The notes below the pieces were generated by a model that was not told where the DNA came from, did no database searches, and worked only from the letters and a program-made list of their open reading frames with translations. A program made the translations under genes and the position numbers. Positions 1 through 64,000 of a stretch of 64,000 nucleotides of DNA are shown here, one piece after another. How positions within the stretch are numbered: the first letter of the stretch is position 1; every line of letters begins with the position of its first letter. The stretch comes from Pseudanabaena sp. PCC 7367 (lineage in GTDB: Bacteria; Cyanobacteriota; Cyanobacteriia; Pseudanabaenales; Pseudanabaenaceae), in NCBI RefSeq assembly GCF_000317065.1, contig NC_019701.1:3358001-3422000 (forward strand). The letters run 5' to 3'.

Positions 1-292
1 CCCAACGCGGATCGCGGAACTTCTTAGTACCATGTTCATCCTCTGCCATTTCCGCCTCATGGCAGCGCAGGCAGGTTTCATTCGTGATCGGCTTAAACCC
101 TTCATGACAGGAGCTACAGGAGGCTTCGATCACCATGTGTCCATGGGAGGTTTCACCGGGCAAAAAAACGCTGCGCTGATCCAGGGCAAATGCAGCAGCT
201 AACCAGGTTGTCAAAACAACCAGCAACACCATCACAATTATGTTGGCTCGGAATAACCTACCTAGCCTGAATCTCCCTGGGGAATTACTCAT
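1..292 (-). CDS. Membrane-anchored multiheme cytochrome c (partial, N-terminal 97 codons)
   Basis: The reading frame starts with ATG at 292 and runs off the left edge. A basic N-terminus is followed by one membrane segment (about residues 17-36), which is a signal anchor or signal peptide. Two heme-attachment motifs are visible, CSSCH at residues 59-63 and CLRCH at 74-78. H50, H52 and H87 could serve as distal heme ligands, as in small class III or c7-type multiheme cytochromes. It lies 28 bp downstream of the globin gene on the same strand, so the two are probably co-transcribed and delivered to the periplasmic or lumenal side together with the maturation pair further right. More heme sites may lie outside the window, so the subfamily is not assigned. 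Confidence 0.75.
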   Translation of the reverse strand, partial: MSNSPGRFRLGRLFRANIIVMVLLVVLTTWLAAAFALDQRSVFLPGETSHGHMVIEASCSSCHEGFKPITNETCLRCHEAEMAEDEHGTKKFRDPRW

Positions 293-320
293 TTGTTCCT
301 AGGTCAATTGTGCCTTTACC

Positions 321-764
321 CTAGCCTGCTGCACCTTCTAAGTTGAGCACCTCCGGCGGGTAATCAGCCCCATCCAGCATAATTGCTGTAATGGCACCGT
401 ATGCGGCAACCCAGGCTTCCTTGACCTCAGGAGTCCAATCAGCTTTTAAGTATTGCTCTAGGGTAGCCAGTAACGCATTCCCAACTAGTGGATAGTGGGC
501 AGGTAGCGCCCCATATTTGACATGTCTGGCACCTAAACCTTTTAACTCGCTAGTGAGCACTTCTGGATTAGTGAGGTTATCGATCGTCATCACCAATGAA
601 CCCACCAGCATTTGCTTTTGTTTACCCATTGCGGTGTGGGCAAACAGTGGCTTAGCCTCGGGATACATCGTGAATAGGTTCTCGTAAAAGCGATCGCCTA
701 ATTCACCCGCATAGGGCTTGACCTTGTTGAAACTTTCTTGCAAGATCTCAACTGGTAGTGACAT
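321..764 (-). CDS. Single-domain bacterial haemoglobin (Vitreoscilla/flavohaemoglobin type)
   Basis: This 147-residue globin resembles Vitreoscilla haemoglobin and the globin domain of flavohaemoglobins, without a reductase domain. Key positions are recognisable: TyrB10 at Y27 (in FYENLF), CD1 Phe at F41, GlnE7 at Q51, the proximal HisF8 at H81 and Tyr at Y91 (in AHYPLVG). The Tyr/Gln distal pocket is typical of globins that bind O2 tightly and detoxify NO. The heme protein would be cytoplasmic and need a separate reductase. It is the first gene of a likely two-gene operon with the cytochrome c at 1-292. A consensus NtcA site lies upstream, so nitrogen-status control is inferred. It is not the truncated GlbN type. 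Confidence 0.88.
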   Translation of the reverse strand: MSLPVEILQESFNKVKPYAGELGDRFYENLFTMYPEAKPLFAHTAMGKQKQMLVGSLVMTIDNLTNPEVLTSELKGLGARHVKYGALPAHYPLVGNALLATLEQYLKADWTPEVKEAWVAAYGAITAIMLDGADYPPEVLNLEGAAG

Positions 765-897
765 CTAAAGTTACTCCATATCTCTTTATTTTGCACCGTC
801 ACTCACATAAATCACAGAACTGAAAGTTATTTGCGGCGACCAACCAGCATAACAATCCGTTCAGTTGATGATTTGTTTGGCGGTGCTTTACTGCCTA

Positions 898-939
898 TTT
901 ATAGTTTTTTAAACCGTTGTAATTAGTAAATTTAGTTAC
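898..939 (-). promoter_or_regulatory. NtcA-activated promoter of the globin-cytochrome operon
   Basis: On the minus strand, GTAACTAAATTTAC at 939-926 is a perfect GTA-N8-TAC NtcA box. Exactly 22 bp further on is TATAAA at 903-898. This is the class II NtcA promoter architecture (box about 22 bp upstream of the -10, replacing a -35). The transcript would begin near 891 and leave a leader of about 125 nt before the globin ATG at 764. Box, spacing and -10 are seen in the sequence; the activation is inferred. Confidence 0.75.
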
Positions 940-1417
940 AATTACTAATTTAGTGATGCGGGTTCTTCATGCTTGGAATGCATAAGATGCAAATATTGAT
1001 TTTAGTTAGCGTGGCGAGCCTCAAATACTTTGGACAAAAGACGATCGCCTGTGGATTGAGCAACTAAGCAACTAAATGAGATGTTAAAGTTATGTCTATA
1101 AATAAACCATCGGTGCTATGGGAGTAAGGATATTTAGTAAGCATATTTAGTAAAGAATCCTTGGTTTAGTTTTTAATCTCTTGGCCGAATACGATTGCAG
1201 ACCCAATAATTACTAACAAGCCAAACAAGCCACTGGCTTGAGCATGTGAATTGGTTAGGGGTTCCCTAAGGACCTGATCTGAACTTAATTTTTGGCATAA
1301 GACTTAATTTTTGGCATAAGTATGATTCGGCAGCAAAACAACCTCCGAGGAAATAAAGGGAATAAGAGGTGGTATGTTGCTTCAGCTAATTGGCTTACTA
1401 CGCGCCGCTACTACTTA
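940..1417. other. Intergenic region with a 19-bp tandem duplication
   Basis: No convincing gene is present. Two abutting perfect copies of a 19-mer (ACTTAATTTTTGGCATAAG) occupy 1283-1301 and 1302-1320. A looser duplication of ATTTAGTAAG lies near 1130-1155. The only open frame, 32 codons from about 969, has no recognisable features. Confidence 0.5.
1283..1320. repeat. Perfect 19-bp tandem duplication
   Basis: Two exact head-to-tail copies of a 19-mer abut with no spacer, downstream of the pentapeptide gene. A replication-slippage origin is inferred. Confidence 0.9.
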
Positions 1418-2344
1418 CTACTTAGGTACATTCAACGCCCCATTTCCCCGCAGCCAGTGTTTTTGTTCATCGCTCAAGCCCTCCGCAAAAGTAAACTCTG
1501 CCCCCATCACATCGCAATCGGCAAAATCCACTGCTTCCCAGCTACTATGCTCCAGGTTGGCATCACGTAAACTGGCCTCAGCTAAATTAACCTGCTTGAA
1601 CTGAGTCCCCTCTAGATTAGTACCGAACAATGCAGCCCCGGTTAAATTAGTCTGGCAGATTAAGGCTTTGCCCAGCTTGGCTTCGTGTAGTTGTGCCCCT
1701 TGCAGATTTGCCTCAGTCAGGTTGGCTTCTTGCAGGTTGGCGGCAATCAACTCAGCATCAGTAAATTGAGCCTTACTCAAGTTAGCCTTTTCCATGCTTG
1801 CTTGCTCTAGGTTTGCACCCTCAAAATTTGCGCCTTCGCAATTTGCTGCCTTCAAGCTAGCTAATCTCAGTCTGGCCTTACTAAAGTCTGCGTTAGTGAA
1901 CAAGCCATCATCTAGTTTAGCTTTGATTAATTTGGCTTGCCTAAGATCAGTGGCGATCGCTTTGGCTTCCCGCAAGTCCGCTTCTTCAAGGTTGGCGGCG
2001 CTCAAATTGGCCTGCTCCAGGTTGGCTCCAAATAGAATTACCGCTTTTGCCGCTGCCTGGCTTAAATTGGCGCGATCGAGCTGGGCACTGTTCAAGTGGG
2101 TTTTAGCTAAATTAGCGTAGGTCAGCACTGCTTCGCTGGCCTGGGCAAACATCAAACTGGCATAACTAAAATTGGTTTGATGGCAGGAAACACCAGTTAT
2201 ATTGGCCGATCGCATATAGGCTCCAGTAAAATCACCGCGATCGAGCACTAATCCGCGCAAATCAACGCAACTTAGTTCAGCATCGGCCAGGGATTTTTCC
2301 CGTTCCAGCCGATAGGAAATCTCTTCTAAGCTCAGTAGTGCCAT
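1418..2344 (-). CDS. Pentapeptide-repeat protein, 308 aa
   Basis: From about residue 15 to 290 the protein is almost entirely A(D/N)Lxx-type pentapeptides (for example ANLEQ, ADLRE, AKLIK, TNLTG). This predicts a right-handed quadrilateral beta-helix of roughly 50 coils. The N-terminus (MALLSLEEISYRLEREKSLADAE) is a short non-repeat cap; there is no signal peptide, so it is probably cytoplasmic. Such proteins are abundant in cyanobacteria and most lack a known role; some mimic DNA or act as scaffolds. The repetitive coding sequence opens long frames on the opposite strand, which are artefacts. It stands alone, with more than 300 bp to its neighbours. Confidence 0.85.
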   Translation of the reverse strand: MALLSLEEISYRLEREKSLADAELSCVDLRGLVLDRGDFTGAYMRSANITGVSCHQTNFSYASLMFAQASEAVLTYANLAKTHLNSAQLDRANLSQAAAKAVILFGANLEQANLSAANLEEADLREAKAIATDLRQAKLIKAKLDDGLFTNADFSKARLRLASLKAANCEGANFEGANLEQASMEKANLSKAQFTDAELIAANLQEANLTEANLQGAQLHEAKLGKALICQTNLTGAALFGTNLEGTQFKQVNLAEASLRDANLEHSSWEAVDFADCDVMGAEFTFAEGLSDEQKHWLRGNGALNVPK

Positions 2345-2682
2345 GTTAAGTTGCCTTAGTTGCCTTAAATATTAATATGCTGCGGTTATCTGCCTGGTTG
2401 GGTTTTAGCCTAATTCTAATTAGCTCAAACTATTATCACAGTTGTCAGAGTTCAAAGATATATCAAATTCAATGAAATAGGCTGAATAAGTATCGCCATA
2501 ACCATTACGAAGAAATTATTGCGATTAGGTTTCAGCGCTAATTAAATCTACAGGATTTGATATTTAGCCCCAATGTAATATTAAATCTTTTAGTGCCAGG
2601 ATGATTAGATCAGAATATTGGCAAAAAATTTTGTGCCATTGCTACAATCCTTGCTCGCTTACCATTTCAGATTGAAATAACC
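2345..2682. other. AT-rich intergenic region, no gene seen
   Basis: This holds the promoter of the pentapeptide gene and the 3' end of the Rieske transcript. No open frame, strong hairpin or recognisable operator was found. Confidence 0.4.
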
Positions 2683-3153
2683 CTAAGAAGCCTTTACTAA
2701 AATCAACCCATCCTCTTCCTTTAGCTCAAGTGAAGTGAGGGGATCATCGGCAGGGCTTTGCTTTACTGTGCCATCGGGGTTAAAGGCGGAACTGTGGCAA
2801 GGGCAAAAAATCTGGCTATTCTCGCCATCCCAGGTCACATTACAGGCTTGATGGGTACAAGTGGAGTCAAACGCAACCAGTTCACTGCTGTCAGGATCAC
2901 GGAAGATCAATACTGGTCTGGCACCAGCGGTCAGATTCCGCACCGATCCCTTTTCATCGATCTGCTCTACTGTGGCAAAGGCCTGGAAGCCATCTTCGCG
3001 CAATGAGGTATCGATCTCCGGTTCGTCTGATTTGCTACTCGTAGCATTGTTGTTACTCTGCGGCGGATCAGATGAGCAAGCAGCGATCGCCACGGGTAGG
3101 AAACTGGCCATCATACCAAGGCCAACCCAGGATAAAAAATCACGACGAATCAT
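2683..3153 (-). CDS. Tat-exported Rieske [2Fe-2S] lipoprotein, PetC3-like
   Basis: This is a 156-residue electron-transfer protein. The N-terminus carries a Tat-like RRDFLSW motif (residues 3-9), a hydrophobic stretch, and IAAC ending at C26, which fits a lipobox. The cluster ligands are C99/H101 and C117/H120; the disulfide pair C104 and C119 is also present. The second box reads CPCHSSAF, so the Ser that hydrogen-bonds the cluster is kept, but the Tyr of high-potential Rieske proteins is Phe (F124). This predicts a lowered midpoint potential. It is far shorter than PetC of cytochrome b6f and lacks the b6f context, so it resembles the small PetC3 class of the cytoplasmic membrane. It lies 84 bp downstream of the ccsA-like gene. 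Confidence 0.82.
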   Translation of the reverse strand: MIRRDFLSWVGLGMMASFLPVAIAACSSDPPQSNNNATSSKSDEPEIDTSLREDGFQAFATVEQIDEKGSVRNLTAGARPVLIFRDPDSSELVAFDSTCTHQACNVTWDGENSQIFCPCHSSAFNPDGTVKQSPADDPLTSLELKEEDGLILVKAS

Positions 3154-3237
3154 AATTAGCTAAATTCCCAAATATTGCAAAGATTTTAGATATATCAGGT
3201 ATTCATTCTGGATCGGCAATTGGCTTGATTAAATCAG

Positions 3238-5001
3238 TTAGGCGATCGCGCCCAGGCCAAACCAATTCCTATACCTTGCGGTGGCCAACAAGACTAGTAA
3301 TAGGTCAATGCCAACAACACCAGCCACTAATAATTCCGAGCCACCGGTACTAAACCCATAGCTGTGCAAACCAGTACCCAGCACAAAATTAACCCCATAC
3401 CAGGCCATCAACACCGCATTAAAACTGACCACACTGGTTATGGCCATGCCAAAATCACTCAGCCAGCCCACCAGGCGGCCATGCAGTGGAGCCAAATAAC
3501 ACAACAGCGCGATCAAAGCCCAGGTTTCTTTCGGGTCCCAACCCCAGAACCGCCCCCAGGAAAAGTGCGCCCAGATGCCACCAAGAATCACGCCAGTGGT
3601 CAGGAGCAAGACTCCCACTTGCAACACCCGATAATTTAGCTTGGACAGGCTACTAATTCGGTTTTTAGCCTGCGGCATAAAGGCATAGTTAGCTAGCAAA
3701 ATATGACCGAGTCCCATCGCCAGAGCAAAACTGGCATAGCTAAGCGTAATTGTTGGCACATGAATACTGAGCCAGAAATTATCCCGCAATACGGGTACGA
3801 GGGGGTTAATACTGGCATCCAGCACCGCTGGCAAGCTATCTGCCATCACCAGGCACAGCACCGACAAGGGAGCTGCCGCCAAAAGATAGTAGCGAGCACG
3901 GGTGTTTAATTCAAATGCTAGGGCGATCGCGGCGATGCCAAATCCAACCCAGATCACCGATTCATACATATTGGTGACCGGGGGACGGCCGGCGATCTGC
4001 ATTCGCTCAATGAAGCCATAACCCTGAATGCCCAGACCAGCCATGAAGAGGCCGATCGCACCCCAGTAAGCACCAAGGTTTTCTAACTTTTTAAGATTCA
4101 CCGTCAATATCATCACCACAAAGGCCAGAGCATAGAGCTGCCATGCTTTAGCAAATGGGTGCAAGCCATTAAAGTTAACTTCCCGCTGCATTACCGCCAG
4201 GTCTGGATAAACATTAGGACTGAGGTTAATTAGGGTCTCTCGCAGCACTGCCGCCAACTGACCGATCGGCACAAGTTGACTAGAATCCGCTTGATAGGCA
4301 TGTTTGAGCAGTTCATAATCGGCGATCGCGGGGGCGGCCAATTCCGGTTCATAATAATCAATCGCTGCATTCACGCCCACCCATTTACCTTTGGCATCAT
4401 CGGGATGGGGCACAATCGGCAAGGTGCCAGAACCCACCGTGCGCAGCATGAATAAAAGCCGATCTTCGATCGTGAGTGCTTCCCGCTCATCGCGGCTGAG
4501 ATCAATTTTGGCCGATTGCTTTTGCTCTGCTTCTAGGGCGATCGCGGCCAGGTCAGAGGTCATCAGTTCCCTGAAGCTAAAATACTTGCGCTCTGGATCT
4601 AAGCCTAGTTTTTCCTTCAGCGGTCGATAGCTAAATAGAATAAACGGCTCCTGGTTCCAGTCCCGATCGTTGAACCACATCGCCAGGTAGGTCGGCAGAT
4701 AGCTCAGCTTTTCGCCATTTGGCTGTTTATAGCTAGCCCTACCGTGAATCTTACTCACCGTCTCTCGTGCCACCGTATCTAGGGGCTTTTTGCGCCCGTC
4801 TAGCTGCACTGCGATCGTTTGTAAGGCATTCAGCGGTTGCGGTTGAAACTGCCCCAGTGGCATCAGCATAATCAAAATACCCAAGCCCAGACCAATCAGT
4901 AGTTTGAGGAAATTACTAAAGGCTGGTTGAGTATTCTCTGCCGCATCTTGCACAGGTTCTGATTGCAAATCTGGACTAGGAATAGGAGTGGTAGTGGTCA
5001 T
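3238..5001 (-). CDS. ccsA: Cytochrome c synthase subunit CcsA/ResC with extended N-terminal domain
   Basis: This 587-residue membrane protein is one half of the System II heme lyase, which attaches heme to apocytochromes on the outer face of the membrane. The tryptophan-rich WWD segment is clear at about 477-496 (WGRFWGWDPKETWAL). Candidate external heme-ligand histidines are in SIHVP, before the WWD, and H546 (GLHSYGF), after it. Ordinary cyanobacterial CcsA is about 320-350 residues. Here an extra domain of about 230 residues follows the first membrane segment; it contains VQLDGRKKPLDTVARE, a motif I associate with the long CcsA/NrfI-type proteins of anaerobic or nitrite-reducing bacteria. 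It pairs with the ResB-like gene upstream and is probably a second, specialised maturation system. Confidence 0.82.
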   Translation of the reverse strand: MTTTTPIPSPDLQSEPVQDAAENTQPAFSNFLKLLIGLGLGILIMLMPLGQFQPQPLNALQTIAVQLDGRKKPLDTVARETVSKIHGRASYKQPNGEKLSYLPTYLAMWFNDRDWNQEPFILFSYRPLKEKLGLDPERKYFSFRELMTSDLAAIALEAEQKQSAKIDLSRDEREALTIEDRLLFMLRTVGSGTLPIVPHPDDAKGKWVGVNAAIDYYEPELAAPAIADYELLKHAYQADSSQLVPIGQLAAVLRETLINLSPNVYPDLAVMQREVNFNGLHPFAKAWQLYALAFVVMILTVNLKKLENLGAYWGAIGLFMAGLGIQGYGFIERMQIAGRPPVTNMYESVIWVGFGIAAIALAFELNTRARYYLLAAAPLSVLCLVMADSLPAVLDASINPLVPVLRDNFWLSIHVPTITLSYASFALAMGLGHILLANYAFMPQAKNRISSLSKLNYRVLQVGVLLLTTGVILGGIWAHFSWGRFWGWDPKETWALIALLCYLAPLHGRLVGWLSDFGMAITSVVSFNAVLMAWYGVNFVLGTGLHSYGFSTGGSELLVAGVVGIDLLLVLLATARYRNWFGLGAIA

Positions 5002-5290
5002 GGCAAGTTTTGATCAGTAATTACGGAGCAAATCACACAAATTACAAAGCAATTGATTTTTTTTGAATCACAAGTTTTGAATTCACCACAGCAATCGATC
5101 CGTTCATCGATCGGCCGATGGGATCGAGCATTCGGGGAGCGATCGCCCTTGGCGCTAAATCTCAGCTAACTCATCTTCGGAGTGAGGCCAAGCGCAAATC
5201 ACTAATTGAGTAAGGCAATTCAATAATTGCAAGCAAAAGACATAGAAACTAGTTGCATTGGTTACCATCAGTTGCCATTAGTTGACGAAA
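5002..5290. other. Spacer between resB- and ccsA-like genes
   Basis: It is rich in GATCG motifs, including HIP1 at 5139-5146 and a CATCGATCGGCCGATG near-palindrome near 5104-5120. No gene was found. The gap is long for an operon, so ccsA may have its own promoter. Confidence 0.4.
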
Positions 5291-6832
5291 TCAAGTTAAT
5301 TCTGGTTCTGGACTAATCGCCTCAATCACTTCAGTTGAATTTTTGTCGCTATTGGCAGCGATCGCCGTGGCCTGCTGCGCCAATTCAGTCGGATCGATCG
5401 TTGCATCACTATTGCTACTCAATGCCTGAGCTAACTTAGAGCTACCCACCGATTGGATCACACTGCGACCATAGAACATCACGCCAATGCCCACTACCAC
5501 AAGTGCCGAGCCAAACCAGGTAAGTGCCGTGACCCAGGCTGGTTCCCGCTTAACTTGCAAGGTGGATTGACGCAGATCGCCAGGATTCCAGGAAGCTTGC
5601 GCCAATTTCCAACCCTCAAACCAGGTGGGGTGATTCATCCAGACGCGCCGATCGCTACTTTCACCAGTGAATGGATTGGTGATCTGAATCTGGCTAGTCC
5701 ACATCGCCACTGAATCAGTACCCTCGTTGCGATCGACAATAAAATCCTCTAGCTTCACTACGAACGGCAGTTGCAGCATTTTTGGCGCAAAAGCAGCAAA
5801 GATTTCTTCTGTCTCATTTCCTGCGTTAGAAGTAACCGCATTAGCGATCGCAGTCGGTTCACCATAGGGCAACCAGGCTTTTGTGCCACTGGCAGTTTCC
5901 ACTAGCAAAGCCGGATTCCCTTCACCCACTGATGGGGGAACGGGCACAACTTCGCGCTGAATCTGGGCATGGGGCACAAACTCCAACAAAGAAATCCGAA
6001 AGTCTGCCCAGCCCGGTTCCACGATCGTATCGGCGGTGAATAAACCACTGACAAAGCCGTTACTAGAATTCGCCGCATAGTGCAAAGTTTGGTCTGGAGC
6101 GATCGCCACCCGGAAGAAGGCATCGGTTTCAGGTGGTGGTGCTAAAAATTCCTTTAATTGTGATTCGGTTTCGGCCAAAGCGATTTCTAGGCTAGCAGGG
6201 CCGATCTCTATCTGGCTATAGTTCTCTGGCGCGATCGCTAACCAGCGTTGCACCGATTGCCCCATGCGATCGCTGTCTAGTTGCAAATGCACGGCAGGGC
6301 TATAGACCGGTGCAGTGTCCGTAAAGCTCACCGTTTTAATTGCATTGTCGTCGTAGGCCAGCAACTTTAAGCCCGCTGCCGTTGAGGGGTTAATTGAACC
6401 ATCATCGCGCACAAATAAATCAACCCGCTCTACTTCGCCCTGGGGAGAGAGAACTTCGAGTAGATCGCCTTCAACCCGAATCTGGCTATTGGCGGGAAGG
6501 TCAGTGCGCAAAGGCAGCATTCCTTCCACCCCCAGGTGAATTACCGCTGCTGCTCCCGCAATCAATACAATCAGACCAAAATGGGTAAGCGCAAAGCCAA
6601 TCTTACGGGCACCGCGCCAGGGATATCGACTGAGGGCAGAAACCGAGAGATTCAACGCCAACAAAAACATCAGCGTCCCAAACCAGCTACTTTTATAAAC
6701 CATCCGGCTCACCACTGCAGAACCCACTTGCGATTCATAGAAAGTAGCCCAGATTAGAATGCCTACGATCAAACTAAGGAGAGGAACTGCCAGCTTGATT
6801 GAGCCGAGAAATCGATGTACCGAAGTAAACAT
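5291..6832 (-). CDS. Cytochrome c biogenesis protein ResB/Ccs1-like
   Basis: This 513-residue protein has three N-terminal membrane segments (about 13-31, 50-67 and 78-101), a large external domain and a fourth segment near 432-452, followed by a polar tail. This is the ResB/Ccs1 topology. A histidine inside the third segment (H84, in ALTHFGLIVL) matches the conserved membrane His of the family. Its job is to hold apocytochrome c with CcsA during heme ligation. It lies 289 bp upstream of the long ccsA on the same strand. Sequence character (FLGSIKLAVPLLSLIVGILIWATFYES) is closer to bacterial ResB than to plastid-type Ccs1. Whether the genome also holds the usual Ccs1/CcsA pair cannot be seen here. 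Confidence 0.78.
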   Translation of the reverse strand: MFTSVHRFLGSIKLAVPLLSLIVGILIWATFYESQVGSAVVSRMVYKSSWFGTLMFLLALNLSVSALSRYPWRGARKIGFALTHFGLIVLIAGAAAVIHLGVEGMLPLRTDLPANSQIRVEGDLLEVLSPQGEVERVDLFVRDDGSINPSTAAGLKLLAYDDNAIKTVSFTDTAPVYSPAVHLQLDSDRMGQSVQRWLAIAPENYSQIEIGPASLEIALAETESQLKEFLAPPPETDAFFRVAIAPDQTLHYAANSSNGFVSGLFTADTIVEPGWADFRISLLEFVPHAQIQREVVPVPPSVGEGNPALLVETASGTKAWLPYGEPTAIANAVTSNAGNETEEIFAAFAPKMLQLPFVVKLEDFIVDRNEGTDSVAMWTSQIQITNPFTGESSDRRVWMNHPTWFEGWKLAQASWNPGDLRQSTLQVKREPAWVTALTWFGSALVVVGIGVMFYGRSVIQSVGSSKLAQALSSNSDATIDPTELAQQATAIAANSDKNSTEVIEAISPEPELT

Positions 6833-7191
6833 ATGCCTTTGATTAATGAGCGATTATATAGACCCAATGGGCGATCGCTTAGATCTCGCTTTCAAAATTG
6901 TTATTCATACTTAGTCCCATTTTCAGCAGGGAAGTTTTGTATAAATAAATGCCAAAAAATAAGACCATATGCGTAAAAGGCATTATGGCAATGCAAGAAA
7001 AGCTAATTCAATTAGATCAAGTAAAAATCAGCAATCACCCGGTGCTTAAAAGACTCGTGAACGTAGCCAAACTTAAAAATATTTAAATTTAAAGCATCTT
7101 TACTGAAGCGATCCAAATGCTTGCCAGGGCAAAACTTAAGGGCTTTTGAACCTATTGCCCAGTAATTCCAATTTCTTAAACCACACTCGGA
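6833..7191. other. Intergenic region with one possible 33-aa frame
   Basis: This holds the 5' region of the resB-like gene. A plus-strand frame at 6985-7086 would encode 33 residues beginning MAMQEKLIQL, with AGG a few bases upstream. Its polar, lysine-rich composition looks protein-like, but nothing else supports it. Confidence 0.2.
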
Positions 7192-7659
7192 TTATTTAGT
7201 GATTTCGATCGTTTCGCCTTCGGCAGCAGTCACGTCAGTTTTAGAGAGATCCACACCAAACATTTGCGAACCATTTAGATTGGTGCCACTCAAATTTGCA
7301 CCGCCCAGATCAGCGTAAATTAAATTCGCATTACTCAAATTTGCGCCGCTCAGGTTGGCTCCTTGTAAAAAGGCACTTGATAAAAATGCACCAGTTAGGT
7401 CGGCATCGGTGAGGTTTGCACCGGATAGATCGGCCCCTTCCAGATTTGCCTCAGTCATAATTGCCCCCTCCAGATTTGCTTCGCGTAGGTCAACACCGAT
7501 CAGATGCATTTCCGACAAATCCGCACCAGATAGATCGCAGCCTTTGCATGCGTACTCGCTGAGTAATTGTTTAAGGTGCTCAGGGTTTTCTGCCCCAGTT
7601 GGCACCGCCCAGATCAACCAGGCCATAACTACAGCGATCGCAATAATTAGTTTTTTCAT
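7192..7659 (-). CDS. Secreted pentapeptide-repeat protein, 155 aa
   Basis: A clear signal peptide (MKKLIIAIAVVMAWLIWAVPTGA, cleavage after about residue 23) precedes a short region with a CKGC pair (C38 and C41) and then about 18 pentapeptides of the A(D/N)L(S/T/E)G type (about 42-135). The mature protein should be a small periplasmic or lumenal beta-helix. Small lumenal pentapeptide proteins are known in thylakoids (TL15/TL17-like, Rfr family), and the length fits, but the function is not known. It is monocistronic, with a long upstream intergenic region. Confidence 0.82.
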   Translation of the reverse strand: MKKLIIAIAVVMAWLIWAVPTGAENPEHLKQLLSEYACKGCDLSGADLSEMHLIGVDLREANLEGAIMTEANLEGADLSGANLTDADLTGAFLSSAFLQGANLSGANLSNANLIYADLGGANLSGTNLNGSQMFGVDLSKTDVTAAEGETIEITK

Positions 7660-8391
7660 GGTTTCTGCTCCTTCTTGCTCACAAGTCCTGATTTGCCCTT
7701 ATTCATGCAAATAGTCTTGTAGACTGAAGCCAAAGCTAACTAGTTTCTTAAATACTCATGAGTTTTTTGAATACTTACTAATATTTAATTAGCACTAGCC
7801 AGATTAGCAATGATCACAGCGATCAAATGCCCAAAGAATACTCAAAGAATTCAAATGGCGATGGCAATGAATAAATGACAAAATCATCCGCTCACATCCA
7901 CATCTTTATTATCGCTCTAACCAATTAACTCCGCCAAAACTGCTACAACAATAGTTACAATTGCATTCTTTGATCTATTTGACCTATCTGATCACAAATA
8001 TAACCGGAGCCAAATTTTACTAGGTTACGCGATGTGCAACTAAAGTTCTGAAACCCTTATATCCTCGTGCTAGTTAACCTGGATCTTGATATTTTGGATT
8101 GCTCAAACAACCTAAAATCAATGGCCTGGAAATAGTTGCACACCAGGTTAGGTTATAAATATTGCCCAAGGGCGATCGCTGGCAACAACAATGCTTGCCT
8201 TACCTTAGCCATAAATACATAAGCCATAAATACATAAATATATGAGCCCTGACGATGTAATCATACTTGGCCATAGAATCAAGGCTGCCTCGAAAGTCCT
8301 GTGCTAAAAATCCTGACTTCCATGCCCCTACCAGAAACTATAGCGATTAGGTATTGGCATTATTCAATAAAACTTGATATTTAACTTGATC
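7660..8391. other. Long intergenic region, no gene seen
   Basis: It contains a 15-bp tandem duplication (AGCCATAAATACATA) around 8207-8237 and HIP1 at 8172-8179. No convincing open frame or RNA gene was identified. Confidence 0.4.
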
Positions 8392-8547
8392 CTACAAGCG
8401 CGAATCAGGCGATCGCAAAATTACCGATGAGCCACTCGCCGGAGCAACATCATTTGTTTTCCCTTCTGAAGCACCATAACCGCCGATCGACATCAGCAGA
8501 CCTAACATGAGGGTAAGAAAGATTGATTGTGCAAATTTTTCCCACAT
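8392..8547 (-). CDS. Small membrane or secreted peptide, 51 aa
   Basis: ATG at 8547 is preceded by an excellent Shine-Dalgarno (GGAGGTGGCAGCC-ATG). The frame is closed by TAG at 8394-8392. The product starts MWEKFAQSIFLTLMLGLL, has one hydrophobic segment (about residues 8-25, ending SIGGYGAS), then a polar tail ending RSPDSRL. It could be a signal peptide with a mature part of about 25 residues, or a single-pass membrane protein. No known small photosystem subunit is recognised. The strong ribosome site makes translation likely; the role is unknown. Confidence 0.6.
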   Translation of the reverse strand: MWEKFAQSIFLTLMLGLLMSIGGYGASEGKTNDVAPASGSSVILRSPDSRL

Positions 8548-9093
8548 GGCTGCCACCTCCAAAAGCTAATCGGTAAATGTCTTAAGTCATCAAATCAATA
8601 ATCAACTAAATAATTAACTAAGTTGTTTTGTCCTACTTGACCTATAAGTATTTTCGCTTGCCCTGGCATCAATAACCTCATCCAATCATTTAATCCGATC
8701 GGGTGATCATGCTTAAAAATAGGAACATTCCAGTTTAAACAAAGGTCTAAGAACTAATGGCTATTTAACAGCGCCTAATCAAACATTAGTGCGCTCAAAA
8801 TTAGATTAAATCCAATCCAATCCAATCCAATTAGATCAAAAACGATCGCTAACGAGGCAATTGGGTTGCGGGCGATCGCCAGTATCCACAAGTTAGGGAT
8901 TTTAAAAAGCTGCCAAACTCAGGTTAACCAAGCGTAGGCAATTTTAAAGGTTCTAATTTTTTGAAATTCTGATTCTAGAAAAACTGATTCTAGAAAATGA
9001 AGTATAGAAGCGAATATTGAGCGATTCTGTTCCCTACAAGCATTAATTTGATTAAGATTGTCAAAGGACTGGCAAAAAGACAGGAGAAAAGAG
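8548..9093. other. Intergenic region with AATCC microsatellite
   Basis: Four AATCC units in a row lie near 8808-8827. A HIP1 site lies near 8873-8880. Frames on the minus strand between 8919 and 9205 overlap the GerMN gene and lack coding character. Confidence 0.4.
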
Positions 9094-9657
9094 ATGAGCA
9101 CATCCACATCACGCAAGGGCACCTGGATCGCATTGATCGCGGCGGGTTTGGTTGGGGGAACAGCCAGCTATTTTGTGGTGCAAAATAATATTGAAGTGCA
9201 ACCACCTACAATCGATCCCGATCCCACCGTGGTTGAAGATAGCCAACCTGCGGTCTATTGGATTAGCGATCGCCAAACCAGCTTAGTTGCAGTTGCCGCA
9301 CCGATCGAACCAGCGGCCACGCCAACGGAAACATTAACCACAGCTTTAAACACGGTGTTCACCTTGCCAGACGAGCAGGCAGAAATGTATAGCGCGATCC
9401 CACCGGGCACAGAACTGCGGGATGTTTCGATCGATGGTAATGATATTTATTTAGATCTCTCCGATGAGTTTGAATCGGGGGGCGGTAGTGCTGGCATGAC
9501 TGGGCGAGTGGTGCAGGTGCTTTATACTGCCACCAGCATTAACCCACAGGCAAATTTGTATTTGTCGATCGAAGGGGAGCCAGTGGATTATCTTGGTGGC
9601 GAGGGGCTAGAAATTCCTCAACCAATGACGCGATCGGATTTTTCGTTAGAGTTTTAA
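9094..9657 (+). CDS. GerMN-domain membrane-anchored protein
   Basis: ATG at 9094 is preferred over the frame's earlier ATG at 9058 because AGGAG sits 8 bases upstream of it. The 187-residue product has an N-terminal membrane anchor (WIALIAAGLVGGTASYFVV, about residues 10-28), a variable linker and a C-terminal GerMN domain (about 80-185). The domain shows the typical order: LNTVFTLP, then IPPGTELRDVSIDGNDIYLDLS, then VVQVLYTATSI and VDYLGGEGLEIPQPM. GerMN occurs in spore germination protein GerM and in periplasmic proteins near amidases; a cell-wall role is inferred. The NagZ gene follows 67 bp downstream on the same strand, consistent with shared peptidoglycan work. Confidence 0.82.
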   Translation: MSTSTSRKGTWIALIAAGLVGGTASYFVVQNNIEVQPPTIDPDPTVVEDSQPAVYWISDRQTSLVAVAAPIEPAATPTETLTTALNTVFTLPDEQAEMYSAIPPGTELRDVSIDGNDIYLDLSDEFESGGGSAGMTGRVVQVLYTATSINPQANLYLSIEGEPVDYLGGEGLEIPQPMTRSDFSLEF

Positions 9658-9724
9658 TTTAATCCCTAAAATCGCTCAGCTTGCACTAAACTAGCTTCAA
9701 TCAACAGCGCAGCCAAGTTAAGCG

Positions 9725-11290
9725 ATGAAAAAACTCCCCGACTTCAACTCGCTCACCCTGCGGGAACAAGTGGCGCAGATGGTGGTAGTCAGAGCATCAG
9801 GACATCTCTGGGATCATCAAATTGAATATCCCCAATGGGAAGCCCCCAATCGGGAGCTACAAGCATGGTTGGCTGAGGGTGTGGGTGGTGTAATTTTGGT
9901 TGGTGGCAGTGCCGCAGAAGTTTGGACCAGGTCGCAACAACTCCAGGCCTGGGCAAAGTTACCCCTGTTGATCGCCGCCGATTTGGAAGAAGGCGTGGGT
10001 CAAAGATTTGCGGGTGCAACCTGGTTTCCACCACCAATGGCGTTGCAATCGCTGCCGCCAGAAACCGCCAAGCAATATGCTAGTGAAATGGGTCGGATCA
10101 CCGCCCAGGAGGCTGCTGCGTTGGGGATTAACTGGTTATTTGCGCCCGTGGTGGATGTGAATAATAATCCCGCCAATCCAGTGATCAATGTGCGTGCTTT
10201 TGGGGAGAGCAGCGCCGATGTGATCGCCCTCAGTGGTGCTTTTATTGAGGGGGCAAAAAACAATAATGTCCTGACTACGGCCAAGCATTTTCCAGGGCAT
10301 GGCGACACGGAAGTAGATTCCCATTTGCAAACGCCCAAGCTAAATCTCGATCGCCAAAGATTCAATCAAGTTGAGTTGCCTCCCTTTGTGGCCGCGATCG
10401 CTAAGGGGGTGGATTCAATCATGTCTGCCCATATTTTTGCACCTGTGCTTGATGCCCAGAACATCGCTACGCTTTCACCAAAGATCTTAGACAAGCTACT
10501 GCGCCAGGAATTAGGTTTTGATGGGTTGATTGTGACCGATGCGCTGGTGATGGGTGGGGTGGCCGATCGCTATGATCCAGCTTTCGTAGCGGTGAATGCG
10601 GTGCTAGCAGGGGCAGATATTTTGCTGATGCCCGTTGATCCGATCGTGACGATCGAGGCGGTTTGCAGGGCGGTAGAGGCAGGTGAGATTCCGCGCGATC
10701 GGATTTTGGCTTCTTTAACTAGAATCTGGCAGGCCAAACAGCGAGTATGCAGCCCAGAAATACCATCATTTGAGCAGTTAACCGATGAGGTGGGCAGCGC
10801 TGCTAATCTAGACATGGCCAGGCAGATTGCCCAGGGTTCGATTCGCATGTGTCCTGGCAATTTAAATCTCGATCGCGCCGAGCCACCGCTTAACTTGCTA
10901 ATTGTTGATGATCAGTTGGGTTGTAGTAAATATATCAATCGGCGATCGCCTGCCATTACGGAGTTTCAAGCCTATGGTTGTGAGCATTTATTGGTCGATT
11001 GGCGATCGCTGGCGGCGCTGGATTTACAAGATTTACCAGCCTTGATTTTGCAGGTGTTTAGTCGCGGCAATCCCTATCGGGGTAGCGCAGGCATGGGCGA
11101 TCGCACTGAAGCATTGATCGAGCAGTTAGTAAATGAAGATAAGTTGATCGCGGTGCTGGTCTATGGCAGTCCCTATAATCTGGATCTGATTTTGCCGAAG
11201 TTGCCGCCAAGTATTCCCTGGGCGTTTTCCTATGGCCAACAGCCGATCGCTCAGGCGGTTTTGATCGCGGCCTTACAAACAGGTAAGTAA
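9725..11290 (+). CDS. nagZ: Beta-N-acetylhexosaminidase, glycoside hydrolase family 3 (NagZ-like)
   Basis: This 521-residue enzyme has the GH3 (beta/alpha)8 domain. The NagZ signature KHFPGHGDT is at 187-195, supplying the catalytic His-Asp dyad, and the nucleophile Asp is D272 in VTDALVMGG. It should remove N-acetylglucosamine from muropeptides during peptidoglycan recycling. At 521 residues it is longer than the single-domain NagZ of about 340 residues. Residues 370-521 form a second alpha/beta domain (LNLLIVDDQ, LILQVFSRGNPYRG, IAVLVYGSPYNLD) like the C-terminal domain of two-domain GH3 enzymes. There is no signal peptide, so it is cytoplasmic. It probably shares an operon with the GerMN gene. 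Confidence 0.9.
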   Translation: MKKLPDFNSLTLREQVAQMVVVRASGHLWDHQIEYPQWEAPNRELQAWLAEGVGGVILVGGSAAEVWTRSQQLQAWAKLPLLIAADLEEGVGQRFAGATWFPPPMALQSLPPETAKQYASEMGRITAQEAAALGINWLFAPVVDVNNNPANPVINVRAFGESSADVIALSGAFIEGAKNNNVLTTAKHFPGHGDTEVDSHLQTPKLNLDRQRFNQVELPPFVAAIAKGVDSIMSAHIFAPVLDAQNIATLSPKILDKLLRQELGFDGLIVTDALVMGGVADRYDPAFVAVNAVLAGADILLMPVDPIVTIEAVCRAVEAGEIPRDRILASLTRIWQAKQRVCSPEIPSFEQLTDEVGSAANLDMARQIAQGSIRMCPGNLNLDRAEPPLNLLIVDDQLGCSKYINRRSPAITEFQAYGCEHLLVDWRSLAALDLQDLPALILQVFSRGNPYRGSAGMGDRTEALIEQLVNEDKLIAVLVYGSPYNLDLILPKLPPSIPWAFSYGQQPIAQAVLIAALQTGK

Positions 11291-11723
11291 TAGTCTAGCT
11301 ATTCTTTCACCTGTAAATTCAATATCAAATAATGCGAAAATTATATTAAGGTGCATCCAATCATATCTGGCGACAGGATTAAAGCTGCACCAAGTACCTT
11401 TAGCTAAAAGCCCTTAATTCCATAGCAATACCATTTTGATTAATCTGATTCAGGATCAAAGTTACAACCTTATTCGATCTAGACTTAGCTTATGGGAGTG
11501 TATGGGCTGCAAGACTCACTCTAAAAAATTAAAGATTGCCTATACCATTGCAATATTTGGTAGTGCTGAACAAGTAAGGATTTAGGAGATAGTTGAATAT
11601 CTATAACCCAAACAAGCTAAGCTCCGAATTTTAAATCGATTGCTAATTATCCTTACTACTGCATGACTACCCAATATTTTATAGATTGAATTAAGAGAAA
11701 CTAAGCGACATGATTGGCTGTTG
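11291..11723. other. AT-rich intergenic region, no gene seen
   Basis: This separates nagZ from the methyltransferase gene. No repeat, hairpin or open frame of note was found. Confidence 0.4.
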
Positions 11724-13214
11724 ATGAATAAAGTCATTGCTCTTCCACAAGCAGCCAAAATTGGTGAAGTATTTACTCCCGCCAGGTGGGCAAGGTGGCT
11801 ATTGGATCAATGGCAGGTGGGCGATCGCTGGCTAGCAGGAGCCACGGTCTGCGATCCCACTGCTGGGGCGGGTATCTTTGCCTTGAGTTTGTTTCAAATT
11901 GCCAGAGAGCGCAATATTCCTTTAACTCCTGATTTAGTTAACAGGATCACCTTGATCGATCGCCAGGGCAAGCATTTAGAGAATTTTCGCGCGATCGCCA
12001 AGCGGGAATATGGGATTAATTTCCCGGCGGCTAATTGCCTGGAGCGGGACTTAATTATTAATCCACCTGATCTCAAATTTGACATTCTGGTGGGCAATCC
12101 CCCTTGGGCTAATTTTACCGATCTGCCAGATAGCTATAAGCAAAAATTAAAACCATATTTCGTCGCCGCTGGACTTGTCCCCGACAAAAAACAAGTCCTA
12201 TTGGGAGCCTCGCGGGTGGATATTGCCGCTTTGATTTTGAAAATTGCCCTGGGTAATCTTTTAGATGATCATGGGGCTGGCTATTTTTTTGTGCCGCGAT
12301 CGCTCTTTTCTGGGGGAGATGCCCACCTGGGGTTCCGGGATTATCGATCGCAGGGGCGAGATTTTTGCGTCAATGCAGTATTTGAATTCACTGAAACCGA
12401 GGTATTTGAATCAGTAATTACGGCCTATGCGGCGGCGGCCTTTACGATCGATATGCTGCAAACCTTTCCGGTTAAGTATTACTGCGAAAAAGATGGCGAT
12501 TGGCAGGAATACGTTGCCCAACCATTGAGATTGCGATCGGATCAATGGCGGATTACGCCTCGCAATCAGCTAGGGGCAAAAGAGGAAGCGATCGAAATTG
12601 CGATTACCCCCCACCAGAAACCGCGCCAGGGTGTGAATACCTGCGGCGCTAATGGGGTATTTATTTTTAAACAAAAGCCGGATTTTCTGCCAGCGGAATT
12701 TATTTACCCTTTGGCCACGAAGGAACTATGGAAAACTGAGCAGCAAGAACCAACCAAATGGATTCTGTTGCCCTATGAGCAACAAACTGGCAAACCGATC
12801 GCCTGGGAGCGTTTAGCTAGCTATCCTGATTTGCGTAGCTATCTAGAAAAGTTTAAGGTTCAACTCCAAAATCGTAAGGGGACGTTGATTCGGGCAGCGA
12901 TCGCCAAGGGATACTGGTGGGCATTGTTGGGGGTGGGGCTCTATTCCTTTGCTCCTTTTAAAATCATCTGGCAAGCCTATGGAAAGCATGATTTTAGGCC
13001 GCAAATTTTAACCCAGGTTGATGACCAAATGTGGCAGGGCAACCAGGCGATGCATGCCTTTATTCCCTGTTGGGATCTGGTGGACGCGCAGCAACTTTTA
13101 GACTTGCTTCAAAATCCCCATATCCCTAAGATCCTGCATGAGCTAAATGGTGGGGGACAGTGTAACTGGGCGCAACCGGGCAAGATCAAAAAGATCCTTT
13201 CGATCGAAAAGTAG
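11724..13214 (+). CDS. Adenine-specific DNA methyltransferase, Eco57I-like
   Basis: ATG at 11724 is used; the frame also allows TTG three bases earlier. The 496-residue product has the SAM-binding motif I (VCDPTAGAGIFAL, about 42-54) and the catalytic motif IV NPPW (about 125-128, in DILVGNPPW). This is the gamma-type order of N6-adenine methylases. Motif X-like GEVFTPARWARWLLDQ precedes motif I. The C-terminal 200 residues could be the target-recognition part. No restriction nuclease or specificity subunit is adjacent, and no nuclease motif is visible, so it looks like a solitary methylase or one that has lost its partner. Target unknown. Confidence 0.8.
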   Translation: MNKVIALPQAAKIGEVFTPARWARWLLDQWQVGDRWLAGATVCDPTAGAGIFALSLFQIARERNIPLTPDLVNRITLIDRQGKHLENFRAIAKREYGINFPAANCLERDLIINPPDLKFDILVGNPPWANFTDLPDSYKQKLKPYFVAAGLVPDKKQVLLGASRVDIAALILKIALGNLLDDHGAGYFFVPRSLFSGGDAHLGFRDYRSQGRDFCVNAVFEFTETEVFESVITAYAAAAFTIDMLQTFPVKYYCEKDGDWQEYVAQPLRLRSDQWRITPRNQLGAKEEAIEIAITPHQKPRQGVNTCGANGVFIFKQKPDFLPAEFIYPLATKELWKTEQQEPTKWILLPYEQQTGKPIAWERLASYPDLRSYLEKFKVQLQNRKGTLIRAAIAKGYWWALLGVGLYSFAPFKIIWQAYGKHDFRPQILTQVDDQMWQGNQAMHAFIPCWDLVDAQQLLDLLQNPHIPKILHELNGGGQCNWAQPGKIKKILSIEK

Positions 13215-13257
13215 CCCATGACTAACAGCCAGGGCTACCATTTAAGAACGTTTTTTT
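13211..13257 (+). terminator. Possible terminator after the methyltransferase gene
   Basis: GTAGCCC (13211-13217) and GGGCTAC (13232-13238) form a perfect 7-bp stem with a 14-nt loop. A run of seven T follows at 13251-13257, after a 12-nt gap. The gap is longer than ideal. Confidence 0.4.
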
Positions 13258-13316
13258 ACAGTGTTTTAGAGCTACCGTAATGAAATGAATGGCGGTGAAT
13301 TACTTAGTTAATAAAC

Positions 13317-15176
13317 CTAGAGCACACCAGCTAAATTAACTTCACCGTTGGCGATCATACCTTGTAACTCTTCCGCATCAACGGTTTCCCGCTCAATTAG
13401 TTGATCTGCTAACTGATCGAGTAGATGGCGGTTTTGATTAAGAACTTGCTTAGCGCATTTGTAGGCATTTTCTACCAGTTCGCTAACTTCCTCGTCGATG
13501 ATCGCGGCGGTTTCTTCAGAAAAATCACGCTCGGAGGCGATCTCACGACCCAGGAACATATTGCCACTGGCACGACCGAGGGCAACCGGCCCCAACTTAT
13601 CGCTCATGCCAAACCGCATCACCATTTGACGGGCAATATTGGCTACCTGTTGTAAATCACTGGAAGCCCCGGTGGTTACTTCTTCTGCGCCGAAGATAAT
13701 TTCTTCTGCCAGGCGGCCACCAAGCGCCACTGCCATTTGATTTTGCAAATAGGCGCGACTTTGCATCCGTTCTTCGTTGGGCAAGAACCAGGTCAAACCA
13801 CCAGCGCGACCACGGGGGATAATGGTTACTTTTTGAATTGGATCGTAGTCAGGCAACAATGCACCCACGATCGCATGACCAGCTTCGTGATAGGCCACTA
13901 ACTTTTTGCGCTTGTCGCTCATCACCCGATCTTTCTTTTCGGGGCCAACCAAGACACGATCGACGGCATCATTGATTTCATCCATCGAAATCTCGGTCAG
14001 GTTCCGACGGGCAGCCAAAATCGCTGCTTCATTAAGCAGGTTCGACAAATCTGCACCAGTGAACCCAGGGGTGCGACGGGCGATCTTTTCGAGGTCTACA
14101 TCCTGACCCAGGGTCTTACCACGGGCATGAACTTGCAAAATTTCCAGGCGACCGGAGACATCGGGGCGATCGACTACCACCTGGCGATCGAAACGACCGG
14201 GGCGCAATAGTGCCGCATCCAGAACATCAGGACGGTTGGTTGCAGCAATAATAATAATGCCAGTATTACCTTCAAACCCGTCCATTTCCGTGAGCAACTG
14301 GTTCAGGGTTTGTTCGCGTTCATCATTACCACCACCGAGGCCAGCGCCACGCTGACGGCCAACCGCATCAATTTCATCGATGAATACAATGCAAGGCGCA
14401 TTGGATTTGGCTTGCTCGAACAGATCGCGGACACGGGAAGCACCCACACCCACAAACATTTCGACAAACTCAGAACCAGAAATACTAAAGAATGGTACGC
14501 CAGCTTCACCGGCTACGGCACGGGCAAGTAAGGTTTTACCAGTCCCAGGAGGGCCAACCAGCAGCACACCCTTGGGAATCTTGGCACCCACAGCGGTAAA
14601 GCGATCGCTGTTTTTAAGAAAATCTACTACTTCAGTTAGCTCCAACTTGGCTTGTTCGATCCCAGCCACATCAGTGAAGGTAACCTGGGTTTGTGGCTCC
14701 ATTTGGACTCTGGCCTTAGACTTGCCAAAGTTCATTGCCTGACTACCAGGGCCTACCTGGGCGCGGCGGATCAAGAAGAACAGACCCACCAGCAGCAAAA
14801 TTGGCAAAATCAAACCACTAATAGTTTGCAAAAATGCGCCCTGATTGCGAGGTGGGACTACATCAAATTCAACATTGTTGCGTTGCAGGATGCTCACAAA
14901 TTCTGGATCATTGGGTAAATTCACCCGTACCAGCTTATTGCTATCCATGCTGTTGGGGTCGGGGATAGTTGCTTCTGCCCAGGTGCGATCGTTGCTGATG
15001 TTTACCCGCGACACCTGTTTATTTTCTACCGCCTCAATCAATTGGCTATAGCGCCATTGTTGCTGGGGTTGAGGTTGATTATCAATCAATGCAGAACCGA
15101 GCACAATTACCACTACCAAAAGTAGGGCATAGATGCCAAAGTTCTTCCAGAATTTATTACCTTTGTTATTCTTCAC
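13317..15176 (-). CDS. ftsH: ATP-dependent zinc metalloprotease FtsH
   Basis: This 619-residue membrane AAA protease has two membrane segments (about 14-30 and 120-137) bracketing a lumenal or periplasmic domain. The AAA module has Walker A GPPGTGKT (208-215), Walker B FIDEID (265-270) and the SRH with RPGRFDR. The zinc site HEAGH is at 430-434. FtsH homologues degrade damaged D1 in photosystem II repair and other membrane proteins, acting as hetero-hexamers. Length and sequence fit the thylakoid FtsH2/FtsH4 branch, but which paralogue it is cannot be settled by eye. Confidence 0.95.
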
Positions 15177-15794
15177 CGCTCTTTGCTTCCTTAGACGGAC
15201 TATTACTGAATTGCTTTTCCGATCGATCGACTCAAACTATTGAAAACTGTTTATATAGTATTGCTAATTTAAATTTTGATTTAGTAGTTTATAGCTTAAA
15301 TTCTTTGATTAAACTTGCTGCGCTTAGCCGATATGGTCAATGACAGACCTTGGGATGGATGTCGCTCCGCTCAAATAACTCAAATAACTCAAATAAATAT
15401 TCAAAATTTAAGCCGCAAACAGCCACAGTTAAATGAGCAAAGCACTTGCTATAGAAATATTAGCCTAAATCAAACAAAACCTGCCTCATCACTAAGACAG
15501 GTGATCACAATAACTTTGGTATGACAAACTATGTCTAAAGGGCAGGATCAATAGTTTGTGACTAATTGACCGACATGAACGAGGTGTGTTCATGCGATCG
15601 CATTGATTTGATATTTCTGATATTTCTTGGCCGAGGAACGCCAGTTTGATCAAAAACGATCGCTAATTGCGATCTTGATGTATTTATGACAACCAATCTC
15701 ACCATAGAGATTTTATGCAGATCAAAATAGCAAGAGTTTGAAACTTAAAATTCTTAGGGGAAAAGACCCAAGAGCAATAATTACGGCTGAAATT
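15177..15794. other. Intergenic region between ftrC and ftsH
   Basis: It contains the ftsH promoter region, a 9-bp triple tandem (AACTCAAAT) around 15375-15400 and a terminator-like hairpin at 15480-15501. No gene was found. Confidence 0.45.
15470..15501 (-). terminator. Rho-independent terminator of the ftrC transcript
   Basis: Read on the minus strand, CCTGTCT (15501-15495) pairs with AGGCAGG (15486-15480) through seven pairs, one of them G-T, with an 8-nt loop. TTTTGTTTG follows directly. It lies about 290 bp past the ftrC stop and before ftsH, so it would insulate ftsH. Confidence 0.6.
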
Positions 15795-16169
15795 CTACTC
15801 ATCATCGTAGTCAACGCTTACTACTTCCAATTCCTGTCTATCACCAGCAAAGGGATTATCATCAGTTAAAAACAACATACAGTGACATTCCTTACGCTCT
15901 CGCATTGGCACACAGGGGCAGTTCCAGTAGGAGTTTTTGACTTCAGCTTCCTTGTCTTCGTAATATCGACAGGGGCACAGGGGAGCACCAAGTTCTTCCT
16001 TATGTTTGGCCAAGCCCTCGATCACAGCGTTGGTAATACTTTGATCGGCACAGAAGAAAGTGTCTGTTCTTTTGGCATAGGTTTCAGAGAAGTTTTTCAT
16101 CGCATCAAAGCTCTTATTTTTGGCTTTGTTTTTACCGCGATCGACCTGTTGTTCTGAGGAGTTAGTCAT
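15795..16169 (-). CDS. ftrC: Ferredoxin-thioredoxin reductase catalytic (beta) subunit
   Basis: This 124-residue protein has the family's cysteine pattern: C40, CPC at 65-67, CPC at 84-86 and CHC at 95-97. These hold the [4Fe-4S] cluster and the redox-active disulfide that passes electrons from ferredoxin to thioredoxin. The central core (GAPLCPCRYYEDKEAEV and YWNCPCVPMRERKECHC) is essentially invariant in cyanobacteria and chloroplasts. The partner FtrV is not adjacent. It is monocistronic in the stroma-equivalent cytoplasm. Confidence 0.96.
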   Translation of the reverse strand: MTNSSEQQVDRGKNKAKNKSFDAMKNFSETYAKRTDTFFCADQSITNAVIEGLAKHKEELGAPLCPCRYYEDKEAEVKNSYWNCPCVPMRERKECHCMLFLTDDNPFAGDRQELEVVSVDYDDE

Positions 16170-16324
16170 AAACTTTTACTTATCCAAAGTCTTTATCTAA
16201 TAAACTAAATCTAATATAAGGCTACTGTAACAGTTTTTTTGCTAAGTTAGGGCTAGCTACGTCTTATTTATTAAGCCTTACTTTATTGAGCCTGCATTGA
16301 GCCTGCCAACTTGAGCTTTTGATC

Positions 16325-17188
16325 ATGACTCCTGCCGTTCGCCTTCAAATACCAATTGCGATCGCATCACTTGGTTTAGCCATGCAGGTTATGCTCGCAG
16401 CGGTGCCGCCTATGGTTAGGGCACAGGATAATTACGCTGCTAATTATTTTCTGCTCAAAAGTCAGGTTGATCATCAGCCCCGGCGACAAACCAATCCGAC
16501 AATAATGGCTCAGGAGCAAAAAATTGAGGCTACTGACGTGGTTGATCCCATTGTCAATCCTACCAACAACCAGCCACAGACAGAAGCTCCTAATCACACT
16601 AATACCGGTGAAAAGTTAGGCGCAACCAGGCAACTACCCAGTCTCCAAACCCGTGCCCGTCCACCCTTACAGCCCGATACACTCCATCTGGGCATGGTGC
16701 AGGCTCAATTCTTTGAATATGCAGCAGATAATAATTGGTTAGCCCTGGAAACTCAGGTGGGCGAAGTGGCAATTTTTTACCAATGGTTGCCGGGGGGCGA
16801 AGGGATCTATGCATTGCCTGAGAAAGAGTTGGTCTATGCCAGTGGTTTTATTGCCAATGTTTACTTCCAGGATGGCCGTCTGGTGGGGATGCGGCTGCTG
16901 CCCGATCGCCGCGAGAAAATTATTAACTCAAATCAATTACTAAGCCTGGCTAGAGCCTGGTTCCCCGATGATGTGCTGAGTATCCTGTATCAAGTAGTGC
17001 CAGAAGATCCTAACCAGTTAGTAATTGACTCCTTGATTGGCTCTGTGCCCGAAGAGTTTAAAACTGGCTTTGGCAGTAATAAATTGCCGTTTTGCCAGGT
17101 GGTGCTTTTCCCTGCCCCGGTTCCCCTCCAGGCATCACTGAGTAGTTGTGCAGAGCCGATCTCAGCCGAGGATGCCAATCTGCTGTAG
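16325..17188 (+). CDS. Secreted protein of unknown function
   Basis: ATG at 16325 is preferred to a TTG two codons earlier. The product of about 287 residues begins with a signal peptide (MTPAVRLQIPIAIASLGLAM, cleavage near VRA-QD around residue 35). A polar Asn/Gln/Pro-rich linker follows, then a compact domain (about 120-285) with WLALETQVGEVAIFYQWLPGGEG and ARAWFPDDVLSILYQVVPED. I do not recognise the family. Its 3' end overlaps the convergent oxygenase gene by 27 bp (17162-17188). Confidence 0.65.
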   Translation: MTPAVRLQIPIAIASLGLAMQVMLAAVPPMVRAQDNYAANYFLLKSQVDHQPRRQTNPTIMAQEQKIEATDVVDPIVNPTNNQPQTEAPNHTNTGEKLGATRQLPSLQTRARPPLQPDTLHLGMVQAQFFEYAADNNWLALETQVGEVAIFYQWLPGGEGIYALPEKELVYASGFIANVYFQDGRLVGMRLLPDRREKIINSNQLLSLARAWFPDDVLSILYQVVPEDPNQLVIDSLIGSVPEEFKTGFGSNKLPFCQVVLFPAPVPLQASLSSCAEPISAEDANLL

Positions 17189-18010
17189 ACGCTCAGCCAG
17201 GTAGGTGCCAGCGGTTAGGCCAGTGGTGGAAATAATTGATGCGGGGTGGGCATGTAAAAATAAAGGCATTGAATAGCGTGATCGCCCCGTTTCCAGTCCG
17301 ATCGGATTGACTACCCGATGCGTAGTCGATCGATAGTAGCCGCCACTGGCAACCTGCAACATATCGCCCACATTGATCACAATCTCACCCAGACAACAGG
17401 GTACTTCATACCAATGCCCTTCAAGATCTTGCACTTGCAAACCATTATGGGTAGCTGCAGGCAACAGCGTAATTAGATTAATGTCCTGGTGCGCCGCTGC
17501 TCGCACTGCGCCGATTTGTTCTGAGCCAGTCAGGGGTGGATAATGCAAAATCCTGAGTAAATGATTGGGGCTGTGGGCAATCATTTGTTGCAAAGATTCA
17601 AGCTGATCGGGAAATACTTGCGGCGTATCAATCTCGATCCAGCCGAGAATTTCCTTGGCCAGATTCAGCAGATCATTAAATAATTGCCAGGTATGATGGC
17701 TTATTTGGGTGGGTAAGTCCTGCCGCTGGTAGACATGAAAGAACTCTTTCAGGTCAGCGATCCCATAGTCTTTGGCATGTTCTGCCAACATCGGAAAATA
17801 GCCAGCCTGGGAATTTGTTTCATGTATATCGTGTAGATAGTCATGCTTAGCAGCACTCGCAAAAAACGATCGCCACTCCTGATACACAAATTGAATCGTC
17901 TCCACTGGAATTTCATGATCGCAGAGAATGGCAAAACCAGTTTGCTGTAACGATTGGGCGATTGCTTTACCCACTTGCGGCGATCGATAGCTTACTTTTG
18001 CTAATTGCAT
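17162..18010 (-). CDS. 2-oxoglutarate/Fe(II)-dependent oxygenase, isopenicillin N synthase family
   Basis: The start is set at the Met of MQLAKVSYRSPQ (18010), where similarity to the family begins; the frame stays open to 18094. The 282-residue enzyme has the N-terminal DIOX_N region (AIAQSLQQTGFAILCDHEIP) and the double-stranded beta-helix with the iron triad H174-x-D176 (AAHQDINLITLL) and H231 (TTHRVVNP). The 2-oxoglutarate arginine is R245 in RYS. The family hydroxylates or desaturates small molecules; the substrate here is unknown. It converges on and slightly overlaps the secreted-protein gene. Confidence 0.85.
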   Translation of the reverse strand: MQLAKVSYRSPQVGKAIAQSLQQTGFAILCDHEIPVETIQFVYQEWRSFFASAAKHDYLHDIHETNSQAGYFPMLAEHAKDYGIADLKEFFHVYQRQDLPTQISHHTWQLFNDLLNLAKEILGWIEIDTPQVFPDQLESLQQMIAHSPNHLLRILHYPPLTGSEQIGAVRAAAHQDINLITLLPAATHNGLQVQDLEGHWYEVPCCLGEIVINVGDMLQVASGGYYRSTTHRVVNPIGLETGRSRYSMPLFLHAHPASIISTTGLTAGTYLAERLQQIGILG

Positions 18011-18094
18011 GGGTCTTGGCTGAGCTAAATTTTGATCACTTTGATCGGGGGATCTAAATTGTAAATTTACACAAAAATAACGCCACTTGCACAA

Positions 18095-18778
18095 AGTAAA
18101 CCTTGCAAACGGCGCAAACTATTAGTCCTAGAATAATTAATTTTGGTTATTCGCTTTCTAAAATAATACCGCGATTTTCTAATTTTGGATCGCCCAAAGT
18201 TGAAACATGAAGATAGTTAAAACTGTTTCCATGTCTCATAACCGTTGTATATCTATTCTGCTCTAGTACCTGTGTCTGATCCTAGATCTAACGGTATTAC
18301 GATCGGGGATTGTGAGGTAGCTGGATTCAGGATCATCACAGCTCTTGAAAACTCAAAGTGACTAATAAACCAGCTAATCGCAGTAGAGTGCGTCCAAATT
18401 GACCTAAACAAGCAAATCGTTTGTCTTGCTCATTACTTAATTCTGGTTCTAGGGATTTAAGTGCCTTTGCTAGGGGGGTGTACATTAGAGCTAGAGTAAG
18501 CGGGGCAAGCTAGCTCAAAAAAAATAGGTCGAATTATGTAAACAAAATATCTATTCAGTACCTATCAGACATATCTAAAAAAACTTTAAATTGGGCAGGG
18601 ATCAGCCCCTATGGCGATCGAGGAGAAAATTAGGGCATAGTAATCTTTGACAGTATCTCTATATCTCTATAAATCCTGTCTGCATATATCTGCATATAGA
18701 AGTTGTCCTAACCCAGGCTTCAATTGCTAGCCCAATCTAGATGCTCTAGATGCTCTAGATGCCTTGGGCAAACTGGAT
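18095..18778. other. Intergenic region with three different short tandem repeats
   Basis: Within 110 bp there are TATCTCTA twice (about 18654-18669), TCTGCATATA twice (18679-18698) and TCTAGATGC three times (18736-18762). No gene or RNA was recognised in the rest. Confidence 0.55.
18736..18762. repeat. Nine-bp perfect triple tandem repeat
   Basis: Three exact TCTAGATGC units end 17 bp before the stop codon of the minus-strand gene at 18779, so they would lie in its 3' untranslated region. Confidence 0.9.
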
Positions 18779-19240
18779 TTAGAGCACCTTGTGGGTATGG
18801 GAATGTTGCTTCACATTATCATCATCCTTGACTACCCGCGCCGCATTAAGAATCCGTTTTTTCTCCAATGAGAAATTAAAATCAGTATAGGTCTCGCCTA
18901 CCTTAATATGCTCAGTGGCTTCGGGGCGCACCTTATAGGTACGGGTCGCCGCGATCGCCCTTTCCTCAAAGTCCTGACAAATTTGCGCCTCGTTGTCAAA
19001 AACTTGCGCTGGCATTTGAATTGAGCCATCTGCGGTCATCACCTGGCCTAATTCAGTGGCATAGGCTTTTTCATAGGAAGTGGGAATTTTCTTCAAAATT
19101 GCTTCGAGCGCTGAAGAAGGGATCGGCTCGATCACCTTAACTGGAATCACTTCTCCATCTTCCCTCACAAACCAAGTGGCAAGTCCCAACACAAGATAGT
19201 CGGCAACATTTAAATCTGGGGCGGTGGCGTAATTAGACAT
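18779..19240 (-). CDS. Conserved-looking soluble protein of unknown function
   Basis: The start is placed at the Met of MSNYATAPDLNVADY (19240); ATG at 19318 would add 26 proline-rich residues. No Shine-Dalgarno decides. The product of about 153 residues has no membrane segment. It has a core from DYLVLGLATWFVREDGEVIPVKVIEPIPSSALEAIL to TYTDFNFSLEKKRILNAARVV and a His-rich C-terminus (KQHSHTHKVL) that could bind metal. I do not recognise the family. It precedes no operon partner; ycf46 lies 184 bp away, upstream on the same strand, so co-transcription is possible. Confidence 0.6.
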   Translation of the reverse strand: MSNYATAPDLNVADYLVLGLATWFVREDGEVIPVKVIEPIPSSALEAILKKIPTSYEKAYATELGQVMTADGSIQMPAQVFDNEAQICQDFEERAIAATRTYKVRPEATEHIKVGETYTDFNFSLEKKRILNAARVVKDDDNVKQHSHTHKVL

Positions 19241-19424
19241 ATTCTGATCAAGTGGTAAATTTGGTTTGGGAAATTGCAGATAACTATACTCTCTAACTGC
19301 CTGACGACTTGGCGGCATAATTACAGAATTAATTAACTAATCCTCAATTATGCTTCACATATGCTAGCCGATCGCTAATTTAAATATTGCTAATTTAAAT
19401 GAACAGCAATTGGATTGAAATTGG

Positions 19425-21230
19425 TCAATTATTAGAGCCATCTTCCCGATCGGGCCTTCCCGAATCACCCAGATTATCCAAATCATCCAGATTGTCTAAA
19501 TTATCGATATTATCAATTCCGCGCTTGCGGCTAAACTGGCGCAACTCCTCCGTCAGCTCCACATCATTGGAGGCAGTTCTGGCTCCTGCTTCCGCCGCCC
19601 ACCATTTCAACGCCTCAATTTGATCACGGGCGATCGCTGCCAGGGGGACAGTTTCCTTAATTGAATAGGTAATGTCAGTGGTAGTAAAATCCCGCCGCTG
19701 ACCACTCAGGCCATGACCAAACGCATAATGAATCGCATCAATAATCACCTGTTCGATCTCCGCACCACTAAAATTACGGGTCTGGCGTGCCAGCAACTCC
19801 ATATCAAAATCGCGTACCCTGGTGGGTCGGAATTTTTGTAAATGCACCCGAAAAATCTCCTGGCGCTCGGCTTTGGTGGGCAAATTGAGAAAGAAAATCT
19901 CATCAAATCGCCCTTTCCGCAGCAGCTCCGCTGGTAGAATTTCTACATTGTTAGCCGTGGCCACAATAAACACCGGACTGGTTTTTTCTTGCATCCAGGT
20001 AATCAGGGAACCAAACACCCGGCGACTGGTGCCAGAATCACCATCCATGCCTGACGAGACATTACCAAAGGCTTTATCGATTTCATCGATCCACAACACA
20101 CAGGGAGCCACCGCCTCAGAAAGCTGGATCATTTGCCGCACCCGGCTTTCACTTTCCCCCACAATGCCACCAAACAATCGACCCGTGTCGAGTCGCAGCA
20201 GGGGCAATCGCCACTCATGGGCGATCGTCTTGGCGGAGAGCGATTTACCCGTACCCTGAATGCCCACCAGCAAGACCCCCTTGGGCGTGGGGATGCCATA
20301 GCGCTTGGCCTCTTCGGTGAAGGCATCTTTGCGAATCCGTACCCATTGCTTCAGGTTTTCCAGGCCACCCACACTCTTGAGCGATTCACTGGTTTTATAA
20401 AATTCCAGAATGCCAGTCTGGCGGATTGCCTGCTTTTTCTCGTCCAGCACATTTTCAATGTCGGTGTCGTCTACCTGTTGTTTGGCGGCGATCGCCTTGG
20501 CCAGAACCCGCTCGATCCGGGTGCGGCTGAGTCCCTGGCAGGCTTTGACCAATTGCTCCCAGGCCAGCCCTTCTATTTTTAATTTATCGGGGGCAATTTT
20601 TTGGCGAATTTGATAACTGATTTCCTTCTCATCGGGCAGGGGGAAATCCAGCACCGTAATTTCTTCAGCCAGTTCATTGGGAATATGCAGGGCATGGCTG
20701 GTCAGCACCAGCATATTTCGATCGCGCTTAAGCTGACGCGCCAGGTTTTTTAACTCGCGGATTGTGGGCATATTAGCCGGAGTAGCTGGATTTTTGAGGA
20801 TTGGATGTAAATCCCGCAACACATAAATATTGCTGATCGCATTTTGATGATCATCCAGTGGATCAACAGACCGATCGCCAGGATTAGCATTAGCCTCCAG
20901 GGGCGATCGCCTGGCTGGAGTACCCACCCGCGTCAGCGCACCCATAATTGAACCCTTATCAGCCCCATTGTCGCTCCAGCCCCGCACAATATCCCAATAA
21001 AACACACGGCGCTTAGCTTGCCCCACGCTGGCGACCAGGGATAATACCTCTTCGATCGGCTCTTCTTCGGCGGTGACCACATAGAGCAATGAATAGCGTG
21101 CCCGCAACATCAGATCAATTTGCTTGACAATTTCTTCATACACCTGAGCCCGATCGCCATAGGCTTGATTACCATGATTACTAAAGGGGCGTGGTTTATT
21201 TTCAGCGGGCTGCTTGGGATTCCTAAACAT
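19425..21230 (-). CDS. ycf46: AAA ATPase Ycf46
   Basis: This 601-residue soluble protein has an N-terminal degenerate nucleotide-binding half (DLMLRARYSLLYVVTAEEEPIEE) and a C-terminal AAA module. Walker A is GIQGTGKS (323-330), Walker B VLWIDEID (378-385), followed by an FGSLITWMQEK region and a sensor helix. This two-part layout is diagnostic of Ycf46, which is encoded in red-algal plastids and most cyanobacteria; work in Synechocystis links it to CO2 uptake and use. The last 35 residues are a low-complexity acidic tail (NIDNLDNLDDLDNL), encoded by an imperfect 9-bp repeat, unlikely to be part of the conserved fold. Confidence 0.9.
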   Translation of the reverse strand: MFRNPKQPAENKPRPFSNHGNQAYGDRAQVYEEIVKQIDLMLRARYSLLYVVTAEEEPIEEVLSLVASVGQAKRRVFYWDIVRGWSDNGADKGSIMGALTRVGTPARRSPLEANANPGDRSVDPLDDHQNAISNIYVLRDLHPILKNPATPANMPTIRELKNLARQLKRDRNMLVLTSHALHIPNELAEEITVLDFPLPDEKEISYQIRQKIAPDKLKIEGLAWEQLVKACQGLSRTRIERVLAKAIAAKQQVDDTDIENVLDEKKQAIRQTGILEFYKTSESLKSVGGLENLKQWVRIRKDAFTEEAKRYGIPTPKGVLLVGIQGTGKSLSAKTIAHEWRLPLLRLDTGRLFGGIVGESESRVRQMIQLSEAVAPCVLWIDEIDKAFGNVSSGMDGDSGTSRRVFGSLITWMQEKTSPVFIVATANNVEILPAELLRKGRFDEIFFLNLPTKAERQEIFRVHLQKFRPTRVRDFDMELLARQTRNFSGAEIEQVIIDAIHYAFGHGLSGQRRDFTTTDITYSIKETVPLAAIARDQIEALKWWAAEAGARTASNDVELTEELRQFSRKRGIDNIDNLDNLDDLDNLGDSGRPDREDGSNN

Positions 21231-21692
21231 GGATGGCTCTATGTCGCTATGGTTGATTTTGGCGCTACTTTCTAGGCTATTTTTACCAACTTAATCTATT
21301 AATCCATTATGAATTACTTGCTGCAATAGCTAATACTACCCTTCGATCGCGATAACATCACAAAACTATTCTTTCTATATCTGATATAGCAAATGGTTGT
21401 ATGATTAGGACCTCTCCATAGCTATAAGCTTTATGTATCAGGGTATAGCCCCAAAATGCGTCCTAACACAAACACGTAGCGCTGCATTACAGGCAATTAA
21501 ATCCTATTTAGCTATAGGGAACAAGACGAGTTAGAGCGTCTTTCGCCGCACATCTGCACCTCTTTATTGCTATTGTGTGCCGAATTTATAAGCAAAAAGA
21601 AACAGAGCCTTTACGCTGACTCCGTTCCCAAATGCCTTATCCAGGGTTGACGCAATCGAGAATCGCTATAGCTCCCTTTTTAGCCGTTGATT
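21231..21692. other. Intergenic region, no gene seen
   Basis: No open frame, tRNA-like fold or known IS end was found. Several CTATAG-containing stretches recur (about 21420, 21513 and 21666) without clear arrangement. Confidence 0.35.
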
Positions 21693-22700
21693 TTACTCAT
21701 TAATAAATAGAGTTGCCGTATCAAATCCACTGTCATCAAAGACCAGATCGATCACCACCAGCACCTGATCTTCCTGCGCTTGATATTGACTCTGCGCGAA
21801 ACCAACCCCCAGGGAAGGATCGAGAATTTCCAGATCAACAGTGTCATTATCATCATTTTCATCGGCGAAAATCCGGAATACCAGGGCATTCTCAACTGGG
21901 ATGAGTTCGTTTTCAATAAACACAAACGAATTATTGAGGATTTCCACATTACCAAAGGCATCCCAACCATCACCGCGATCGGTAATCGTAACATTGCCAT
22001 CCCAGCCGCCATTCGGTTCCAAACTGGTGGTGTTGAAACTGCCGCCCGCAGCACCAGCACTGGAGCCACCAATGCCAACCTGACCAGGGCTGACCCCCAA
22101 GATATCGGCAACGGTAGCTTGATTTACCCCCACCAAAGTAGCCACCGGTTGACCTGTCACCGAGTCAGAAATGATTGTGTTGCCACCAAATTCATTGAGA
22201 TTAATTTCATTGGGACTAATTTCTTCGAGGAAGAAACCATCTTCACCAGCAGAAAAATCTAGGATTACGTCTTCGCCCTTGCCCCGCTGCAACACAAAGG
22301 TATCAGCTCCGGCTCCACCACTCAGCGTATCGATCCCAAAATCGCCTTGAACGCGATCGTTGCCATTACCGCCATTAACTACGTCGCTTTCCTTACCGCC
22401 AAAAACGGTGTCATTCCCTTCACCGCCATCGACTGTGTCGTTGTTATTGTTACCGTTAACATGGGGATCATCGCCAGCACCACCAAACACATTGTCATTA
22501 CCTTTGCCGCCGCGCACGAAGGTGTCATTCCCAGCCCCACCATCGATCGTGTCATTGCCCTGGTTACCGTTAATATCATCACTATCCGCAGAACCAGTCA
22601 CATTGTCATCACCATCTAGCGATCGCACCGGACGGCCACCTAATTCCCCCGGATTAAAAGTGCGGGTATCATTACCATTCGTTAAATCAAAAAATTCCAT
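21693..22700 (-). CDS. RTX (haemolysin-type calcium-binding repeat) protein
   Basis: Residues about 30-150 of 335 contain some ten nonapeptides of the GGxGxDxxx type (GGAGNDTFV, GGKGNDNVF, GGEGNDTVF, GGNGNDRVQ, GGAGADTFV). These fold into a calcium-loaded parallel beta-roll. FVLQRGKGEDVILDFSAGEDGFFLEEI follows, the usual cap of cyanobacterial RTX proteins. The last 130 residues are a separate beta-rich acidic domain. There is no N-terminal signal, consistent with type I secretion through a C-terminal signal; no ABC exporter is adjacent. A surface or extracellular role is inferred. Confidence 0.85.
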   Translation of the reverse strand: MEFFDLTNGNDTRTFNPGELGGRPVRSLDGDDNVTGSADSDDINGNQGNDTIDGGAGNDTFVRGGKGNDNVFGGAGDDPHVNGNNNNDTVDGGEGNDTVFGGKESDVVNGGNGNDRVQGDFGIDTLSGGAGADTFVLQRGKGEDVILDFSAGEDGFFLEEISPNEINLNEFGGNTIISDSVTGQPVATLVGVNQATVADILGVSPGQVGIGGSSAGAAGGSFNTTSLEPNGGWDGNVTITDRGDGWDAFGNVEILNNSFVFIENELIPVENALVFRIFADENDDNDTVDLEILDPSLGVGFAQSQYQAQEDQVLVVIDLVFDDSGFDTATLFINE

Positions 22701-22730
22701 GTTTATATCCCCTCAGTCTTATGTTAAGTT

Positions 22731-22742
22731 TCGCCTAGGCGA
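22731..22742. promoter_or_regulatory. Perfect 12-bp palindrome upstream of the RTX gene
   Basis: TCGCCTAGGCGA lies 31 bp upstream of the RTX start codon, flanked by partly symmetric TTAAGTT and TTAACTT. With no loop it fits a dimeric-protein operator better than a hairpin. The binding protein is unknown. Confidence 0.35.
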
Positions 22743-23109
22743 TTAACTTCTATTGGTTTCCATCTGATTAGCTTTATTACTTGCTTATTACTTGATCATG
22801 CATCCCGCGATCGGCTGGATTCATTCAAGTAGATTACCTACATTCGTCTCATTAAAAATCTTGACAATATTCTTAACCACATTGTTGCGCCTTACTTGGA
22901 AATCAAAATTAAAGCATATTTACCAAGTTCTGCCCACCCGCTAAGCGGCGATGAACAGTCTGTTAAAGAGTATTCAGCTTATTTACTATTTAATTTAATT
23001 TAATTAAACAGGGACTATGGCAACACAGGTTAAGTCTATTTAGCGATTTTGTTACTTGAACAAACGCTAATTATCATCTTTATGCTTGCATCATAGCTAG
23101 CGCAACTAA
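22743..23109. other. Intergenic region between the exoprotein and RTX genes
   Basis: No gene or strong structure was found; it is AT-rich, with TTTAATTTAATTTAATTAA near 22990-23008. Confidence 0.35.
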
Positions 23110-26001
23110 TTATCTAACTGATGCAGCCGGATAGCAGTGATGCCGATCGCCAAAGGCGCGTGATCTGGACTGCATTGCGAGTCGATCGGTGTAATTGATC
23201 CTGTTGATCTTGGCCGATGTTGTGGCCTGTGGCTCTGAGCCTATCTCTGAACCATGATTTTGGCTTAAATCCGGTAACTGAGATACCAACACAACCTGAT
23301 CGTGGGCATTATGCAGCCAACCTTGCGCTTCAATGATCGCAGTATCACTATTACTGCTACTAATATCCGCTTTATTTTGGACTTGCCTTCCTGTCAGCAA
23401 TTGGGGCTGAGAGCCGATCGCTGACGGCGGGGTTAATGTGGTTGGCAACGATGCATCAGGGTTAGATTTGAGTTGAGGGAAACTTGATATGTTTAGAGCT
23501 TGCCGATCGAGGGAATCAGCACTTTTATTTAAGTGCAACTCAGGCTGGGTCTGGCTTGAGCGCATTGAGAGTTGAGGGGGCTCCGGCCAACTATCCCCTA
23601 GATCATCTATTATATCAATTCCGCTCCTGGCGACAGTTGGGGCGATCGGCAAGCCACCCCGTCCAGTAATTAATAGTTTGGCACTGGAAAGATTCCGATC
23701 GATCGCGCAAGCACTGGTTACCAGTTGATTCTCGGCGGCAAAGCTAGTCGGTAAAGTTAACAATCCTTGGGCCGGATCGACATCTGGAGTATTAATTTCA
23801 ACTACGCCGCTGAATTGTGCGCCAAGCTCAGAACTAGCGGTAATATCACTGGCAGGAGTAAGGCTGTCACGCTCGGTTGTGCCAAAAACACCTTGAGCAG
23901 AGATACTTACCAACCCACCAAAATTACTGACCGAGTTGGCGGTAATATCGCTGTTTTCGAGGGCGGCCAGGGTTTGGCTGGAAATCGCAATGTTGCCACC
24001 GGTGGCAGTACCGATCGCATTGGTGCTAATGCTACTGTTACCCAGGAGTTGCAATGTATCGCCCAGGGTTAAATTAATATTGCCACGATCGCCTGCTCTG
24101 GTCTCTGCTTCCAGCCCCGCTTGATTATCTAGGAAAATACGATTAGCCAAAATAGTCAGATTGCCAGCCCCGCCCGTGGGGCCGATCGCACTCACTGCAA
24201 TATTGGCGCGATCGCGGATCTCCAGGCGATCGGTGATTACTGTTAGATCGCCGCCCTCGCCCGTAGCCTCAGTGAAATTCCCCTCCAAACCAGACACAGC
24301 CCTTAGTGCACTGGGAAATAACCCATCCGCACTGGTGCCAACCAGCTCCACTGATTCCGTGGCCGTGAGCAGCAAGTTACCAGCGTTGCCAGTCCCCAAG
24401 GTAGATACCTGCGCCTCAGCGCCATCCTTAATTACAATCCGATTAGTTTCAATGCTCAAATTGCCGCCATCACCAGTGGAATTAACATCAGCGGAAGCTT
24501 TAAACCCACTCACATCCACCGGAGAAAGGGGATTGCCGCCAGCAAGCTCGATCGCCTCCGCCCGCACAGTCAGATCGCCTGCCCTGCCACTACTAAACGT
24601 GGTAACTACCACCTGAGCGCCATCCTTAACCACAAATTGATCGGCCGCAATGGTTAAATTACCACCCTGACCGATCGATTCTGGCTCCGCCGTGGCAAAT
24701 AAACCGCTCACCGTAGAGCCATCATTTCTGATCCCAGACAATTCGATCTGCCGCGCCTGAATATTGGTATTTCCGGCATTGCCAATCCCAAAAGTGCCGC
24801 TGAGGATTTGTGCCCCATCTCGCAAAATTAAGCGATCGCTAATCACATTAATGTTGCCGCCATTGCCAGATGCACCGGGCAAAACCGAACTAGTGAACAG
24901 AGTAATAAACTGTCCATCGGGGGACTCGCCCACCAATTCGATCGCATCGGTTGCCCGGATCAATAAATTCCCACCCGGTAGATCGCCCTGCGTGTTAGCG
25001 GAAATGGTCGATCCAGCCAAGAGAGTAAGATTGCTAGCCTGCACCTGAATATTACCGCCACCATTGCCATCGGTGGTCACAAAGGCGCGATCGCTCAGGT
25101 TAATATTGCCAAATCCAGTTGAGTTAATTTCGCCATAGTCAAGCTGCCAGCCTTGTTCGATCTGGTTTAGGTTAACGACTCCCGCCGTGGTAACGCTACC
25201 CAATTCGATCCTGCCGATCGGTGCGGTCAAGACACTGCCAGCGATCGCCAGATCTCCGCCCACCAGTGCCAGGGTTCGATTAGGTTGCAGGCGCAATTCG
25301 CTTCTAATTGGTAGTTGCGAGCTAGAAACAATGCTGCCGGGATTATTGCCAAATTGCAAGCCCATTGGCGCAGTCATAGTCAATAAGCTAGCGGGGATTG
25401 CCGCATTATTAGCACTAAACAAACTACCATCAGCAAATACCACCCCCTCGGCAGTGCTAGCAATGAAAGAACCACCAATATCTAAGCTGGCATTATTACC
25501 AAATAAGATGCCATTGGGATTGAGCAAAAATAGATTGGCGCTACCGTTGGTGCGAATCTGACCATCAATATTTGATCGGTTAGTACCAGTAACGCGGCTG
25601 ATGATATTTGCGATCGCGGCATTGTGATCAAAAAAAGCGGTTTCTCCAGCACGTACCGAGAATTCCTGAAAACTATGAAACAGGTTTCCGCCTAGTTCCG
25701 TGCCACCGGTGATCGTTAACAGGTCAGCCGCCGTTTCTACCTGGGAAGGGCTAGGTAGGCTTTGATCTGGAGTAACCTGCGCGATCGCGGTAGTTTCTGG
25801 CAAATGCTCAAATGCCAAAATCACGCTGATTAATCCCGCCACAGATGCGATCGCATTGATGCTCTCACTAATACTCTCACTAATACTCGCACTCAGAGTT
25901 TTGCTGGGGTTTTTAGTGGGGGGCTTGCCGGGAGGTCTGAATCGCAATCGTGATATTAGACTCAAGTTTGATTGCCGGACTTGGTGGGGCTTGTTTTCCA
26001 T
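23110..26001 (-). CDS. Filamentous-haemagglutinin-type exoprotein (two-partner secretion TpsA)
   Basis: This 963-residue protein has a long N-terminal leader ending near residue 75 (ISVILAFEHLPETTAIAQ). The TPS/FHA N-terminal domain (about 90-230) follows, with the hallmark NLFHSFQEFSV, ANIISRVTG and NLFLLNPNGILFG. Residues 230-770 are repeated beta-helix turns with GNAGNL, GGNLTI and VKDGAQV motifs. The last 190 residues are polar and disordered-looking. It would be exported by Sec and a TpsB outer-membrane pore, but no tpsB is seen here. Many cyanobacteria carry several such proteins; adhesion or surface display is inferred. In the leader, ISESISES comes from a 12-bp coding repeat near 25860-25895. 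Confidence 0.87.
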   Translation of the reverse strand: MENKPHQVRQSNLSLISRLRFRPPGKPPTKNPSKTLSASISESISESINAIASVAGLISVILAFEHLPETTAIAQVTPDQSLPSPSQVETAADLLTITGGTELGGNLFHSFQEFSVRAGETAFFDHNAAIANIISRVTGTNRSNIDGQIRTNGSANLFLLNPNGILFGNNASLDIGGSFIASTAEGVVFADGSLFSANNAAIPASLLTMTAPMGLQFGNNPGSIVSSSQLPIRSELRLQPNRTLALVGGDLAIAGSVLTAPIGRIELGSVTTAGVVNLNQIEQGWQLDYGEINSTGFGNINLSDRAFVTTDGNGGGNIQVQASNLTLLAGSTISANTQGDLPGGNLLIRATDAIELVGESPDGQFITLFTSSVLPGASGNGGNINVISDRLILRDGAQILSGTFGIGNAGNTNIQARQIELSGIRNDGSTVSGLFATAEPESIGQGGNLTIAADQFVVKDGAQVVVTTFSSGRAGDLTVRAEAIELAGGNPLSPVDVSGFKASADVNSTGDGGNLSIETNRIVIKDGAEAQVSTLGTGNAGNLLLTATESVELVGTSADGLFPSALRAVSGLEGNFTEATGEGGDLTVITDRLEIRDRANIAVSAIGPTGGAGNLTILANRIFLDNQAGLEAETRAGDRGNINLTLGDTLQLLGNSSISTNAIGTATGGNIAISSQTLAALENSDITANSVSNFGGLVSISAQGVFGTTERDSLTPASDITASSELGAQFSGVVEINTPDVDPAQGLLTLPTSFAAENQLVTSACAIDRNLSSAKLLITGRGGLPIAPTVARSGIDIIDDLGDSWPEPPQLSMRSSQTQPELHLNKSADSLDRQALNISSFPQLKSNPDASLPTTLTPPSAIGSQPQLLTGRQVQNKADISSSNSDTAIIEAQGWLHNAHDQVVLVSQLPDLSQNHGSEIGSEPQATTSAKINRINYTDRLAMQSRSRAFGDRHHCYPAASVR

Positions 26002-27127
26002 GCAAATATTCTAAAGGGCTTGATGGCCGATCGCCATCCCTAGCTATAGTTCTTTACAGGATGTATTGATCCAGTGAGATCGCCATCATTTCAGGATGAG
26101 ATGATCGGATTTAAATCATTAAGCCAAGGCGAGTTAAGATTCATCGATGAAATTATTTAATGACCATAAAAATAGCCATAAAACATATACATTAGGCAAG
26201 GAAATAGCCCCCAATCATTGCCCCACCTACTACCACCAAAAACAATAAGTATTTAGTCCTGAATTCAGTTATGAATATTGAATTATGACCAATGAATTAC
26301 AAATTCAAATGAATCTAATTGGACTTTTTCTCTCCTATTTGTGCTAATAGCACCACAATTTAGATCATGGCTAATCCAGACATAGCTAAACTTATAACTA
26401 ACCTCTAACTAACCTAGGTAGTGAAACCCCGACCTAAATTAATATGGTAGCGGATGACAATATTACTAATGCCATAGGGCTACTTTTGCCTGCCAAATCT
26501 TGCTTTGAACCAGGTCAGAAACTTTGCTTTGTAATTGCCCCAGACCCATAGACTAAATTTTAAATTTAGAAGCTGACACCGATCTTTAGTCGATCGGCTC
26601 AACCAAATGATCAAATAGAATCAAATAGATATCGAGAATTAAATCGGATCAGCTTAGCGCAAATAAACATACTAAGATGTTTATTAATGAACTTAATTAG
26701 TAAACTTAATAACAGGGCAAATTCATAGTTTGACGCATCAGTAACTGATATTAGATACTGAGATCAATGCTTGTCTATTTAATTGTGGATTAGTTAAGTA
26801 ATGACATGATCACCTTTTTGGTATTTATTCAAAACTTATTACTGCCATATGTAAATACCCTACAAATACGCTGTGAATACATATAAATACATATAAGTAC
26901 ACCGTAAATCCATAACTGTAATTAACTGTAATTACATGTATTTGCCTGTTCAGGTCATGCCTACGAGATCGAGCCAAAAGTAAGGCTAATTAAAAATCTA
27001 AGTAAAGATTAAGTCTGTTTTAACAACACTTTGCGATCGACAAAGCCCCGATTCGTTGAGGGTAATCGATGGTTGGGTGCTAAGCAGCATGCTCATATTG
27101 ACAGTCTATTTTTCAGTTTCAGAAGCT
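26002..27127. other. Long AT-rich intergenic region upstream of cyabrB
   Basis: It holds short tandem duplications (AGAATCAAAT twice near 26608-26628; AAATACATAT-like units near 26876-26900). A minus-strand stretch at 26192-26298 would encode a hydrophobic KYLLFLVVVGGAMIGG tail but lacks a start codon. No gene is called. Confidence 0.4.
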
Positions 27128-27532
27128 ATGGCAAAAAGTAAACAACCGCCAGTTTTAACCGGACAATCCCTACTAAAAAAGGTTGAAGAATTAAAACATT
27201 TATCAAAGGAAGAAAAGGCGAAGGCATGTGGTTACTCGACTATCACTAGAAATGGTCAAAGCCGAGTTAATTTGATGAAATTCTACAATGCATTGATGGA
27301 AGCCGATGGCACAATCAGTCTTGACAACAAGGGCACTGGTAAAGGCGGCCGAAGTGCCAGTTATAAGGTGAGTGTGCAGCGCAATGGCAATTTATTGATT
27401 GGTTCAGCCTATACCCAGCAAATGGGATTGAAGCCTGGTGATGAATTGAGAATCAAGCTAGGTCGCAAACATATTCACCTACATCAAATTGGCGCTGACG
27501 GCGAAGATGATGAAGAGTTTGATGAAAACTAA
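27128..27532 (+). CDS. cyAbrB-family transcriptional regulator
   Basis: ATG at 27128 (MAKSKQPPVLTGQ) is preferred over a TTG at 27056, because cyAbrB proteins begin there. The 134-residue protein has the family's N-terminal region (LTGQSLLKKVEEL, then KACGY, then FYNALMEA) and the C-terminal AbrB-like swapped-hairpin domain (YKVSVQRNGNLLIGSAYTQQMGLKPGDELRIKLGRKHIHL). It ends in an acidic tail. cyAbrB1 and cyAbrB2 are global regulators of carbon/nitrogen balance, hydrogenase and nitrogen-uptake genes in cyanobacteria. Which of the two this is was not decided. Confidence 0.9.
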   Translation: MAKSKQPPVLTGQSLLKKVEELKHLSKEEKAKACGYSTITRNGQSRVNLMKFYNALMEADGTISLDNKGTGKGGRSASYKVSVQRNGNLLIGSAYTQQMGLKPGDELRIKLGRKHIHLHQIGADGEDDEEFDEN

Positions 27533-27704
27533 TTGCGATCGCTACTCCATCCATCGCAATTTTCGAGGTTGATTGATAGTTGATTGATAATTGATAGAGG
27601 ACAATTGGCAACCAGGATTGCTTGGAACTCAGCGATCGCTGTGCTACCAATTATTTGCTGGTTTAAGTTTGCTTTAAGTTTGCTTCAACTTTAGGTTGGG
27701 TTTC

Positions 27705-28328
27705 CTACCAACTAGCTGTCAGGGACTTTAGCTTTGATTGCGCATCAGCGATCGCTTTGGCAGAAGCTTCTTCGCCCCAGGCCAACTGCTGAGCATGCAC
27801 AAAGGTAATATCGGTAACGCCAATAAACCCAAAAATAGTCCGCATATAGGGTTCTTGTAGATCGTAGGGGGCGGCGGGGGAGCCAGGTGAAAAATCCCCC
27901 CCTCTGGCAGTAATCACCAGCATTTTTTTGCCCTCCACCAGGCCATAGAAATTAGTGGGACTATCGATGCCAAAGGTGCGGAAGGGTCTGACAATTTGGT
28001 CAATATAGGCTTTGAAAACCGCTGGCACATTAAAGTTATACATCGGCACACCAAACACATAACAATCGGCGGCCAGGAATTCATCCACCAGGCGATCGCT
28101 AATTTCAATTCCGGCTTGTTGTTCCGGTGTGCGGGCTTCCGGTGGTGTAAAACTAGCAGCGATCCAGGTTTCATCCACAAAGGGAACTGGATTATGGCCA
28201 AGATCGCGGTAGGTGATCGTGTGATCATTTTGTTGATCTTGCCACATCTGTACAAATTCTTTTGAGAGCTGGCGGGAGACAGAGCGATCGCCACGGGGAC
28301 TGGTATCAAGATGGAGTAAGTGAGTCAT
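27705..28328 (-). CDS. azoR: FMN-dependent NADH-azoreductase
   Basis: This 207-residue flavodoxin-like quinone/azo reductase begins HLDTSPRGDRSVSRQLSKEF, the FMN phosphate-binding loop of AzoR. It contains FGVPMYNFNVPAVFKAYIDQIVRPFRTFG (about 93-121) and VITARGGDFSPGSP, both characteristic. It reduces azo dyes and quinones with NADH in the cytosol, and is thought to protect from thiol or quinone stress. No regulator is adjacent. Confidence 0.92.
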   Translation of the reverse strand: MTHLLHLDTSPRGDRSVSRQLSKEFVQMWQDQQNDHTITYRDLGHNPVPFVDETWIAASFTPPEARTPEQQAGIEISDRLVDEFLAADCYVFGVPMYNFNVPAVFKAYIDQIVRPFRTFGIDSPTNFYGLVEGKKMLVITARGGDFSPGSPAAPYDLQEPYMRTIFGFIGVTDITFVHAQQLAWGEEASAKAIADAQSKLKSLTASW

Positions 28329-29093
28329 ATGGTAGATAAGGAAAAATAGATAAAATCGCTACTTTCTGATCAGTGTTTCAGATTTTATGTCCAGGGAATA
28401 GATCCACATTGGTTAATTTACTTGATTTTTACTGAATGCGACCACCTCGTGCTATTTCAAGCAAGATGTTAGGTAAGTAAAGACCTGAATGCTTTGATTT
28501 GATCTATCTATAGGTATTCATGTAAAAGAAGTGCTTTGAAGATGCACTAGCAAACTTGATTTGGTTGTATGCCAGCATACTTTTACTCTCTAAAAAATAG
28601 CGATCGGCTAATGCAATCATTGAAATCACGATCGGAGCTAACAATCAAATCCAAGCGATCGCCCATTGGCAAAACCTCACAAGTTCGATGGTTGTGTGCT
28701 TTTTGATGATGGTTATTTAACCAAGCTGGATCTGAGCAGATTACTAGCGCCCCAGCTAAGTTATGGATAATGGATATTTGCCAAAAACTTAAGCATAAGC
28801 AAAATGGCTGATACCGTTTTAGTTTTTAGATGAAACATATTTTTAATCGGCGATCCATCTGAGCAAGGCTTATGACTCGGCATTTGGATCACCTAATTTC
28901 CTAATTTGGTATGAGTCATAAACATGGCGATCGCGGCAATATTTGTTGCAATCGCGGCATTGCATGCTAAGTTATTGGCGTTTAAGGTCTGGCATTTATT
29001 TGTAGCGATAATTTGTGCCTAGTTGCCGCTAAAAATTGCATTTATCGCGTTTTTAGTGTATCTCCTACCTAATTGCATTTATAGCGAAGCGCC
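28329..29093. other. Long intergenic region upstream of smc
   Basis: It contains a 9-bp perfect inverted repeat, TTATGACTC (28870-28878) and GAGTCATAA (28913-28921). The 34-nt loop includes CCTAATTT twice in tandem. ATCGCGGCA is repeated near 28929-28965. No gene was seen. Confidence 0.4.
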
Positions 29094-32000
29094 GTGTATA
29101 TCAAACTGATTGAGCTTTCCCGATTTAAGTCCTTTGGTGGCACCACTCCCATTCCCATGTTGCCTGGGTTTACGGTGGTTTCGGGGCCGAATGGTTCCGG
29201 CAAATCAAATATTCTGGATGCGCTGTTGTTTGCGCTGGGATTGTCTACCTCTAAGGGAATGCGAGCCGATCGCCTCCCCGACCTGGTTAACCAGAACCAC
29301 ACCAGGAAAGGACGCACGGTGGAAGCCAGTGTCACGGTGATTTTTGGCCTGGACGATGATGAGCTGCGACTGTTGGGGCAAGAGCCAGATCCAGCCGCCC
29401 AGGCGATCGCAGAGCGATCTGAGCAGAGCAATGGCCAAGACATGAGCGTAGCGATCGAGTCCCAAGCAAATTCGTCAGATATTGAATCAAATATTGAATC
29501 AAATATCGAAAATGCTACAGACGGCTTGGCGGTGGTTGGCGCAAATGCTAGCAGTAATGGTAATGGTCATGTTGATCATACTCAAGCAGCGGAGCAAAAC
29601 GGCAATGGCTCAGTGGCAGCTAGCCCAGAAATCCTGGTGGGCACGATCCAAAATGCCGAGCTAATCGAAAAGTCGATCCATGAATGGAAGATCACCCGCA
29701 AGCTCCGAGTCACCAGTCAAGGCACCTATACATCGACCTATTACATCAATGATTCGCCCTGCACCCTGGGCGAGCTGCACCAGCAACTATCGCGGTTGCG
29801 GATTTATCCAGAAGGGTACAACGTCGTGTTGCAAGGGGACGTAACCAGTATTATTTCGATGAATTCCCGCGATCGGCGTGAGATTATTGATGAACTGGCC
29901 GGAGTAGGTGAATTCGATCGTAAAATTTCCCAGGCCAAGGTTAAATTAGACGAAGTTAAGGCCCAAGAAGATCGCTTCCGGATCGTAGAGCAAGAATTGA
30001 TCGCCGCCCAGGAAAAACTAAAGGGCGATCGGGCTAAGGCCGAGAAATACCAGGCATTGCGGATCGATCTCGAAAAATTGCAATCCTCGGAAGTGGTGTT
30101 ACATCAACGCCATTTAAAATATCAGCAAGCACTGCGTAATACAGAATTAGCCAATGGCAAAAGCAAGGATCATGAGCTGAAAACCCAACTAACAGACTTG
30201 TGTGAAGAAATCGCCAGCGGCACAGTCCAGCTCAATGAACTAAACGATCGCGTCCATACCCTGGGTGAGGAAGAATATTTAGCGGTTTCGACTGAAAATG
30301 CAGCCAAGCGGGCTGAACTGAGGGCAGCGGAACGCAAACAGCAGGATTTAACAACTTCCTATCAAAATAATCAAGCAACGATCGGCCAGTTGCAAACGGA
30401 AATCAGCGAGCAGGTCGGCCTCCTTGAACAAACGGAAACCCAACGCGAAGCCCATCAACTGGAAATCGCGTCGCTAGATCAATCCCGTGAACAACAGGCT
30501 ACGATCGTGGCACAGTGCCGCCGTGAACTCCAGGCGATCGCCGCTTCCGCCGATGATTGGCTCAGCAATCAGGGGCAATTACGCCAAACCGTAGATGAAT
30601 TGCAAGCAAACTTGAGTCCGCAACGACAAGAGCAGGCCAGGTTAAAAGAATCAATCCGGCAATGGACTTTGCAACTAACTGCCCTGGAAGCGGAGCAGAC
30701 CACCCTATCAGAATCAGAGGGGCGATCCAGTGAAGATGAATTAGCGCTCTATCAAGGTGAGGTGAGTGGCGCACAAAAGTTAATTCAAAATGTGGGTTTG
30801 GCTCTATCTCAGGCTCAGGTGGAGCTACAAACCACCAACGAAACGATCGATCGGCTCAGCCAGGAGCAACGGCTCAAAAATCGCCAACTCGATCGCCTCG
30901 AAGCCCAAACCAGCGCCATGCAGGAAGCCCAGGGCACTAAGGCATCGCAATTAATCATTGAAGCCGATCTAGCTGGTGTCTGTGGATTGGTGGCACAGCT
31001 TGGCATGGTGGAATCGCGCTATCAGACTGCGCTGGAGATCGCCGCCGGGGCAAGGCTGGGTTATCTGGTGGTCGAGAATGATGAAGTTGCCTCAGAAGCA
31101 ATCAATTTGCTGAAGCGAGAACGGGCAGGGCGAGCCACTTTCTTGCCATTGAATAAAATGCGATCGGCCAGATCTTTGCGGCCAGAGGATGCCCATTCCA
31201 TCGGTGGGGTTGATTTTGCGATTAACCTAATCGATTGCGAAAGCCGTTATGCGGAAATTTTTGCCTATGTGTTTGGCAACACGATCGTGTTTGAGCACCT
31301 GGAGCAGGCGCGATTGCATGTGGGTAAATACCGGATGGTGACAATGGACGGGGAGTTATTGGAAACCTCCGGCGCGATCACTGGCGGTAGTGTGAACAGA
31401 CGGATGGGTCTGCATTTTGGCACTGGTTCACCGAAGGAATCCGTTGAGGCTGCCCATTTGCGCGATCGGCTGATGGAAATCGATCGGATGCTCAATCGCC
31501 TCCATCAAAAATCCCGCACGCTGCAAACCAGCATCACCAAATATGAAGAGCAAATGCAGAATGCTCGCAATGCTTACCGCGAAGCCCAGATGAAGGCCGA
31601 TCGAATCGTGGAAAGTTCAGTTCGCTATGAGCGCGACATGAAGCGGATCGAGGAACAAATCCAGCAATATCATGAAGCTACCGAGCAGAGCCAAAAACAA
31701 CTGGTTAGCCTGGAGCTAGACATTTCCACCGCCGAGACCAGCATGCAAGCAACCCGATTGCAATTGGCGGAAATCGAAAAATCTAGCACCCATAGCCAAT
31801 GGCAAAAGGTACAGGCGGAGTTGCAAACCCAGGAACAAAAGCTAAATGGCGAGGAATTGCATCTGGCTACGGCACGGCAAAAACTCACCGACAAGGAAAA
31901 TCAAATCAGCCTGCTGCGCGAGAAAATCAACCAGCGCCAGCAACGCTTGCAGGAAATTCGATCGACCCAGACGGAGCTATTAAACGCCAGCTCCCAGGTG

Positions 32001-32921
32001 CAAACCCAATGCCGAGAGCTATCCATCAGAATTGAGCAGTTGCAAGATCGCCTCGATTCGCTTGAAGAAGTGGTGGGGGCAGCCAAACAGGAGCGGGATG
32101 CCTGCGAGCGCAACCTCCAGGCCCTGAGTGAGCGCCGCCGTGAATTGGAATGGCAGTTACAGAAAAATGCTGAACGCGTTAATGGGCTAAATAAGGAACT
32201 GGCCAAGATTGAATATGACTTAGAAAATCTGGAGTTGCCGGAGCCATTGCCGGAAGTACCAGAAACCATGACCCTGGAGCAATGCCAATTAGAGCAACGC
32301 CGTTTGCAAAAGCGCTTGCAAGCCCTGGAGCCAGTGAACATGATGGCGATCGCTGAGTATGAAAGCGTGACCGAACGGCTTACTGACCTGAGCAATCGCC
32401 TGGAAACCCTCAATCAAGAACGTACTGAGTTGTTGCTGCGGATCGAGAATTTCACCACCCTGCGTCAACGGGCATTCATGCAGGCGTTTAATGCGGTGAA
32501 TGAAAACTTTAAGACTATTTTTGCGGAGCTATCCGATGGGGATGGCCATTTGCAACTGGAAAATTCCGCCGATCCCCTTGTTGGTGGCCTGCATCTGGTC
32601 GCTCATCCCAAGGGTAAACAGGTGCAACATCTGGCCTCGATGTCTGGGGGTGAAAAGTCCCTGACCGCGCTCAGCTTTATCTTTGCGCTCCAGCGCTATC
32701 GCCCTTCGCCGTTCTATGCCTTTGATGAGGTGGATATGTTCCTGGATGGGGCCAATGTGGAGCGCCTATCAAGAATGGTACGCAAGCAGGCTGGTTTGGC
32801 GCAGTTCATTGTGGTGAGTCTGCGTAGACCGATGATTGAGGCATCGGAACGTACGATCGGTGTGACCCAGGCGCGGGGGGCGCATACGCAGGTGTTGGGT
32901 TTGGAACTTAGATCCGGCTAA
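29094..32921 (+). CDS. smc: Chromosome segregation protein SMC
   Basis: The start is GTG at 29094 (MYIKLIELSRFKSFGG). The 1,275-residue condensin subunit has Walker A GPNGSGKS (31-38), two coiled-coil arms around a hinge (about 620-780, with SVNRRMGLHFG following), the ABC signature SGGEKSLTA and Walker B FYAFDEVDMFLDGAN near the C-terminus. It compacts and segregates chromosomes. Residues about 97-190 are an Asn/Ser/Gln-rich insert within the N-terminal head, absent from the Bacillus-type protein. The stop overlaps the convergent moaB stop by 4 bp. Confidence 0.95.
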   Translation: MYIKLIELSRFKSFGGTTPIPMLPGFTVVSGPNGSGKSNILDALLFALGLSTSKGMRADRLPDLVNQNHTRKGRTVEASVTVIFGLDDDELRLLGQEPDPAAQAIAERSEQSNGQDMSVAIESQANSSDIESNIESNIENATDGLAVVGANASSNGNGHVDHTQAAEQNGNGSVAASPEILVGTIQNAELIEKSIHEWKITRKLRVTSQGTYTSTYYINDSPCTLGELHQQLSRLRIYPEGYNVVLQGDVTSIISMNSRDRREIIDELAGVGEFDRKISQAKVKLDEVKAQEDRFRIVEQELIAAQEKLKGDRAKAEKYQALRIDLEKLQSSEVVLHQRHLKYQQALRNTELANGKSKDHELKTQLTDLCEEIASGTVQLNELNDRVHTLGEEEYLAVSTENAAKRAELRAAERKQQDLTTSYQNNQATIGQLQTEISEQVGLLEQTETQREAHQLEIASLDQSREQQATIVAQCRRELQAIAASADDWLSNQGQLRQTVDELQANLSPQRQEQARLKESIRQWTLQLTALEAEQTTLSESEGRSSEDELALYQGEVSGAQKLIQNVGLALSQAQVELQTTNETIDRLSQEQRLKNRQLDRLEAQTSAMQEAQGTKASQLIIEADLAGVCGLVAQLGMVESRYQTALEIAAGARLGYLVVENDEVASEAINLLKRERAGRATFLPLNKMRSARSLRPEDAHSIGGVDFAINLIDCESRYAEIFAYVFGNTIVFEHLEQARLHVGKYRMVTMDGELLETSGAITGGSVNRRMGLHFGTGSPKESVEAAHLRDRLMEIDRMLNRLHQKSRTLQTSITKYEEQMQNARNAYREAQMKADRIVESSVRYERDMKRIEEQIQQYHEATEQSQKQLVSLELDISTAETSMQATRLQLAEIEKSSTHSQWQKVQAELQTQEQKLNGEELHLATARQKLTDKENQISLLREKINQRQQRLQEIRSTQTELLNASSQVQTQCRELSIRIEQLQDRLDSLEEVVGAAKQERDACERNLQALSERRRELEWQLQKNAERVNGLNKELAKIEYDLENLELPEPLPEVPETMTLEQCQLEQRRLQKRLQALEPVNMMAIAEYESVTERLTDLSNRLETLNQERTELLLRIENFTTLRQRAFMQAFNAVNENFKTIFAELSDGDGHLQLENSADPLVGGLHLVAHPKGKQVQHLASMSGGEKSLTALSFIFALQRYRPSPFYAFDEVDMFLDGANVERLSRMVRKQAGLAQFIVVSLRRPMIEASERTIGVTQARGAHTQVLGLELRSG

Positions 32922-33430
32922 TGTAATCCCTTTAACTGCCGCACCAGGTGAATAATCTCCGGTTGGATTAACTGCTCCACTGCCAGCTTCACCGCTCCAC
33001 TCGAACCGGGCAACGAAAACACCAGCTTACCCTGATAAACACCAGCCACAGCGCGGGAAGCGATCGCCCGTGAGCCAATTTCCTGCCAGCTCAGATAACG
33101 AAATATTTCTCCGAAACCAGGCAACGTTTTTTCCAACAGCGTAGCGATCGCATCATAGGTATTATCCCTGGGTGCGATCCCAGTGCCACCATTGAGAATA
33201 ATGGCTTCTAGGTCTGGCATCTTGGCCAACTCCGCCATTTTAGTCTTGATCTGCTCTGGCTCATCCTTGGCGATCGCGTAAGCACCTAAAGTATGGCCAG
33301 CATTCACCAGCGATTGTTTAATAAACTTACCGCTCTTGTCGGTTTCCTCGGTGCGCGTATCGCTGACCGTAATCACGGCAAAATTAACTACATATGACGG
33401 CGGATCGGGGCAGGGATTAGCATTGCTCAT
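32918..33430 (-). CDS. moaB: Molybdenum cofactor biosynthesis protein MoaB/MogA family
   Basis: This 170-residue protein shows the MoCF-binding fold: FAVITVSDTR at the N-terminus, LEAIILNGGTGIAPRDNTYDAI with the GGTG motif, and YQGKLVFSLPGSSGAVKLAVEQLI. It adenylylates molybdopterin, or helps in that step, before molybdate insertion. No other moa genes are near. It is convergent with smc. Confidence 0.92.
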   Translation of the reverse strand: MSNANPCPDPPSYVVNFAVITVSDTRTEETDKSGKFIKQSLVNAGHTLGAYAIAKDEPEQIKTKMAELAKMPDLEAIILNGGTGIAPRDNTYDAIATLLEKTLPGFGEIFRYLSWQEIGSRAIASRAVAGVYQGKLVFSLPGSSGAVKLAVEQLIQPEIIHLVRQLKGLH

Positions 33431-33656
33431 AATTACTTTTCAAAAGCCAGAATTGCAAAGTTTAGCTACTGTTTACTTTAAGCGATCGCCCCCAGTAAAG
33501 AATTAACCGCAGGTAAGAAAAGACCACAAAAAAGAGCCGTTAATCATACAGCCCCCTCTCAAAGCAATCAAAATTGTAACTTTGCGATCGCTATATCTTG
33601 TTTCCCATCGACATGGTAATAAAGTTAAGCGCAAGCGATCGAGCTAAAGCAGCCAG

Positions 33657-33995
33657 CTAAGATTTATTGAAATCCATACCATTTGCCTCAGCATAGCGAT
33701 TCATAAACCGCAGAAAGCGTTCCCACTCTGCTTCACCATCCATTCTATAGATTGCTTCAATTCCCGCCGGCTGACCATTAATAAACTTGGCATTGACCGA
33801 TCGGGTAACCATCTCACCCTCTTCGTCGGACATATACATACCAGTAATCTCATTATTTACCTGTCCCTCTGTCATACAGAGTGGGTTTTCAAAAATGAAG
33901 GTTGCCGTGCTGGTGCTGCCATCTTTCGATCGGGTCAATCGCACATCAGAAGCCTCTTCATTAACCCCAAGTGCAAGCTGAATTGTTGCTGTCAT
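33657..33995 (-). CDS. psb28: Photosystem II assembly protein Psb28
   Basis: This 112-residue soluble protein matches Psb28 over its whole length: [34 protein letters not shown], then [20 protein letters not shown], and the end [17 protein letters not shown]. It binds the cytoplasmic face of the CP47-containing photosystem II intermediate during assembly and repair. It is monocistronic, with no other psb gene nearby. Confidence 0.96.
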
Positions 33996-34303
33996 TATTT
34001 TTTATTACCTTAATATTATGCTAAAAAAATTTTATCTTTATATTTTGGTTAAACCTAGTTTATGTGCCAAGCTTCCCTTATACAACCCTTAGCCCGCTGA
34101 CACATGGATAAACCTGCCCACCGATATATATTTATCTGTGAGGCTTTAATCGTTTGGCTTGGCAGCAAGGTTAATGCTTTTGAGCAAATTGAGAAAAGCA
34201 AATATTATGCAAACAGCAACCCGACCAGTCGATCGAATTGGCTGATGAATGTGCAGGGTATTTTAAAAGTTAAGTAACTAAATTAATTTAGCTAAGTTAG
34301 CAA
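33996..34303. other. Psb28 upstream region
   Basis: This AT-rich promoter region precedes psb28 on the minus strand and follows the tRNA-Ser. No extra gene was seen. Confidence 0.35.
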
Positions 34304-34390
34304 CGGAGAGGGAGGGATTCGAACCCTCGTTAAAGTTTCCCCTAAACAGCATTTCCAGTGCTGCGCCTTCAACCACTCGGCCACCTCTCC
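34304..34390 (-). tRNA. tRNA-Ser(GGA)
   Basis: The 87-nt cloverleaf starts GGAGAGGTGGCCGAG at 34390. The acceptor stem GGAGAGG pairs with CCTCTCC, the anticodon loop CTGGAAA is closed by CAGCA/TGCTG, and there is a long class II variable arm. The T-arm GAGGGTTCGAATCCCTC is perfect. G is the discriminator base and CCA is not encoded. Anticodon GGA reads UCC and UCU. Confidence 0.95.
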
Positions 34391-34617
34391 AAAGGATATG
34401 TAATTTTAAGCACTGAGCATTACCCAGGCATTACATGTTATCAAAGCTTGGAACACTTGTCCAAGTAATTTTCAGCCAGCGAGCCAGTGGTGAGTATATT
34501 GACTTTTTATTGATTTTAACTGGCACAAACCAACTATTTAAAGTTATTGCTCCGCTTGACGAGTCCGATTGACCAGACAGAACTGGTTGCGATCGATTGC
34601 GAGGATGACCACTTAAT

Positions 34618-35430
34618 CTAAAATAAATCTGCGGTAATCTGCACATTGGGATCATAGTCGATCGCACCAATTCCCAAACCATCTTGATTATAATCAGCCA
34701 CAAATTCATGGTGGGGATAGAGCTCTTTGACCCGTTGCCAGAAAACTGGTACATCTCCCGCCCAACGTCCGGTATTTTGGCCATACCTGGTCATATAGTC
34801 GGGCATGATGTCATGGAAAGCGATGATGCCACCAGGTTTCACAAACTGGTGATAACACAAAAAGTCTTGCTTAACGCCATCATAGGTATGATCGCCATCA
34901 ATAAATAACAGATCGAGTTGCTTGCCAGCCAGAATATCTTTGACCTTGTCAACCGTAGGGGCAGCATAGGAAGAACCATCAATCATGGTGATTTGTCGGG
35001 ATGGTTTGACAAAATAACGCAGCTTGCCTTTATTTTTGACTAGCAGGTCAATGCTAAGCATGAACTTGACCGATGGTAGCGATTGGCTCAGCAAGAAGCT
35101 AGTGCCACCATTCGCCGTACCAATTTCACATACATATTCAGGTGAGCTTTGGCTGGCAAACTCCAGGAAACCGGTGATCTCTTGCTTGATTTGATGGGGG
35201 CCAAAATTCTGAACCGAAAACTTAAAAAAGTCGTCCCAATTCTGGCACTGGCTGAAATCCTGGTATTGGCTAGTGGCATTAGCTTTATCCAGTTGGAATC
35301 GCAGATCTTTAAGCCGTTCTTCATTGCTGAGATAGGTATGGCTCAGGGCAGGGATTCTGACAATCCGCGATCGCACTTTTTGCCAAAGGCTGCGATTGTC
35401 TACCACTGGTGTAGATTTAGTTTCGGTCAT
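34618..35430 (-). CDS. Class I SAM-dependent methyltransferase (CmcI/Methyltransf_24-like)
   Basis: This 270-residue protein has the SAM-binding loop YVCEIGTANGGTSFLL (about 98-113) and an acidic end to strand two (LSIDLL). LLFIDGDHTYDGVKQDF follows, and GGIIAFHDIMPD supplies a possible metal-binding His/Asp pair. This matches cephalosporin-hydroxylase-like O-methyltransferases often found in polysaccharide or natural-product loci. The substrate cannot be told. The N-terminal 80 residues are helical and basic. It stands alone between the tRNA-Ser and crtB. Confidence 0.78.
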   Translation of the reverse strand: MTETKSTPVVDNRSLWQKVRSRIVRIPALSHTYLSNEERLKDLRFQLDKANATSQYQDFSQCQNWDDFFKFSVQNFGPHQIKQEITGFLEFASQSSPEYVCEIGTANGGTSFLLSQSLPSVKFMLSIDLLVKNKGKLRYFVKPSRQITMIDGSSYAAPTVDKVKDILAGKQLDLLFIDGDHTYDGVKQDFLCYHQFVKPGGIIAFHDIMPDYMTRYGQNTGRWAGDVPVFWQRVKELYPHHEFVADYNQDGLGIGAIDYDPNVQITADLF

Positions 35431-35731
35431 GGCTCACCAACTCATCCTCAGCTAAGTTAATCAAGTTAATCAGTTAACCAGTTATTGAAATTAATTTATA
35501 TAGTTTAAGTTATACCGCAATTAATAGAGTAGGTAATAGTTAAACATTGCGCCCTACCCGATTACAGATAATTACAGATAATTACAGATATGTGGCTTGG
35601 CTTTTTGTGATTCATAAATAATTGCGCTTGTTAATCAGCTCAAAATTATTTCACTATCACTTAGCAATCAAACTGCAATCAAATTGCAATCATTGGGCGA
35701 TCGTGCCGTAGCTAATTAAACTATAGCCCTT
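35431..35731. other. Intergenic region with a 10-bp triple tandem
   Basis: ATTACAGATA occurs three times head-to-tail at 35561-35590. TTAATCAAGTTAATCAGTTAACCAGTTA lies near 35457-35484. No gene was found. Confidence 0.6.
35561..35590. repeat. Perfect 10-bp triple tandem repeat
   Basis: Three exact copies of ATTACAGATA are contiguous, upstream of the methyltransferase gene. Confidence 0.92.
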
Positions 35732-38440
<2,709 letters not shown>

Positions 38441-38866
38441 TTAAATATTAGTCAGCGTGGGGCGTTCATTGGGGTTCTGGTTTGCTTGCTCTTCTTCACT
38501 CAGCTCCATTTCATCCAGAGCATCGATCATCTCAGATTCTAGCTCCACCTTCGGGCTGCTTTCGTCCGCATCGAGGCGCACCTGAATTCTAGGGCCAGAG
38601 TTGGCCAGTCTAATTACTGTGCCATCCACGATCTTAGCCTGGGTTACCTGCTTACCCTCAACATAAGTCCCATTTGCGCCGAAACTATGTACTTCCCAGC
38701 CAATTTTTTGCCTGCGTAACTCGGCATGATGCCTAGATACAACCGAGCTGAGCACAACCACACTATTGTCTTTGGAACGCCCAATCCGAATCACGTCCTT
38801 GGAAGAAAAGCGCCAAGTTTGAACGGGATTTGAGTTTACTGGATGTAGCAGGTTGATAGTGATCAC
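38441..38866 (-). CDS. FHA-domain protein, 141 aa
   Basis: Residues about 16-105 form a forkhead-associated phosphothreonine-binding domain. The core signature is IRIGRSKDNSVVVLSSVVSRHHAEL (26-50), with the conserved GR, S and RxH residues. It is followed by WEVHSFGANGTYVEGK, the Asn-Gly-Thr motif. The tail is acidic (DALDEMELSEEE). It would dock on Ser/Thr-phosphorylated partners; no kinase is adjacent. Confidence 0.9.
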   Translation of the reverse strand: MITINLLHPVNSNPVQTWRFSSKDVIRIGRSKDNSVVVLSSVVSRHHAELRRQKIGWEVHSFGANGTYVEGKQVTQAKIVDGTVIRLANSGPRIQVRLDADESSPKVELESEMIDALDEMELSEEEQANQNPNERPTLTNI

Positions 38867-39313
38867 AAATTCTTACACCAGAGGACAGCAAAAAATATAC
38901 GAAAGATATTAGTCAGGAAGCAGCTAATCAAAATTGTATCATCGGCAAATTCAGCTTATTTCAGCACTTTACTTAACATTTATTTGCGATCTTAGCCCGT
39001 CGCCGATCGCCACCTTGGGAATGAAAATACAATGCATTTAAATTGCATATTATGACCTAATCAAGCAACCTGCAAATGGGATCTACACAATTAATAATAG
39101 AAATAAATGTGCGGATATTATATGCAAATTTTTTGCGAGATTAGACTGCTTTAATTAGATTTGGCATTGAGATAGAGCAATAGTCCCAGTACCTTAGCAT
39201 GTTCACAGCAAAGTAGAGAGCGAGATTGCATAAAAATAGTTGTGGGTATTTAGCCTGGATTATTGATTGATTCACTATGCTGTGTAGCGATCGATTTTTT
39301 TGGCGATCCTTCT
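38867..39313. other. Intergenic region, no gene seen
   Basis: This AT-rich region lies between cobN and the FHA gene. No RNA fold or open frame was recognised. Confidence 0.35.
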
Positions 39314-42300
39314 TTAATTAGGATTAGTGCGCATCTCGATTTGCGCCTCACTGGAAAGCACCAACGATCGCAACTCCTGCAAAGTTGTTGGATCAGGCTC
39401 CTGCCAAAGCTGGCGCTGGTGAGCTTCCAACAATCTTTCTGCCATGTCGCGCAAGGCCCAGGGATTTTTATCATTCACAAATTGCTGTACCTGCCGATCG
39501 AGCAAATAGGTTTGGGCAATCCCTGCATACATAAAGTCGCTAACACAGTTGGCAGTAGCATCATAGGCAAATAAATAATCAACCGTGGCGGCCAGTTCAA
39601 ACGCACCCTTATAGCCATGTCGCATTACCCCTTTGAGCCATTTGGGATTGACTACCCGCGATCGATAGACCCTGGCGATCTCGGCGCTGAGTTTTCTAAC
39701 CTGGGGATGCTCTGGTTGGGCATGGTCACCAAAATAAGCCTGGGGGTTTTTGCCCCGCAGCGATCGCACTGCCGCAATCATGCCACCTTGAAATTGATAG
39801 TAATCATCGGAGTCCAATAAATCATGCTCGCGGTTGTCCTGGTTGTGCAAAACTATTTGCATTTGGCCGAGGCGCTGTTTAAAGGCGCTTGCCGCCGCAT
39901 GGGCTTCACCATAACCACTATAGGCATAGCTACTCCAATTAATGTAAGCACGCGCAAGATCGGCATCATTTTGCCAGTTCTGGCTTTCGATCAAGCCCTG
40001 CAAGCCTGCACCATAGGCTCCTGGTTTGGAACCAAACACCCGATAGGTGGCCATTGCTGCTGCTTCTACCGTCGATATACCTTGCTGTTCAAAGTTTTGG
40101 CGATCGCTGGTGATTCTGGCTTTAATCGGATTCAGCTCGGCGGGTTCATCTAGTTGGGCAACGGTTTCGACTGCCCGTTGGAACAGATCAATTAAATTAG
40201 CAAAACCATCTCGGAAAAAGCCAGAGATCCGCAAGGTGACATCAATCCTGGGGCGATCGAGCAAACTAAGCGGGATTACCTGAAAATCTACTACCCGCCG
40301 CGAAATGCCATCCCAAACTGGTTGCACGCCAATCAGAGCCAGGGCTTCAGCAATATCATCACCACCAGTGCGCATTGTTGCTGTTCCCCACACCGACAAG
40401 CCCAAACTTTGCGGATACTCGCCATGCTCCTGGCAATAGGTTTCTAATAAAATTTCGGCGCTGCGTCTGCCAATGTCCCAGGCACTTTCGGTTGGCAGCG
40501 ATCGAATATCCACAGAATAAAAGTTCTTTCCGGTTGGCAAGGCATCCAGTCTGCCCCTGGTGGGTGCGCCGCTGGCTCCACTGGCTACATATTCACCATT
40601 TAAGCCCCGCAGCAGGTTGGTGATCTCCCGATCGCTTTGTTGCAGTAACTCATAAATCCTGGCGATTAAATCATAAGCATAGTGATGGTCTACCAATTCT
40701 TGATTTAAGAACTGAGTGACCAAATCAGCGGCATAGTTTTCGATCGCGGCGATCGCTTGACCAATGGTGCGGCATTGTTTGGAGGGCTTAAATAAGTGAT
40801 CTGGAGTAGAAGCTGATGAATTATCAGGCTCGAGATGACTATTGTGACTATTACTAATCTCGGCAATGCGATCGTAGCTAACTTTACGATCTGAGGAAGC
40901 TGGATCATGATTGACATAGTACGAATCAGGATCAATTGAATTATTAATATCGATTGGATCAAAGTTCAAAGCAACATTTTGATCGATCGGCTCTAGATAT
41001 GCTTGCAACTGCCTGGGTAAGTCAGAATATGGTTGAGCTAGATCAGCGCCCAGCGGATCGAAGTCGAGGTTAAACTTTTGGGCGATCGCTCTGGTTAGTC
41101 CGGCTGGTATTTTTTCACCAGAGCCATTGCCAATATCTGGCTTTTTAATATCTTGATTATCTTGAGCCAAACTACTATTTGCGATCGTGCCGCCAAGATT
41201 CCTGGCGATCGCCACAATCAAATCCCGTAGTTGATTGCCCTGGGGACATTGACCAAAAATATGCAGACCATCGCGGATCTGGGCTTCTTTTAGTTCGCAG
41301 ATGTAACCATCAACCTGATTAATGATCTCCAACCATGCTGCTTTGCTAGCCTGGTCAACAGGATTAGTTTTGATCGCAGCAGGGGAGATTGTTTGGGTTA
41401 GTTGGGAAAATTGGCGATCGCTATGCCTGGATTGATCGCTAGCGGTTGCATTTTTATTTTTGCTATTTAAGTTATTGATGCCATTAACGGGACTTGCTAC
41501 CTCAGCATTATTAGTATCACCAGCATTAACCATAAGATCGAGATCATAATTAAGATTTTCCTGCTCGATCAGCTTGGCGATCTGCGCTTGGATCGTGGGC
41601 AATCTTGGTGGATCAAGGGTTTGCGCCTGGTAATATTCATCGATTAAATGTTCCAACTTGAGCAAACCGCCATAGGTTTCGGCGCGGGTCATTGGTGGCG
41701 TAAGGTGATCGATAATTACCGCCTGGGCGCGGCGCTTGGCCTGGGTTCCCTCGCCGGGATCATTGACAATAAAAGGATATAAATGTGGCATTGGTCCCAA
41801 GATCGCCTCCGGGAAGCAATGTTTGCTCAGGGCGATCGCCTTACCCGGCAGCCATTCCAGATTGCCATGCTTACCCACATGCACGATCGCATTGATCCCA
41901 AAAACATGCCGCAGCCAGAAGTAAAAGGCAAAATATTCATGGGGTGGCTCTAGATCGGGCGAGTGATAATTCAGGCTGGGGTCTTGGTCATAGCCACGGG
42001 CGGGTTGAATGCCTATAAAAATATGACCGAGTTGAATGCCAGAAACTTTAATCGATCGATCTTCTGGCGGTTCGCCCCAACGCTTGATTACTTTTTCCCG
42101 CAGCGATCGCGGTAATTGCTCAAAATACTTGCAATAGTCACTAGCAGCTAGCGATTGATAGACTGGATTTGCTTCACTCTCTGGATCATTAGTTGCACCA
42201 TTGGTGAGCAGTTCAATCAGGCGATCGCCATCGGCGGGAATATCTCCCACGCCATAACCATTGATTTGCAAGGCATGGAGGATATTAATACAACTGGCGG

Positions 42301-43891
42301 GAGTATCCAGACCAACCCCATTGGCTAGCCTGCCATTGCGAGTGGGATAGTTGGCCAGGATCAGCGCAACCTTACGATCGCCCACCGCTGTTTTGCGCAG
42401 TTTCAACCAATTGGCCGCTAGATCAGTTACAAATTCAACCCGATCGCGGACAGGCTCATAGACCACCACATTAGTTTCTAATTTTTGATTAGTGGGCAAG
42501 GCGGTTTTAAAGGAGATCGCCCTGGTAATGATCCGGCCATCCACTTCCGGCAAAACTACATTCATGGCCAGATCGCGGGGGGTAAGGCCGATGCTCTGGG
42601 TTTGCCATTGTTCTTTGCTGCAACCCGCCAAAATTACTTGCAGAATCGGCACATTCAACGATCGCCAGATCGCTCCTTTGTCTGGTTCGGATTGGTCTAG
42701 CTCAAAATTTACTTGCCGATCGAGCTTATTGGGTTTGATCAACGAAAAGCTGGTGGTGTTAAGCAAAATATCGATCGCTTTTCCCTCAGATTGGTTGGAC
42801 TGCTGGGATTGATTCGATCGCTGGGATCGCTGGGATCGATGAGGTTGGCCTGATTCATGCGATTGCTCTAATTGCTCAGATTGATTGCCATTAAATTGAT
42901 TGCCATTAAAGTAATAATCCAGTTCGGCGGCCAGATGAGGATCTTGGAGCGAATAAATATAAACTGGCACTGGCTCGATTCGGCGTTGAATCAGGGCTGC
43001 ACAAAGAGCATTAATCGGCGCAAGATTACCGGCCAAATAATGGGCGCGATAGAACAAGATCCCGGCTCGGCCAATATATTTTTTCTGGTTCGGTTGAGAC
43101 TGAGTATGGCGATCGGATCGAAGAAATAACCGATCGGAGATTTGCTCAATAGATTCTTCAATTATTTGATTTTGATTCAGGCTAGAGGATAGTGATTGCG
43201 GTGATCCTGGCGATCGATCCAGCGCTGGATTTTGAGATTGATCCGCTGATAAATTCTGAACCTGTCCTTGAATTGAATTTGAATAGTTGTATAAACCAAT
43301 ATTAGCGATCGGCTGCGGCGATTCAGGTTGATAGTTTGTCCCTAAACAGGCATCACTGATGTAAAGTAACCCCGCCTTAATATTATCTACCCCACCATTG
43401 AGGAAATAGCGCCACGATCGCTCCGCAACTTGCAAACTCACATTAGAGTGATCGACTAGATCCAGATCAAATTGATTATCACCAGGCAAAACAATTAATT
43501 TTCGGGTAAGCTGCTCACTAGACTCCGAAGACTTCTGGCCATTCTTAAAATCAGAACCCTGGTTAGAATATTCCTCCACCCAAAGCTTACAGACCTCCAA
43601 CCCATAGGACCAATAACTACGCCCACCCAGCAATCGCAAAACCACCACCTGCGCTTGACTGAGTACATCATCAGCATAGGTATCGATCGTAAGTTCCTGC
43701 TGCAAATTGAGCAGGTTGGCAACCCGAAACTCTGGAAAGTTGTCTGGTAATTGCTCAGCCGCGATCGCCAGGGTTTGAATGTCAGTGTCGGCAGCGGTGA
43801 GGATCACGATCGGCGCGGGGCTTTGCTCAATGAAAATGACCCCTTCACGATCGGGCGACCACCCACCTGGGGTTGCGGCTAAACGATGCAT
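39314..43891 (-). CDS. cobN: Cobaltochelatase large subunit CobN, with low-complexity inserts
   Basis: This 1,525-residue protein matches CobN, the large subunit of the ATP-dependent chelatase that inserts cobalt into hydrogenobyrinate diamide in the aerobic cobalamin route. It opens [10 protein letters not shown] and contains [18 protein letters not shown] (671-688), [24 protein letters not shown] and [19 protein letters not shown]. CobN is usually near 1,250 residues. The excess sits in four Asn/Ser/Gln-rich inserts at about residues 205-270, 330-370, 788-848 and 970-1040. No CobS or CobT is adjacent; in cyanobacteria ChlI/ChlD may fill that role, and a chlI lies in this window. No cobalamin riboswitch was seen upstream. 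Confidence 0.9.
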   Translation of the reverse strand: [1525 protein letters not shown]

Positions 43892-44252
43892 TAATTAATT
43901 CACCTTAATAAATTCGCATAATAGAGATAAATTCACCCAGATCAGAGACTCAGATCGCTGACTAACTGAAGCTAAAAAACAATCGCCAGACCCTAAAATA
44001 TTAAAAAAACTCGACCTAGATTCCAGGAGTTAAATTATTTTTAGGGCGATCGGGTGGTTTTCAATCTTAATCGATCTGGATTAGAATCCAGTCAAATCGT
44101 CAAAAGTCGATCGCAGGAATGCGGTAATTTCATAGAGATCTAGACTTGGATTAGCATTGATCTATTGCGATCTAGTCGCTGACGATCAAAAATCATTTAC
44201 CAGCAAATACTAAACAAATACTAAAGTCAAAAAGTCAACAGGAAAAATATTT
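43892..44252. other. Divergent promoter region of cobN and tic20
   Basis: It is rich in GATCT/AGATC words (44082-44180). No gene and no recognisable cobalamin-riboswitch core was found. Confidence 0.4.
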
Positions 44253-44774
44253 ATGACTTGGCGTGGACGCTCAGGAGCACTCGATCGATTTTATAGTTGC
44301 TTATTATATATTTTGCCATTGGCAACCGCATCAGTTTTTGGCTTAGAGCATTTGTTCCGCCAGATTCCAGCTCTGATAATTCCCTATCTACCTTTTTTGT
44401 GGATAGAGCTAAATATTATGCGGTTTCCGCTCATACCTGGCAGCCTATTTCCATTGACTCTAGGGTTTGTAGTATTTTTTGTGATCTTTGCCACCGTGGT
44501 TCGTAATCAGCGATTGCTACATTTTATTCGTTTCAATGGTGGACAGGCACTTTTAATTGAGATCGCAGCTATTCTGGGTGGACTGCTACTTGGCCTTTTA
44601 AGAGCTACGATCGGCGTTTTTCCATTTTTTGGCTTCATTGATCAAACAATTTCCAGCATGATTTTGATTGGAGCCACTGCTGCGGTGGTCTATGCGATCG
44701 TCCAGGCAATTCGCGGTCGCTATGGTGAAATACCAATCATTTCCGATGCGGCCTACTATCTCACCAGGGTTTAA
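44253..44774 (+). CDS. Tic20-family membrane protein
   Basis: This 173-residue protein has four predicted membrane helices (about 16-32, 62-82, 97-118 and 128-150). It matches the Tic20/Ycf60 family: FYSCLLYILPLATASVFG, LGFVVFFVIFATVVRNQRLLHFIRFNGGQALLIEI and the closing IPIISDAAYYLTRV. In plastids Tic20 is a translocon channel; the role of the cyanobacterial homologues is unclear. It is monocistronic and reads towards cpcT. Confidence 0.88.
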   Translation: MTWRGRSGALDRFYSCLLYILPLATASVFGLEHLFRQIPALIIPYLPFLWIELNIMRFPLIPGSLFPLTLGFVVFFVIFATVVRNQRLLHFIRFNGGQALLIEIAAILGGLLLGLLRATIGVFPFFGFIDQTISSMILIGATAAVVYAIVQAIRGRYGEIPIISDAAYYLTRV

Positions 44775-44853
44775 ATAAAGGCTAATCAGAGCCAATTAGA
44801 TCCAAACAATAGTTATTGTCATAGAAGCAACTTTTTCGGTACGCTAGCATTTA

Positions 44854-44902
44854 GCATATTTGAATGCATATTTGAACGCATATTTTGAATGCATATTTGA
44901 AT
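44854..44902. repeat. Four tandem 12-13-bp units upstream of cpcT
   Basis: GCATATTTGAAT-type units occupy 44854-44865, 44866-44877 (last base C), 44878-44890 (one extra T) and 44891-44902. They end 15 bp before the cpcT start codon, so they fill the promoter or leader. Confidence 0.9.
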
Positions 44903-44917
44903 TAACAACAATCAAGC

Positions 44918-45526
44918 ATGACCGCAACCTTCACCCAAGCCGATATTCTGACCTTTGCCCAGTGGATGACTGGCGATTATAGTAACTGGGATCAAGCGAT
45001 CGCCAATCCGCCCCTGTTTGCGCACATCAGGGTTTGTATTCGTCCTCTGCCAAATCAGCTCTCCGATCATGGTATTTGGCTATATTCCGAGCAGGCCTAT
45101 GATTTTCAGATCGATCGCCCCTATCGGATCGCGGTCTTGCATTTGGTTTTGGCAGCCGATCGGATTGAGATTGAAAACCACAAACTTAATGACGAAGAGT
45201 CTTTCTATGGTGCAGCCCGGCAGCCGGAACGATTGGCGGCAATTACCGCAGCATCAGTGGTCAAACTACCTGGTTGCAATATCCTGGTCGATCGCACCCC
45301 CACCGGCTCATTCGTGGGCAAAATTGAGCCTGGCAAAAAATGCAATGTCCATCGCAAGAACCAGGATACCTATCTGGTGCATGAATTTGAATTAAACCAG
45401 ACTAATTTAACCACCCTCGATCGCGGCTATGATCCAGAAACCGATGAGCGAGTGTGGGGCACGATCGCTGGCCCCTTTGAGTTTGTCAAACAAGCTAGCT
45501 TTGCCGACGAGGTTAAGGCGATCTAA
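44918..45526 (+). CDS. cpcT: CpcT/CpeT-family phycobiliprotein lyase
   Basis: This 202-residue protein belongs to the T-type bilin lyases, calycin-like beta-barrels that attach phycocyanobilin to Cys-153/155 of phycocyanin or phycoerythrocyanin beta subunits. Signatures are LTFAQWMTGDYSNWDQAIANPPLFAHIRVCIRPLP, LYSEQAYDFQIDRPYRIAVLHL, LPGCNILVDRTPTGSFVGKIEPGKKC and a closing VWGTIAGPFEFVK. Whether it serves phycocyanin (CpcT) or phycoerythrin (CpeT) is inferred only; no phycobiliprotein genes are near. A tandem repeat sits directly before the start codon. Confidence 0.9.
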   Translation: MTATFTQADILTFAQWMTGDYSNWDQAIANPPLFAHIRVCIRPLPNQLSDHGIWLYSEQAYDFQIDRPYRIAVLHLVLAADRIEIENHKLNDEESFYGAARQPERLAAITAASVVKLPGCNILVDRTPTGSFVGKIEPGKKCNVHRKNQDTYLVHEFELNQTNLTTLDRGYDPETDERVWGTIAGPFEFVKQASFADEVKAI

Positions 45527-45660
45527 TCAAGTCGCTGACTCCCAGAGGCTTATGCATACTCAACATACAAGCCCTAAACCAACCTTTAACTAATTTAGCT
45601 AACGTAGCTGATATGGCTTAGCTCTTTAGCTCTATCCATGATTTATTAGCAGGTGTTGCC

Positions 45661-46938
45661 TTGAAAATCATCGTAATTGGCAGTGGTGGCAGAGAACATG
45701 CCCTGGCTTGGCAGTTTGCCCAATCGGCACAGGTAAAGCAAATTTTTTGTATTCCTGGGAATGCGGGCACGGCTACGATCGAGAAATGCCGCAATGTGGC
45801 CTTGAATCAGGATGATTTTGAAGGGATTTTACGGTTTGCCCAGGTGCAAGGAGTGCAGCTAACCGTAGTGGGGCCTGAAGCACCATTAGCTGATGGTGTG
45901 GTGGACTTTTTCCAGGCTGGCGAAATGCCCATCTTTGGCCCCACCAAGCAGGGTGCGCAAATTGAGGCAAGTAAGTCCTGGGCGAAGGATCTTATGGTTG
46001 AGGCGGGCATCCCCACGGCGGCCAGCGAGGTATTCACCGATCCGATCGCAGCTAGAGAATATGTCCAAGCCCAAGGCGTACCGATCGTAATTAAAGCAGA
46101 CGGATTGGCCAGTGGTAAGGGGGTGACCGTAGCAACCACGTTTGCGGAAGCCAACCAGGCGATCGATGAGGCCTTGGGTGGTAAGTTTGGTGATGCGGGT
46201 GAGACACTGCTGATCGAAGAATGCTTGCAAGGCCAGGAAGCTTCAGTCTTGGCGATCACCGACGGTAAAACAATTCGTGCCCTATTGCCTGCACAGGATC
46301 ATAAACGAATTGGCGTGGGGGATACGGGGCCGAATACAGGCGGCATGGGAGCCTATGCCCCTGCGCCGATCGTCACGCCAGAAATTCAGCGAAAGATTCA
46401 AACGCAAGTGCTGGAACCAGCGATCGCCGCTTTGCAGAAACGCAAAATTGATTATTGTGGCTGTTTGTATGCAGGACTGATGATTACGCCTGCGGGTGAA
46501 CCGAAGGTGATTGAGTTCAATTGTCGGTTTGGTGATCCGGAAACCCAGGTAATCTTGCCACTCTTGGAAACTCCATTGGCAGATCTAATGCTGGCCTGCA
46601 TTGAAAAAAGGCTGGAGCAAATGCCAGCGATCGAATGGAAAGATGGGGCGGCAGTGTGCGTGGTGCTTGCTTCGGGAGGTTATCCAGGTAAGTATGAAAC
46701 CGGAAAACCAATTACCGGCATTGGCAAAGCAAAAGAACATGGCGCGATCGTGTTTCATGCCGGGACAAAGCTGAAAACTTCGACCCTGGTCACTGCTGGG
46801 GGGCGGGTGCTGGGCGTAACTGCGATCGGTGAGAGTATCCAAGCGGCGATCGATAATGCCTATGTGTCATTGGCTTATATCAATTTTGAGGGGGCAACCT
46901 ACCGCCATGATATTGGCCATCGGGCGATTGCAAATTAG
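45661..46938 (+). CDS. purD: Phosphoribosylamine-glycine ligase
   Basis: The 425-residue GAR synthetase starts at TTG 45661, where MKIIVIGSGGREHALAW, the universal PurD N-terminus, begins. The ATP-grasp domain follows with SKSWAKDLMVEAGIPTA, IKADGLASGKGVTVA and IEFNCRFGDPETQ (metal ligands). The length is normal. It catalyses the second step of purine synthesis. No other pur gene is adjacent. A weak inverted repeat TGCCTGG/CCAGGCA (46949-46955, 46979-46985) follows the stop without a T-run. Confidence 0.95.
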   Translation: MKIIVIGSGGREHALAWQFAQSAQVKQIFCIPGNAGTATIEKCRNVALNQDDFEGILRFAQVQGVQLTVVGPEAPLADGVVDFFQAGEMPIFGPTKQGAQIEASKSWAKDLMVEAGIPTAASEVFTDPIAAREYVQAQGVPIVIKADGLASGKGVTVATTFAEANQAIDEALGGKFGDAGETLLIEECLQGQEASVLAITDGKTIRALLPAQDHKRIGVGDTGPNTGGMGAYAPAPIVTPEIQRKIQTQVLEPAIAALQKRKIDYCGCLYAGLMITPAGEPKVIEFNCRFGDPETQVILPLLETPLADLMLACIEKRLEQMPAIEWKDGAAVCVVLASGGYPGKYETGKPITGIGKAKEHGAIVFHAGTKLKTSTLVTAGGRVLGVTAIGESIQAAIDNAYVSLAYINFEGATYRHDIGHRAIAN

Positions 46939-47003
46939 ACTTCTATTGTGCCTGGAATTATTATGTTTGGCAGTTAAACCAGGCAGGTTTGACTAACTTT
47001 GCG

Positions 47004-47408
47004 TTAAGAAATATCTTTTTTATGAGCAACATAATCACTAATTGAGAAATAGTGACCTTGAACTTGGCATATATGCAGGACGTTCTTTGCCATGTTGCGA
47101 ATTTCATGCCAGCCTGGATCAGAGAGCACTTCCTCTGGGATTGGAAATATAGGTGAATTATCGTAATATTCGTCTACCTTTTTCAACAAGTATTTGCCAG
47201 CTTGTTTCTGCTGATCATTAAGACCAATCTCTTCACTATCAAGGAATTCATCGAAATAGAAGTCCTCAAGCAAATTGAGCATGAGCTCATCAGGCGAAGA
47301 CATAACCCCTTCTAATTTTCCCAGCCAGGCTTTTTCTTGATATTCCTTACTGGCTATCTCCTCAATAGTTTGGTAAATATTTTTCTTCCACCTATGTACT
47401 GGCTTCAT
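47004..47408 (-). CDS. Hypothetical protein, 134 aa
   Basis: The soluble, acidic and largely helical protein has no membrane segment. It contains LMLNLLEDFYFDEFLDSEEIGLNDQQ and a C-terminal WHEIRNMAKNVLHICQ. I do not recognise the family. Base composition is lower in GC than the flanking housekeeping genes, and a coding fragment without a start lies just upstream (47528-47665). This suggests accessory DNA. The size and acidity resemble immunity-type proteins, but nothing specific supports that. Confidence 0.6.
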   Translation of the reverse strand: MKPVHRWKKNIYQTIEEIASKEYQEKAWLGKLEGVMSSPDELMLNLLEDFYFDEFLDSEEIGLNDQQKQAGKYLLKKVDEYYDNSPIFPIPEEVLSDPGWHEIRNMAKNVLHICQVQGHYFSISDYVAHKKDIS

Positions 47409-47798
47409 GATTTAATTTTTTATTTAGACATCTTTTGCTATCAGAAGAAAAAGCAAATATTAATGCTTGCTAAATATTATATTTAGACTCGATCGTCGAA
47501 CACATCTAATTAATTATTCTTACATTTCTAGATATAGGAATTGCTTGAACTGAGGAAGCTATTCAACCAATCGAGCACAATCTCATCTGCCAATTTATCC
47601 AGTATGCGAGCAACCTGCTCAAGCCGATCGTTATCATAAACAGATTGTGCTTGGAAGAGCTTAAATTATTTAGATAGTTTTGCAGATTGGTCGAAATCCA
47701 CTTGCTAAACTAGTTAATTAAACCAATCAATGTAACTTGATTTGGTTACCCCAAACATAAATAAGCTGAATAGACCGTCAGAGAATTTAAACCAAACC
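47409..47798. other. Intergenic region with a gene remnant
   Basis: It includes the pseudogene-like frame at 47528-47665 and the promoter of the HD phosphohydrolase. Confidence 0.4.
47528..47665 (-). pseudogene. Possible C-terminal gene remnant, 45 codons
   Basis: Between an in-frame stop (47668-47666) and TAG at 47530-47528 lies an open stretch reading FKLFQAQSVYDNDRLEQV and further on DEIVLDWLNSFL. The composition is protein-like (amphipathic helix), but there is no ATG or GTG start. It may be the tail of a lost gene on the same strand as the hypothetical protein downstream. Confidence 0.25.
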
Positions 47799-48677
47799 AT
47801 GTTAAACACCACCGAAATTTTGATCAATGCTTTTGTCGAAAAGCTCAAAGCTGGTTATCGTCGCACCTATGGCGGCTTAAAAACCAACTATGAAGATATT
47901 ATTGGTTGGGCAGGCAACATGGCCTTGGAAAATATTGCCAATAGCGATGCGCTTTATCATAATGTCGAGCATACAATCCTGGTAACCCTGGTGGGGCAAG
48001 AGATTCTGCGGGGCAAGCACATCCGCGAAGGGGGCATTTCACCGGAAGATTGGTTACACTACATTATTTCACTGGTTTGCCATGACATTGGCTATGTGAA
48101 GGGGGTATGTCGGCAGGATCGGGATGGTAAATATGCCACAGGTCTAGATGGCAGCCAGGTAGAGTTACCGCCCGGTGCTTCTGATGCGGGATTAACGCCC
48201 TATCATGTCGATCGCGCCAAGTTATTTGTGGCGGAACGGTTTGGTGGGCATGGCCTGATCCAGGCTGAAGTAATTTGCCATAACATCGAGCTAACTCGCT
48301 TTCCAGTGCCCAAAACGGGCGATCACCAGGATACGATCGCGCCACCTGGATTAGTGCGGGCTGCCGATCTGATTGGCCAACTCAGTGATCCACGCTACCT
48401 CAAAAAAATTGGTGCACTCTATTATGAGTTTGAAGAAACCGGTGTAAATAAGGCTTTGGGGTATAACAACCCTGGCGATCTGCGACGCAATTATCCCAAG
48501 TTCTATTGGACTAGTGTTTATCCCTATGTGAAGGATGCCCTCTATTACCTATCGCTGACCCAACAGGGGCAACAGGTGATCGCTCATCTCTATTCCAATG
48601 TGTTTGTGGTGGAGCATGAAAAACCGGATTTTGATGCCTCAATCAGGGCGATCCCAACCGCTGCTAATTATCAATAG
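47799..48677 (+). CDS. HD-domain metal-dependent phosphohydrolase
   Basis: The start is set at ATG 47799 (MLNTTEILINAF); TTG at 47742 would add 19 residues without family character. The 292-residue product has the HD pattern: YHNVEHT, then SLVCHDIGYVKGVCR with the His-Asp pair, then CHNIELTRFP and a later Asp in VRAADLIGQLSD. Such enzymes hydrolyse phosphoesters, often nucleotides or cyclic dinucleotides, using two metals. The substrate is unknown. A related conserved protein is common in cyanobacteria. Confidence 0.85.
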   Translation: MLNTTEILINAFVEKLKAGYRRTYGGLKTNYEDIIGWAGNMALENIANSDALYHNVEHTILVTLVGQEILRGKHIREGGISPEDWLHYIISLVCHDIGYVKGVCRQDRDGKYATGLDGSQVELPPGASDAGLTPYHVDRAKLFVAERFGGHGLIQAEVICHNIELTRFPVPKTGDHQDTIAPPGLVRAADLIGQLSDPRYLKKIGALYYEFEETGVNKALGYNNPGDLRRNYPKFYWTSVYPYVKDALYYLSLTQQGQQVIAHLYSNVFVVEHEKPDFDASIRAIPTAANYQ

Positions 48678-48762
48678 TTTTGGTCTGATTTGCATCTGAT
48701 CGCCATATCCTGCGTAACATTCATCACCGATCGATTGATAGCTAATAGTCTTATAGGAAAAA

Positions 48763-49875
48763 GTGAAACATATCCTCTATGTGCTGCCCTACCTGGAAAA
48801 GGCCGGAACCGAACGGCAAGCACTGAGTTTGATTAAGCATTTCCAACAATCGCAACAGGCAACCCTGCTCGCACCCGATGACACTGGCACAGAGCTATTT
48901 GCAGCGGCTGGCGTAAAACATTACAAATTCGATCGCCTGGAGCGTAATCTCTGGCAGGGTTTAACCAAATTTCGTCGCCACATTAAACAAATCCACCAGG
49001 AAAAACCGATCGATCTGGTGCATGTCCATGCCGCCCATGAATTGATGTTACTGGTGCGATTGTTTTTGCCCGGTGTGCCGATCGTGTTTACGGTGCATGG
49101 CTATCATGGCGATCAAGCCCAGGTGAGCTATTGGTTGGCCAGTAAGTTTATTAATTTATTTGCCGATCGCGCGATCGCGGTTTGCAAAGCGGATTTAGAG
49201 AACCTCTTGCAACTTAAAACTAATCCCCATAAGTTAAGCCTGATTCACAATGGCGTGGCTGAGCCGAAAGTTGATCCGATCGCTGCTCAAGCTTTAGCCA
49301 CGCAGTATGGTTTAGACCCTGAGCAACATTTAATTATTGGTACGGCGGCACGCCTTAATCCCGCTAAGGGTTTAGAGTTCTTGATCGCGGCCTTTGCCCA
49401 GTTGGCGCAAGAGCATGATCAATTGCGGTTGGCGATCGCTGGAGAGGGGTATTTAGAAGCTGAGCTGAAGCAAATGGCGATCGATCTGGGCGTGGGCGAT
49501 CGGGTGGTCTTTACTGGCTTTGTGGATAACTTAGCCGATCTGGTGAGTTTGTTTGATGTCTTTGCGCTGCCTTCCTTGCAAGAAGCTTTTAGCCTGGCGT
49601 TCCTGGAGGCGATGGCCTTGCAAAAGCCGATCGTGGGTACAAAGGTAGGTGGCATCCCCGAACAGGTGATCGATGGGCATAATGGTTTTGTGGTGGTTGC
49701 GGGTGATGCAGCAGCAGTGGCAGAAAAGTTGGCGATTTTAATTAATGATCCTCTGCTTAGAAAAGAATTTAGCCACAACAGCTATCAGCGTTATCAAACC
49801 AACTTCACCACGGAGATAATGATCGCAAAGACCGATCGGGTTTATGCAGATTTATTAGGAAACCCAGTTCGATGA
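48763..49875 (+). CDS. Glycosyltransferase family 4
   Basis: The start is GTG at 48763, with AGGAA seven bases upstream. The 370-residue GT-B enzyme has an N-terminal acceptor domain (VLPYLEKAGTERQALSLIKHF) and a C-terminal donor domain with IGTAARLNPAKGLEFLIAAF. The GT4 EX7E motif lies in PSLQEAFSLAFLEAMALQKPIVGTKVGGIPE (about 273-305). It probably transfers a sugar in cell-surface polysaccharide or glycolipid synthesis. It has no glycan gene neighbours. Confidence 0.9.
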   Translation: MKHILYVLPYLEKAGTERQALSLIKHFQQSQQATLLAPDDTGTELFAAAGVKHYKFDRLERNLWQGLTKFRRHIKQIHQEKPIDLVHVHAAHELMLLVRLFLPGVPIVFTVHGYHGDQAQVSYWLASKFINLFADRAIAVCKADLENLLQLKTNPHKLSLIHNGVAEPKVDPIAAQALATQYGLDPEQHLIIGTAARLNPAKGLEFLIAAFAQLAQEHDQLRLAIAGEGYLEAELKQMAIDLGVGDRVVFTGFVDNLADLVSLFDVFALPSLQEAFSLAFLEAMALQKPIVGTKVGGIPEQVIDGHNGFVVVAGDAAAVAEKLAILINDPLLRKEFSHNSYQRYQTNFTTEIMIAKTDRVYADLLGNPVR

Positions 49876-50090
49876 AAATTAAGCACTGAGACTCTTTGAG
49901 CTTAGATCATCACGTTTGCATTCACATTAAAGCGTCAATAAAAAAGAGCCAACCTATCCTCGACCTGAATCGTAGACGGGAAAAGCCCCTGATAATTAGT
50001 GAATTTATGAATTTGTGAATATGAAACCAAAACAGATTGAATTAAGGCAGTCTTATTCGCATTTATTCGTGCTTATTATGCTTGTTATGC

Positions 50091-50432
50091 TCAGCTCCAG
50101 CCATTATCAGCCTGTTGCAACACATAGGTGGCAATGTCTTCCATTTGTTGATCGCTCAGCTTTCGGAACGCTGGCATTGCGTTTTTGCCGTGACCAATTT
50201 GATAGACAATCTTTTCGATGGAATACATGCCATAGGTTTCCAGGGCATCCTTTTGCAAGGTTTTGTTTTTGATCACCAGGTTGCGCCCTTTGGCATGACA
50301 ACTGGCACAATTAACGCTGAATAGCTTCGCCCCATTAGCCGCATCAGCCGCATAGCTCGGCTGCACAAATACGATCGAACAGGTGAATAAACATATCAGC
50401 ACACCTAATGCGCTTAATAGTAACTTCCTCAA
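50091..50432 (-). CDS. petJ: Cytochrome c6
   Basis: The start is TTG at 50432, with a strong GGAGG six bases upstream. The 113-residue precursor has a signal peptide cut after A28 ([11 protein letters not shown]). The mature protein begins [21 protein letters not shown], with heme motif C42-A-S-C45-H46 and axial Met M86 (NAMPAF). It carries electrons from cytochrome b6f to photosystem I in the lumen as the copper-free alternative to plastocyanin. It is divergent from a BlaI-type repressor and M56 protease pair that matches the PetR/PetP copper switch, so copper repression is strongly suggested. Confidence 0.95.
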
Positions 50433-50737
50433 TTCAAGCCTCCTGATTTCTCTCTGCTAGATAGTGTGGTACAGCCGATCGCCCTATGTCAAAAGACCAG
50501 CCGTCAGACTTTGCAACTTGTTGATGGTTCCGTAGCTGCTGTTTGGTAGTGGCTTAGGAATGCTTAAGAACGCTTAAAAACTAAGCAAGAAAAGGCAGGC
50601 AAGAAAGGACAAATAAGAAAAGAGCAGATTAATTCGAGCAGCGCTACAATATGTCAATATGTCAAAGTAGATTGCTATTGATATCACGGCACTAGATTTT
50701 TTTTTGATTGTTTCTTTTTTGAGTCAAACCATAATTC
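50433..50737. promoter_or_regulatory. petJ-petR divergent control region with three TATGTCAA sites
   Basis: TATGTCAA occurs at 50485-50492, about 55 bp upstream of petJ, and twice in tandem at 50650-50657 and 50658-50665, about 75 bp upstream of petR. On the petJ strand the first copy reads TTGACATA, so it also resembles a -35 element. The sharing of one 8-mer between both promoters is seen; binding by PetR is inferred. Confidence 0.5.
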
Positions 50738-51157
50738 ATGAGTCCCCTACCCGATCGCACTCCCAAAAAACTTAGCCTGGGCAGATTAGAAGCAGAAATT
50801 CTCGGCATAATTTGGGATCTGGGCTCCGCCACCGCAAAAGACATTCACGATCGGATCTTGAGCGATCCCGATCGGGAACTGGCCTATGCTTCGGTTTCCA
50901 CGGTGCTAAATCGCTTGGCTAATAAAGGCTGGCTGAGCATGAGCAAAAAAGGCAGGGCGATCCTGTGGCATCCTTTGGTGTCGCGTCAGGAAGCGCGATC
51001 GCTGCAAGCCTATGAACATCTCAATAATTTCTTGCAGGTGGGAAATGCGGATATTGTGGCGGCATTTGCCGATCAACTCGATCGCGCCAGCCTGGACAAG
51101 ATCGATGCGATCGCCCAGCGGCTACAACAGGCACGACAGGATCGGGAGGCAGAATAA
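50738..51157 (+). CDS. petR: BlaI/CopY-family repressor, PetR-like
   Basis: This 139-residue protein has the BlaI winged-helix domain at about residues 8-85 (LGRLEAEILGIIWDLGSATAKDIHD, then ASVSTVLNRLANKGWLS) and a short helical dimerisation tail. Its stop overlaps the start of the M56 protease gene by one base (TAATG), so the two are co-translated. In Synechocystis the PetR/PetP pair controls the plastocyanin/cytochrome c6 switch: PetR represses petJ and activates petE, and the protease PetP degrades PetR when copper is present or absent as appropriate. The direct neighbourhood of petJ supports orthology. A generic BlaI regulator is the alternative. Confidence 0.82.
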   Translation: MSPLPDRTPKKLSLGRLEAEILGIIWDLGSATAKDIHDRILSDPDRELAYASVSTVLNRLANKGWLSMSKKGRAILWHPLVSRQEARSLQAYEHLNNFLQVGNADIVAAFADQLDRASLDKIDAIAQRLQQARQDREAE

Positions 51158-52059
51158 TGCATTTAGTGATGATTTTGAGTGCGATCGCCTTTGCCTGGGG
51201 GCTGCGCCAAGCCACGCCGCTTTGGTTAGGCAGTAATCGCCAAATATCCAATCAAAATGTTACCCATGACTGGCATCAACGCTGGTGGCGATCGTTGTTT
51301 TTGCTCACCTTCCCGCCCTTGCTGGTGTTAACCACCTCCCTGGCGGTGCTTTGCATGGGGCATCATGGATTGATGGTGGGGCTGCCTGCGAGTAAATCCG
51401 GCTGTGCGATCGCGGTTGGCATTTGCATTTACCTGGTCTTGATCGGGTTGCAATTATTCATTTCGATCCGCAATTCAACCAGGCAGATTGCAACCTACAA
51501 CAAAATCGAGCTAGATGGTAAATCGGCCAGGGTCTTGGAAGTGCCAACCCTGTTTGCAGCGCAGGTGGGATTGTGGCAACCGGAATTAGTGATCAGTCGA
51601 GGCATGTTAACTGAGTTTACGCCCGATCGCCTCCAGGCAGTTTTATGCCACGAACAAGCCCATTACCACTACCACGATACGTTCTGGTTTTTCTGGTTGG
51701 GTTGGTTGCGACAGGCGACATTCTGGCTACCAAATACGGAAGCATTATGGCAGGAATTGCTGTTGTTGCGAGAGCTACGCGCCGATCGCTGGGCTGCCCA
51801 ACAGGTCGATCCGCTGCTTCTGGCAGAATCATTATTGATGACGGTGACCAGTGCGATCGCACCAGATAATTTTTCGGAATTAGATTATGGCGTTGGCCTG
51901 AATCAGTGGAAAGAAGGAGAACAGGGCGATCGATTAGCCGAACGGATCGATGCGTTGCTGGCTGAGGCTGAACCGATCCCTAGACCAAAGCCCTGGTATT
52001 TAACCTGGTTGATCGCGGTTTTGCTGCCGTTTCTTTCGTTGCCGCTGCATTTGAGCTAG
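51157..52059 (+). CDS. petP: M56 (BlaR1-type) membrane metalloprotease, PetP-like
   Basis: This 300-residue protein has four likely membrane segments (about 3-20, 45-68, 83-103 and 280-298). It has a cytoplasmic zinc-protease domain with HEQAH (165-169, in LCHEQAHYHYHD) and a downstream glutamate ligand in RELRADRWA (E206). It lacks the penicillin-binding sensor domain of BlaR1, as PetP does. It is translationally coupled to the repressor gene. The inferred role is to cleave PetR in response to copper, thereby setting petJ expression next door. Confidence 0.83.
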   Translation: MHLVMILSAIAFAWGLRQATPLWLGSNRQISNQNVTHDWHQRWWRSLFLLTFPPLLVLTTSLAVLCMGHHGLMVGLPASKSGCAIAVGICIYLVLIGLQLFISIRNSTRQIATYNKIELDGKSARVLEVPTLFAAQVGLWQPELVISRGMLTEFTPDRLQAVLCHEQAHYHYHDTFWFFWLGWLRQATFWLPNTEALWQELLLLRELRADRWAAQQVDPLLLAESLLMTVTSAIAPDNFSELDYGVGLNQWKEGEQGDRLAERIDALLAEAEPIPRPKPWYLTWLIAVLLPFLSLPLHLS

Positions 52060-52092
52060 GGTTTATCTTCTTTAAAAATAAAAATTTAAAAG

Positions 52093-52770
52093 CTATGCAT
52101 TAAGATCCTGACGATCGCCCTTAATGTCGTCAGCTACTTTGGGCTGTGGCGATCGGGCTTGCAATAACCACACCAGGATCAAACCTGACAACAGACCACT
52201 GATCGCATTGGTGAGAATATAAACGGTTTTGTAATCGATCGATTGGGTCACGATCGCGCTGGTGCCAATCAAGGCGCTGATGCAACGGCTGGCGGCCACG
52301 GCCACGATCCAGGTGGCGGCACGGGGAAATTGTCCATATAGCATTGTCCATTGAAATAGACCCACTGAGGCTCCGCGAATAATCGCAGAAACGGCGATCA
52401 GGTCGATCAATGCGCCGGTGGCGAGGCTGAGCTTGAAGGCGATCGTCAAACTAAAGGGGGCAACGGCGGTTTCGGCCAGGGCGGTGAGGGGAATCCACCA
52501 TTTCGATCGCTTCACGACTTTCCGCAGTAGCAGCCATTGGCCAGCACCGACGATCGCGCCGATGAAGCCATAGCTAATAAATACACCGATCGGCTCGCTG
52601 AAGAGTTTGCCGACGGCGATGCTGTTTTGGCCGCTGATGCTGGTGGTGAAGATGTTGGCGATCACCCATAAAACCAGGAAAACCAGGCCGATTTTGGGGA
52701 GGGGGCGATCGCTGATCGCTATGCTGTCTGCGGGGCTGTCGTCTGGCTCGATCGGCGGCGGGGTTACCAA
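52093..52770 (-). CDS. Integral membrane protein of unknown function
   Basis: The start is TTG at 52770 (MVTPPPIEPDD); there is no better start nearby. The 225-residue protein has a Pro/Asp-rich N-terminus and about six hydrophobic segments (from KIGLVFLVLWVIANIF to GLLSGLILVWLL). Segment two is followed by GAIVGAGQWLLLRK. This short motif is common in a poorly described group of cyanobacterial membrane proteins. No catalytic motif is evident. It converges with petP; the detached CRISPR repeat lies 75 bp upstream. Confidence 0.65.
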   Translation of the reverse strand: MVTPPPIEPDDSPADSIAISDRPLPKIGLVFLVLWVIANIFTTSISGQNSIAVGKLFSEPIGVFISYGFIGAIVGAGQWLLLRKVVKRSKWWIPLTALAETAVAPFSLTIAFKLSLATGALIDLIAVSAIIRGASVGLFQWTMLYGQFPRAATWIVAVAASRCISALIGTSAIVTQSIDYKTVYILTNAISGLLSGLILVWLLQARSPQPKVADDIKGDRQDLNA

Positions 52771-52845
52771 GGCTTATTACTCCTGGGCTTGGGTTGGTTA
52801 GGTTTATTGTGCCCTTTTTCGTGGCGATCGTTGCGTTTTTTGTTG

Positions 52846-52880
52846 GTTTGTCCCCTTGCGGGGTAAAGGAGCGTTGCAAT
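52846..52880 (-). repeat. Detached degenerate CRISPR repeat
   Basis: The 31 bases 52850-52880 are identical to the last 31 bases of the array repeat. Upstream the match breaks: GTTT is followed directly by GTCCCC, as if CA were lost. It lies 298 bp left of the first array repeat, at the end farthest from the inferred leader, where degenerate terminal repeats are normal. Confidence 0.9.
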
Positions 52881-52891
52881 TCTGATTGAGG

Positions 52892-53065
52892 CTAACTTTC
52901 ACTTTGCCTCCTTGGAATAGGCCGCACCTTTCCAGAGCGGATTTGCTCCTTGAGTTCTTCAGCTTGCTGTCTTGCTAGCCGTAAATACTCGTCAACCTGC
53001 TCTTTGGTTTGGAAGCCAATTTCAAAACCATCGAATTCATCGATCTTTTCTTTATCAAGTGCCAT
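52892..53065 (-). CDS. Small protein, 57 aa, inside the CRISPR trailer region
   Basis: ATG at 53065 begins one base after the TAA of a truncated GNAT-like gene. The product starts MALDKEKIDEFDGFEIGFQT, is charged and helical (VDEYLRLARQQAEELKEQI) and ends RPIPRRQSES. It shows no membrane segment. The tight spacing to the upstream frame implies an original two-gene operon. The size is that of a toxin-antitoxin partner, but the family is not recognised. Confidence 0.55.
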   Translation of the reverse strand: MALDKEKIDEFDGFEIGFQTKEQVDEYLRLARQQAEELKEQIRSGKVRPIPRRQSES

Positions 53066-53066
53066 A

Positions 53067-53177
53067 TTACTTATTCAATAACTCTCTTGCTGCTTCAGGT
53101 GTGAGTACCATTGCTCCACTTCCAGACTCTTTTACCTCAAAGCCCAGCTTTTGATAAAAGCCAACTAGCTCTGGCAA
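53067..53177 (-). pseudogene. C-terminal remnant of a GNAT acetyltransferase gene
   Basis: The frame ends with TAA at 53069-53067. Its last 36 codons read LPELVGFYQKLGFEVKESGSG and then AMVLTPEAARELLNK. GFYQKLGFE is the typical C-terminal strand-helix of GNAT N-acetyltransferases. Everything upstream is missing because the first CRISPR repeat begins at 53179. The rest of the enzyme (about 100 residues expected) is not present elsewhere in the window. Confidence 0.6.
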
Positions 53178-53178
53178 G

Positions 53179-54685
53179 GTTTCAGTCCCCTTGCGGGGTA
53201 AAGGAGCGTTGCAATATCACCCAGGGATTTATACTGGCCGTGCGGAACGACGTTTCAGTCCCCTTGCGGGGTAAAGGAGCGTTGCAATCCCTGGACAAAG
53301 AGAATGATGCAGTAACAAGCTATATCAGGTTTCAGTCCCCTTGCGGGGTAAAGGAGCGTTGCAATCCTTTGATTATGGGCAGCTTGATGCAGAGACCAGG
53401 GTTTCAGTCCCCTTGCGGGGTAAAGGAGCGTTGCAATCAGGGGCGAAGGGCAGATTGCTCCAGGAGCTACGCGTTTCAGTCCCCTTGCGGGGTAAAGGAG
53501 CGTTGCAATTGTCGCATCAAGAAGCGAACTTCGCCAGGGTATGTGTTTCAGTCCCCTTGCGGGGTAAAGGAGCGTTGCAATCCCAGCGCACACCACTTTT
53601 GTTTGACCCGACACTAAGGGTTTCAGTCCCCTTGCGGGGTAAAGGAGCGTTGCAATCACAGACAACTTGTGGTGGGTTAAAACGATCGAGGCCACATTGT
53701 TTCAGTCCCCTTGCGGGGTAAAGGAGCGTTGCAATCCAACTATCAGAAATAAGTCTTTGCTTGTTTTGCCGTTTCAGTCCCCTTGCGGGGTAAAGGAGCG
53801 TTGCAATTCCAGAATTTGACGCGGAATTGGGGGAGGTGAATGTTTCAGTCCCCTTGCGGGGTAAAGGAGCGTTGCAATAAATGCCTGTAAGTCGCTTAAG
53901 GTAAAAGCCATATGTTTCAGTCCCCTTGCGGGGTAAAGGAGCGTTGCAATACGATTCGCAAGAGATCGCCCTAATGCGAGTTAAAGGTTTCAGTCCCCTT
54001 GCGGGGTAAAGGAGCGTTGCAATTCGCTGCCAATTCTTATCCTTATTGGCCTGGATTGTTTCAGTCCCCTTGCGGGGTAAAGGAGCGTTGCAATTTTGCC
54101 ACCGCCAGATTGGAGCCAAACAGCTTAATGTTTCAGTCCCCTTGCGGGGTAAAGGAGCGTTGCAATCCGATCGCCTTGCGCAACGCCTTAACTATGTTTT
54201 GCCTGTTTCAGTCCCCTTGCGGGGTAAAGGAGCGTTGCAATCGACTGATGCCTTACACAATAACTCAACCACACTGAGTTTCAGTCCCCTTGCGGGGTAA
54301 AGGAGCGTTGCAATAATGATCGAGGCATGATTAACTACCCTCCTTTGGTGTTTGTTTCAGTCCCCTTGCGGGGTAAAGGAGCGTTGCAATATCCAGGGCT
54401 GGGAGCGGTGCGGGTAGAGTTGTAAAAGTTTCAGTCCCCTTGCGGGGTAAAGGAGCGTTGCAATGTTACAAGCCAACTGCACGAACTGCACAAAATTATG
54501 TTTCAGTCCCCTTGCGGGGTAAAGGAGCGTTGCAATTAGAGGCATGTGGGGCAAGTTACAGCGGATGCCCTGGGTTTCAGTCCCCTTGCGGGGTAAAGGA
54601 GCGTTGCAATCCAGCCCATGCCTGCATACCTAGGACAATCAATGCATGGTTTCAGTCCCCTTGCGGGGTAAAGGAGCGTTGCAAT
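53179..54685 (-). CRISPR. CRISPR array, 21 repeats and 20 spacers
   Basis: Twenty-one 37-bp repeats, identical as far as I can see, begin GTTTCAGTCCCC and end GAGCGTTGCAAT on the plus strand. They start at 53179, 53252, 53329, 53401, 53473, 53545, 53620, 53699, 53771, 53842, 53914, 53987, 54058, 54130, 54205, 54278, 54354, 54428, 54500, 54574 and 54649. Spacers are 34-42 bp and all look different. The inner CCCCTTGCGGGG can form a short hairpin. On the minus strand the repeat ends GGGGACTGAAAC, the usual 3' end that gives the ACTGAAAC crRNA handle, so transcription is inferred to run leftwards from a leader right of 54685. No cas genes are in the window. Frames reading through the repeats (PARGLK, FQSPCGVKERC) are artefacts. 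Confidence 0.98.
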
Positions 54686-55070
54686 CGCAGGTATCTGAAA
54701 CCAAGACCCAGAAAGACTTCCAGGCGCTACCTGCGCGAACCCCTTAAAATGTTAGTACAACAGCACAACAAGAAAAGAGGTCGAAATCCTCAATCGCCTA
54801 CTGAAAAAGCGATCGAGACCAAACGCGAAACTATGGGGTTTTCAAGGTTCACTATAGGTTCGCGCGGAACCTGAATTAAAAATAACCAATTTCACCACAG
54901 TTTGTCCAGCGATCGCACCTTAAGAAATATAACAACCCACCCCAACACAAAACTTCAAACAACTAAAACAAACCCGATCGCGCCATTGAAACATTATGGA
55001 ATTTAAGATAATCGGCAATGTTTTAAGCTATATTGCTAAAGTTGAATAGAAGTTTACCGTTGTTCCAACC
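54686..55070 (-). promoter_or_regulatory. Probable CRISPR leader and chlI upstream region
   Basis: It adjoins the repeat end expected to face the leader. GCGCGAACC (near 54731-54740) and GGTTCGCGCGGAACC (near 54855-54870) are complementary elements about 115 bp apart. In the array direction the stretch contains GAACCTTGAAAACC. The chlI promoter must lie in the right part of the same interval. No gene was found. Confidence 0.5.
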
Positions 55071-56144
55071 TTGACCGTAACCCAAGCCAAGCCCCTAACC
55101 CAAAAACGTCCTGTCTTCCCCTTCAGCGCCATTGTTGGGCAGGAAGAAATGAAGCTAGCCTTGATCCTCAACGTGATCGATCCCAAGATCGGCGGCGTAA
55201 TGATCATGGGCGATCGCGGCACGGGCAAATCCACCACGATCCGCGCCCTCGCCAACCTGCTCCCAGAAATCCAAATTGTCGCCGACGATCCCTTCAGCAG
55301 CGATCCAGTCGATGCCGACCTGCAAAGCGACGAAGTACGGCAACGGCTCGCCCAGGGAGAGCAACTACCGATCGCCGCCAAGCAAGTATTGATGGTCGAT
55401 CTGCCTTTGGGAGCCACCGAAGATCGCGTCTGCGGCACGATCGACATTGAAAAAGCCCTCACCGAAGGGGTCAAAGCCTTCGAGCCCGGGCTGCTCGCCA
55501 AAGCAAATCGCGGCATTTTATACATCGACGAAGTAAACCTGCTCGACGATCACCTGGTTGATGTGCTGCTGGATTCCGCCGCCTCCGGTTGGAACACCGT
55601 TGAGCGTGAAGGCATCTCGATCCGCCACCCGGCCAGGTTTGTGCTGGTGGGCTCTGGCAACCCCGAAGAAGGCGAGCTCAGGCCCCAACTGCTCGATCGG
55701 TTCGGGATGCACGCCGAGATCCGCACCGTCAAAGAACCAGAACTGCGGGTCAAGATCGTAGAACAACGCACCGAGTTCGATCGGGAACCCCATGAGTTTA
55801 TCGATCACTACCAAACCGAGCAGGTTGATTTACAAAAGAAGATCGTCACCGCCCAGGAAAACCTCAACGCCGTAGGCATTCCCCATGAGTTGCGCCTGCA
55901 CATTTCCCAGGTTTGTGCCCAGCTAGACGTAGACGGGTTGCGCGGTGATATTGTTACCAATCGCGCTGCGAAGGCTCTGGCTGCGTTTGAGGGTAAGTCA
56001 GAGGTGGATGTGGATGAAATTAAACGGGTGATCACGCTCTGTTTGCGGCATCGCCTGCGGAAAGACCCGCTCGAATCGATCGATTCTGGCTATAAGGTGC
56101 AGAAGGTCTTCGCTGAGGTCTTTGGCTTAGCGGAAGCAGAATAA
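55071..56144 (+). CDS. chlI: Magnesium chelatase subunit ChlI
   Basis: The start is TTG at 55071, matching the expected N-terminus ([27 protein letters not shown]). The 357-residue AAA+ ATPase has Walker [10 protein letters not shown] (about 47-55), then [22 protein letters not shown], and Walker [17 protein letters not shown]. The end is [18 protein letters not shown]. With ChlD and ChlH it inserts magnesium into protoporphyrin IX, the first step of chlorophyll synthesis. Length is that of the cyanobacterial enzyme. The fmt gene starts one base after its stop. Confidence 0.97.
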
Positions 56145-56145
56145 A

Positions 56146-57096
56146 ATGCGGGTTGTCTTCTTTGGTACGCCTGACTTTGCCGTGCCCACGCTCCAACATT
56201 TGCTCAATGCCGCCGATTTTGAGGTATTGGGGGTGGTGACGCAACCCGATGCCAGACGGGGACGCGGTAAAAAAATGACCCCCTCGCCAGTGAAGCAGGT
56301 GGCGATCGAACATGCTCTAAAAGTTTGGCAGCCCAATCGCCTGAAACGAGATCAAGCAACTCTGGCGGAGCTGGAAGCCCTGCAAGCAGATGTGTTTGTG
56401 GTGGTGGCCTATGGGCAAATTTTGTCACAGCAAATTCTGGACATGCCGAAGTATGGCTGTATTAATGTGCATGGATCTTTGTTGCCCAAATATCGCGGTT
56501 GTGCCCCGGTGCAATGGGCGATCGCTAATGGTGAACAGGTCACGGGCATCACCACAATGCAAATGGACAAAGGGATCGACACGGGCGATATGTTGCTGAT
56601 CGCAGATCTGGCGATCGAAGCGGCAGACAATGCCGAGACGCTCTCACCCAAATTGGCGGAATTGGGTGCAAACCTGCTGATCGATACGCTGCAACAGATC
56701 GAGACTATTAAACCTCAACCCCAGGATCATAGCCAGAATTCCTATGCACCGATGATTGGCAAGGAAGACTGGCAGATTGATTGGCAAAGTGCCGCGATCG
56801 AGATTCACAACAAAGTGCGCGGCTTCTATCCCAATTGTTTTACTGACTATCAAGGCCAACGGCTGAAAATTCTGGAAACGCAATTATTAAAGCCAGCAGA
56901 GCTTAATGAGCAGGCTAAGGTAGAAATCGGCGCGATCGCCCAACTGGTCAAAAAATCTGGCTTTGCGATTCAAACCAGCACTGAACCACTGTTGATTACC
57001 AAATTACAACCCGCTGGCAAGCGCCCCCAATCCGGCTGGGATTTTGCCAACGGCGCAAGGCTGGAGGTTGGGCAATTGCTATTTCCACCAGCCTGA
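56146..57096 (+). CDS. fmt: Methionyl-tRNA formyltransferase
   Basis: This 316-residue enzyme formylates initiator Met-tRNA. The N-terminal formyltransferase domain has RVVFFGTPDFAVPTL, the folate-site CINVHGSLLPKYRGCAPVQWAI with the catalytic Asn-His, and an Asp in DKGIDTGDML. The C-terminal OB-like domain starts near residue 205. It begins one base after chlI, so the two are translationally coupled; the pairing appears fortuitous. Confidence 0.96.
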   Translation: MRVVFFGTPDFAVPTLQHLLNAADFEVLGVVTQPDARRGRGKKMTPSPVKQVAIEHALKVWQPNRLKRDQATLAELEALQADVFVVVAYGQILSQQILDMPKYGCINVHGSLLPKYRGCAPVQWAIANGEQVTGITTMQMDKGIDTGDMLLIADLAIEAADNAETLSPKLAELGANLLIDTLQQIETIKPQPQDHSQNSYAPMIGKEDWQIDWQSAAIEIHNKVRGFYPNCFTDYQGQRLKILETQLLKPAELNEQAKVEIGAIAQLVKKSGFAIQTSTEPLLITKLQPAGKRPQSGWDFANGARLEVGQLLFPPA

Positions 57097-57142
57097 TTAA
57101 CTGCTTACAGCTTTAGCAATTTAGCAAAGCAGAGAAGGATCT

Positions 57143-57688
57143 TTATTTCGATTGCATGAATCTGCTGGCCATTGCCATTGCATCCCCAAGATCCACATCG
57201 CCATCCCCATCGGAATCCAGGAAGGAATTGAGCACCGAATTGCTGGCGGTTGCACCACTAGCAGCTTCCGGCTTCTTGGCTCCCGTTTGCAAGAAATTCA
57301 GCACCACTGGCACCAGGGTTGGTAGCATCGATTGCACTATTTCCATACTCAATCCAGTTTTTTGGGCGACTTCCTGGGCAGTTTGTTGTTGCTCTCGCTC
57401 CGACATTACCGATTGCACCGCTTCGGGGTTGGCATTGGTGCTGGCAAAGCGATTCACGATTTCTTCGACCTGTTGCTGTCCTTGCGCCGATCGCTTTTGC
57501 TTTAATGACGATCGCACATGCTTACCCACCACCGACATCAATAATTGCTGGGTCGATTGGTTGGCATCATTACCAGCAGCCCCACCAGTCAAACTCTGCA
57601 CCGTATTAAGAATACTGCCGAGCTGGCTTTGGCTTGCCTGTTGCTCTGGATTGTTGAGCGCACCTACCACCTGGTCAAAAAGTCCCAT
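57143..57688 (-). CDS. DUF937-like protein with a C-terminal EF-hand-type loop
   Basis: This 181-residue soluble protein begins MGLFDQVVGALNNP, typical of DUF937 (YidB-like) proteins. It has the helical QEVAQKTGLSMEIVQSMLPTLVPVVLNFL region (about 104-133). Residues 158-169 read DSDGDGDVDLGD, with Asp at EF-hand positions 1, 3, 5, 9 and 12, so calcium binding is likely. The linker between is Ala/Ser-rich. The role is unknown. It converges on fmt. Confidence 0.78.
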   Translation of the reverse strand: MGLFDQVVGALNNPEQQASQSQLGSILNTVQSLTGGAAGNDANQSTQQLLMSVVGKHVRSSLKQKRSAQGQQQVEEIVNRFASTNANPEAVQSVMSEREQQQTAQEVAQKTGLSMEIVQSMLPTLVPVVLNFLQTGAKKPEAASGATASNSVLNSFLDSDGDGDVDLGDAMAMASRFMQSK

Positions 57689-58133
57689 ATTATTAGTCTT
57701 TCTCCTGTCTTAATAGATAACAAGTTTTTTAGAGTTATTTTACGTAGATCTATAGATTAAACCGATCGCTAAACCATCAATTTAAGCCGCGATCTAAATC
57801 AATACTATTTCAGTATATCTACTCAGCTCTAATTAGGTTTTTGCGTTTGTAATATTCCGCCACGAAAAGCAGAGATAACTTTGCGGCATTCAAAGCACTT
57901 CTGTAAATATCTATTCGATTACAAACGCTCCTAACCCAAGAATAAGGTTCTTAGACGATCGTCGGGGTGACAAGTTGGAAATCATAAAAATTTGTCAAAC
58001 TCGGATTGCCTCATAAAAATTACGATCGCTGACTGCAAAGGCCAGCAGCAGCATTAACTTTAAATCAGTCCTAAATCACCAAAAATAGGGATAGGATTGA
58101 ATATTAGATCACTAGATCCATCGACTAACCGCA
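57689..58133. other. Intergenic region with a candidate structured element
   Basis: No protein gene was found. GCGTTTGTAAT (57843-57853) and ATTACAAACGC (57918-57928) form a perfect 11-bp inverted repeat that encloses a possible CCGC/GCGG inner stem. Confidence 0.5.
57843..57928. ncRNA. Candidate structured RNA (11-bp closing stem)
   Basis: The perfect stem above would enclose 64 nt, including CCGCCACG and TTTGCGG that can pair in a second helix. It fits no RNA family known to me. Strand and expression cannot be told. An operator or chance repeat is the alternative. Confidence 0.25.
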
Positions 58134-60851
58134 ATGACCAACCTCGCGCTCAACTCCAGCCAGATCGATCGCAATGCCCTCACCCCCATGCTGCAACATT
58201 ATATGGGAGTAAAAGATCGCTATTCCCATGCGGTGTTGCTTTATCGAATGGGCGATTTTTTTGAGACCTTCTTTGAGGATGCCCAACTGGTCTCGCGGGA
58301 GTTGGAACTGGTGCTCACAGGCAGAGATGGTGGTAAAACCCTGGGGCGAATTCCGATGGCTGGGATTCCCCATCATGCCCTCGATCGCTACGCCAGACAA
58401 TTAGTAGCCAAGGGTTTCTCGATCGCCATTTGTGACCAGGTAGAAACCGCCGCGCAAGCGCAAGGCTTGGTCAAACGCGAAGTTACCAGAGTGCTTACGC
58501 CGGGTACTGTAATCGAAGCAGGAATGCTGGCGGCGAAGCAGAATAACTTCCTGGCAGCGATCGTGGCGGCTGATCCCAGTCATCAAAAATCAAATGGGAA
58601 TAGTAAAGGTAATAAAAAATGGGGACTGGCGTTTGCCGATATTTCCACCGGCGAATTCATGACCACCCAGCTTGCCAACACAGAACAGCTAGTCCAGGAA
58701 TTACTCCGCCTCCAACCGGCCGAAGTTTTATTCCCCACCGATGCCCCCAATCCAAATTTATTCGACAGCTACAGTAACTACGACGATAAAAAACGATCGC
58801 CCCAACTGGATGCGATCCCCCCTGAACTACCCGATTTTCTTTGCTACACGCTGCGATCGCAAACATCTTTTTTACTCGTGGAAGCAAAGCAGAAAATTAT
58901 GACCACCTATAAGGTGCGATCGCTAGAGGGGTTTGGTTGTGCCTCCTTGTCATTGGCGATTCGTGCCGCCGGGGGCCTGTTGGAATACCTCGATTCCACC
59001 CAGAAAGATTTAAAAGCACCACTTCATAATCTCACCACCTACACCGTCACTGACTATCTAATTCTCGATCATCAGACCAGGCGCAATCTGGAAATCACCC
59101 AAACGGTGCGAGATGGCACGCTGGCTGGTTCTTTACTCTGGGCGCTGGACTGCACCTCTACTTCAATGGGCTCCAGGGCGCTGCGGCGGTGGCTTTTGCA
59201 ACCCCTCAAGGATACCCAGCAAATTAGCGATCGGGCTGATACGGTGGCAGAACTGTTCCAGCATCATAACCTGCGCAAGAACCTGCGGGCTTTGCTCCAT
59301 GAAATCTACGACATTGAAAGATTATGCAGTCGGATTGGTGCTGGGACTGCAAATGCGCGGGATTTAGTTGCCCTGGCCGATTCACTCAGCAAGCTTACTG
59401 ATGTGGCCGATCTGCTGGCTAAGGCGGAATCCCCCTATCTCAAAACATTACAATCGCCACCGTTGGAGTTAGCTGAACTAGCGAACTTCCTCAGTGATAC
59501 CCTGATTGACTCGCCACCAATTTATCTCACCGAAGGGAATATCATTCGGGATGGGGTGAGCCCCCAGATCGATCAAATTCGGCAACAGTCCGCTGCGGAT
59601 GTGGAATGGCTGGCTACCCTGGAAAAAACAGAACGGGAACGCACTGGCATTAATACACTCAAAGTCGGCTATAACAAAGCATTCGGCTATTACTTAAGTA
59701 TTTCACGGGGCAAAAGTGATCAAGCACCAGATGATTATATTCGCAAGCAAACCCTCACCAATGAGGAACGGTTTATTACTCCAGAACTAAAGGAACGAGA
59801 AGCCCGCATTCTCAATGCCAAAGCGGAGATAAATCAACTGGAATATGACTTGTTTGTGCAGTTGCGATCCCAGGCGGCAACTCATATTACGGCAATGCGA
59901 TCGGTGGCTAGAGATTTAGCTGCGGCTGATGCCCTGGCAAGTTTGGCGGAAGTTGCAAATAAATACGACTATTGCCGTCCAGAGATTACTAGCGATCGCA
60001 CCATTAATATTCAGAACGGTCGTCATCCTGTGGTGGAGCAATCGCTGCCGTCTGGTTTTTTTGTGCCCAATTCTGCTCGGCTAGGTTGCACCCAAGCGCC
60101 CGATTTAATTATTCTCACTGGCCCGAATATGAGTGGCAAAAGTATCTATTTGCGCCAAGTGGGCTTAATTCAACTCATGGCTCAGGTGGGTAGCTTTGTA
60201 CCAGCCCAATCGGCAACCCTGGGCATTAGCGATCGGATCTTCACCAGGGTAGGCGCGGTCGATGATCTGGCCACCGGACAATCTACCTTTATGGTGGAAA
60301 TGAACGAAACTGCGAACATTCTCAACCATGCCCAGGATCATTCCCTGGTGTTGCTCGATGAGATTGGTCGTGGCACTTCCACCTTTGATGGCATGGCGAT
60401 CGCCTGGTCGGTAGCGGAACATATTGCCAAGCAAATCCAGGCCAGGGCAATTTTTGCTACCCATTACCATGAATTAAATGAACTGGCGAGTTTGTTAACG
60501 AATGTGACTAATTTCCAGGTGACGGTCAAAGAGCTGGAAGACGAGATCATCTTTCTGCATCAGGTGCAACCCGGTGGAGCCGATCGCTCCTATGGGATCG
60601 AGGTGGGGCGATTGGCTGGTTTGCCCCCGGCGGTGATTGCTCGTGCTAAGCAAGTCTTGGAGCAGATCGCTCGCAATAGCCACATTGCCACTGGATTACG
60701 GCGGGGTAGTTCGGCTAAGGCAACTAAGGGAAAAAAGAATCAGGCTAAAAGCCAACTTTCTATTTTTGAGACTAGTATGGAAGGCTCTGCTTCCCACAAT
60801 CAAGCAAATCCAGATTTAGATTTAGATTCAGCAACAGATCCAGATAACTAG
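58134..60851 (+). CDS. mutS: DNA mismatch repair protein MutS
   Basis: This 905-residue protein has the MutS-I mismatch-recognition domain ([32 protein letters not shown], with the Phe-x-Glu-type wedge region), connector, lever and clamp domains. The ABC ATPase has Walker A GPNMSGKS (663-670), Walker [16 protein letters not shown] and the ATHYHEL switch. It belongs to the MutS1 class. The C-terminal 60 residues after [15 protein letters not shown] are a basic then Asp/Asn-rich linker without a clear beta-clamp motif. It is monocistronic. Confidence 0.96.
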
Positions 60852-60983
60852 CTTTAAGTACCTAGAATATAAGATCTTTGCAGTCATTATTATCAGAGAT
60901 CGCCTGAGAATCCTATTACGTCTTAGCAATCGGTTTGCACCTTGCATAGATGTTTTATAGCCGCATCAGCAAAGGTCTAATTT

Positions 60984-61217
60984 TTAATTATTAGAGGCAT
61001 CAAAACGATCGGGAAAAATATATAGTACCTCTTCGCGCAGGAAATAAAGACGAGCCGTGTTCGGAGCAAGTTCGGCACCAAAATAGTCGATCGTTGAGGT
61101 GCGAATATTATTATAGAGTTCGTCGATATCTTTCCCTTCAGTGGCGATCGCCTCGCCGATGGCGCTAGCCGTATAGCCGCCGCGAATTTTTTCCGTGATT
61201 GTAAAAACTATAGCCAT
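60984..61217 (-). CDS. Small HicB-like protein, 77 aa
   Basis: The start is placed at the Met of MAIVFTITEKIRGGYTA (61217); an ATG at 61337 would add 40 residues that look non-coding. The fold pattern (strand, GGYTASAIGEAIATEGKDIDELYNNIRTSTIDYFG, then ARLYFLREEVLYI) resembles the partial RNase-H fold of HicB-type antitoxins. No HicA-like toxin gene is adjacent, so it may be a solitary homologue, as is common in cyanobacteria. Confidence 0.6.
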   Translation of the reverse strand: MAIVFTITEKIRGGYTASAIGEAIATEGKDIDELYNNIRTSTIDYFGAELAPNTARLYFLREEVLYIFPDRFDASNN

Positions 61218-62014
61218 AATTCGTTTGGGGATAGTGAAGGTTTTTAGTTGATTAAGGGATTGGGGGCGAGGTAAAGGACTCGCTAAGTTCAATTCAACGC
61301 AGGGTGGTTTGGGTAATGTGCCAAGATTCATTTGCATCGCCTCATCAGCATTATTTTGATCGGGTCTATAGACTTAAAGGGTGTAGTTCTATTTTTTATG
61401 CACAGACATAATTAGCCAGCATGAAACTGCCGCCATCTTGCTCCAAATTAATGCAACTTTTAGTGAATTCGTGAATAGTAAAATCAGCCAAAGAAGGTAT
61501 TGGGAAAACTAGTTCCAATGGCGTTATAGTTATCAACTAGTTGCATCGATCGATTGTGCATTTATTGACATCTCACGGAGTTAAGATAATCAACTAAATT
61601 GCATTGCGATCGATGGGAACCATTGGAACTAGGCAATGTGTAACGGATCAAGTTGATGCCCTAAGCCTAGCAAGGTCGGCTCTGAAGACCTAGAAATTGA
61701 AGATATTAGCAAAAAAATGTTGGCAAGCCGAAATCGACTTCCCAGAAGTGTTTATAGCGTTTAAAATAAAATAGCTACAATATTTTTTGTCCAGACCACA
61801 AAGATCGCTCCGATTGAGCAAGCGATCGTAATACCTTAATCAAAATAGCTGTAGCGCTTTTAATACAGTGTATTTAGTCGGGTATTTAGCCGGACTTTTT
61901 ATCCAGACTTGAGGCAAGAGGTATCACTTCAAACTCAGCTCTATTAAAACACTAAATCAAATATGATGCAAATATAAATGTTTTGAGTTGAAATGTTTTT
62001 TATTTCCGAGTTTT
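61218..62014. other. Long intergenic region upstream of the WYL regulator
   Basis: It contains a 13-bp perfect inverted repeat, CTAGTTCCAATGG (61509-61521) and CCATTGGAACTAG (61620-61632), 98 bp apart. Between the arms ATCAACTA is found twice, each followed by TTGCAT. No gene was seen. Confidence 0.5.
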
Positions 62015-63301
62015 ATGGCAAGTCAAGATCAGAAACATGCCTACCGCGATCGCACTGCCTTTGAGCGATTGCTGTTGTTGATTGCTGTTTTACTAAAGCA
62101 TCCTGGCATTGGTAGCAATGAGCCGGAGCTATCGGGTGGAGCGGATCTTAAGTCACTTAAGTCACTTAAGTCAGTCAGTGGGCAAAGCTCTCTGCCAAAG
62201 CAGCAGCAAGCTAAACAGTTTAGTAAGCAGTCGGCAAAGCATCACGATGCCCTGATGCCAGTGGCGAACAAGATGCAAGAACTAGCGACGCAGTTGCATA
62301 TTGACCTGCCCAATTGTTCCATCGCTGCTCTGCGCAAGGACTTAAGAACGCTAAGACAATATGGCATCTTGGCTGCCGATCAAAAGTTCCGCTGGGGGTA
62401 TTACCTGGGTACAGGGGTTCTACAGCAAGAAGAATTAAAGATTGCGCTCCAGACTTTCTATTCCCTGGCCGAATATCAAAAAGACCCCAAAATTAGCGAG
62501 ATTTATCAACGCCTCCGCCGTCGCTTGCAGGCGCAGAAATGGGAGGAAGGGAAAGAGCTTTATCACTCTAGGGTGTTGTTTAATCGGGTGATTACCCACA
62601 CCAAAACAGAAGAGACGATCGAGCAGGGGGTTTTTAGCAAGAACCTCAATCTCTACCACCAGATCGATCGAGTGGAGCGAGCAATCCGCCAGGGGGAATG
62701 CTTAAGACTAACGCGGCATAGCAATCCTTACCAGACAGATCAGGTGGGCGATCTGGAAATTTACCCACTCCAGTTCATTTACTACAACATTGCCTGGTAT
62801 CTGCTATTTGAGCATTCGGATAGTGGCCTGTTGGCGATCGAACGGGTCGATCGTTTTGCTGATCAGTTCCAGGTGATCGCTGCCCAATCACGATCGCTTA
62901 CTATTCAACGACAACGACTGAAATCAGCCCATAAGCTACTAGACCTGGGTTGGGACTTGCATCTAGGTAATTCAAAAAAAGAGCAAGAGGATGAGCTGAG
63001 TGGGAAACTAAAGCCAATCAAGGTAACTGTTCGTTTTTCTGCCCAGGTTGCCCCATTTATTTCCGAGGGGGATTTACGCCATCCCAGCCAGCAGGTTAAG
63101 GAAGTAAAGGAAAACGGCATTTTAACTTATGTGGAATATACAGTTTATCTGCCACGGCGATCCTACGGTGAATTTAGACGTTGGGTGCATCGCTTTATGG
63201 CGGATGCGATCATTGTTGAACCTACTGAATTAGCTACGCAACATTTCAAAGATGCTCAGGCTCTTTACAAAAAGCTGGCAGCGTTGAAAGAAAATACCTA
63301 A
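62015..63301 (+). CDS. WYL-domain transcriptional regulator
   Basis: The start is ATG at 62015 (MASQDQKHAYRDRTAFERLLLLIAVLL); a TTG at 61988 is an alternative. The 428-residue protein has an N-terminal helix-turn-helix-like region, with an Lys/Gln-rich insert (SLKSLKSVSGQS, from a 9-bp DNA repeat). CSIAALRKDLRTLRQYGIL is its DNA-reading part. The central WYL domain (about 205-300) includes LEIYPLQFIYYNIAWYLLFEHS. A WCX-like C-terminal domain follows. WYL proteins sense nucleic-acid or nucleotide ligands and regulate DNA-damage, phage-defence and some CRISPR genes. The CRISPR array is 7 kb away, so a link is only a possibility. Confidence 0.82.
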   Translation: MASQDQKHAYRDRTAFERLLLLIAVLLKHPGIGSNEPELSGGADLKSLKSLKSVSGQSSLPKQQQAKQFSKQSAKHHDALMPVANKMQELATQLHIDLPNCSIAALRKDLRTLRQYGILAADQKFRWGYYLGTGVLQQEELKIALQTFYSLAEYQKDPKISEIYQRLRRRLQAQKWEEGKELYHSRVLFNRVITHTKTEETIEQGVFSKNLNLYHQIDRVERAIRQGECLRLTRHSNPYQTDQVGDLEIYPLQFIYYNIAWYLLFEHSDSGLLAIERVDRFADQFQVIAAQSRSLTIQRQRLKSAHKLLDLGWDLHLGNSKKEQEDELSGKLKPIKVTVRFSAQVAPFISEGDLRHPSQQVKEVKENGILTYVEYTVYLPRRSYGEFRRWVHRFMADAIIVEPTELATQHFKDAQALYKKLAALKENT

Positions 63302-63530
63302 AAAACAAAATTCCCCTGTCCAGTGTTTTTTCAAGCAAGGTATTGGGCAAGCTCAATGTAACTACAGGGTAACTACAGGTGATTGAACTCAGGCAATCGT
63401 TATTCTTGCCAAAATTCTTGTCAAAGAGGTCTCTTATCGAAATTATCTTGTCTTGGCCTGAGTTGAGATATGAAATACGCTGTAGGATTGCTTCGGGTTA
63501 ATATGAAACGGCTAGACCAGAGTTTTAAGC

Positions 63531-64000
63531 ATGTTCCCCTTTAAGTTACGCAAACCAAAGTCAAAGACGGTTAGATTTTTGTGGGCAACATGCATAGCGA
63601 TCGGCCTGTTTTTGCTGAGTGCCTATGCTCCCTTTGCTCTACAAACCACCTCCGCACAGTCAGGGCTACAACCGATCGCCCCACCAGAGCAAATCCGGGG
63701 CGTATGGTTAACCAATGTAGCCAGTGGCATCTTTTTTGTACCCTGGGGAATCAAGCGATCGCTGCAACAGCTTGCCCAGCTTAATTTTAATACGATCTAT
63801 CCAGTGGTCTGGAATCGCGGCTACACCCTCTATCCCAGTGCGATCGCCGCCCCACTAACCGGCAAAAAGCAAATGCCCTGGCTAGGTCTAATGCATCTGG
63901 GTCAAGATGTTTTAGCCCAAACTATCAATCAAGCCCATCAATATGGCTTGCGCGTGCTGCCCTGGTTTGAATATGGCTTCATTGTGCCCACGGTTTCACA
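63531..64000 (+). CDS. GHL10/DUF187 glycoside-hydrolase-like protein (partial, N-terminal)
   Basis: ATG at 63531 opens a frame that runs off the right edge (156 codons visible). A signal anchor (FLWATCIAIGLFLLSAYAPFA, about residues 17-37) is followed by IRGVWLTNVASGIFF. LAQLNFNTIYPVVWNRGYTLYPS comes next, then AHQYGLRVLPWFEYGFIVP. This matches the start of the GHL10 TIM-barrel domain of periplasmic YngK-like proteins, probable polysaccharide hydrolases. The catalytic part lies outside the window. Confidence 0.85.
   Translation, partial: MFPFKLRKPKSKTVRFLWATCIAIGLFLLSAYAPFALQTTSAQSGLQPIAPPEQIRGVWLTNVASGIFFVPWGIKRSLQQLAQLNFNTIYPVVWNRGYTLYPSAIAAPLTGKKQMPWLGLMHLGQDVLAQTINQAHQYGLRVLPWFEYGFIVPTVS

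Follow-up and report, generated by a model that had tools for sequence, protein, structure and literature searches.

The window, the whole 64-kb stretch of DNA that was analysed, belongs to a genome of two contigs (4.89 Mb) and carries petJ (encoding cytochrome c6) in divergent orientation to petR (encoding a regulator of the BlaI/MecI family), which overlaps by TAATG with petP (encoding a membrane metalloprotease of the M56/BlaR1 type) (Table 1). The start codon of petJ is TTG, with AGGAGG at 50439-50444, 6 nt upstream of it. The predicted structure of PetR matches both MecI and BlaI. PetP (300 aa) scores 26 bits against the Pfam M56 model, under the cut-off of 31, and the top solved structure for a profile built from its orthologues is BlaR1 (8exp); a domain search of the protein gave no penicillin-binding (beta-lactam) sensor domain. 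The sequence and the domain searches agree with the original prediction that petJ diverges from a BlaI-type petR coupled by TAATG to an M56-type petP without such a sensor, and a PetR/PetP pair next to petJ was rightly recognized there, as identities, coupling and domain content all fit.

Table 1. Genes and predicted regulatory features of the petJ-petR-petP locus (positions in the window).
Feature	Position	Strand	Basis
petJ, cytochrome c6	50091-50432	-	NCBIfam NF045930 (equivalog), 139.9 bits, cut-off 135; sequence
petR, BlaI/MecI-family regulator	50738-51157	+	Pfam PF03965 (Penicillinase_R), E 1.3e-28; predicted fold similar to MecI 1okr
petP, M56/BlaR1-type membrane metalloprotease without sensor domain	51157-52059	+	HExxH at 165-169, E206 invariant; pLDDT 90
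Predicted petJ -10 hexamer CACACT	50463-50468	-	18 nt from the -35 box; inferred for this copy
Predicted petJ -35 box TTGACA	50487-50492	-	With two further bases, TATGTCAA read on the other strand
Extended conserved element TGTCAAAAGACCAGCCGTCAGAC (predicted operator and -35 box)	50487-50509	+	Exact match to GTCAAAMGAC-N5-GTCANA at 50488-50508
Predicted PetR operator core GAC-N5-GTC	50495-50505	.	Palindrome conserved at petJ; recovered de novo upstream of petE in relatives
Tandem TATGTCAATATGTCAA before petR	50650-50665	+	Possible degenerate half-sites (TACA-ATA-TGTC, 50645-50655); not conserved

PetR shares 61-72% identity with its cyanobacterial orthologues, and in all 80 named orthologue loci petP follows petR, while petJ, whose conservation next to petRP was earlier reported to be moderate, is the divergent neighbour of petR in 13 of them. 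Like PetR/PetP of Synechocystis sp. PCC 6803 (slr0240/slr0241), which regulates petJ, petE and slr0601-slr0602, the pair combines a BlaI-type regulator with a coupled M56-type protease and has petJ as its predicted target, but here petJ lies divergently beside petR and petE has no predicted site. With staphylococcal BlaI/BlaR1 and MecI/MecR1 it has in common the repressor fold, the membrane metalloprotease domain and an operator that is an inverted repeat of broadly the same type; Synechocystis PetR, however, both activates and represses, and a beta-lactam system of the BlaI/BlaR1 kind was rejected for a protease of 300 aa that lacks the penicillin-binding sensor domain. The CopY/TcrY copper repressors share the BlaI-type winged helix and the response to copper, but this identity was also rejected: PetR has no cysteine, hence no C-terminal CxCx4CxC metal motif, and its score against the CopY family model is 47.5 bits (cut-off 121.95). 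Judged by its sequence, the locus represents an ordinary PetRP module, a copper switch of known kind beside its expected target petJ.

Elsewhere in the genome there is a second, weak match to Penicillinase_R (G000:C2:3850709-3850963; 24.9 bits, cut-off 22.6). Just downstream of the module lies a CRISPR array (53180-54685) with about 21 copies of GTTTCAGTCCCCTTGCGGGGTAAAGGAGCGTTGCAAT at a spacing of 71-79 bases, and a stray copy of the repeat is found near 52844.

The conserved element upstream of petJ

When the petJ-petR gaps of relatives were compared side by side, GTCAAAAGAC was found followed by 5 bases and GTCA. This word was also the only productive one in a k-mer search over all petR upstream regions, which otherwise returned GCGATCGC, resembling HIP1, and for the most part words confined to particular clades. 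The extended pattern GTCAAAMGAC-N5-GTCANA has its only exact match in the genome at this locus; with two mismatches it yields 9 matches compared with 27 for the reversed pattern, and we therefore propose no other target within it. The likely PetR site, GAC(A)-N3-(T)GTC, is located immediately upstream of the -35 box predicted for petJ.

Scanning the petJ-petR gap for consensus promoters gave nothing. Across 33 petJ promoters, the best position for a -10 box was 19 nt downstream of the final GAC in the element, and 27 other targets gave independently the same best position, in both cases above all 300 permutations, so that TTTTGAC, at one end of the element, is probably the -35 box. The palindromic core GAC-N5-GTC then probably lies at about -49 to -39, a usual position for an activator, and the last GAC could be a third PetR half-site besides being part of the -35 box. 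The conserved site makes petJ a well-supported predicted target of PetR. Autoregulation of petR by the same element found no independent support, as in the loci read an element on the petR side mostly also faces a divergent target gene.

Sites at petE and upstream of petR

When the upstream regions of 60 petE genes were screened without bias for spaced word pairs, GACA-N4-GTCA and GACA-N3-TGTC came out on top, and the palindrome GACA-N3-TGTC, allowing at most one mismatch, precedes petE in 35 of the 60 regions compared with 4.6 in shuffles. In relatives this site appears to overlap the -35 box or to sit between -35 and -10, a placement that is not statistically firm; a positional rule for petE was dropped since -10 placement did not rise above permutations, and that half of the geometry is hypothetical.

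The genome with the module does contain petE, 96 bp behind psbV (L002 772-1767; C2:3032965-3033960), in an arrangement that is common to the genomes of the same family, all of which lack the PetR-type palindrome. Control of both petJ and petE in Synechocystis would favour a switch that is complete here too, with petE under PetR via a diverged site or via the psbV promoter. We regard this as unlikely, as no match to GACA-N3-TGTC at one mismatch occurs in the 3.3 kb around psbV-petE and the palindrome is missing at petE in all seven genomes sampled from the family (this one and six others), as well as in most of one other family. Hence, of the features expected of a PetRP system, the locus has the PetR-orthologous winged-helix regulator, the adjacent HExxH protease without sensor and petJ with a conserved site, and the conserved site at petE is lacking within 3.3 kb. 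The predicted switch thus has only a petJ arm, and judging from the absence of a petE site it probably governs petJ alone in this genome. This departs from the Synechocystis scheme and counts against the explanation that we prefer, i.e. a PetRP switch acting on petJ via GAC-N5-GTC.

The original prediction had singled out the octamer TATGTCAA, present once before petJ and in tandem before petR, as the half-site of the PetR operator, and had taken the genes as one self-regulating module. The octamers are indeed present at 50485, 50650 and 50658, but as a signal they do not stand out: the window has 4 copies compared with 2.0 +/- 1.4 in shuffles (18 of 100 shuffles reach 4) and the genome has 170. 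In the same orientation the octamer precedes petR in none of the 80 named orthologue loci (its reverse complement does in one) and it is absent before petR from 16 loci of the same family. Upstream of petE in this genome, where the prediction had called for it, there is no copy, even with one mismatch. The copy before petJ is the complement of TTGACATA, i.e. the -35 box plus two bases on the petJ strand, and is accounted for as the rim of the larger conserved element, its first letters TAT not being conserved. Two observations favour the octamer: the tandem copies cover the likely -35 region of petR and are the single occurrence of the tandem form in the genome, and TACA-ATA-TGTC is one mismatch away from the petE-type palindrome. 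All in all, an octamer half-site that joins petJ and petR in a self-regulating module appears improbable, and we rejected TATGTCAA as operator as neither specific nor conserved before petR. The part of the module that stands is petJ as a predicted PetR target, and the control site is very probably the conserved GAC-N5-GTC beside the octamer; autoregulation through the tandem before petR, which lacks conservation, is a minor possibility.

Occurrence of the element and the predicted regulon

We scanned 290 genomes of the class for the extended element, and found it in 140 of them, compared with 21 for the reversed pattern. Where PetR was searched as well, the element was present in 41 of the 48 genomes with PetR and in none of the 51 genomes without (Fisher p 6e-21); when picocyanobacteria were left out it was present in none of the 15 PetR-negative genomes (Fisher p 1.4e-9), and since the genomes are related and shared descent is ignored, both p-values are too strong. 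The exact element is missing from 7 of the 48 PetR-positive genomes. In the family of the window, three genomes that have no PetR match also have no element. Elements linked to petJ (in 41 of 71 genomes) lie upstream of the gene in 44 of 44 cases and in a single orientation relative to it, and among 20 petJ promoters that lack an exact match, 17 have the element at the corresponding position with 1-3 mismatches.

Shuffles almost never give such a near-element, yet it precedes petJ in 2 of 20 PetR-negative genomes (L327 in G054 and L318 in G064, petJ and petE being divergent around the near-element in the latter), which may have a PetR gene that was missed or recently lost. These two cases, and an assignment of the element to PetR by sequence comparison, are what could be put forward for a different regulator that owns the element and travels with PetR while PetRP acts elsewhere, which is highly improbable given the tight co-occurrence of element and PetR, their joint loss inside the window's family, the presence of the element exactly at petJ and petE (known PetR targets), and the nature of GACA-N3-TGTC as a BlaI-type half-site palindrome that suits a protein of the BlaI fold.

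Away from petJ, the element recurs upstream of several gene families, oriented to them as it is to petJ. Some of the loci read were hand-chosen among elements not near petJ, so that the following counts reflect recurrence and not frequency: genes for DsbD_2 and Ferric_reduct membrane proteins (11 loci), TonB-dependent receptors (8 loci, and 5 in the family of the window), MbnP (8 loci), small proteins with GLTT repeats (8 loci), His-rich proteins (6 loci), PepSY_TM proteins (4 loci) and DUF2231 proteins (4 loci, in the family of the window). The MbnP and TonB receptor genes point to copper uptake, and the genes linked to the element (petJ and those for the TonB receptor, MbnP, DsbD_2/ferric-reductase and PepSY proteins) are predicted to form a copper-starvation regulon. 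The GLTT-repeat proteins (with GIxPMG repeats; L130-L134, L119, L128 and L145) may be the counterparts of Slr0602 in the PetR regulon of Synechocystis. In single cases the element precedes a COX1-family oxidase gene (L146) and a cydA-like gene (L160), possibly connected to copper-sparing changes of oxidases.

Copper response of PetP and the proposed switch

In Synechocystis, PetR activates petJ and represses petE when copper is lacking, and is lost through the protease PetP when copper is present (PMC7896320, PMC13421787). A commentary of 2021 called it unknown how binding of PetR yields these opposite outcomes and noted that the way in which PetP responds to copper still had to be elucidated (PMC7896320). 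In the literature searched, with the original PetRP paper outside that search, we found no report of a GAC-N5-GTC operator or of a wider PetR regulon.

Besides the catalytic residues, M67 and M73 are invariant in 81 PetP orthologues and M1, H2 and H298 are nearly so. Hydropathy and the structure model (pLDDT 90) place helices at 2-18, 35-67 and 80-112, followed by a soluble protease domain and helices at 279-297. The protease domain has to be cytosolic to reach PetR, so that residues 1-2, 67-79 and 298 would be on the other face of the membrane, and pairing between these non-cytosolic parts would be in keeping with the short strands that the model has near 72-77 and 298-299. The conserved Met and His residues hint that PetP has a copper site. 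As for the other partner, F110 of PetR is invariant and aligns with F102 of MecI, the residue beside the MecI cleavage site; PetR might possibly be cut at A109-F110.

We therefore propose that PetR binds the palindrome directly upstream of the petJ -35 box and, when bound, would help RNA polymerase at petJ. Copper would act on PetP from the side of the membrane that faces away from the cytosol, with M1/H2, M67, M73 and H298 as candidate ligands, and switch on the HExxH site, after which PetR would be cut. In its own genome the predicted switch would have the petJ arm only, and across cyanobacteria the same site would mark the copper-starvation regulon. We have good confidence in the reading of the locus as a PetRP switch that targets petJ via GAC-N5-GTC and responds to copper via PetP, without a petE arm in this genome and with a wider regulon elsewhere. 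The broader view is held with less assurance, though we lean slightly towards it: PetR would be a general copper-starvation regulator of cyanobacteria, with its palindrome upstream of the -35 box at activated promoters (of petJ and the genes for TonB receptors, MbnP, DsbD_2/ferric-reductase, PepSY and GLTT-repeat proteins) and over the -35 box or between -35 and -10 at petE, PetP would sense copper by the conserved Met/His set at the lumen or periplasm side, and some lineages, including this one, would have uncoupled petE.

If true, the different placement of GACA-N3-TGTC at petJ-type and petE promoters would account for how a single protein can both activate and repress. An operator with its promoter geometry, predicted copper-uptake targets and candidate ligands make the dual action of PetR and the copper response of PetP directly testable in common laboratory strains of cyanobacteria, and the value of the analysis lies in the corrected operator, the predicted copper-starvation regulon and the predicted copper site of PetP. 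The PetR regulon would then extend from the four proteins reported in Synechocystis (PMC7896320, PMC13421787) to copper acquisition in general.

Follow-up and report, generated by a model that had tools for sequence, protein, structure and literature searches.

A gene-sized interval, possibly a giant spacer, at the trailer end of a CRISPR array in Pseudanabaena sp. PCC 7367

The array, its leader and its terminal repeat

The window, by which we mean the whole 64,000-nucleotide stretch analyzed here (G000:C2:3358001-3422000), comes from Pseudanabaena sp. PCC 7367, whose genome of 4.89 Mb is assembled in 2 contigs and is 100% complete. On its minus strand lies a CRISPR array (53179..54685) made up of 21 perfect 37-nt repeats with 20 spacers, each 34-42 nt long, between them. 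The first perfect repeat, R1, starts at 53179, and 20 further perfect 37-nt repeats follow it. The DNA to the right of 54685 is similar, by sequence comparison, to the flank of a second array with an identical repeat (C2:841794-842500, hereafter the 841 kb array); this leader (54686..54920, minus strand) has a right-hand limit that is approximate. Its core, AACTATGCGGTTTTC, is common to the other arrays of the same repeat family with some changes, and is altered in the array at C2:3888 kb. Because the leader lies on the right, the array is transcribed from the minus strand, from right to left, and the degenerate repeat at its left, R0 (52846..52880, minus strand), marks the trailer end. A gap of 298 bp separates R0 from R1, and on the far side of R0 lies a flanking gene (52093-52770) whose homologues are just 27-35% identical among the listed loci of relatives. 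On re-reading the sequence, we obtained the same positions for R0, R1, and the gap as an initial annotation of this locus.

R0 is damaged in its 3' handle, with TGAAAC lost or, alternatively, TG deleted. Positions 52850-52880 are identical to repeat positions 7-37 in 31 of 31 nt (100%), with the first six bases of the repeat (GTTTCA) lost; an alternative alignment with a 2-nt gap shortens these bases to GTTT and places the start at 52846. The Cas6-type hairpin CCCC-GCAA-GGGG is intact in R0, as it is in R1, and R0 could therefore still serve Cas6. R0 and R1 have the same predicted RNA fold, and that of R0 is not exceptional (z -0.69).

We read the six arrays of this repeat family in the genome, namely those of the window and at 3888, 3090, 3106, 3694, and 841 kb. 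In five of the six (all except the 841 kb array, whose end repeat is perfect), the trailer-end repeat is cut at the identical point, with GTCCCC... kept and GTTTCA lost. The spacing between R0 and R1 is 77, 74, 74, and 75 nt in the other four arrays with a cut R0, versus 335 nt in the window. Immediately outside R0 there is a T-rich flank (52820..52849, plus strand) with 15 T of 30, and such a flank, with 13-19 T of 30, lies outside every trailer-end repeat of the six arrays. The count at R1 is only 8, close to the background mean of 7.8, while at least 15 T occur in 1.4% of background 30-mers. The initial annotation had described R0 as a detached repeat, which is misleading: given the cut point shared by five of the six arrays and the T-rich flank, R0 is the array's own end repeat, an ordinary terminal repeat with leader-distal damage. 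The trailer ends of this genome share one damage point, and it adjoins the presumed Cas6 cut site, the position of which is that of Cas6 systems in general.

R0 therefore has both marks of a terminal repeat, a leader-distal location and a degenerate 3' end. A study of S. agalactiae (PMC4466440) and a review (PMC8047081) describe 3' damage in terminal repeats as general in CRISPR arrays. R0 resembles the repeats described there in that its 3' (leader-distal) end is damaged and the rest conserved, and its sole departure from them is its abnormal distance from R1.

A terminator-like hairpin followed by a T run lies on the plus strand at 52820-52845, within the trailer flank. A terminator scan returned no more matches than shuffled sequence (3 vs. 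a mean of 3.3), and another terminator-like hairpin, at 53175-53160, was set aside as no more than shuffles yield. Terminator-like hairpins opposing array transcription are found at two trailer ends, in the window and at 3694 kb, the latter recognized by eye.

The 298-bp interval and its coding content

The interval between R0 and R1 (52881..53178, minus strand) has sharp borders: no base is missing from R1 where it meets the interval, nor from the inner end of R0. In this respect it is placed as a spacer is, between two repeats with exact borders, with 5-11 nt of possible microhomology at R1. Its length is not that of a spacer: the 68 other intervals of the six family arrays, counted with the window's 298-nt interval left out, measure 34-49 nt (mean 38.7, sd 3.2). 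As the spacing between R0 and R1 is normal in the other four arrays with a cut R0, the 298 bp occupy the slot of the oldest spacer. Expressed in repeat-spacer units, the distance is 335/73.5 = 4.56, which is not near an integer. The GC content of the interval is 0.436, versus 0.559 in the neighboring gene. We found no repeat relics inside the 298 bp (862 and 291 of 1000 shuffles did at least as well as the best local scores), no direct duplication of at least 5 nt between its two 40-nt ends, and, at the score cut used, no similarity to the spacers of the six family arrays. A lack of HIP1-type GATCG sites (0 vs. about 2 expected) was considered as a possible signature and dropped as not significant.

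As the initial annotation had reported, the interval holds a gene for a small protein of 57 residues, together with the 36 final codons of an acetyltransferase gene of the GNAT family that breaks off at the repeat border. The GNAT tail (53067..53177, minus strand) runs from 53177 to 53070, with its TAA stop at 53069-53067, and is truncated at the border of R1. One nucleotide lies between this stop and the ATG of the 57-aa ORF (52892..53065, minus strand), an operon-like arrangement, and both reading frames point in the direction of array transcription.

The assignment of the tail to the GNAT family rests on its C-terminal FYxKLGF segment, which lies at the domain end as in other members; Pfam applied to the 36-residue fragment alone makes no GNAT call. 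The peptide GFYQKLGFEV occurs in 17 stretches among about 85,000 species genomes, and 15 of these, judged by eye and not by Pfam scan, lie in a frame with an upstream G-x-G-I/L-G and resemble GNAT C-terminal regions. A G-x-G-I/L-G stretch is typical of GNATs. The two exceptions are L080, a 57-residue frame lacking G-x-G-I/L-G, and L084, which also lacks the motif. In the genome's own complement the best match to the tail is L016 (39% identity, E 0.04), which Pfam identifies as a GNAT (PF00583, 1.6e-12). Across the own genome, 377 phylum genomes, and plasmids, the tail matched three loci besides the window: L016, L029, which is GNAT-like but falls under the Pfam cut-off, and L030, which we discarded, as the match lies inside a 540-aa frame that reads, by eye, like a transhydrogenase subunit. 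The codon score of the tail is neutral (0.04 bits per codon, 35 codons scored). The initial annotation had raised the prospect of an intact homolog that naturally starts at the TTG at 53177; L016 and most of the motif-bearing frames instead extend well upstream of that point, in line with a truncation.

We also searched for the missing 5' part beyond the array, as the initial annotation had suggested. With 10 GNATs as tblastn queries over 51000-58000, matches at E<=0.01 occurred only at the known tail, and the next-best match outside it had an E of 0.045. These 10 proteins (8 of the 17 motif matches, together with L016 and L029) were all chosen for their resemblance to the tail segment, which by itself accounts for part of their agreement there. 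In 7 of the 10, the alignment extends 5-11 nt into the repeat, although local alignments can overrun by chance.

For the 57-aa ORF, length alone is weak evidence of a gene, as 302 of 3000 shuffled versions of the 298 bp contain an ATG ORF this long. Its codon score of 0.25 bits per codon is gene-like: it falls at the 23rd percentile among 88 real in-frame stretches, and 2.3% of 43 open stretches read out of frame score as high. In protein searches of the own genome with 38 relatives, 386 phylum genomes, plasmids, and phages, the window alone was matched, and the same was true of viral contigs and about 85,000 species genomes searched at a sensitivity suited to close relatives. Weak family matches (PHROG, E 0.005-0.11; NCBIfam, E 0.04) were put down to chance. 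With codon use that looks alive and no relatives found, the ORF could be read as a working cargo gene, kept at the trailer end and expressed from the array's leader transcript, a reading to which we give hardly any credence. Were it true, the array would act as a promoter for a small protein.

How the interval may have arisen

The initial annotation offered two origins for this debris, namely that the array landed in, or recombined into, an acetyltransferase-small protein operon, or that a long fragment was taken up as a giant spacer at the trailer end. The second is now the best supported and has, in our estimate, about an even chance of being right: the 298 bp would be a giant spacer, a single foreign block joined between R0 and R1. 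It is not proven, as no intact source was found. A block of probably foreign DNA, plasmid- or phage-like, would have been cut from an operon encoding a GNAT and the 57-aa protein, and would have been joined in where the oldest spacer belongs, between R0 and R1. The most likely route would be faulty spacer acquisition, either early in the life of the array or at an internal repeat.

The layout of the interval bears on this directly. GNAT similarity reaches the R1 border, and 11 nt separate the stop of the 57-aa ORF from R0, leaving no room for the two parts of a split spacer of at least 34 nt. Thus, the block looks to have been joined as one piece between repeats rather than inserted into an older spacer. 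Searches for the donor covered several collections. The initial annotation had proposed finding an intact operon of a GNAT and the 57-aa gene in this genome or its relatives; we looked in these, in the 386-genome phylum sample, and, at a sensitivity suited to close relatives, in about 85,000 species genomes, and no such operon was found, the window alone matching the 57-aa protein. A blastn search of the 298 bp against phages and a search of viral contigs by peptide patterns gave no match. In plasmids, a blastn search with 52800-54900 gave 6 listed best places that all start at or beyond query base 377, which is window position 53176, again with no match to the 298 bp. These collections are probably thin for cyanobacterial elements. 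As no source operon was found, the foreign origin of the block, its arrival in one step, and its joining by Cas1-Cas2 are what we infer from its placement and content.

Some features count against a clean capture. Cas1-Cas2 normally acts as a ruler for spacers, and the 298 nt exceed the proper length about 8-fold. Our searches of the genome turned up a single Cas1, that of a type I-C system with a different repeat, so that the array is now without a known integrase of its own. A Cas6 gene and a type III locus with Cas10 are present at C2:0.54 Mb, and the six scattered arrays of this family are apparently served in trans by both. The interval is probably inert today, being overlong for a normal crRNA, though R0 keeps a hairpin that Cas6 could cut. 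If the giant-spacer reading is right, this would be another natural case, in a bacterium distant from Sulfolobus, of a gene-sized block joined between CRISPR repeats, and the length ruler of spacer capture could fail by a factor of eight.

A second explanation, to which we attach an appreciable but clearly minor probability, is illegitimate recombination within the array, whereby a foreign fragment replaced the oldest spacer or pushed it aside, its GNAT end being joined at a short match to the end of the repeat (GAAAC). The 7 of 10 GNAT alignments that enter the repeat by 5-11 nt would permit such a join (allowing for chance overrun), and the apparently exact border could for the same reason hide a short microhomology. 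Larger intruders do enter the arrays of this genome, as the 1096-nt interval with transposase ORFs in its I-C array illustrates. Nevertheless, the event would require near-total loss of the old spacer together with an almost exact stop at both repeat borders, and the ends of the 298 bp show no direct duplication of at least 5 nt.

It is less probable again, and in our view decidedly unlikely, that R0 is a relic of an older array with the same repeat and that the 298 bp were left from inter-array DNA after a deletion. A possible parallel is an array in a relative (G022:C149) whose terminal repeat belongs to a different type and stands 163 nt away from its neighbor, and the 841 kb array, which has the window's repeat and ends perfectly, suggests that R1 could itself be an end. 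R0 differs from the G022:C149 case in matching its own repeat type in 31 of 31 nt; the T-rich trailer flank is at R0 (15 T of 30) and not at R1 (8 of 30); and the deletion would need two exact repeat borders by coincidence.

That the array jumped into, and split, an operon of the GNAT and the 57-aa gene is the other origin raised in the initial annotation, and the cut of the GNAT exactly at the first perfect repeat is what speaks for it. This event should leave the GNAT 5' part beyond the array, yet it is absent on the leader side and elsewhere in 51000-58000, which leaves the landing unsupported. In addition, the terminal repeat R0 sits past the debris, and no gene like the 57-aa ORF was found in 38 relatives or the rest of the 386-genome phylum sample. 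We therefore consider it very improbable. An assembly error is scarcely credible either: repeats are common misassembly sites, but the genome is in 2 contigs and complete, and unique DNA with two same-direction ORFs lies between the repeats.

Comparison with other irregular arrays

The closest published counterpart is locus F of S. solfataricus, for which PMC4390879 reports an 899-bp fragment between two repeats, partly matching a pNOB8-like conjugative plasmid and equal in size to about 13 repeats and 14 spacers. The two loci are alike in having a large foreign-looking block between repeats where spacer size is otherwise strict. Set against that fragment, the 298 bp correspond in position, length, and coding content, with a foreign origin that is presumed here. 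They differ in that our block has no known source and spans 4.56 units. This counts against the giant-spacer reading, given that the precedent keeps near-integer units; a near-integer size is noted for that one published case and is not clearly defining. Literature on giant spacers or on genes within arrays yielded nothing direct beyond the S. solfataricus case; PMC8026048 deals with the size of arrays. The irregularity of our array is of a rare but already documented type, of which it is a further example.

Comparing 12 arrays (11 and the window), we found an oversize trailer-end interval in 2, that of the window (335) and G022:C149 (163), a count limited by one array (the first of L064) that starts 47 nt from a contig end, another (the second of L065) that reaches a contig end, and an extra degenerate repeat just outside the L063 array that was missed by the script. 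In G022:C149 (L065), where the array lies near the contig start, the terminal repeat sits in an inverted polypyrimidine repeat 163 nt from the next repeat, and polypyrimidine flanks are present at both repeats.

The genome's own I-C array (94 repeats; L062 16338-17434, near C2:2212338) includes one interval of 1096 nt that contains a mobile element: one of its frames encodes a DDE_3 transposase, and another, an HTH frame, weakly matches IS630. The two cases are alike in that an interval of abnormal length, with coding DNA, lies within an array; the 298 bp differ in having neither a transposase nor a direct end duplication of at least 5 nt.

CreTA toxin-antitoxin RNA pairs guard CRISPR systems, lie among cas genes, and have a repeat-like antitoxin RNA. 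We considered such a pair for this locus and rejected it, as the window, at 3.36-3.42 Mb, is distant from the genome's only Cas1 and RAMP matches, which are at C2:2.2 Mb and 0.54 Mb.

Repeat types are also mixed within this family. The array at C2:3888362-3888759 (L011) has degenerate repeats at its leader end, and one of its repeats, 86% identical to that of the window, bears a window-type second half, AGCAATGCAAT. This hybrid repeat suggests, from its sequence, that exchange may have taken place between arrays of differing repeat types. The arrays at 3090 kb and 3106 kb also mix two repeat types.
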